DNA of 24,246 bases from a virus, in IMG/VR virus record IMGVR_UViG_3300042386_000423, positions 1 through 24,246 of that record; one strand, 5' to 3'. This document shows positions 1 to 24,246 of the stretch, piece by piece. Within the stretch, counting starts at the first letter, position 1, and every line of letters begins with the position of its first letter. Made by a program: the position numbers and the translations under genes. The notes under the pieces were generated by a model. That model worked only from the letters and a program-made list of their open reading frames with translations. It was not told where the DNA came from and searched no databases.

Positions 1-210
1 AACGATGAAATTAACAATTGGCATAGTTACGACCAAACACTATTTAGATTGTATTTAACTGGCAACCATTCAATGCGAGATATTGCCAACGGAACGGATA
101 TAAGTTTACGTTCAATCTTTGAAGTGATAGGAGAATGTAAGGAAAAGATTAGAGTAAATTGTGGAGATGACTATTTAGATTTAATTAATAACGATTTAGA
201 ATTGATATAA
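1..210 (+). CDS. Small terminase-like HTH protein (5' end missing)
   Basis: The reading frame is open from base 1 to a TAA at 208-210, giving the last 69 residues of a protein whose start lies outside the window. The middle reads as a helix-turn-helix: a hydrophobic helix, then SMRDIANGTDISLRSIFEVI, with the spacing of HTH proteins that sit just before the large terminase in Bacteroidetes phages. By position and fold it is a good candidate for the small terminase subunit, which recognises the packaging site and loads the large subunit. A sigma-like regulator is the alternative. Its stop overlaps the next start by one base (TAATG), so the two genes are translationally coupled. Confidence 0.55.
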   Translation, partial: NDEINNWHSYDQTLFRLYLTGNHSMRDIANGTDISLRSIFEVIGECKEKIRVNCGDDYLDLINNDLELI

Positions 211-596
211 TGGCACGAAGAAAATCACAAGGATTAGGAGATACAATCGACCAAATCACAACAGCAACGGGAATAAAAGCACTTGTTAAATTTGTAGCAG
301 GAACTGACTGCGGTTGCGACCAACGAAAGGAAGCGTTAAACAAGTTATTTCCCTATTCAAAACCTAATTGTTTAAGCGAACAAGATTACAACTTTCTAAA
401 GGAATTTTTTGAAGTAACAAGGGGTTCAGTTGTTCCAACAGTACAATATCGATTAAACCAAATTTATACAAGCACGTTTAACAAACACGCTGAATTTACT
501 AATTGTGGGAGTTGCTTATTAGATAGGATTAGTGAACTTAAAAAAGTATTTAATAGTTATGTTCAAGAGAACGACAGCAGTCAACAGAATACTTAA
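210..596 (+). CDS. Conserved Cys-rich phage protein upstream of TerL
   Basis: A 128-residue protein resembling a family of unknown function often found beside the terminase in Bacteroidetes phages. It has a GLGDTIDQITTATGIKALVK amphipathic N-terminus, then CGCDQRKEALNKLFPY. Five cysteines (34, 36, 54, 99, 102) form a CxC and a CxxC pair, compatible with zinc binding. No signal peptide or membrane segment is seen. The ATG overlaps the TAA of the preceding gene by one base, and the 3' end overlaps the terminase start. A packaging or DNA-binding role is inferred from position only. Confidence 0.75.
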   Translation: MARRKSQGLGDTIDQITTATGIKALVKFVAGTDCGCDQRKEALNKLFPYSKPNCLSEQDYNFLKEFFEVTRGSVVPTVQYRLNQIYTSTFNKHAEFTNCGSCLLDRISELKKVFNSYVQENDSSQQNT

Positions 597-1713
597 AATG
601 CAATCCCGTATTCGTGTTATTCAAGGAGGCACGAATGCAGGGAAAACATACGCTATCATTCCTATTCTAATCGATAGGGCAATCAAAGAACAACGAATTA
701 AAATTACCGTTGTTGCAGAAACATTACCTGCTGTTAAAGAGGGAGCATTAGATATTTTCAAAACGATAATGGTTGAAACAAATCGTTGGATTGAAAACAA
801 CTGGAACGCTTCAGCACTAATCTACACTTTTACAAACGGTTCTCGAATGCAGTTTAAATCATTCGATTCAGACGGTAAAGCAAAAGCAAGTGGTAAACGT
901 GATATTCTATTTCTTAACGAAGCTAATCATATTCCTTTTATTATCGCAGATGCTTTAATGATTAGGAGTTCAGAAACGTATATTGACTTTAATCCAGATA
1001 ACGAATTTTGGGTGCATTCTGAAATATTACCACAGCACAACGCAGAATTTTTACTACTTACTTATTTAGATAACGAGGGAATTTCAAAGGAAACTTTGGA
1101 AGATTTAATGATTAAAAAAGAGAAAGCCAAAACGTCAAACTATTGGGCTAATTGGTGGAGGGTTTACGGCGAAGGACAAATCGGAAATTTACAAGGTGTT
1201 GTTTTCAGCAACTGGCAACTTATCGACACAATACCAAGTGAAGCCCGTTTATTAGGGATTGGATTAGACTTCGGATATACCAACGATCCGAGTGCAGCGA
1301 TTGCAGTTTACAAATGGAACGAAAAACGAATTGTTAAAGAATTGTTTTATAGAACTGGAATGCTTAACGGCGACATTGCAAACGCACTACCCAAAGATGC
1401 TGTTATTTATGCAGATTCAGCCGAGCCGAAATCCATTGAAGAAATAAGACGTAGAGGATTGCAAATTTACCCCGTAACGAAAGGTAAAGATTCAATTAAC
1501 TACGGTATTGACGTAATGCAACAACAAGAATACTTAGTTACAAGCGATAGCACAAATCTAATTAAAGAACTTCGTGGTTATTGTTGGGACGTTGACCGAA
1601 CTGGAAAAACAACCAACAAACCGCAAGGAGGCAACGAGCACGGGATTGACGCACTTCGTTACCACGAAATGGAATCCATTAGCACCAACAAGGGCGTTTA
1701 CAACATTTATTAA
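559..1713 (+). CDS. terL: Terminase large subunit
   Basis: This is the ATP-driven DNA packaging motor and nuclease of the phage. From the ATG at 559 (384 aa), the N-terminal ATPase has Walker A QGGTNAGKT (residues 22-30) and Walker B DILFLNE (115-121). The C-terminal RNase H-like nuclease has its expected acidic residues in LDFGYTNDP (D237), ADSAEPK (D286) and GIDALRY (D364). Length and motif spacing fit the Terminase_3/Terminase_6C-type family. The start at 559 (MFKRTTAVNRI) resembles the usual N-terminus of relatives. An ATG at 532 would add nine residues, and one at 598 would remove the helix before Walker A. The gene overlaps the previous one by 38 bases. Confidence 0.95.
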   Translation: MFKRTTAVNRILKMQSRIRVIQGGTNAGKTYAIIPILIDRAIKEQRIKITVVAETLPAVKEGALDIFKTIMVETNRWIENNWNASALIYTFTNGSRMQFKSFDSDGKAKASGKRDILFLNEANHIPFIIADALMIRSSETYIDFNPDNEFWVHSEILPQHNAEFLLLTYLDNEGISKETLEDLMIKKEKAKTSNYWANWWRVYGEGQIGNLQGVVFSNWQLIDTIPSEARLLGIGLDFGYTNDPSAAIAVYKWNEKRIVKELFYRTGMLNGDIANALPKDAVIYADSAEPKSIEEIRRRGLQIYPVTKGKDSINYGIDVMQQQEYLVTSDSTNLIKELRGYCWDVDRTGKTTNKPQGGNEHGIDALRYHEMESISTNKGVYNIY

Positions 1714-1732
1714 ACTTTGTAGTTTAATAGGT

Positions 1733-2479
1733 ATGAAGATAGAATTAAACATACCGACATCGATTGCAGAAATACCACTTAGTGCCTATCAAAAATTCGT
1801 TAACGTTTCTCAAAATAGTGACGATGAGGATTTTTTAATGGAGCAAATGGTGCAATGTTTCACGGGTTTAGAATTAAAGTCAATAGCTAAAATGCGAATG
1901 ACTGATTTAACCGAACTAATAATTTCACTTACAAAAACATTAGAAGCTGAAGGAACGTTCCAACAACGATTTAAAATTAAAGATTTGGAGTTCGGATTTA
2001 TTCCAAATTTAGAAGAAATTAGTTTCGGCGAATACGTAGATTTGGAAAAATACTTACAAGACGTTTCTACTTTTCACAAAGCAATGGCGGTTATGTATCG
2101 ACCAATTAAAGAAACTTTTAAGGACCGTTATTCAATTCACGAATACAAAGGTAGTGATGAATACAGCGATTTAATGAAGTTTGCACCTTTGCAAATCGTT
2201 AAGGGTGCGAATGTTTTTTTTTGGACTTTAGAAAAAGACTTATTGAAAGCTACCCTGACATTTTTGGAGACGGAGATGACAGCGGAAATCAAAACTCACT
2301 TAGTGAAAGAACTCAATTTGGAAAACAGTGGGGGTGGTATGGAAGCCTACACGTCCTCGCTCAAGGAAACATTACAAAATTCGATGAAATTACCAAACTG
2401 GGACTTAGAAAATGCCTTACTTTTCTCACGTTTACGAAACAAAGCGATGACTTACAACAACGAGAATTTAAACGCTTAA
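1733..2479 (+). CDS. Tail assembly chaperone-like protein, zero-frame product
   Basis: A 248-residue product. The frame is open further upstream inside terL, but the ATG at 1733 lies just after the terL stop and gives a sensible N-terminus (MKIELNIPTSIAEIPLSAYQ). The first 163 residues include FGFIPNLEEISFGEYVDLEK and HKAMAVMYRPI, typical of a Bacteroidetes phage family near the terminase. The gene crosses a run of nine T at 2214-2222, where a second frame opens; this resembles the lambda G/GT tail assembly chaperone, which protects the tape measure during tail assembly. That function is inferred from architecture. AGTTTAATAG sits two bases before the ATG, as also at 8537. Confidence 0.75.
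   Translation: MKIELNIPTSIAEIPLSAYQKFVNVSQNSDDEDFLMEQMVQCFTGLELKSIAKMRMTDLTELIISLTKTLEAEGTFQQRFKIKDLEFGFIPNLEEISFGEYVDLEKYLQDVSTFHKAMAVMYRPIKETFKDRYSIHEYKGSDEYSDLMKFAPLQIVKGANVFFWTLEKDLLKATLTFLETEMTAEIKTHLVKELNLENSGGGMEAYTSSLKETLQNSMKLPNWDLENALLFSRLRNKAMTYNNENLNA
2213..2224 (+). promoter_or_regulatory. Poly-T slippery site for -1 ribosomal frameshifting
   Basis: The sequence GTTTTTTTTTGG contains nine consecutive T. Zero-frame codons are GTT TTT TTT TGG. A -1 slip of two Phe tRNAs on T-TTT-TTT keeps full pairing and enters the frame of the downstream extension at TTG (2221). Identification rests on the run itself, the ATG-less overlapping frame and the known use of such sites in phage tail chaperone genes. 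No clear stimulatory pseudoknot was found by eye. Confidence 0.65.
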
Positions 2480-2487
2480 CGAAATGA
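2221..2487 (+). CDS. -1 frameshift extension of the tail assembly chaperone
   Basis: This 88-residue segment is read in the -1 frame relative to the gene starting at 1733. Its frame opens after a stop at 2200-2202 and contains no ATG at all, so it is best expressed by slippage on the T run, giving a 251-residue fusion (163 + 88). The sequence is protein-like: FGKQWGWYGSLHVLAQGNIT followed by KFDEITKLGLRKCLTFLTF resembles the C-terminal domain of Bacteroidetes phage chaperone proteins. Its TGA at 2485-2487 overlaps the next ATG (ATGA). Leucines here are mostly CTN, unlike the TTA used elsewhere, as expected where two frames constrain the codons. A homopolymer sequencing error is the main alternative. 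Confidence 0.7.
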   Translation: MDFRKRLIESYPDIFGDGDDSGNQNSLSERTQFGKQWGWYGSLHVLAQGNITKFDEITKLGLRKCLTFLTFTKQSDDLQQREFKRLTK

Positions 2488-3023
2488 GTCAAGACGAAAG
2501 AGCAAAAGCACTTCAAAAGTTTGTAGATGGCGTTGTAAAGCAAGCTAAAACGAATTTAACGAAACGTAAAAAGAACGCATCTAAGAAACTTTATAATTCG
2601 ATTAAAGGCGAAAGTAAGGTTTACCCAAATTCTATCCGCATAGGCTTTCAAATGGAAGATTACGGGTTTTTTCAAGACCAAGGGGTAAACGGAAAAAAGA
2701 AAAATCAAGGTAGTAGGTTTTCGTTTCGTGATAAAATGCCACCGCCGTCAAGTTTAGATAAGTGGATAGTTAGAAGAGGGATTGCACCACGTGATGCAAA
2801 GGGCAAATTATTACCGAGAAAAACGCTTCAATTTATTATCGCACGTTCGATTTATAACAAAGGTATTAAACCCTCAAAATTCTTTAGCGATGCAATCGAA
2901 ACGAAATTAAAGAAATTACCAACTGAATTAATTAACCCCTATGTGTTGACAGTATCCAACATTATAGACATAGCAATTAAAGAAAATGTACGCAAGAACG
3001 CCGTTTTTAGTTCAAGTAAATGA
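2484..3023 (+). CDS. HK97 gp10-like neck / head-tail completion protein
   Basis: A 179-residue basic protein. The N-terminal part is Lys-rich and helical, followed by IRIGFQMEDYGFFQDQGVNG, then KMPPPSSLDKWIVRRGIAPR and IIARSIYNKGIKPSKFF. This order (YG.F.D.GV.G, then DKWIVRKGIAPR, then IARSIY..GIK) is that of Bacteroidetes relatives of the HK97 gp10 family, which join head and tail or complete the tail end. It overlaps the frameshift product stop by four bases and the next gene by 38 bases. No membrane segment or signal peptide. Confidence 0.75.
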   Translation: MSQDERAKALQKFVDGVVKQAKTNLTKRKKNASKKLYNSIKGESKVYPNSIRIGFQMEDYGFFQDQGVNGKKKNQGSRFSFRDKMPPPSSLDKWIVRRGIAPRDAKGKLLPRKTLQFIIARSIYNKGIKPSKFFSDAIETKLKKLPTELINPYVLTVSNIIDIAIKENVRKNAVFSSSK

Positions 3024-4128
3024 AGCAGGGCAAACTGGTTCAAAGGTAGAATTGTTTATTAGTTTAACATCTACTTTTCCTGCAACTGCAACTTACATAC
3101 TTGAAAAGAATAATCCAAGTAGCACGAATAACGTTACACGCTACAACGTAACACCGTTTGTTCGTGAATTTATTAGTAACACTTACCAAAATATTAGAAC
3201 GTTACCGAGTACAGCTACATTAACGCCAAGTGGTGCGAGTGCATACATTAGAATTAAGCGATATAAAAACGTTTCAGGAACTTACACTTTATTAGATACA
3301 AGAACGTACCGCTCGTTTGACGGTTATCGCTCTTATGTTGATAGTGCTGTGCTTGCAACTTTGCCATGGAATAACGAAGTATTAACTTTTCCGTCCGCTT
3401 TACCTTTACTTTCCTATCCAACTGGAATGGTTTTTTACTATCCGCAAACAAGCGATACAACCGTACCAAGTGGATTGCTTTCACCTGGTTATTTTACAGC
3501 ATTTATTGGAATTTCAGCGTATGTAAAATATATTTCTTTAGCAAACACAGCAAACACACAAACAACAAACGTAGATGCGGTAAATCAACGCTATTGCGAC
3601 CTACCTTACATTTGGCAAAGTGCAACAACGCCCTCAAGTAATTACTACGCAGGTGGGAATATAGTTGAATTTTACAGCCCTTCAAACGTGTTACTTCAAT
3701 CCTTTACTTTCAAGCCGTTAGCAGAATGCCGTTATACACCAGTAACGATTGACTTCATAAACAAATTAGGAGGGTGGCAACGAGTATTTTTCTTTAAAGC
3801 GTCAATTGATAAAATAACAACAACAAGCGAAGATTACAATTTCCTTACAGCCGTTCCAACGGTTAATCAATGGACTATTTCAGACGGGCAAACAAGGCAA
3901 ATGAATCGAAACGCACGAAGAAAAATAACAGTTAATTCAGGAAGCGTTGACGAAAACTTTAAATTTATCATTGAACAATTAATGTTATCGGAAAGAATAA
4001 TGGTTAATAATTTACCCGCTAAAATATTAACAAACGATGCTGACCTTTACAAAATAGTAAACAAGAAAGACTTGAACTATACACTTGATTTTGAATTTGC
4101 TTATGACGAAGTTGCAACTGTTTATTGA
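2986..4128 (+). CDS. Putative tail structural protein
   Basis: A 380-residue protein rich in Ser, Thr, Asn and aromatic residues and predicted by eye to be mostly beta. The start MYARTPFLVQVNEAGQTGSK and the later KLGGWQRVFFFKA resemble a conserved protein in tail clusters of Bacteroidetes phages. No enzymatic motif is seen. It begins inside the neck gene and ends inside the next tail gene (26-base overlap), so it belongs to the same translation unit. A tail-tip or baseplate-like role is inferred from its place upstream of another tail protein and the tape measure; the exact role is unknown. Confidence 0.6.
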   Translation: MYARTPFLVQVNEAGQTGSKVELFISLTSTFPATATYILEKNNPSSTNNVTRYNVTPFVREFISNTYQNIRTLPSTATLTPSGASAYIRIKRYKNVSGTYTLLDTRTYRSFDGYRSYVDSAVLATLPWNNEVLTFPSALPLLSYPTGMVFYYPQTSDTTVPSGLLSPGYFTAFIGISAYVKYISLANTANTQTTNVDAVNQRYCDLPYIWQSATTPSSNYYAGGNIVEFYSPSNVLLQSFTFKPLAECRYTPVTIDFINKLGGWQRVFFFKASIDKITTTSEDYNFLTAVPTVNQWTISDGQTRQMNRNARRKITVNSGSVDENFKFIIEQLMLSERIMVNNLPAKILTNDADLYKIVNKKDLNYTLDFEFAYDEVATVY

Positions 4129-6313
4129 GGGAGTTCAGGTTGATTTGTTCAAAGACGAAATTGTAACGGTCAATTCATCCGTCGCAAACGTTCAAGATAT
4201 TAGCAAGGTATTCAGCGACTTTTCACAATCGTTTTTAGTTCCTGCATCGCCACGAAACAACGCTATTTTTCAACATTGGTATGAAAGTGATGTTGTGCCT
4301 ACAATCGACCAAAATTTAAGACGTGATGCGTTTATTGAAATCGAAACGATGCCGTTTAGGGTTGGTAAAATACAACTGAATGAAGCGGTAATTAAAGACG
4401 GTCAAGTAGTAAGTTATTCGTTAAATTTCTTTGGAGCATTGACAAGTTTAAAAGATAGGTTTGCAGATTTGACGTTAAAAGATTTGAATTATTCTACAAT
4501 TGCACACACTTACAGCGGTACGGAAGTTTACAATAGAGTAACGGACGGAATAACGGCTTACAATGTACGTTATCCGTTAATTGCACCGAGAAGAGTTTGG
4601 ACTTTTGGAGATGCAAGTGCAAACGATATTACAACAAACGCAGGGAGTGTAAAATGGTTTGAGTTATTTCCTGCAATCAAAGTATCTAAAATATTTGATA
4701 TTATAGAAACACAATTTGGAATAAATTTTAATAGCACGTTTTTTAGTTCAGCACGATGGACGGATTTATATATTCGTTATCAAAATGTAGAAGAGTTTGT
4801 GTTTTTGACTAATTATGAATTAATAGATTACAACAGCACAACGCCAAGTAATACGTTTTTTAATACTATTGATAATACATTAACCTATTCTTATGTTCCA
4901 ATTGCAGGGTCAACCTTTCATAAAACTACAATAAATATTTCAAGTGTTTCAGACGGAACGGCTACCATTTATTGCGAGGCTTATATTAATGGAGTTCTGT
5001 TTGCCACTTACGAAAGTTATGGAGGAACAGACCCTTTAATTTTAACGAATGAAGCAAATGTTTCGGGTTTAAATTCAGTTGTTACCTATCAATTTAAAGC
5101 GGATAAAACAGTTAGTTTTAGCATTAGTGTTTTATACGAAGCACCGAGCGGAACAATTTATACTGGAGTTGGAAATACAATCAGTTTAACGTCAACTTTG
5201 AACGCTTCAATTTTAGCACCTAATTTAAAGATTGCGGATTTTGTTTCAGCTATTTTCAAAGCGTTTAATTTGGTTTGTGTTGGAGAAAACGAAACGACAT
5301 TTACAATTGAACCTTTGCAGGATTGGTATAGTTTAGGAAGCGAAAAGGACATAACGAAGTACGTTATTAATTCAAGCAACATTAAACGATTACCACTTTA
5401 CAAACAGATTGCATTTAAGTATAAAGAAAGTAAATCGTTTTTAAATAAAAACTTTTCAGCTTTGTTCAATCGTCAATACGGTGACTTAGATTATTCATTT
5501 GATTACGATGGAACGGAATTTAAAATAGAGTTGCCTTTTGAGAATATCCAATTTGCAGAATTAGAAACAAGTAATTTGTTTTGCACGTTTTTAATTGAAG
5601 AAAATCAATCGGCGTATGTTCCTGAACCTTTGCTTTTATATTTAGGAGGCGAAGAAACGGCAACAACTTTTAAATTCTTTAATGGTTCAAGTTATCTAAA
5701 CGTAACAGATTACGCACTATTCAACAGCGTTAATACAACGGGGTTTTCACTTTGTTTCGGTAACGAATTTAATATCGTAACGCAAGAAACAGAACCTAAC
5801 AGCCTTTACCAAACTTACTATGCAAATCACTTAGGCAACCTTTACGACTTACAGCAACGATTATTTTCTTTTACAGCGATGTTACCTACTGGTGTTTTGG
5901 CTAACTTGAAAATGAATGATAAAATTATTATTAAAGATAAGCGGTATTTGATTAACGATATTTCAAGCACACTAAACAACGGCGAAGTGAAAATGAATTT
6001 AATTAGGGAATTGGTAACGATTGCACCCGATTGTGAATGTATAAAAGTAACTTATACATTAGTTGGTGAAGAGCCTGTAACGGTGGAGGTTGAGAGCGAG
6101 GGTTTAAGTGATGAAAAACCTTATTATTATATTACTATTGAATCATTAGGTGATGTTGCAATTTCAATATTTTGGAATACAATTGAATGGGTTTTTATAG
6201 TTGATGGTATGATTGAAGCCACCCTTTCAGAAGACACCGATTGCCCTTTCGGGACTTACGCAATTGAAGAAGAAAGCATCTTTGAATCCTTTATTGTAGA
6301 ACCTTGTTATTAA
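4103..6313 (+). CDS. Large tail / tail-tip protein
   Basis: A 736-residue protein from the ATG at 4103; a TTG at 4085 would only add six residues and overlap more. The N-terminus has LQLFIEGVQVDLFKDEIVTV, then ISKVFSDFSQSFLVPAS and a FFGALTSLKDRFADL block, the pattern of a large conserved tail protein of Bacteroidetes siphophages. The middle is long and beta-rich. The last ~90 residues start at CECIKVTYTLVG and end in FIVEPCY, a Cys-flanked beta module that looks like an add-on domain, perhaps for binding the host surface. No hydrolase motif was recognised. Role as tail tip or adhesion hub is inferred from family and position. Confidence 0.6.
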   Translation: MTKLQLFIEGVQVDLFKDEIVTVNSSVANVQDISKVFSDFSQSFLVPASPRNNAIFQHWYESDVVPTIDQNLRRDAFIEIETMPFRVGKIQLNEAVIKDGQVVSYSLNFFGALTSLKDRFADLTLKDLNYSTIAHTYSGTEVYNRVTDGITAYNVRYPLIAPRRVWTFGDASANDITTNAGSVKWFELFPAIKVSKIFDIIETQFGINFNSTFFSSARWTDLYIRYQNVEEFVFLTNYELIDYNSTTPSNTFFNTIDNTLTYSYVPIAGSTFHKTTINISSVSDGTATIYCEAYINGVLFATYESYGGTDPLILTNEANVSGLNSVVTYQFKADKTVSFSISVLYEAPSGTIYTGVGNTISLTSTLNASILAPNLKIADFVSAIFKAFNLVCVGENETTFTIEPLQDWYSLGSEKDITKYVINSSNIKRLPLYKQIAFKYKESKSFLNKNFSALFNRQYGDLDYSFDYDGTEFKIELPFENIQFAELETSNLFCTFLIEENQSAYVPEPLLLYLGGEETATTFKFFNGSSYLNVTDYALFNSVNTTGFSLCFGNEFNIVTQETEPNSLYQTYYANHLGNLYDLQQRLFSFTAMLPTGVLANLKMNDKIIIKDKRYLINDISSTLNNGEVKMNLIRELVTIAPDCECIKVTYTLVGEEPVTVEVESEGLSDEKPYYYITIESLGDVAISIFWNTIEWVFIVDGMIEATLSEDTDCPFGTYAIEEESIFESFIVEPCY

Positions 6314-6317
6314 GATT

Positions 6318-6476
6318 ATGAGAATACACACAATTATACAGCTACTAAAAGTTAGCGACCATTTTAAACAATCAAAGGCGATTGATGTGGCAAAAGGTTT
6401 GAACGAATACACAAGTTCAACAAAGAAAATATTGAAACAAGAATTAAGAAAATACCATGGAAAAAAAGGTTATTGA
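6318..6476 (+). CDS. Small helical protein before the tape measure
   Basis: A 52-residue open frame (MRIHTIIQLLKVSDHFKQSK at the start) begins four bases after the preceding stop and overlaps the tape measure start by 20 bases. It fills an otherwise empty 143-base gap and is spaced like its neighbours, which supports coding. The product is basic and helical, with no cysteine and no membrane segment. I do not recognise it. Its place between tail-tip protein and tape measure suggests a minor tail or assembly role, but this is only positional. Confidence 0.55.
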   Translation: MRIHTIIQLLKVSDHFKQSKAIDVAKGLNEYTSSTKKILKQELRKYHGKKGY

Positions 6477-8526
6477 AATAGAAGTTAAGGATAATTCTAA
6501 AACGCTAAAACAACAATATAAAGAGGCGGTTTTAGAAGTTCAGAAACTTGCAGATGCTTTCGGTGCAACTTCAATCGAGGTACAAAATGCGTCTAAAAGA
6601 GCGGCGGAATTAAAAGACCAAATCGAAGACGTTAACGATGCAATCCAAGCGCAAAAAGGCGAGGGTGCATTTATTGCTTTGGGGAAATCTTTATCAACGG
6701 TTGCAAGTGGATTTAGTGCGGTAGAGGGTGCAATGGGTTTAGTTGGAGCAGAAAGTGAGGACGTACAAAAAGCGATGCTACGTGTTCAAAGTGCAATGGC
6801 TTTGGCGCAAGGATTGGAGGGTTTAGAAGATGCAGGAAGGGCGTTTAAACAGTTAGGAGTAGTTATTAAGGGAACGACTATTTTTCAAGCAGCTTATAAT
6901 TTTGTTGTTTACGGAACGATAAGTGCAACGAAAGCGCAAACTATTGCTACAAACATTCAAACAGGTTCAACGGTTGCTGCGTCAACAGCTACAAAAGCGT
7001 TAAGAATTGCAATGTTAGCTTTGCCAATTGTAGCGGTTGTAGCAGGTGTTTTAGCTTTAGCGAATGCTATGGGAGTTTTTGGAGATGCAACAGAAGACGC
7101 TGAAGCAAAACAGAAAAAACTTGATGCGCAATTAGCTAAAACAAATGAAGAATTAGAACGACAAAAAAGAAATAGTGAAAGTTTAGCGAATTTCACAGAT
7201 GCTCTTTATAAACAAGAATTAATTGATGCTAAAAATCGTGGAGCAAGTGAAGAAGAATTAACTAAAATTAAAAAAGCACAACAAAAAGAAAGGCTAAAAG
7301 ATTTAAAACAAGAATACGATGAAGCTACAAAGTTTATGTTAAAAACGAGTAAAACGTTTACAGACAGAAAACAAATTGATGAAGCCACAAAATTACAAAA
7401 TGAAGCATTCAAAAAGTATAATGATTTTAGATTAGAGGTTGAAGGAGATACAGCAGACGAAGTTTATGAAAAAAGAAAAACAGCTGTTGATAAAGCAAAT
7501 CAGTTAAGAAATTCAGAACTTGAAAAAATACGTGAATACTACAATACAGCACGTCAAGAAAACGAAGCACGATTAAGAACGGAACAAGAACAAGAAGAGT
7601 TTGTAATTAATGATAAATTCAAAACTCAAATAGCATTATTTAAAAAATACGGAAAAGACACAACCGAACTTGAAATTGCTCAATTAAATGAAATTAACAA
7701 TGTTCGTTTAAAGTATCAAGAACTTGAATATAAACAAAAGGAAGAAGCAAGGCAAAAAGAACTTGATGCAATAAAAGAAGCTAATCAAAAAAGAATTGAA
7801 CTTGAAGACAAGCAATTTGAGGTCATGCAAGGTGTTGGGCAAACTGAAAAAGAAAAAGAAATTGCGGATTTAGTGAAATCTTATGAGGATAAATTTGCGA
7901 TTATAGGTAACAATGCTATATTAGAAAAAGAACTTACGGAACAACAGAAAAAAGACTTAGCAGTAATTGAAGAAAAATACAGAAAGCAAAAAGAAGAAAA
8001 GGATAAAGAAACAGCAGATAAAGAAATAGCAAGGCAAAATACACTACAGCAAACTAAACTTAAATTAGCAGGCGAAGCATTCGGTGCAATAGGTCAACTA
8101 ATAGAATCATTTAACGCTAAAGACGAAGCAACGGCACGTAAACAATTTAAAATAGCAAAAGCGTTTAACCTTTCAAGTGCATTAGTTAACACAGCTTTAG
8201 CAGTAACTTCAGCTTTAGCGATGCGTCCCGACCAACAAGTATTTCCAGGTCAAAGATTTGTTGAAGCAGGAATTGCAGGAACAACGGGTTTAGCTAGTGT
8301 TGTTAAAATCGCAAGCACTCAATTTGGTGGTGGTGGCGGTGGCGGTGGTGTTGACGTTCCAAACCCTTCAAGTATTATCGCACCAAATCTTAACGTTGTA
8401 GGGAATACGGGAATAAACCAATTAGCAACCTTACAACAACAGCCAGTTAAAGCGTACGTGGTAAGTAACGACATTACAAGCGCACAGCAGTTCGACATGA
8501 AAGTGCAACAAACGTCACAATTATAG
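6457..8526 (+). CDS. Tail tape measure protein
   Basis: A 689-residue protein with the composition of a siphophage tape measure, which sets tail length and is ejected ahead of the DNA. It starts with a coiled coil (residues ~15-65), has Ala/Gly-rich hydrophobic stretches, a membrane-like segment at ~181-209 (MLALPIVAVVAGVLALANAM), then about 350 residues of Lys/Glu/Gln-rich coiled coil. Near the C-terminus come a second hydrophobic region and an eight-glycine run (624-631). No lysozyme or peptidase domain is visible. It is short for a tape measure, implying a fairly short tail. The ATG at 6457 (CCATGG) lies inside the end of the small upstream ORF. Confidence 0.85.
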   Translation: MEKKVIEIEVKDNSKTLKQQYKEAVLEVQKLADAFGATSIEVQNASKRAAELKDQIEDVNDAIQAQKGEGAFIALGKSLSTVASGFSAVEGAMGLVGAESEDVQKAMLRVQSAMALAQGLEGLEDAGRAFKQLGVVIKGTTIFQAAYNFVVYGTISATKAQTIATNIQTGSTVAASTATKALRIAMLALPIVAVVAGVLALANAMGVFGDATEDAEAKQKKLDAQLAKTNEELERQKRNSESLANFTDALYKQELIDAKNRGASEEELTKIKKAQQKERLKDLKQEYDEATKFMLKTSKTFTDRKQIDEATKLQNEAFKKYNDFRLEVEGDTADEVYEKRKTAVDKANQLRNSELEKIREYYNTARQENEARLRTEQEQEEFVINDKFKTQIALFKKYGKDTTELEIAQLNEINNVRLKYQELEYKQKEEARQKELDAIKEANQKRIELEDKQFEVMQGVGQTEKEKEIADLVKSYEDKFAIIGNNAILEKELTEQQKKDLAVIEEKYRKQKEEKDKETADKEIARQNTLQQTKLKLAGEAFGAIGQLIESFNAKDEATARKQFKIAKAFNLSSALVNTALAVTSALAMRPDQQVFPGQRFVEAGIAGTTGLASVVKIASTQFGGGGGGGGVDVPNPSSIIAPNLNVVGNTGINQLATLQQQPVKAYVVSNDITSAQQFDMKVQQTSQL

Positions 8527-8536
8527 TTTAATAGTT

Positions 8537-9394
8537 ATGGAAGTTTACGAATTAGTAATCAAAGATGAAAAGAAGGACGGTGTTTTTGCCGTTTCGCTTG
8601 TTGAAAAACCTGCGATGGAAGAAAACTTTATCGCACTTTCAAAGGACTTTGTAGAATTAAAAGCGATTGACGAAAAGCGAATTGTTTTAGGTGCGGCGTT
8701 AATTCCTAATAAGAAAATTTACCGTAAAGACAAAGACAAAGAGTTTGAAATATTCTTTTCTGAAGCAACGGTAAAACGTGCGAGTGAGTTGGTGTTTATG
8801 CGAGGGCAACATCAAAACGCAACGGAGCAACACGCCGTTAAAGTTGACGGAATGACAATTGTTGAATCGTGGATTATTGAAGATGCCGAAATGGATAAAT
8901 CTAAATTATACGGTTTCGATTTACCAAAAGGAACGTGGATGATTGCAATGAAAGTTGACAACGACGAAACGTGGAAAAAAGTTAAAGACGGCGAATTAAA
9001 AGGATTCAGCATTGAGGGGTATTTCGCAGAACGTTACGAAATGAGCGCACGTGAAAAAGTAGCTGAATTGTTACGCAAAGAAATCAACTTAGAAACTTAT
9101 AACGACTATCCAGAACAAGCAACGGAAAATGCAAAGATAGCACTTCGTTGGGTTGAAGAAAACGGTTGGGGTGATTGTGGTACGGCAGTTGGAAAAGCAC
9201 GAGCGAATCAATTAGCGAACGGAGAAAATATTAGCCGTGACACGATTGCAAGAATGGCAAGTTTTGCACGTCATAAAGAAAATTCACAAAAGGAATTAGG
9301 GGACGGTTGCGGAAGATTGATGTGGCTTTGTTGGGGTGGCGATGCAGGGATTGAGTGGGCACAACGTAAATTAGAGCAAATAAATAAACAATAA
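8537..9394 (+). CDS. XkdF-like prohead maturation protease with extra C-terminal domain
   Basis: A 285-residue two-domain protein. Residues 1-165 match the XkdF pattern (putative phage serine peptidase): N-terminal SLVEKPAMEENFIALS, then TEQHAVKVDG with H99, IVESWIIEDAEMDK, KGTWMIAMKV and GELKGFSIEGYF with S158. H99 and S158 are the likely catalytic pair by analogy with capsid maturation proteases. Residues ~185-281 form a separate domain beginning YPEQATENAKIALRWVEENG, with TAVGKARANQLANGENISRD and CGRLMWLCWGGDAGIEWAQR. I recall such a domain in other phage proteins, but its function is unknown to me. The gene opens the head block and is followed by scaffold and capsid genes. AGTTTAATAG precedes the ATG. 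Confidence 0.78.
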   Translation: MEVYELVIKDEKKDGVFAVSLVEKPAMEENFIALSKDFVELKAIDEKRIVLGAALIPNKKIYRKDKDKEFEIFFSEATVKRASELVFMRGQHQNATEQHAVKVDGMTIVESWIIEDAEMDKSKLYGFDLPKGTWMIAMKVDNDETWKKVKDGELKGFSIEGYFAERYEMSAREKVAELLRKEINLETYNDYPEQATENAKIALRWVEENGWGDCGTAVGKARANQLANGENISRDTIARMASFARHKENSQKELGDGCGRLMWLCWGGDAGIEWAQRKLEQINKQ

Positions 9395-9398
9395 TAAA

Positions 9399-9779
9399 AT
9401 GAAAACAAGTTTAGAAATTATCAACAAGCTATCTGATAAAGAAGCGGTAAAGTTGGGAATGAATGTAGAGTTGGGTTTGTTGCAAGACGCAATGAAAATG
9501 ACTACAAGCGCGGATAATTCATTGAAATCAGCTAACGGAAAAGTGAATATAATTTTGGTTAAACAAAAAGAAGCAATTGACGCTTTAGGAGTTGCAAGTT
9601 CAGACAATCAAAAAGCATTGAACTTAGTAAATACCTTAATTAAAAACACTAAAGATTTAGGTTTACCAATTAGCGTAGAAAGTCAAAAAATGTTTGAAAA
9701 ATTATCAGCGAGAGCAAAAGAAATTCAAGCAGGAGTTGCAACATTAAAAGCGGTTAAAGTAGTACAAGTAAAAGGATAA
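9399..9779 (+). CDS. Hypothetical helical protein in the head gene cluster
   Basis: A 126-residue protein, nearly all alpha-helical by composition, without cysteine, tryptophan or a membrane segment. The N-terminus is MKTSLEIINKLSDKEAVKLG. It starts four bases after the protease stop and is followed two bases later by the Cys-rich small gene. Its helical, heptad-like pattern (NSLKSANGKV, then VKQKEAIDAL) would suit a small scaffold or an inner-head protein. I do not recognise the family, and the role is positional inference. Confidence 0.65.
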   Translation: MKTSLEIINKLSDKEAVKLGMNVELGLLQDAMKMTTSADNSLKSANGKVNIILVKQKEAIDALGVASSDNQKALNLVNTLIKNTKDLGLPISVESQKMFEKLSARAKEIQAGVATLKAVKVVQVKG

Positions 9780-9780
9780 C

Positions 9781-9960
9781 ATGCCAACAAAAACAACATC
9801 ACCAAAAGGAGGAAAACGTGGTTGCTTATGCAAAGACGGTAAGTATCGAAAAGAATGTTGTGAGGGCGAATTATCACAACAAGGCATCGGTTCAACAGTA
9901 AGCGGTGGAACGCAAATTGTAATCAATCCGACTCAAAACACAACGGTAATAATTCGCTAG
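9781..9960 (+). CDS. Small Cys-rich conserved protein (CxC...CC)
   Basis: A 59-residue ORF from ATG 9781 to TAG 9958-9960. The core GKRGCLCKDGKYRKECCEGE holds four cysteines (15, 17, 26, 27), followed by LSQQGIG and a Thr/Asn-rich tail. I recall this Cys core in many very small proteins of Bacteroidetes phages and prophages next to capsid genes, which supports it as a real gene. The pattern suggests a single small metal-binding knuckle. Function is unknown. It sits two bases after the upstream stop and 47 bases before the scaffold start. Confidence 0.75.
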   Translation: MPTKTTSPKGGKRGCLCKDGKYRKECCEGELSQQGIGSTVSGGTQIVINPTQNTTVIIR

Positions 9961-10007
9961 AATGCAACAGAACAAAAACAGAATAGTTTAATTAAAAAAA
10001 AAGTCAA

Positions 10008-10535
10008 ATGAATTATAAAGAAATTGTAAAAAAGATTTGTGTTGCTTTGAATATCGAAGTGAAATTGGAGCAAATGAAACTTAACGATGGTGTTACGGTA
10101 ATCGAAGCGGATAGCTTTGAAGCTAATAACGAAATTTTTGTAGTAACGGAAGACGACCAAAGAATTCCTTTACCCGTTGGAGAATACGTTGTTGAAAACG
10201 GAATGCTTTTAGTTGTTACTCAAGAGGGTGTAATTGCTGAAATCAAAGAACAAGAAGCACCAGAAGAAGTTGAAGAACCAGAAGAAGAAATGAAAAAAGA
10301 CGAAGAAAAAATGATTGAAAAATCAGCGGTTAAAAAAACAGTTGAATCAATGGTTAAAGAAACGTTCTTTTCAGAATACGAAGCGTTGAAATCTGAAAAC
10401 GAAGCATTGAAAACACAGTTGGCACAAATGGAAGAGCCGAAAGCAATTGTTCACAATCCAGAGCCAACGGAAAAGATTAAGGTAGAAGCACCTAAAAGCA
10501 CAAGAGATTTAGTAATGAAATTTATAAACCAATAA
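10008..10535 (+). CDS. Capsid scaffolding-like protein
   Basis: A 175-residue acidic protein. Residues 1-80 form a beta-like domain (LNDGVTVIEADSFEANNEIF, then IPLPVGEYVVENGMLLVV). Residues ~84-105 are a Glu/Lys-rich linker, and 105-145 a coiled coil (EYEALKSENEALKTQLAQME). The last part ends STRDLVMKFINQ. This layout and its place just before the decoration and capsid genes fit an internal scaffold that is removed or cleaved on head maturation. The assignment is by architecture and resemblance to Bacteroidetes phage scaffold-position proteins, not by a catalytic motif. Confidence 0.7.
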   Translation: MNYKEIVKKICVALNIEVKLEQMKLNDGVTVIEADSFEANNEIFVVTEDDQRIPLPVGEYVVENGMLLVVTQEGVIAEIKEQEAPEEVEEPEEEMKKDEEKMIEKSAVKKTVESMVKETFFSEYEALKSENEALKTQLAQMEEPKAIVHNPEPTEKIKVEAPKSTRDLVMKFINQ

Positions 10536-10539
10536 GAAA

Positions 10540-10962
10540 ATGAGCACAACTTATTTAGCAGTAACCAACGACACAGAACGTCAATTGGCAAACGTTGAAG
10601 CCGTAACGGTAGCAACAACTTTAACCGCAGAGGATAGCGGAAAAGTATTAATATTAAAAGCAGCAGCAGGAGCGCAAATCACTTTGCCTGCAGTAGCAAC
10701 ATCAGCAGGTTTACGATTTAAGTTTATCGTAGGTCAATTGTTTGCGACTACAGATTGGACGGTAAAAGCGGCTACAAATGTTATTGAAGGAAGCGTTTTA
10801 GTTAACGGAGCGCACGTTGCAGGAGTTGACGAAAACACAATTTCTTTCGTGGCGTCAGCAGAATCAATCGGAGACTTCGCAGAATTAGTTTGTGACGGTA
10901 CAAATTGGTATGTAAACGGTTCAGGTGTTACAGCGGGTTCAATCACTTTAACAGCAGTTTAA
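10540..10962 (+). CDS. Head decoration-like structural protein
   Basis: A 140-residue Ala/Thr/Val-rich, beta-type protein. It carries LTAEDSGKVLILKAAAGAQI, the TLPAV turn and the conserved end FVASAESIGDFAELVCDGTN followed by WYVNGSG. This pattern is frequent in small phage structural proteins next to the major capsid gene, where decoration proteins that stabilise the expanded shell are found. The same fold also occurs in tail-associated modules, so capsid decoration is the likelier reading but not certain. The ATG lies four bases after the scaffold stop. Confidence 0.65.
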   Translation: MSTTYLAVTNDTERQLANVEAVTVATTLTAEDSGKVLILKAAAGAQITLPAVATSAGLRFKFIVGQLFATTDWTVKAATNVIEGSVLVNGAHVAGVDENTISFVASAESIGDFAELVCDGTNWYVNGSGVTAGSITLTAV

Positions 10963-10984
10963 TAATTAAAAACATTTATAAAAA

Positions 10985-11944
10985 ATGAGTACTACAACAT
11001 CAATTACAACTACTTACGCTGGCGAGTTCGCGGGTAAGTATATTGCAGCGGCTTTATTGCCTGCACCAACTTTGGCAAGTAATTTAATTACTATTATGCC
11101 AAACGTTAAGTTTAAGTCAGTAATGAAAAGACTTGCAACTGACAAACTTTTATCAAACGCTTCATGCGACTTTAATCCTGCAGGAACGATTACTTTAACA
11201 GAAAGAGTAATCCAACCGAAAGAGTTACAAGTTAACCGACAATTGTGTAAAACAACTTTCAGAAATGATTGGGACGCAATCGAAATGGGTTATTCAGCAT
11301 TTGACGTTATGCCGAAATCGTTTACTGATTTCTTGTTGGCACAATACGCAGAAAAGGTAGCTTCAGAAAACGAAGTAAACATCTGGAGAGGTGTTGCATC
11401 TAATAACGGAGAGTTTGACGGATTCACTACTTTGTTAGCTTTAGACCCTGCTTTACCAACAGCGCAAGAACTTGCTTTAGTAGGTGGTGGTTTGTTATCA
11501 ACTAACGTAATTGCAGAAATCGGAAAAGTACTTGACGCTACTCCATTAGCAGTTTCAGCACGTGAGGATTTTCATATCTACGTTTCTACAAACGTATTTA
11601 GATTATACGTTCGTGCATTAGGTGGTTTCGCAACTAACTTAGGAGCAAATGGTATTGACGGAAAGGGGTCAATGTGGTTTAACGGTGGCGCAATCCTACC
11701 TTTCGAGGGTGTTAAATTAGCACACGCACCAGGTTTACCTGCTTCAACAATGATTGCAACAACGAAAGAAAATTTAGTGTTCGGTACTGGTTTAATGAAC
11801 GATTCACAAGAAGTTAGAATCATTGATACTTCGGAAACTATTGGTGACCAAAATATCAGAATCGTTATGAGAATGACGGCAGGTGTTCAATACGGAATCG
11901 TTGAGGACATCGTTACATACAATGTTACTAACTCAGTAAACTAA
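10985..11944 (+). CDS. Major capsid protein
   Basis: A 319-residue protein resembling the HK97-fold major capsid family of Bacteroidetes siphophages. Recognisable stretches are YAGEFAGKYIAAALLPAPTL at the N-terminus, CDFNPAGTITLTERVIQPKE, the FRNDWDAIEMGYSAFDVMPK block, NIWRGVASNNGEFDGFTTLL, VRALGGFATNLGANG and VRIVMRMTAGVQYGI near the end. There is no long delta domain, consistent with a separate scaffold gene upstream. It forms the shell of the head. It is followed after six bases by the tail-tube-like gene, and both lie before a strong terminator, which fits high expression of this block. Confidence 0.88.
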   Translation: MSTTTSITTTYAGEFAGKYIAAALLPAPTLASNLITIMPNVKFKSVMKRLATDKLLSNASCDFNPAGTITLTERVIQPKELQVNRQLCKTTFRNDWDAIEMGYSAFDVMPKSFTDFLLAQYAEKVASENEVNIWRGVASNNGEFDGFTTLLALDPALPTAQELALVGGGLLSTNVIAEIGKVLDATPLAVSAREDFHIYVSTNVFRLYVRALGGFATNLGANGIDGKGSMWFNGGAILPFEGVKLAHAPGLPASTMIATTKENLVFGTGLMNDSQEVRIIDTSETIGDQNIRIVMRMTAGVQYGIVEDIVTYNVTNSVN

Positions 11945-11950
11945 GAACTT

Positions 11951-12508
11951 ATGTGCGACTTAGCTAACGGAAGACAAGAAGTTTGTAAGGACACAATCGG
12001 TGGATTAGAAGCTGTATATTTCATCAACTACGGGGATTTCAACCCCGAGGTTGATGTAAGTTATTCAGCAACGGCAGGTGAGGGAGATATTATCACAGCG
12101 ATTGCAAACGTTACAGCTTGTTTCAGATTTCAATTAAAAGGAGCAAATAGCTACCAAGAAACTATCACTTCAGATAGAAACAACGGTACTACGTTCTTTC
12201 AGCAAGAACTTACTATCACGCTTAAAAAACAAGATGCAAACAGCCAAAAAATAGTTAAATTATTAGCTTACGGCAGACCGCATATTATTGTTAGAGGGCG
12301 TGACAATACCTACAGAATCGCAGGACTTAAAAGAGGAATGGATTTAACTGCGGGTACTATCGGAATGGGAACGGAAGCAGGCGACTTGAATGGTTATACT
12401 TTGACATTTACGGGAATGGAAGCATTGCCAGCTAATTTCATTAATTGTTCAACGGAAGCAGGTTTATTAACTGACTTAACGGCTTTAGCTTCTTTCACAA
12501 CATCTTAG
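11951..12508 (+). CDS. Putative major tail (tube) protein
   Basis: A 185-residue beta-rich protein beginning MCDLANGRQEVCKDTIGGLE with AVYFINYGDF. The centre has NNGTTFFQQELTITLKKQDA and KLLAYGRPHIIVRGRDNTYR, and the end GDLNGYTLTFTGMEALPANF. I recall this set in Bacteroidetes phages directly downstream of the capsid gene. The domain pattern (one protein per ring subunit, closing with a 'YTLTFTGME..PA' strand) fits tail tube proteins. A head-tail connector is the alternative. It is the last gene before the terminator at 12533-12563. A GC-rich hairpin lies within its first 110 bases. Confidence 0.65.
   Translation: MCDLANGRQEVCKDTIGGLEAVYFINYGDFNPEVDVSYSATAGEGDIITAIANVTACFRFQLKGANSYQETITSDRNNGTTFFQQELTITLKKQDANSQKIVKLLAYGRPHIIVRGRDNTYRIAGLKRGMDLTAGTIGMGTEAGDLNGYTLTFTGMEALPANFINCSTEAGLLTDLTALASFTTS
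12022..12056 (+). repeat. Long imperfect hairpin inside the tail-tube gene
   Basis: CATCAAC (12022-12028) pairs with GTTGATG (12050-12056), and CGGGG (12031-12035) pairs with CCCCG (12043-12047), separated by a 2x2 internal loop and closed by a 7-base loop. GGGG/CCCC blocks are rare in this AT-rich sequence. It may be a regulatory or processing structure on the capsid-tail mRNA, or a chance result of the codons used. Confidence 0.5.
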
Positions 12509-12532
12509 AATTTTGTTTGATTGTCTCCATAG

Positions 12533-12563
12533 AAAGGGGTTGCAGAAATGTAACCCTTTTTTT
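12533..12563 (+). terminator. Intrinsic terminator after the capsid / tail tube block
   Basis: A 12-pair stem (AAAGGGGTTGCA with TGTAACCCTTTT, two G-U pairs) is capped by a GAAA tetraloop and followed by a T run continuing to 12563. It lies 24 bases after the tail-tube stop and separates the highly expressed capsid block from the portal block. Confidence 0.9.
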
Positions 12564-12598
12564 ATGCAACAGTTTTCTACTTTAATAGTTTTATAAAT

Positions 12599-12904
12599 AT
12601 GAATGTTTTACAAGTAAGTGCATCGAGTCAAATATTAAAATGTGCGCCACGTAGCACAACGATAACAAGTATTGTAGTAATCGACCAAGAAGCAGGAACA
12701 AGCGCAACTATTAACACACCCACGATAATTGACTACGGTTATTATATCGGAGTACAAGCGGTGTATTCTTTAAAAGCAGGTCGTTTCTACATCGTGCAAC
12801 TTTACAACCTTACTACCTTTTTAGGTAGTGAGCAGGTTTGGTGTTATAAAGCAAGTTTGCAAACTGACGAACATTCATCTAATAATGATTTTGTAATGCT
12901 ATGA
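12599..12904 (+). CDS. Small structural-type hypothetical protein
   Basis: A 101-residue beta-type protein with no recognised motif. It begins MNVLQVSASSQILKCAPRST and contains YYIGVQAVYSLKAGRFYIVQ followed by LYNLTTFLGSEQVWCYKASL. The last residues overlap the portal start by four bases (ATGA), so the two are coupled. It lies 36 bases after the terminator and is the first gene of the portal block; no TAnnTTTG promoter is visible in the gap, so read-through or an unusual promoter must serve it. Small beta proteins in this position may be minor tail or head proteins, but this is not shown. Confidence 0.65.
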   Translation: MNVLQVSASSQILKCAPRSTTITSIVVIDQEAGTSATINTPTIIDYGYYIGVQAVYSLKAGRFYIVQLYNLTTFLGSEQVWCYKASLQTDEHSSNNDFVML

Positions 12905-14679
12905 ATATAGACGTAATAAATTTGGCGCAATACGAAGCACCGCAAATAATAGAATCTAAACAAAAAGGTTATGTAACTTTTGGAGAAAACAATAGTTACT
13001 TTCAATTTCTTATTGACCGTTATAGAAAGAGCGCAACTAATCAATCCATTATAAACAACGTTACACGTTTGATGTATGGAAAAGGATTAGGAGTAATTGA
13101 TGCGAGCCGTAAACCTGCTGAATACGCACAAGTAATGGCTTTGTTTAATAAGGATTGTTTAAGAAAACTTTGCTTTGATTTAAAAACATTAGGGCAATGC
13201 GCTATTCAAGTACACTACAACGATAAACACGATAAAATATTAAAGGCATTTCACATTGATATGAACCTTTTGGCGCCTGAAAAATGCGATGACGAGGGGA
13301 AAATTAACAATTGGTATTATTCAAATAATTGGGAAGATATTAAGAAATTTCCACCTAAGAAATTTGCTACATTTAAAAGTTCAAATGATAAAGTAGAGAT
13401 ATTAGTTATTAGACCTTATGCAATTGGAATGAAGTATTTTTCTTTGCCCGATTACGTAGCAGGAACGTCTTATGCGCTATTAGAAGAAGAAGTAAGCGAT
13501 TACCTTATTAACGAGGTTCAAAACGGATTTAGCGGTACGAAAGTAGTAAATTTCAACAACGGACAACCTGACATTGAAACGCAAAATTTATTACAATCAC
13601 AAATTAAAAACAAGCTAACGGGTAGTAAAGGACAAAGAGTAATCGTTGGATTCAACAACAACAAAGAAACGGCAACAACGGTTGATGATATTCCTTTGAA
13701 CGATGCGCCAGAACATTATCAATATCTTTCAACTGAATGCGAGCGCAAAATAATGGTTTCGCATTCTATTACAAGCGGTTTGTTATTAGGATTAGGAAGT
13801 GCTAACGGTTTCGGAAGTAATGCAGACGAATTGAAAAATGCTTTTGTATTGTTCGATAATATGGTTATTAGACCGTTACAGCAACTTTTGATTGATGGAT
13901 TAGAACAAATAACATCTTTCAACGGAAACACCGCTAAATTGTTCTTTAAGACGTTACAACCTTTGGAGTTTACGGATTTAGAAAACGTACAATCGAGCGA
14001 AGATAAACAAGAAGAAACGGGAACGGAATTGAGTAAAGTTAACACGGAATTAGAAGAAATTTTAGCACGTGTAGATAGTGAACAATTAGGAGACGGTTGG
14101 GTAATGGTTGACGAAAGAGAAATTGAAGAAGACGATAGCGATTTAGATTTAGAATTGATTGAAGCAGAAAAGAAATTAGAGCCTAAAACAACGATTTTAA
14201 GCGCACTTATTAACCTTATTCAAACTGGTAATGCAAGACCTGATTTAAAGAGTTCACAAGATAAAAAAGTTGGGGATTTAAAGTATTTTAAAGTACGTTA
14301 TAAATATACTGGAAATAAAAACCCTGAAAGAGCATTTTGTAAAGCAATGATGGCACGTGAAGAACGTTTATTTAGAAAAGAAGATATTGAAGAAATGAGC
14401 AGACGTTCTGTTAATCCAGGTTTCGGAGAATTTGGAGCAAACGTTTACGACATCTTTAAATTTAAAGGCGGTGCAAGATGCCACCACAAATTTGCAAGGG
14501 TAACGTTTATGTTAGATTTAAACGCTATTGAAGATGGTTATAAGAAAGTAGGAACACGTGAGGCGGAAGTAAAAGGTTATAAAGTTACAAACCCTTACCA
14601 AGTTTCTTTTTACCCTAATAATTTACCTTTAAAAGGTTTTAGCCCAAGAAATAAAAACCTACCAAAAGACGTACAATAA
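12901..14679 (+). CDS. Portal protein with C-terminal head-morphogenesis-like domain
   Basis: A 592-residue protein. Residues ~1-390 have portal features: N-terminal FGENNSYFQFLIDRYRKSAT, LMYGKGLGV, ITSGLLLGLGSANGFGSNAD and a long helix (FVLFDNMVIRPLQQLLIDGL). The portal is the dodecameric DNA gate of the head and the docking site for terminase and tail. After an acidic linker (~375-430) comes a distinct domain (~458-535) with RAFCKAMMAREERLF (C480), VNPGFGEFGANVYDIFKFKG and GARCHHKFARVTFM (C527, H528, H529). Its FC...CHH pattern recalls the C-terminal part of MuF/SPP1 gp7-like minor head proteins; that match is inference. It lies downstream of the capsid gene, away from terL. Confidence 0.82.
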   Translation: MNIDVINLAQYEAPQIIESKQKGYVTFGENNSYFQFLIDRYRKSATNQSIINNVTRLMYGKGLGVIDASRKPAEYAQVMALFNKDCLRKLCFDLKTLGQCAIQVHYNDKHDKILKAFHIDMNLLAPEKCDDEGKINNWYYSNNWEDIKKFPPKKFATFKSSNDKVEILVIRPYAIGMKYFSLPDYVAGTSYALLEEEVSDYLINEVQNGFSGTKVVNFNNGQPDIETQNLLQSQIKNKLTGSKGQRVIVGFNNNKETATTVDDIPLNDAPEHYQYLSTECERKIMVSHSITSGLLLGLGSANGFGSNADELKNAFVLFDNMVIRPLQQLLIDGLEQITSFNGNTAKLFFKTLQPLEFTDLENVQSSEDKQEETGTELSKVNTELEEILARVDSEQLGDGWVMVDEREIEEDDSDLDLELIEAEKKLEPKTTILSALINLIQTGNARPDLKSSQDKKVGDLKYFKVRYKYTGNKNPERAFCKAMMAREERLFRKEDIEEMSRRSVNPGFGEFGANVYDIFKFKGGARCHHKFARVTFMLDLNAIEDGYKKVGTREAEVKGYKVTNPYQVSFYPNNLPLKGFSPRNKNLPKDVQ

Positions 14680-15179
14680 TGGCAGAAGCACTAATTATAA
14701 CAAGGGATGACGTGGTTAAATTCACGTCTTTAAACGGAAACGTTGACCCAGATAAGTTTATTCAATATATTAAAATTGCTCAAGATATTCACGTTCAAAA
14801 GTATTTAGGAACGGATTTACTTGAAAAAATAAAAGCGGATATTATAGCGAATACTTTAGGAGGTAACTATTTGACTTTAGTAAACACGTATATTAAACCA
14901 ATGTTGATTCACTGGGCAATGGTTGAATATTTACCTTATTCAGCATACACGATAGGTAACAAAGGTGTTTATAAACACAACGCAGAACAAAGCGAAAACA
15001 TCGACCGTTTAGAATTATCTTTATTGATTGATAAACAAACGCAAACGGCAAACCATTACAGCAGTAGATTTGTTGACTATATGTGTTTTAATCAAGCGTT
15101 ATTCCCTGAATATAACAGCAACAGCAACGGTGACATTTATCCGAGTTCAGATACTAACTTTACTAATTGGGTTCTATGA
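14679..15179 (+). CDS. Head-tail connector (DUF6712-like)
   Basis: A 166-residue mostly helical protein immediately after the portal, sharing one base with its stop. The pattern ITRDDVVKFTSLNGNVDPDK, IQYIKIAQDIHVQKYLGTDL, then YIKPMLIHWAMVEYLPYSAY and NKGVYKHNAEQSE is that of Bacteroidetes phage connector proteins that sit beneath the portal (gp6-like adaptors). It would form the ring joining portal to tail. No membrane or enzymatic features. The TGA overlaps the ATG of a tiny basic gene. Confidence 0.75.
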   Translation: MAEALIITRDDVVKFTSLNGNVDPDKFIQYIKIAQDIHVQKYLGTDLLEKIKADIIANTLGGNYLTLVNTYIKPMLIHWAMVEYLPYSAYTIGNKGVYKHNAEQSENIDRLELSLLIDKQTQTANHYSSRFVDYMCFNQALFPEYNSNSNGDIYPSSDTNFTNWVL

Positions 15180-15262
15180 AAAAGCGGTCAAAAAAGAATA
15201 TTGAAAAATTAATGGTTTTCCTTCAACAAATCGAACAAGAAAAACCAAAGGAAAAGAAATGA
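15176..15262 (+). CDS. 28-residue Lys-rich microprotein
   Basis: A very short frame with ATGA overlaps at both ends: its ATG overlaps the connector stop, and its TGA overlaps the next ATG. That exact fit is the main evidence that it is translated. The product starts MKKRSKKNIEKLMVFLQQIE and ends in KPKEKK, a basic amphipathic helix. Function is unknown. It may simply be a coupling ORF that carries ribosomes to the next gene, or a small connector accessory protein. Confidence 0.5.
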   Translation: MKKRSKKNIEKLMVFLQQIEQEKPKEKK

Positions 15263-15945
15263 GTTACTTCAAAATACTTGACACACTTAGAGCGCAGTTA
15301 CAAGCGACCAACTTAATTGCTACAATTACGGACGGGCAAATTAGTGATATTGATTTAGCTAAACAAACTATTTTTCCGTTAGCGCATATTATCATTAATT
15401 CAGCAAGTATTGAAGGGAAAATGCAACGCTTTAATATTACTGTTTTAGCAATGGATATTTTGGACAGTAAGGAAAAATACGACCTTGAACCGTCTATAAT
15501 GAACGCAATGTTGCAGGCGTTAAACCGAGTTCACGACATAATGAAAAGAGGGGACTTGAATCCTGACTATATTATGATGGACGGAGATGCAACCTTAGAA
15601 CCGTTTACAGATAGATTTGAGAATAAATTAGCAGGGTGGGCGATGACATTCGATGTTATTATGCCGTCCGATATGACTATTTGTGATACTGGTTTTACAA
15701 GTGGTTGCCCAAATGTAACGGTAACGGATGGTGGGAGTTCGGTACAAGTTTTAGCAGGTGGCACTTACACTTGTTCTGGTGGAGCGGTTGTTGTAAGTAA
15801 TTCAAACGATAGCTATTTAGTAACGACAAGTGCAAATTTAGAATTACCAAATACAACAGTAAATGTTTACGTTGACGGCATTTTGAATCAAACGGGAACG
15901 ATTATAACACTTGACCCTAATTCAGTAATAAATATCACAGCATGA
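15259..15945 (+). CDS. Tail terminator-like protein with C-terminal beta extension
   Basis: A 228-residue protein in two parts. Residues 1-140 have the pattern of Bacteroidetes phage tail terminator/completion proteins: MSYFKILDTLRAQLQATNLI, the DLAKQTIFPLAHIIINSASI block, LAMDILDSKEKYD and DRFENKLAGWAMTFDVIMPS. Such proteins cap the tail tube at the head end. Residues ~142-228 are a Ser/Thr/Gly-rich beta segment with three Cys (CDTGFTSGCPN and TYTCSGG), looking like a repeat or adhesion domain, which is unusual for a terminator. It is coupled to both neighbours by ATGA overlaps. Confidence 0.65.
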   Translation: MSYFKILDTLRAQLQATNLIATITDGQISDIDLAKQTIFPLAHIIINSASIEGKMQRFNITVLAMDILDSKEKYDLEPSIMNAMLQALNRVHDIMKRGDLNPDYIMMDGDATLEPFTDRFENKLAGWAMTFDVIMPSDMTICDTGFTSGCPNVTVTDGGSSVQVLAGGTYTCSGGAVVVSNSNDSYLVTTSANLELPNTTVNVYVDGILNQTGTIITLDPNSVINITA

Positions 15946-17348
15946 GTTTAGATATAAATTTAACGGGAGTTGAAAAGACCTCGAATAAGAAAACAACTTT
16001 AACTGATAATTCAGATACATTTTACCCTACTCAAAAAGCGGTAAAAACAGCGGTTGATGCGAAGGAAAATACAATAACAGCAGGTACAACAGCGCAGTAT
16101 TTTCGTGGCGATAAAACGTTTCAGACGTTAGATAAAACAGCAGTTGGATTAAGTAACGTTGATAATACAAGCGATGCGAATAAACCCGTTTCAACAGATA
16201 CTCAAACAGCATTGAATGCAAAGTTCAACAACCCAACGGGAACAACAGCGCAATATCTTCGAGGTGATGGAACGGTAGCAACGTTTCCAACAATTCCAAG
16301 TGTTACGGGTTTAGTACCTTATACGGGTGCTACATCTGATGTAAACTTAGGCACGTTTCATTTAGATGCTGCTAAAGGTACATTTACTCACAATGGTAGC
16401 ACAGACACTCTTACATCTAATCACACAAGCGGTAGTGGTATAGGTTTGCTTATCACTAAAGGTGGCAACAATGAAGGATTAAAAGTTAACAAGACATCAG
16501 GTAGTGGTAACGCTGCTACAATAATTGGCACATTAGAGGCTACTACATTGGTCAAGACTGGTGGAACATCTAGTCAATTCTTGATGGCAGATGGTAGCAC
16601 AAATACAGCTGTTGTACCAACAACACGAACTATCAACGGTTACGACTTAAGTGCAAATAGAACATTAACAGCGAGTGATGTGGGTGCAGTTGCAACTAAT
16701 TCAGCAATTACTGGAGCAACGAAAACTAAAATTACATACGATGCAAAAGGATTAGTAACAAACGGTGCAGACGCAACAACAGCAGATATTGCGGATTCGA
16801 CAAATAAACGTTATCAAACTGACAACCAACAATCGTTCAACGATGCAACTTCGAGTATTCAAACACAATTAGATGCAAAGCAAAGTAAGTTGTTAGTCAA
16901 AAAATTAGGTGCATCAGCAACTATTGCTACAACGGTTGAATCTATAATTGGTAATGTTGAGATTTTAGGTGGTACACTTGCAAGTACTGATTATTTGAAT
17001 ATTAAAAGTAGAGCAAAAAAAACTGGTGCTATTGGTACTTATTTACTTAGATATTACTTAAACACAACTTCTAATTCATTAACTGGTGCAACACAAATAG
17101 CAATTTCTGGTACTCAGACAACAACATCAATAATTTCAGCATCTTTTGAACGTGACTTCACAATTGATGGAGGAAATTTAATTGGTTTTCCATTTGCAAC
17201 AGCAAGCAACGATGGTACAGCGTCAGCTTCAACAGTTAGCTCTGTTACTTATACAGTCGCTACAACTTACTATATAATTACGACGATTACTTTAGTTAGT
17301 GCTTTAGATACGGCAAGTTTAATAGGTCAGAAAATAACAAACTTCTAA
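15942..17348 (+). CDS. Tail fibre / receptor-binding protein
   Basis: A 468-residue modular fibre. Residues ~20-115 contain fibre repeats: YPTQKAVKTAVDAKENTI, twice GTTAQY(F/L)RGD (48-58 and 99-109 approx.), and AVGLSNVDNTSDANKPVS. Next comes a Gly/Ser-rich shaft (TSGSGIGLLITKGGNNEG; KTGGTSSQFLMADGS), then TINGYDLSANRTLTASDVGA as in collar-type fibres, and a heptad-like QTQLDAKQSKLLVK. The last ~150 residues are a Thr/Ser-rich beta domain, the likely receptor-binding head. No chaperone or peptidase cleavage domain is seen. Codon use in the shaft differs slightly from the flanks, in line with module exchange. Confidence 0.8.
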   Translation: MSLDINLTGVEKTSNKKTTLTDNSDTFYPTQKAVKTAVDAKENTITAGTTAQYFRGDKTFQTLDKTAVGLSNVDNTSDANKPVSTDTQTALNAKFNNPTGTTAQYLRGDGTVATFPTIPSVTGLVPYTGATSDVNLGTFHLDAAKGTFTHNGSTDTLTSNHTSGSGIGLLITKGGNNEGLKVNKTSGSGNAATIIGTLEATTLVKTGGTSSQFLMADGSTNTAVVPTTRTINGYDLSANRTLTASDVGAVATNSAITGATKTKITYDAKGLVTNGADATTADIADSTNKRYQTDNQQSFNDATSSIQTQLDAKQSKLLVKKLGASATIATTVESIIGNVEILGGTLASTDYLNIKSRAKKTGAIGTYLLRYYLNTTSNSLTGATQIAISGTQTTTSIISASFERDFTIDGGNLIGFPFATASNDGTASASTVSSVTYTVATTYYIITTITLVSALDTASLIGQKITNF

Positions 17349-17350
17349 TT

Positions 17351-17521
17351 ATGTACACAATAATAGATGAGTCAACTAACAAGGTATTATTCGCTAAATT
17401 TGATAGTGAAGTTTTAGAAGGTCAAGTGGCTATTGATAAAGTTTGCACAATTGAAAGGGAAAACCCTTTTGAATCGGAAATATTTTATAATTTTGAAAAC
17501 GAACAATTTTATATAAAATGA
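17351..17521 (+). CDS. 56-residue protein after the tail fibre
   Basis: A short frame from ATG 17351, two bases after the fibre stop, to TGA 17519-17521, which overlaps the next ATG (ATGA). The product is acidic, starting MYTIIDESTNKVLFAKFDSE and ending with aromatic-rich FYNFENEQFYIK. Small acidic proteins directly after a fibre gene may be fibre assembly factors, but I see no motif that proves it. Spacing and coupling support translation. Confidence 0.6.
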   Translation: MYTIIDESTNKVLFAKFDSEVLEGQVAIDKVCTIERENPFESEIFYNFENEQFYIK

Positions 17522-17784
17522 TTAAAGACGGCTTAGAACTACTACAAAAATACGGTGCAAAGAATTTATTTTTTATAGCTGCAATCGTTTACCTTTATTT
17601 GGCTACTTTAAAAAATGAAGCGAAAATCGAAAAGATTGAAGCGAAGTTATACGACTGCTACGAAGACCGAGTTTTGATTCAGCGAAACGCAAATAATACT
17701 TTTCAAATACCAAAACGATTAATCGCAATTTTACCAAATGAAAAAAATAATATTAGATACACTCGCACCCAACGGAAAGTTTGA
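17518..17784 (+). CDS. Small membrane protein, possibly lysis-related
   Basis: An 88-residue protein with one membrane segment (residues ~16-30, NLFFIAAIVYLYLAT) followed by a charged helix (EAKIEKIEAKLYDCYEDRVL) and a basic tail. This shape of one N-terminal anchor plus a soluble helix occurs in small lysis accessory proteins and in phage proteins of unknown role located before holins. It overlaps the two-helix membrane protein by 47 bases. Direction of insertion and function cannot be decided from sequence. Confidence 0.6.
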   Translation: MIKDGLELLQKYGAKNLFFIAAIVYLYLATLKNEAKIEKIEAKLYDCYEDRVLIQRNANNTFQIPKRLIAILPNEKNNIRYTRTQRKV

Positions 17785-17935
17785 ACAAAAGCGTTTAGCG
17801 TCATTTACAGCGTTCTGGGTAGCGGTTGCGGTTGCTGTTTGTGGATTTCATTACGAAATAGTTTTGATGTTCTTAGGATACTCCGCAACGGCAATAGGAA
17901 TAAATGTTTGGAATAAAAAGATTGATAAACAATAA
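17738..17935 (+). CDS. Holin-like two-helix membrane protein
   Basis: A 65-residue protein starting MKKIILDTLAPNGKFEQKRL with two hydrophobic segments at ~21-36 and ~39-56 and a short Lys-rich C-terminus (NKKIDKQ). The DNGKFS..R-like N-terminus before two helices is typical of small holin-like proteins in Bacteroidetes phages. Holins open the inner membrane for lysis. It is the last gene before the terminator at 17982. Other lysis candidates lie 1.9-3.6 kb downstream, so the lysis functions would be split across two transcription units. Confidence 0.55.
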   Translation: MKKIILDTLAPNGKFEQKRLASFTAFWVAVAVAVCGFHYEIVLMFLGYSATAIGINVWNKKIDKQ

Positions 17936-17939
17936 TTAC

Positions 17940-17947
17940 TATATTTG
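17940..17947 (+). promoter_or_regulatory. Promoter-like TATATTTG element
   Basis: An exact TAnnTTTG (Bacteroidetes -7) match lies five bases after the holin-like gene. No TTG is found at the ideal 19-base spacing (the nearest, 17922-17924, is 15 bases away). A terminator begins 35 bases downstream, so any transcript would be only about 60 bases with no ORF. It shares ATTACTATATTTGTA with the element at 22414. Confidence 0.4.
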
Positions 17948-17981
17948 TAAACTTTCATATTTAGTTTTTTAAAGGTTAATT

Positions 17982-18012
17982 AAGCCGTTTGTTAATTCAG
18001 ACGGCTTTTTTT
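17982..18012 (+). terminator. Intrinsic terminator of the late block
   Basis: A 10-pair stem (AAGCCGTTTG with CAGACGGCTT, one G-U pair) has a TTAATT loop and is followed by seven T. It lies 47 bases after the holin-like gene and marks the end of the structural gene block. Confidence 0.9.
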
Positions 18013-18030
18013 ATGCGGTTAAAAGAAAAT

Positions 18031-18109
18031 AAATCAAAAATAAATTTAAGCTAACTTATTGAAAATCAAAGGCTATTTTATTTAAATCAAAAATAAATCA
18101 AAAATAAAT
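18031..18109 (+). repeat. AT-rich direct repeats (AAATCAAAAAT, three copies)
   Basis: The 11-mer AAATCAAAAAT occurs at 18031-18041 and as a tandem pair at 18084-18094 and 18095-18105. Each copy continues as AAAT, making a 15-base match. They lie between the late terminator and the promoter at 18143, where regulator sites or an iteron-type element would be expected. AT-rich sequence raises the chance background. Confidence 0.55.
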
Positions 18110-18138
18110 TAATAAAAGTGTATTTAATTAATAAAAGT
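18107..18138 (+). promoter_or_regulatory. Paired 13-base direct repeats abutting a promoter
   Basis: AATTAATAAAAGT is present at 18107-18119 and 18126-18138, 19 bases apart start to start (nearly two helical turns). The second copy ends four bases before the TATATTTG at 18143, so a bound protein would cover the -33 and spacer regions. This suggests an operator or activator site; binding itself is not shown. Confidence 0.45.
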
Positions 18139-18142
18139 TAAT

Positions 18143-18150
18143 TATATTTG
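18143..18150 (+). promoter_or_regulatory. Promoter (-7 element TATATTTG)
   Basis: An exact TAnnTTTG element lies 22 bases before the ATG of the 60-residue gene, giving a short leader. The -33 position reads TAT rather than TTG. The spacer TAATTAATAAAAGTTAAT is very similar to the spacers of the promoters at 21598 and 21749. Confidence 0.65.
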
Positions 18151-18172
18151 TGGACACTTAAACAAAAACGAT

Positions 18173-18355
18173 ATGAATACTGAAATGAATAACACAGGAA
18201 TCGTAATTAAATACGAAAATGGACACAAAGCAACTATCTATTCAAAATGGACAAAAAACGGTATTAAATACTATCGTTACGAAAGAATGCAAATGAGATT
18301 TTTTCCAATATCAAAAGTAGAAATCGAATTAAGACAAATAGAAACTTTATCATAA
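18173..18355 (+). CDS. Small basic hypothetical protein
   Basis: A 60-residue basic protein starting MNTEMNNTGIVIKYENGHKA, with TIYSKWTKNGIKYYRYERMQ in the middle. It is beta-like and rich in Tyr, Lys and Arg, possibly a small nucleic-acid-binding or regulatory protein, but no family is recognised. It has its own promoter (18143) and its own terminator (18361-18382), so it is a single-gene unit, as is common for phage early regulators or host-takeover genes. An in-frame ATG at 18185 is an alternative start. Confidence 0.65.
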   Translation: MNTEMNNTGIVIKYENGHKATIYSKWTKNGIKYYRYERMQMRFFPISKVEIELRQIETLS

Positions 18356-18360
18356 AAAAC

Positions 18361-18382
18361 AAGGGGCGTAAAAACCCCTTTT
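18361..18382 (+). terminator. Intrinsic terminator of the single-gene unit
   Basis: AAGGGG (18361-18366) and CCCCTT (18375-18380) form a six-pair stem with an eight-base loop, followed by TTTT only. It begins five bases after the stop of the 60-residue gene. The short T run makes it weaker than the others. Confidence 0.65.
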
Positions 18383-18444
18383 ACCGCTTATAATTGAATA
18401 AAACCGTTTAACACAAAAACAAAAAACACAATAATTTTAAACCT

Positions 18445-18454
18445 TAAATTAGCA
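18445..18454 (+). promoter_or_regulatory. Promoter-like TAAATTAGCA element
   Basis: TAAATTAG differs from TAnnTTTG at one position, and the same ten bases TAAATTAGCA recur at 23498 in the same setting upstream of a gene. Here the ATG is only two bases further on (18457), so transcription from it would give a nearly leaderless mRNA. No TTG at -33 is seen. Confidence 0.35.
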
Positions 18455-18456
18455 AT

Positions 18457-18807
18457 ATGAAGCTAAAAGAAAAATTTATGACCGTTTGCACGAGTTGTGA
18501 CGGTACTGGAGAATACGAAGAACCAATTGGAGGTTTTGAAAATTCAGTAACTTACAAGCTAACGAAATGCGATTGCGAGAATGGTAAAGAGTTAGATTGG
18601 CGAAAAATAGATGGCGAAATTAAGCAAACGAAAGTAAAAATTAAAGAATACCAAGAATTAGTTAATTTTAGACTTCAATTAGCGCGTGAATATTGCGTAA
18701 ACCGAATTGAATCCCTTACATTTCAAGCTATAAAATCAATGATTGAAGCTGAAGATATGGTAACTGTTTTAGAAATCTATTTAGCTGAATTAGAAGAAAT
18801 ACAATGA
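18457..18807 (+). CDS. Zinc-finger-like protein (DnaJ-type CxxCxGxG)
   Basis: A 116-residue protein. The N-terminal half has CTSCDGTGEYEE (C11, C14) and, after a beta hairpin-like stretch, CDCENGKELDW (C38, C40), which together resemble one DnaJ-type zinc-binding unit of the CxxCxGxG kind. The rest is a long helix (TKVKIKEYQELVNFRLQLAR, then EAEDMVTVLEIYLAELEEIQ). There is no J domain, so it is not a co-chaperone itself. It heads the coupled gene run that extends to 21544 and overlaps the next gene by four bases. Exact role unknown. Confidence 0.65.
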   Translation: MKLKEKFMTVCTSCDGTGEYEEPIGGFENSVTYKLTKCDCENGKELDWRKIDGEIKQTKVKIKEYQELVNFRLQLAREYCVNRIESLTFQAIKSMIEAEDMVTVLEIYLAELEEIQ

Positions 18808-19034
18808 AACACGTATCTATTTCACTAACTTACGATAATGACCAATACTTGAATGAGGTGTTAAGAAATGTTGTTAAAAATATAAAGCAAGGTAGGGAAA
18901 AAGAAAACTACATTGAAAATCATATCGAGGTTGTTTTTGAAACGTTTGAAATCGATACAGCAAAACCTGAAAGAGAAATGCGAAAAGAATTAATAAACGG
19001 AAAAATGTATATAATTGTAAAATCTAATTTATGA
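18804..19034 (+). CDS. Hypothetical small protein
   Basis: A 76-residue protein, MKHVSISLTYDNDQYLNEVL at the start, with a charged helix and a beta-rich end (IEVVFETFEIDT; GKMYIIVKSNL). No motif, signal or membrane segment is recognised. ATGA overlaps on both sides show it is part of one translated unit with the zinc-finger-like protein and the next gene. Confidence 0.7.
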   Translation: MKHVSISLTYDNDQYLNEVLRNVVKNIKQGREKENYIENHIEVVFETFEIDTAKPEREMRKELINGKMYIIVKSNL

Positions 19035-19252
19035 AATACCTGCTAAAAATAGAAATCAACGGACTTGTAAGCTATCAAATAGTTGAACAAAACCACGAGT
19101 TACCAAAGGGAACGAAATACTTTATTCCTTACAGAACTTGCGTTTACAAAGATATTGAATGCGCTATAATTAGCCGTCACTTAAATTATACAGTTATTCT
19201 TTTTGAAGGCAAAGAAATACAAGTTAGTAAAACACAAATAACAACAATATGA
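19031..19252 (+). CDS. Hypothetical small beta-rich protein
   Basis: A 73-residue protein, MKYLLKIEINGLVSYQIVEQ, with GTKYFIPYRTCVYKDIECAI and VILFEGKEIQVSKTQITTI. The alternating hydrophobic pattern suggests an SH3- or OB-like small beta barrel, but the family is not recognised. It is coupled by four-base overlaps upstream and downstream. Confidence 0.7.
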   Translation: MKYLLKIEINGLVSYQIVEQNHELPKGTKYFIPYRTCVYKDIECAIISRHLNYTVILFEGKEIQVSKTQITTI

Positions 19253-19521
19253 AAACAGAAACAATCACAATTTTAGCCTTAATTGGCGTAATGGTAACTT
19301 ACGGAGTTATACACTACTTCAAGTACAAACAGCTTAAACGCTATTATAAGCGAATGTTTAAACAGAACAACGAGTTAATGGATACAATCGTTGAAAAAGA
19401 CGAAAGAATTAATGTACTTTCAAGTCAGTTAACTGATATGTTTCAGGAAGACAAACGCAAGAACGCAAAGATATTAGCTAAAAATGTAGAGATTCAACAA
19501 CTTAAAGAACAAATGAAATGA
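19249..19521 (+). CDS. Membrane-anchored coiled-coil protein
   Basis: A 90-residue protein with one N-terminal membrane segment (residues ~6-24, ITILALIGVMVTYGVIHYF), a basic patch (KYKQLKRYYKRMF) and a long charged coiled coil to the C-terminus. This is the topology of an inner-membrane spanin (Rz-like), and a lipoprotein gene lies two genes on. The basic patch after the segment could equally hold the C-terminal part in the cytoplasm, which would rule out a spanin role. Unlike typical Rz/Rz1 pairs, the two genes are not overlapping. Confidence 0.6.
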   Translation: MKTETITILALIGVMVTYGVIHYFKYKQLKRYYKRMFKQNNELMDTIVEKDERINVLSSQLTDMFQEDKRKNAKILAKNVEIQQLKEQMK

Positions 19522-19814
19522 GTAACGAAAGACACCTAAGAGAAACAATCCAACGACAAGCGGATAAAATCAAAGAATTAGAAGCCGATTGGTTAGACGA
19601 ATACACCAAAGGTCAAATGAAATCGAAAGAGATTGAAAAGCTAAACAAAATCCTTTACTACTTCGATAGTAAGCTAAAAAATAACGCTGAATATCAACAG
19701 TTGAAATCGGATTTAATTGGAGGTCAAGAAGAACAAATTAACTTTGAATGTTTAGCCGTTGATTCAGATTGTACAATACAATGCAACGAATGTAAAATTA
19801 ACTTTGAGGTATGA
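19518..19814 (+). CDS. Coiled-coil protein with C-terminal Cys cluster
   Basis: A 98-residue soluble protein. The N-terminal two thirds form charged helices (ETIQRQADKIKELEADWLDE), and the C-terminus carries four cysteines (78, 85, 89, 92) in CLAVDSDCTIQCNECKINFE, a likely small zinc knuckle. No family recognised. It is coupled by four-base overlaps to the membrane protein before it and the lipoprotein after it. Confidence 0.68.
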   Translation: MSNERHLRETIQRQADKIKELEADWLDEYTKGQMKSKEIEKLNKILYYFDSKLKNNAEYQQLKSDLIGGQEEQINFECLAVDSDCTIQCNECKINFEV

Positions 19815-20257
19815 AACTAAACTATCTTAAATTAAGCGTACTCCTATTGGGTGCGCTTTACATCGTGGGAATGCTTTATTTTCTTTACGGTTGTTCAGCA
19901 AGTTACCATTTTACTAAATTCCTGAAGAAAGGCGGAACAATTGACACTACCGAACGAATTGTAAGTGTTGAGAAAGTAATTAAAATAAACGGCAAAGATT
20001 CAATTATTTTCGTTCAGATGCCTTTAAATTGTCCAGACGTACAAATACCACCGACACGCCAAGAAATACGCTATAAGTACAGAATTAAGCGTGATTCAAT
20101 CGAAACGATTAGATACGTTACTAAGTGGAAAACGAAAGAAGTTGTAAAGGTTGCAAAAGTTCAAAACAAATCGAACTGGTTAACGTGGTTGTTAGTTGGT
20201 TTTGGAATTGCGCAAGGTTTAAGATTGGTATGGATTTTAATACAAAAAAGATTATGA
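19811..20257 (+). CDS. Lipoprotein with C-terminal membrane anchor, candidate unimolecular spanin
   Basis: A 148-residue protein with an N-terminal hydrophobic signal (residues ~8-26) ending in a lipobox-like LYGC with Cys28, a central periplasmic part of beta-like, Lys/Arg-rich sequence (KINGKDSIIFVQMPLNCPDV; RQEIRYKYRIKRDSIETIRY), and a C-terminal membrane segment (~123-144, NWLTWLLVGFGIAQGLRLVW). A lipidated N-terminus in the outer membrane and a C-terminal anchor in the inner membrane is the defining layout of T1-type unimolecular spanins, which fuse the two membranes at lysis. The Tyr at position -2 of the lipobox is unusual. Assignment is by architecture. A methyltransferase gene and lysis candidates follow. 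Confidence 0.6.
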   Translation: MKLNYLKLSVLLLGALYIVGMLYFLYGCSASYHFTKFLKKGGTIDTTERIVSVEKVIKINGKDSIIFVQMPLNCPDVQIPPTRQEIRYKYRIKRDSIETIRYVTKWKTKEVVKVAKVQNKSNWLTWLLVGFGIAQGLRLVWILIQKRL

Positions 20258-20898
20258 AAGTCTTAAATTTATACGCTTGTTTAGGTGGTAATCGATACAA
20301 GTGGACGGATTGTGAAGTTACAGCCGTTGAACTTGACCCTGAAGCAGCACGTTTATACCAAGAGCGATTTCCAAACGATACTGTAATAGTTGCAGATGCA
20401 CACCAATATTTGTTAGACCACTTTAAAGAGTTTGATTTTATATGGAGTTCGCCACCTTGCCCAAGTCATTCGAGGGCCAGGTATTGGAGTAGTTCAAATT
20501 ATGAAACAAGAGTCGAACCGATTTACCCAGATTTAAAACTTTATGAAGAAATCTTATTTTTACAGCATTATTATAGAAACGGAAAATTTGTAGTTGAAAA
20601 TGTAATACCTTATTATGAGCCTTTAATACCGTCACAAAAACGTGGACGACATTTATACTGGACAAACTTTCAGCTACCAAATGATTTAAAAGATAGACGA
20701 ATTCAAATTGGAGCTGGAGAAAATGAGTTAAATAGACTTTGTGAGTTTCACGAATATGATTTTACTAAATACAAAGGTTCGCAATCAGTTATAAAAATGG
20801 CTCGCAACCTTGTCGACTATGAAGCTGGATTAACTATCTTCAATACAGCACGTGGAATTATTCAAAAGTCAAATACAACTCAAATAGAACTTTTCTAA
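20254..20898 (+). CDS. Short C5-cytosine DNA methyltransferase
   Basis: A 214-residue enzyme from the ATG at 20254, which overlaps the previous stop (ATGA); longer upstream starts would lie inside the lipoprotein gene. It has the SAM-binding start MKVLNLYACLGGNRYKW, VELD (motif II-like), VADAHQYL, the catalytic WSSPPCPSHSRAR with Cys69, VVENVIPYY (ENV, motif VI), KRGRHLYWTNF, and the C-terminal KMARNLVDYEAGLTIF. These show a Dcm-type enzyme that methylates cytosine at C5. It is smaller than bacterial Dcm proteins, with little room for a target recognition domain. No partner nuclease is seen, so protection against host restriction is the likely role. Confidence 0.85.
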   Translation: MKVLNLYACLGGNRYKWTDCEVTAVELDPEAARLYQERFPNDTVIVADAHQYLLDHFKEFDFIWSSPPCPSHSRARYWSSSNYETRVEPIYPDLKLYEEILFLQHYYRNGKFVVENVIPYYEPLIPSQKRGRHLYWTNFQLPNDLKDRRIQIGAGENELNRLCEFHEYDFTKYKGSQSVIKMARNLVDYEAGLTIFNTARGIIQKSNTTQIELF

Positions 20899-20978
20899 TG
20901 AACCTCCGCAACCTACTTTACGAATTATTAATAACTTTGATTTTAACTTACATTATTTATCTAATATTTTTGAAATGA
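20898..20978 (+). CDS. 26-residue membrane peptide
   Basis: A tiny frame linked at both ends: TAATG with the methyltransferase stop and ATGA with the next start. The product begins MNLRNLLYELLITLILTYII and is almost wholly one hydrophobic helix (residues ~9-25) with short polar ends. It sits directly before the putative cell-wall hydrolase, where a holin or antiholin peptide is often found. No homology is recognised, so a lysis role is positional. Confidence 0.55.
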   Translation: MNLRNLLYELLITLILTYIIYLIFLK

Positions 20979-21544
20979 AACCAACTATCGACCAAGTAAT
21001 TAAAGCAATGGAAAAAATAGGAGCGATTGTATTCCGTGAACCATTTTCAATAAACCTTTTCGGAGTTAGAACCAACGAAAACACAGCGGACACGTTCAAC
21101 GATTGGGGTGGTGCGTTCTATTGGGACGACAAAGGGAAACGTCACGATCTAATTATTCCAATAACAACCGATGCAGGAGTTTATTACAGATTGAAGCCAA
21201 TGAATAAGTTAGGAACGGCTATCCTGGTCCACGATAAACAATATAGAAGTTGTTATCAACTTATGGATAACGGACACATGAAGCAAAAAGCATTTAGACA
21301 AGTATTACCGATGTGGTATTGGCGTGATAATGATAAGGATTCACAACTTGAAACTGGCGGTAAAATTTACGAAGAAATAGCATTTACAAACTTTCATTAT
21401 ATGGGCAAAGGAAATAAGGTTAGTAATTGGTCCGCAGGTTGTCAAGGTGCAAGCGTGGCGAATATGAATGCACTTTACAAATTTGTTGAAGTACAAAAAT
21501 CGAGGGTTTACTCTTATACACTATTACACGAAACTACACTATAA
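20975..21544 (+). CDS. Putative endolysin / cell-wall hydrolase with SAGCQ motif
   Basis: A 189-residue protein resembling a Bacteroidetes phage family. Recognised parts are the N-terminal INLFGVRTNENTADTFNDWG, TTDAGVYYRLKPMNKLGTAI, the WYWRDNDKDSQ strand, and TNFHYMGKGNKVSNWSAGCQ with H141 and C156. The H...SAGC arrangement is like the catalytic motif of L,D-transpeptidase (YkuD-like) cysteine enzymes that act on peptidoglycan peptides. No signal peptide is present, so export would need a holin. It is the last gene of the coupled run and is followed by a terminator. Muralytic activity is inferred; the family is often labelled only hypothetical. Confidence 0.65.
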   Translation: MKPTIDQVIKAMEKIGAIVFREPFSINLFGVRTNENTADTFNDWGGAFYWDDKGKRHDLIIPITTDAGVYYRLKPMNKLGTAILVHDKQYRSCYQLMDNGHMKQKAFRQVLPMWYWRDNDKDSQLETGGKIYEEIAFTNFHYMGKGNKVSNWSAGCQGASVANMNALYKFVEVQKSRVYSYTLLHETTL

Positions 21545-21570
21545 ATTCGGAGTTGAACGCCTGAATTTCG

Positions 21571-21596
21571 ACCGCTTAGAAATAGGCGGTTTTTTT
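21571..21596 (+). terminator. Intrinsic terminator of the 18457-21544 operon
   Basis: The eight-pair stem ACCGCTTA/TAGGCGGT with a GAAA tetraloop is followed by seven T. It lies 26 bases after the hydrolase stop. The T run ends two bases before the -33 TTG of the next promoter. Confidence 0.92.
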
Positions 21597-21597
21597 A

Positions 21598-21627
21598 TTG
21601 CGTATTAAAAAAAGTTACTTATATTTG
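21598..21627 (+). promoter_or_regulatory. Promoter TTG-N19-TATATTTG
   Basis: TTG at 21598-21600 and TATATTTG at 21620-21627 are separated by exactly 19 bases, the Bacteroidetes consensus. It lies right after a terminator and points into an ORF-free segment ending in another terminator at 21696-21722. Confidence 0.8.
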
Positions 21628-21633
21628 TAAAAG

Positions 21634-21722
21634 AATTAAGGGTCTCAAATCTTTATTCAATTACTGAAAGGTAAACTAAAACATTAAACAAAATTAAGCT
21701 ATCTGAAAAGGTGGCTTTTTTT
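21634..21722 (+). ncRNA. Candidate phage small RNA (~90 nt)
   Basis: The segment runs from the expected start of the promoter at 21598 (about seven bases after TATATTTG) to the end of an intrinsic terminator. It contains no ATG in any plus-strand frame, so it is not a small gene. It holds the single-stranded-looking stretch GGGTCTCAAATC, an A-rich region, and the terminal hairpin. This is the layout of a stand-alone small regulatory RNA. The 5' end is estimated and the target is unknown. Confidence 0.55.
21696..21722 (+). terminator. Intrinsic terminator of the small RNA unit
   Basis: AAGCTATCT pairs fully with AGGTGGCTT (two G-U pairs) around a GAAA tetraloop, followed by seven T (21716-21722). 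It is the third GAAA-capped terminator in the window. Confidence 0.85.
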
Positions 21723-21748
21723 ATTTTCAATTATTTTTAAAAAAAGTA

Positions 21749-21778
21749 TTGTTTATTAATAAAATGTACTTATATTTG
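21749..21778 (+). promoter_or_regulatory. Promoter TTG-N19-TATATTTG
   Basis: TTG at 21749-21751 and TATATTTG at 21771-21778 have the exact 19-base spacing. The ATG of the 57-residue gene is 24 bases downstream. The spacer TTATTAATAAAATGTACT closely matches that of the promoter at 18143. Confidence 0.82.
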
Positions 21779-21801
21779 TACACACTTTAAAACTAAACGA
21801 A

Positions 21802-21975
21802 ATGAAAATTGAACTAACACAAGAACTAAAATCAGTTAAAGCACAATTAGATTATACTAATAGCTGTTTATCTTTTAATTTAAAAAATTGGGAGCGTAAA
21901 AAATACGAAAAAGTTAAAGAGATACTTATTCGTGAGATTGAATCTTTAGAAAATAGAATTAAATTTTTATCATAA
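21802..21975 (+). CDS. 57-residue helical protein
   Basis: A frame from ATG 21802 to TAA 21973-21975, the first gene after the promoter at 21749. The product is highly charged and helical: MKIELTQELKSVKAQLDYTN, then WERKKYEKVKEILIREIESL. No motif is recognised. Small charged helical proteins in this position may be early host-interaction or DNA-binding factors, but there is no direct evidence. Confidence 0.65.
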   Translation: MKIELTQELKSVKAQLDYTNSCLSFNLKNWERKKYEKVKEILIREIESLENRIKFLS

Positions 21976-21987
21976 AAACTAAACACA

Positions 21988-22068
21988 ATGAGCGGAACAA
22001 TCGTATACTTAATAATCCTTTATTCAATAGTAGCAACAATCAAAATTTTAATACTTAAAACCAAATAA
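21988..22068 (+). CDS. 26-residue membrane peptide
   Basis: A short frame 12 bases after the previous stop; its TAA overlaps the next ATG (TAATG). The product starts MSGTIVYLIILYSIVATIKI and is one hydrophobic helix with a basic tail (LKTK), so it should insert with the C-terminus inside. It has the same length as the membrane peptide at 20898 but no clear sequence relation. Function unknown. Confidence 0.5.
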   Translation: MSGTIVYLIILYSIVATIKILILKTK

Positions 22069-22196
22069 TGAAAAACGAGCGAAACGCAGGACGCAAAAAA
22101 GTCAAGGACGGAACTAAACTAATTATTACAGTTCCAAAATTTAACAAAGAAAAAATAATTGAATTAATTAAACCCTTAATAATTTACGAAAAATGA
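22068..22196 (+). CDS. 42-residue basic protein (NAGRKK type)
   Basis: A short frame joined by TAATG upstream and ATGA downstream. It starts MKNERNAGRKKVKDGTKLII, followed by TVPKFNKEKIIELIKPLIIY. The basic NAGRKK stretch recalls the N-termini of many small phage proteins and resembles an AT-hook-like DNA contact, followed by a short strand and a helix as in ribbon-helix-helix proteins. It could be a truncated or minimal DNA-binding protein. Confidence comes from coupling and composition. Confidence 0.55.
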   Translation: MKNERNAGRKKVKDGTKLIITVPKFNKEKIIELIKPLIIYEK

Positions 22197-22312
22197 AATT
22201 AGACTCAAAGATTAAATTTTTAAACGATGCAGTTGTAATCGTTGTAATACTTATTTTAATAATGTTGGTTGCTTTGGCTAACGTTGACACGATTGTAAAA
22301 TACATTAAGTAA
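22193..22312 (+). CDS. 39-residue single-span membrane protein
   Basis: The frame starts with an ATGA overlap and ends at TAA 22310-22312. The product starts MKLDSKIKFLNDAVVIVVIL and has one membrane helix (residues ~12-30) flanked by a basic N-terminus and VDTIVKYIK. No family recognised. It completes a row of four tiny genes behind the promoter at 21749. Confidence 0.52.
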   Translation: MKLDSKIKFLNDAVVIVVILILIMLVALANVDTIVKYIK

Positions 22313-22328
22313 TCAAATAAAACAAATA

Positions 22329-22350
22329 TATGTACACAACAAAAGGAACG
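22329..22350 (+). repeat. Direct repeat, left copy (22 bp)
   Basis: Identical over 22 bases to 23082-23103, covering the ATG and first seven codons of the DUF3127-like reading frames. The copies are 753 bases apart, flank the HNH gene, and recombination between them would remove it. Confidence 0.9.
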
Positions 22351-22398
22351 CTCAAGGTAGCGAAAGAAACACAAGTTGTAAGTGAAAAATTTTTCTAA
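22330..22398 (+). pseudogene. Truncated 5' end of a DUF3127-like gene
   Basis: A 22-residue frame starting MYTTKGTLKVAKETQVVSEK and stopping at TAA 22396-22398. It matches the N-terminus of the complete gene at 23083 (MYTTKGTIKVINQTQVISES): the first 21 coding bases are identical, then the two diverge while the protein stays alike. The frame stops where the intact protein continues into its core, just before the promoter and HNH gene. It is best read as the leftover 5' end of a second, related gene copy cut by arrival of the HNH cassette. Confidence 0.75.
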
Positions 22399-22413
22399 TT
22401 CATTGATTATTAC

Positions 22414-22421
22414 TATATTTG
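22414..22421 (+). promoter_or_regulatory. Promoter of the HNH cassette (TATATTTG)
   Basis: An exact TAnnTTTG lies 111 bases before the HNH ATG. At the 19-base spacing the -33 position (22392-22394) reads TTT instead of TTG. The expected start site, about six bases on, falls at the 5' arm of the long inverted repeat. Confidence 0.6.
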
Positions 22422-22424
22422 TAT

Positions 22425-22502
22425 GCTATCCAGTTTATGACAAAAACATTAAAATATTCCCGAAATACAATTGCCTTTCAACATTCTGTTGGACTGGATA
22501 GC
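22425..22502 (+). ncRNA. Structured leader RNA of the HNH gene
   Basis: GCTATCCAGT (22425-22434) is perfectly complementary to ACTGGATAGC (22493-22502), and the stem can extend inward with two G-U pairs and one A-U pair. The enclosed ~52 bases include the small hairpin CAACA-TTC-TGTTG, which partly competes with the inward extension. The 5' arm starts at the predicted transcription start, and TTTT follows closely. It could be a leader that controls HNH translation or termination, or a separate RNA. It does not match an RNA family known to me. Confidence 0.55.
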
Positions 22503-22511
22503 CTTTTGTAG
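22437..22511 (+). CDS. Possible 24-residue leader peptide within the structured RNA
   Basis: A short frame starting MTKTLKYSRNTIAFQHSVGL and ending at TAG 22509-22511, 20 bases before the HNH ATG. It lies inside the long hairpin, so translation would open the stem and could control the downstream gene. There is no independent support for translation, and it may be chance. Confidence 0.25.
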   Translation: MTKTLKYSRNTIAFQHSVGLDSLL

Positions 22512-22531
22512 AGTAGGGATTTTTTATTATT

Positions 22532-23077
22532 ATGTTAGAAGAAATCTTTAAAGTAATACCTAATACAAATGGTATTTATTTCGCATCAAATGTAGGAACT
22601 ATTAAAAGCATTGACCACAAAGTATTGCACAGCAACGGAGTAACAAGAACACAATACGGTAGGATTTTAAAACCACAAATTTGTAAAAAAGGTTATGTTC
22701 AAGTTTCAGTTAAAATGAATGGTAACTTTATAAATACTGGAGTACATAGATTGGTAGCTTTAGCTTTTATAGAAAACCCAAATAACTATCCTCAAGTAAA
22801 TCATATCAATTGTAAAAAATTAGACAATAGAGTTGAAAACTTAGAGTGGTGTACCAATAAACAAAATAATTTACACGCTATTGAAAACAATTTAATGCGA
22901 CCTAATTATGGAGAAAAGCACCATTTAGCAAAATTGAAAAATGAAGATATACCTTTAATAATTGATAGGATAAATAAAGGGGAAACAATGACAAAAATAG
23001 GTAAAGAGTATTCAATGAGCGCAACAGCAATTTGTAATATTTACCACAGAAAAACGTATATTAATTTAAATCTATAA
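22532..23077 (+). CDS. HNH homing endonuclease (NUMOD4-HNH_3 type)
   Basis: A 181-residue DNA endonuclease. Residues ~1-55 form a NUMOD4-like DNA-contact domain (IFKVIPNTNGIYFASNVGTI; GRILKPQICKKGYVQVSV). The HNH core follows: VHRLVALAFIENP (H72), VNHINCKKLDNRVENLEW (N90, H91, N93, D98, N99, N103). Residues ~131-175 are a C-terminal helix-turn-helix (GETMTKIGKEYSMSATAICN). This is the SPO1 I-HmuI-like architecture of phage homing enzymes, which cut cassette-free DNA and spread by repair. Key residues appear intact. It has its own promoter and leader and is inserted beside a truncated DUF3127-like gene, the probable invaded locus. Confidence 0.9.
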   Translation: MLEEIFKVIPNTNGIYFASNVGTIKSIDHKVLHSNGVTRTQYGRILKPQICKKGYVQVSVKMNGNFINTGVHRLVALAFIENPNNYPQVNHINCKKLDNRVENLEWCTNKQNNLHAIENNLMRPNYGEKHHLAKLKNEDIPLIIDRINKGETMTKIGKEYSMSATAICNIYHRKTYINLNL

Positions 23078-23081
23078 TAAG

Positions 23082-23103
23082 TATGTACACAACAAAAGGA
23101 ACG
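23082..23103 (+). repeat. Direct repeat, right copy (22 bp)
   Basis: The right partner of the repeat at 22329-22350, at the start of the intact DUF3127-like gene. Identity ends after the Thr-7 codon, where the two reading frames begin to diverge. Confidence 0.9.
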
Positions 23104-23415
23104 ATTAAGGTAATTAATCAAACGCAAGTAATTAGCGAAAGTTTTAGTAAAAGAGAATTTGTAATTGAAACAGACGGTCAATATCCAAAGCCAAACGCAT
23201 TTCAAGTTACAAAAGACAAATGTAGTCTATTGGATAATTTTAAAGTAGGTCAACAAGTTGAGGTATTTTGGAACTTAAACGGAAAAGAATGGACGTCCCC
23301 AGCAGGCGAAGTAAAATATTTCAATACGTTAGAAGCATGGCGACTTGAACGCATAGGAACTGAAAAGTTACCTTCAACACCAGTACACGAAGAAGCAGAC
23401 GATTTACCGTTCTGA
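23083..23415 (+). CDS. DUF3127-like single-stranded DNA-binding protein candidate
   Basis: A 110-residue protein. FVIETDGQYPKPNAFQVTKD (residues 26-45), LLDNFKVGQQVEVFWNLNGK and KYFNTLEAWRLERI match the DUF3127 pattern, a short OB-type beta barrel found mainly in Bacteroidetes. The tail EEADDLPF is like the acidic, Phe-ended C-terminus of bacterial SSB that recruits replication partners. Together with the ERF gene just downstream this suggests an SSB-like role in phage replication or recombination; that role is inferred. The start shares a 22-base repeat with the truncated copy at 22330. Confidence 0.75.
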   Translation: MYTTKGTIKVINQTQVISESFSKREFVIETDGQYPKPNAFQVTKDKCSLLDNFKVGQQVEVFWNLNGKEWTSPAGEVKYFNTLEAWRLERIGTEKLPSTPVHEEADDLPF

Positions 23416-23454
23416 ATGTTTATCACTAAAAATTAACCACTTATAAACCTATAC

Positions 23455-23488
23455 AACCGTTCATCACATAACCAAGTTTTGAACGGTT
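23455..23488 (+). repeat. Inverted repeat between SSB-like and ERF genes
   Basis: AACCGTTCA (23455-23463) and TGAACGGTT (23480-23488) are perfect complements with a 16-base loop. Only ATTT follows, with no T run, so it is a weak terminator at best; an operator or mRNA-stabilising hairpin is equally possible. The -33-like TTG at 23479-23481 overlaps its right arm. Confidence 0.6.
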
Positions 23489-23497
23489 ATTTAAAAG

Positions 23498-23507
23498 TAA
23501 ATTAGCA
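23498..23507 (+). promoter_or_regulatory. Promoter-like TAAATTAGCA element
   Basis: The same ten bases as at 18445, here 13 bases before the ATG at 23521. It differs from TAnnTTTG at one position. A TTG lies 16 bases upstream inside the inverted repeat, shorter than the usual 19. Confidence 0.35.
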
Positions 23508-23520
23508 AAAAAAAAACAAT

Positions 23521-24195
23521 ATGGAAAAGAAAAAAGAAACAGAAACAGTAATAGTTGAAAAAATGCCAACTATTTACGAAGCAATTTTAAACGTTATGAA
23601 AGACGTTAAGAACATTGAAAAGTCAATGACCGTAGGCGCAGGAAACAGCGCTTATAAAGGGGTTAGCGACAAAGATGTTAAGTATATCGTTGGTAAAGCA
23701 ATGGAAAAACACAACCTTATAATTTTACCTATTGATATTGAACCAAAGTTAACTATTGAACGTTGGGAGGAGGAAACATACGACAACTACCAAAAGAAAA
23801 ACGTAACAAAACAAAAACAATTGGTATTTACTGAAGTTATAACAACTTACAGAATATTCCACACTTTAACTGAAAAATTTGTTGACGTAAAAGGTTATGG
23901 TCACGGAGTTGATAGTCAAGATAAATCAGCAGGAAAAGCAACCACATACGCTTTAAAATACGCTTTACTTTATTCTTTTCTTATTCCAACGGGCGATATT
24001 GACGACACAGATAAAACACACAGCATAGAAGTTGCAACACCTATCAAAGTTCAAAAGATTGAATGCGATGCGCCAACGTTCGAAACTATTAAACAAGCGA
24101 TTATTGACGGTAAAAGAACTATTGAACAAGCTAAGGAAAAATTTATCTTTACTGGAACACAATCAATTGAACTTTTAAACCTTAAAAACAAATAA
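23521..24195 (+). CDS. erf: ERF-family single-strand annealing protein
   Basis: A 224-residue recombination protein. The N-terminal part has MPTIYEAILNVMKDVKNIEK and YKGVSDKDVKYIVGKAMEKH; the family signature is GYGHGVDSQDKSAGKATTYA with LKYALLYSFLIPTGDIDDTD (residues ~125-164). ERF proteins anneal complementary single strands and help circularise or recombine phage genomes. The last 50 residues are a separate helical tail. It is preceded by the SSB-like gene, a common functional pairing, and followed two bases later by another gene. Confidence 0.9.
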   Translation: MEKKKETETVIVEKMPTIYEAILNVMKDVKNIEKSMTVGAGNSAYKGVSDKDVKYIVGKAMEKHNLIILPIDIEPKLTIERWEEETYDNYQKKNVTKQKQLVFTEVITTYRIFHTLTEKFVDVKGYGHGVDSQDKSAGKATTYALKYALLYSFLIPTGDIDDTDKTHSIEVATPIKVQKIECDAPTFETIKQAIIDGKRTIEQAKEKFIFTGTQSIELLNLKNK

Positions 24196-24197
24196 AT

Positions 24198-24246
24198 ATG
24201 GAACACTTAGAAGATTTCGGAGTTGACCTCCAAGCAAAAGAACACG
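24198..24246 (+). CDS. Start of an unidentified gene (3' end missing)
   Basis: A frame opens at ATG 24198, two bases after the ERF stop, with MEHLEDFGVDLQAKEH before the window ends. Too little is visible to name it. Genes after ERF are often nucleases or other recombination proteins, but nothing here shows that. Confidence 0.5.
   Translation, partial: MEHLEDFGVDLQAKEH

What the first reader, a model, noticed from the sequence alone, without database searches (positions are those of the whole stretch)
22329..23415. HNH cassette between a truncated and an intact DUF3127-like gene with a 22-bp direct repeat
The ORF at 22330 copies the N-terminus of the intact protein at 23083 and breaks off just before the HNH cassette. 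The first 22 bases are identical in both copies, while the rest is similar only at protein level. This suggests the endonuclease arrived with, or split, a related DUF3127 gene from another phage, leaving the host phage with one working copy. Recombination between the repeats would delete the endonuclease and leave one intact gene, so the arrangement may be reversible and keeps an essential gene intact.
Basis: partly seen in the sequence, partly recalled or inferred. Interest (0 to 1): 0.72.

Follow-up and report, generated by a model that had tools for sequence, protein, structure and literature searches.

The report
Homing nuclease scar in phage SSB gene
In this Bacteroidetes-type phage a selfish DNA-cutting gene has entered the gene for the virus's single-stranded-DNA-binding protein, carrying the front two-thirds of another phage's version of that gene with it, so the virus keeps a working hybrid gene and a 21-codon broken piece of its own old gene; ten other phage loci carry related cutting genes parked at the same gene.

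Summary
In detail: a 22-aa stub (22330-22395), a NUMOD4-HNH gene (22532-23077), an intact DUF3127 gene (23083-23415) and a 22-bp repeat. DUF3127 is an SSB-type ssDNA-binding protein (predicted OB fold, DDLPF tip). Against cassette-free relatives the junctions map sharply: resident DNA (L013 type) to 22392; incoming DNA with the HNH gene and another SSB allele (L002 type, 66/66 diagnostic sites) to 23286; resident again from 23295. So only the first ~68 SSB codons came with the nuclease, and the working gene is a hybrid. Nine HNH genes, the window's included, form one clade, all directly upstream of a DUF3127 gene; two more sit there independently, while those DUF3127 genes are scattered on their own tree. 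Best reading: intronless homing, as in T4 segG/gene 32, that ended one-sidedly: homologous on the right, illegitimate on the left. It mirrors fungal mitochondrial mORFs that replace C-termini. Cleavage and mobility are inferred; the junction is known from one contig and no donor was found. In passing: many such HNH genes have a promoter box plus a stem/pseudoknot leader absent from Rfam.

The parts
22329..22350 (+). 22-bp direct repeat, copy 1 (base before the start codon plus first 21 nt of the stub)
   Evidence: exact match to 23082-23103
22330..22395 (+). 5' stub of the resident SSB (DUF3127) gene; resident sequence ends at 22392, after codon 21 (KF|SKRE)
   Evidence: nt 22-63 are 42/42 identical to L009/L017 and 41/42 to L013; the 40 nt upstream are 40/40 identical to L013; blastn match to L013 ends at 22392
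22392..22393 (.). left junction, resident | incoming DNA; no homology beyond about TTT seen
   Evidence: donor sequence on this side not found
22414..22421 (+). TATATTTG, a Bacteroidetes-type -7 box (TAnnTTTG) upstream of the HNH gene
   Evidence: sequence; similar position relative to the stem in relatives
22425..22502 (+). structured leader: closing stem GCUAUCCAGU/ACUGGAUAGC, with a weak pseudoknot (UCCC/GGGA) towards the HNH start
   Evidence: 0 to 0.5% of dinucleotide shuffles score as high; similar stems, with changes on both sides, in relatives
22532..23077 (+). NUMOD4-HNH endonuclease gene (181 aa), I-HmuI type, putative free-standing homing endonuclease
   Evidence: Pfam and PHROGs; PDB 1u3e E=1.6e-9; tree
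23083..23415 (+). intact hybrid SSB (DUF3127) gene, 110 aa, ending DDLPF
   Evidence: Pfam, PHROG 4932, OB-fold model
23083..23286 (+). foreign 5' part of the SSB gene (allele B)
   Evidence: 66/66 sites that differ between L002 and L013 are of type B
23286..23295 (.). right junction, incoming | resident DNA, inside codons 68-71
   Evidence: last B site 23286, first A site 23295; then 7 A, 0 B, 1 neither
23082..23103 (+). 22-bp direct repeat, copy 2
23521..24195 (+). ERF-family ssDNA-annealing recombinase gene, downstream neighbour, resident type
   Evidence: Pfam ERF E=3.4e-12; 90.6% to L013 over 23455-24188

Best explanation
The HNH gene belongs to a lineage of free-standing homing endonucleases that lives at the SSB (DUF3127) gene of Bacteroidetes-type phages. 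In a mixed infection, an HNH gene sitting directly upstream of an allele-B SSB gene met a phage with an allele-A SSB gene. The enzyme most likely cut or nicked allele A somewhere in codons 22-71, perhaps around the conserved KFSKREF codons. Repair copied the HNH gene and the first ~200 bp of the donor SSB gene into the gap. On the right the repair ended by homologous recombination inside the SSB gene, in the short conserved stretch at 23286-23295. On the left the region upstream of the SSB gene differs between phages, so there was little homology, and the broken resident end was joined illegitimately a little upstream of the HNH promoter box, leaving a 21-codon stub. The hybrid SSB gene is intact and carries the donor version of the cut region, which should make it resistant. 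Shown: junctions, allele origins, and clade-wide association of HNH and SSB genes. Inferred: cleavage, its site, the repair route and resistance.
For: Sharp mosaic: resident to 22392, allele B at 66/66 sites to 23286, resident type from 23295 (7 A, 0 B) and in the downstream ERF gene. Cassette-free forms of both parental alleles exist. Nine HNH proteins including the window's form a clade (UFBoot 100, SH-aLRT 93), all 9 directly upstream of DUF3127; L086 and L392 do so independently; 3 label changes on the tree against 10.7 in shuffles, 0/500 as low. The HNH-adjacent SSB genes are scattered on the SSB tree, at least 3 changes forced, so the nuclease moves between SSB lineages. The enzyme is of I-HmuI type. 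DUF3127 is an SSB by predicted fold (Foldseek best E=8e-6, VIA Z=12.3) and C-tip. Precedent: T4 SegG lies upstream of gene 32 (SSB), targets it and moves with it (PMC2988022, PMC535899).
Against: No donor with this HNH next to an allele-B gene was found; the nearest HNH relatives are 52-54% identical. The junction is known from this one contig only; its 24-mer is not in other IMG/VR records. Activity is not shown. HNH enzymes usually nick, and how a nick starts homing is unsettled (PMC2988022). Where within 22393-22531 the nuclease cassette proper begins cannot be told.
Confidence: 0.75

Rival explanations
1. Passive mosaicism: ordinary illegitimate recombination in a phage variable region brought in an HNH gene and part of a neighbouring SSB gene; the nuclease did nothing to cause it and merely lives nearby.
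For: The region upstream of the SSB gene is variable in relatives (methyltransferases or other genes in L002, L008 and L016; a different HNH in L006). Allele B also occurs without any HNH behind two different upstream flanks (L002, L004).
Against: It does not explain why HNH genes of one clade sit at the same place, a few nt upstream of SSB genes, in nine different phage lineages, nor why the resident gene was broken inside the SSB gene itself.
Confidence: 0.17
2. Assembly chimera: the contig joins reads from two phages of the same sample.
For: It is a metagenomic contig, and no other record holds the left junction.
Against: It would need two switches 0.9 kb apart, one of them without visible shared sequence and the other in a stretch of only 8 bases between diagnostic sites, far shorter than usual assembly overlaps. 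The HNH-SSB order and spacing are those of ten other loci.
Confidence: 0.05
3. The short ORF is a functional leader peptide or upstream ORF of an HNH-SSB operon, not a scar.
For: It keeps the resident start region and opens a transcript unit.
Against: None of the other HNH-SSB loci has such an ORF clearly above shuffle level (L215's score of 33 against 29 lies inside the upstream gene), and its sequence is simply the resident SSB start cut off after codon 21.
Confidence: 0.02
4. A mobile intron: the cassette is a group I intron or a trans-spliced gene, so stub and 3' part are exons.
For: HNH enzymes of this type often sit in group I introns.
Against: The downstream gene has its own complete start only 5 nt after the HNH stop; nothing in 22200-23200 approaches an Rfam intron model.
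Confidence: 0.01

Closest known systems
T4 SegG / gene 32 intronless homing
   Same: Free-standing endonuclease gene directly upstream of the phage SSB gene; SegG is reported to target gene 32 and to carry gene 32 along when it spreads to T2 (PMC2988022, PMC535899).
   Different: HNH/NUMOD4 here against GIY-YIG there; SSB of DUF3127/bacterial SSB fold against gp32; the SegG accounts read here mention no broken target copy, whereas here the left end kept a stub.
Fungal mitochondrial mobile ORFs with target-gene termini (Allomyces atp6; Glomus atp6, atp9, cox2, nad3)
   Same: An endonuclease gene brings a foreign end of its target gene, makes a hybrid gene and leaves the displaced native end as a remnant (PMC3630166).
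   Different: There the C-terminus is replaced and the remnant lies downstream; here the N-terminal part is replaced and the remnant lies upstream. Phage instead of mitochondrion; HNH instead of LAGLIDADG or GIY-YIG.
I-HmuI and phage NUMOD4-HNH endonucleases
   Same: HNH core and motif order; PDB 1u3e matches with E=1.6e-9.
   Different: I-HmuI lies in a group I intron of a Bacillus phage; this one is free-standing with its own promoter-like box and leader.
HEGs at boundaries of exchange between phages (PMC10448857)
   Same: HEGs lie next to essential genes and at recombination borders.
   Different: That abstract speaks of HEG islands of more than 10 kb flanked by HEGs; here one HEG, both junctions mapped, tract 0.9 kb. 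I read its abstract and keyword passages only.

Membership tests
Free-standing (intronless) homing endonuclease | intact homing-type nuclease domain | tested here: met
   NUMOD4 and HNH_3 above curated cut-offs; conserved HNH-region residues retained in the alignment of five relatives; I-HmuI match
Free-standing (intronless) homing endonuclease | not inside an intron or intein | tested here: met
   own ORF between two separate ORFs; no intron model near 22200-23200
Free-standing (intronless) homing endonuclease | patchy presence next to a conserved gene, with cassette-free relatives | tested here: met
   L002-L005, L007 and L013 lack it at this locus; 11 non-redundant loci, window included, have an HNH of this kind directly upstream of DUF3127
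Free-standing (intronless) homing endonuclease | co-conversion of target-gene sequence | tested here: met
   foreign allele tract running from the HNH gene into the SSB gene to 23286
Free-standing (intronless) homing endonuclease | site-specific cleavage of the cassette-free allele, biased inheritance in crosses | not testable with these tools
   needs enzyme assays and mixed infections
SSB (bacterial type) | OB fold of SSB type | tested here: met
   AlphaFold2 model pLDDT 87.8; best solved matches are SSBs, E=8e-6, Z=12.3
SSB (bacterial type) | acidic C-terminal tip ending in a PF-type motif | tested here: met
   ...EEADDLPF; most of 55 diverse DUF3127 proteins end alike
SSB (bacterial type) | binds ssDNA | not testable with these tools
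   no binding assay
Target-terminus-replacing mobile ORF (mORF of fungal mitochondria) | element carries a foreign end of its target gene and leaves the displaced native end | tested here: met
   foreign 5' part plus native 5' stub
Target-terminus-replacing mobile ORF (mORF of fungal mitochondria) | replaces the C-terminal end | tested here: not met
   the N-terminal end is replaced; works like it, mirrored, but is not filed as a member
Group I intron | ribozyme core around the HNH ORF | tested here: not met
   no Rfam intron match up to E=10; 5 nt between HNH stop and the next start codon

The most novel reading that the evidence does not exclude
The HNH gene and the resistant 5' part of the SSB gene form one recurring mobile unit that needs homology on the right side only: it repairs its target by supplying a new N-terminal part and leaves the old one as a stub. 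This would let a homing endonuclease enter phages whose upstream region is unrelated to the donor's, a mirror image of the C-terminus-replacing mORFs.
Probability: 0.2. Interest if true: 0.72.

Novelty: new variant of a known kind. Interest (0 to 1): 0.6.

Why it matters
Homing events in phages are usually seen only as presence or absence of the nuclease. Here a single natural event is mapped on both sides: 8-9 bp resolution on the right, a defined end of resident sequence on the left, and both parental alleles known without the nuclease. It makes three points testable: that a whole HNH clade is dedicated to SSB genes across divergent phages, that an incoming allele protects the gene, and that homing can finish with homology on one side only, which would widen the range of phages such genes can enter. 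It also shows how essential replication genes of phages become hybrids, and gives a concrete functional reading (SSB) for DUF3127, which is still named as unknown in Pfam.

Tried and rejected
(1) A stub in other cassettes: a faint resemblance upstream of the L086 HNH was tested and dropped (HMM score -1.1, shuffles up to 3.9); L215 scores 33 against a shuffle maximum of 29, but the stretch lies inside its upstream gene. (2) Group I intron: no Rfam match. (3) Close copies of the cassette or donor: a six-peptide scan with the HNH protein gave only 52% and 45% relatives, a stem pattern gave 0 hits, the junction 24-mer 0 hits, and GTDB genomes no close relative and none next to a DUF3127 gene. (4) Repeat as a target-site duplication: rejected, both copies are start regions of the same gene family and the repeat begins at the base before the start codon. 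(5) Conversion of the first 21 nt of the stub by the intact copy: suggested by L013 (upstream 40/40, then 15/21, then 41/42) but not needed, since A-type genes L005 and L007 have the same 21 nt. (6) MAFFT alignment of the leaders could not hold the closing stem in register (one group has an extra pair), so no covariance model was built. (7) Cultured phages: the HNH and DUF3127 searches gave separate hits; adjacency was not checked record by record.

Full report
What is there. The window is a 24,246-base virus contig. At its right end lie a 22-codon ORF (22330-22395), a 181-aa NUMOD4-HNH gene (22532-23077), a 110-aa DUF3127 gene (23083-23415) and an ERF recombinase gene (23521-24195), all on the + strand. 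The direct repeat is exactly 22 bp, 22329-22350 and 23082-23103; after it the copies share 28 of 42 nt.

What the DUF3127 protein is. PHROG 4932 calls it a single strand DNA binding protein. An AlphaFold2 model from 40 relatives (pLDDT 87.8) matches solved SSBs: 2fxq with E=8e-6 by Foldseek, 5odn with Z=12.3 over 91 residues by VIA-align; the low-confidence part is the tail. The protein ends in EEADDLPF, and most of 55 diverse DUF3127 proteins end in a DDLPF-like tip, as bacterial SSBs end in an acidic tip with PF (general knowledge). I treat it as the phage SSB.

Where the stub comes from. Among 80 related loci in IMG/VR, L013 and L014 are 92% identical to the window over 21975-22392, up to the end of the stub and no further. 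The 40 bases before the stub's start are 40/40 identical to L013, and stub bases 22-63 are 42/42 identical to L009 and L017 and 41/42 to L013. In those phages the gene runs on without interruption. The stub is therefore the resident gene, broken after codon 21. Only its first 21 bases differ from L013 (15/21); they equal those of allele B and also of the A-type genes L005 and L007, so either an older variant or a short conversion explains them.

Where the intact gene comes from. L002, L003 and L004 carry a nearly identical 5' part without an HNH gene and without a stub. At sites where L002 and L013 differ, the window has the L002 base at all 66 sites up to 23286; from 23295 on (to 23352) it has the L013 base at 7, neither at 1 and the L002 base at none (a stricter set of 55 sites agrees). 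The ERF gene downstream is also of L013 type (90.6% over 737 b). The incoming tract thus ends inside the SSB gene at codons 68-71, and the working protein is a hybrid: donor N-terminal two-thirds, resident C-terminal third and tail. About 140-150 bp of the resident gene (nt 64 to 203-212) were replaced by about 0.9 kb.

The nuclease and its kin. The best solved relative is I-HmuI (1u3e, E=1.6e-9). Scans with several HNH queries and DUF3127 queries, and a systematic search for DUF3127 beside HNH genes, gave eleven non-redundant pairs, window included, in which an HNH gene of this kind lies directly upstream of a DUF3127 gene on the same strand: window, L082, L084, L086, L215, L380, L381, L384, L385, L388, L392. 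In a tree of 141 HNH proteins, nine of these form one clade (UFBoot 100, SH-aLRT 93) with no member elsewhere; the label needs 3 changes against 10.7 on shuffled labels, none of 500 as low. The bootstrap had not fully settled. Sampling is biased towards relatives of my queries, but the queries that found the clade members were HNH proteins, not DUF3127 genes, except for L215. On the DUF3127 tree the HNH-adjacent genes are scattered, with at least 3 changes forced (short alignment, several long branches). So the nuclease lineage keeps its place next to SSB genes while moving between SSB lineages. A more distant HNH also lies upstream of the SSB gene in L006.

How it most likely works. A nuclease gene next to one allele of a conserved gene, absent from relatives with other alleles, with target-gene sequence carried along, is the pattern of intronless homing; T4 segG does this at gene 32, the T4 SSB gene (PMC2988022; PMC535899). 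In the usual case both flanks are homologous and the recipient gene is restored without trace. Here the upstream flank differs between phages of this group, and the left end was joined without visible homology, leaving the stub. The right end was resolved by homology inside the SSB gene. I infer, and did not show, that the break was made by this enzyme in the replaced stretch, and that the donor sequence there is resistant.

What it resembles. Mobile ORFs of fungal mitochondria bring a foreign C-terminus of their target gene and leave the native one downstream as a remnant (PMC3630166). The window shows the mirror case in a phage. My literature searches (open-access text only) found no phage case with a displaced N-terminal stub, which is not proof that none exists.

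The leader. Upstream of the HNH gene lie a TATATTTG box and a stem GCUAUCCAGU/ACUGGAUAGC enclosing about 58 nt. Similar leaders with different sequences occur in relatives: stems GCUUAUUCGUU/AACGGAUAAGC (L095), GCUAUCUGAUU/AAUCGGAUAGC (L381), CCGCCAAG/CUUGGCGG (L084), GUGUGGA/UCCACAC (L082), UAUAUGGA/UCCAUAUA (L122); and loop pairings with the segment before the HNH start, CCCGACA/UGUCGGG (L095), CCCGUAAA/UUUACGGG (L381), AUUCCCUUUC/GAAAGGGAAU (L084), GUGUUUA/UAAACAC (L082), GCGUUUA/UAAACGC (L122). Among leaders with a box, 14 of 21 HNH leaders but 24 of 143 control leaders beat 95% of shuffles (Fisher p=5e-6). In the window itself the pseudoknot is weak (4 pairs). Nothing in Rfam matches. The leader also occurs at HNH genes that are not beside an SSB gene, so it belongs to the nuclease gene; control of HNH translation, as T4 does with RNA structures at its endonuclease genes (PMC2988022), is a guess.

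Limits. One contig; no donor found; no activity data; chance of a chimeric assembly judged low but not excluded. Whether the incoming DNA between 22393 and the promoter box belongs to the cassette cannot be told.

Noticed in passing
window 22414-22531; L082 2882-2985, L084 2915-3006, L095 2875-2988, L381 2862-2985; also L122, L101, L134, L336: Candidate structured RNA leader of NUMOD4-HNH genes in Bacteroidetes-type phages: TAnnTTTG box, closing stem, pseudoknot between loop and the segment before the start codon, often a U-run; stems and pseudoknots change on both sides between relatives; not in Rfam 15.
   Followed up: partly
L381 2862-2988 and L392 2862-2988: Nearly identical leaders and the same protein start (MENQKE) in front of HNH proteins from different parts of the HNH tree, so leader and nuclease body seem to be exchanged as modules.
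   Followed up: no
L390 985-3107, L399 2226-4349, L391: Related HNH genes, in L390 and L399 with the same type of leader, lie between a recombinase gene (ERF in L390) and a ~280-aa gene (RASMxGALxTEG) without a Pfam match, in the same recombination module as DUF3127.
   Followed up: partly
L385 2281-2367 and L386 2281-2367: A fragment matching the first ~30 residues of the HNH family lies upstream of the ERF gene, with a full HNH gene between ERF and DUF3127: possibly a remnant of an earlier HEG.
   Followed up: no
L002 2703-3776, L008 3351-3979, L016 1-556, L006 3385-3990: The position just upstream of the SSB gene is variable in this phage group: cytosine methyltransferase-like genes or another HNH gene; the methyltransferase-like gene of the window itself sits at 20212-20898 instead.
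   Followed up: no
window 23083-23415 and relatives: Pfam DUF3127 ('unknown function') has an SSB-type OB fold and an SSB-like acidic C-tip, so the family can be read as phage SSB.
   Followed up: yes
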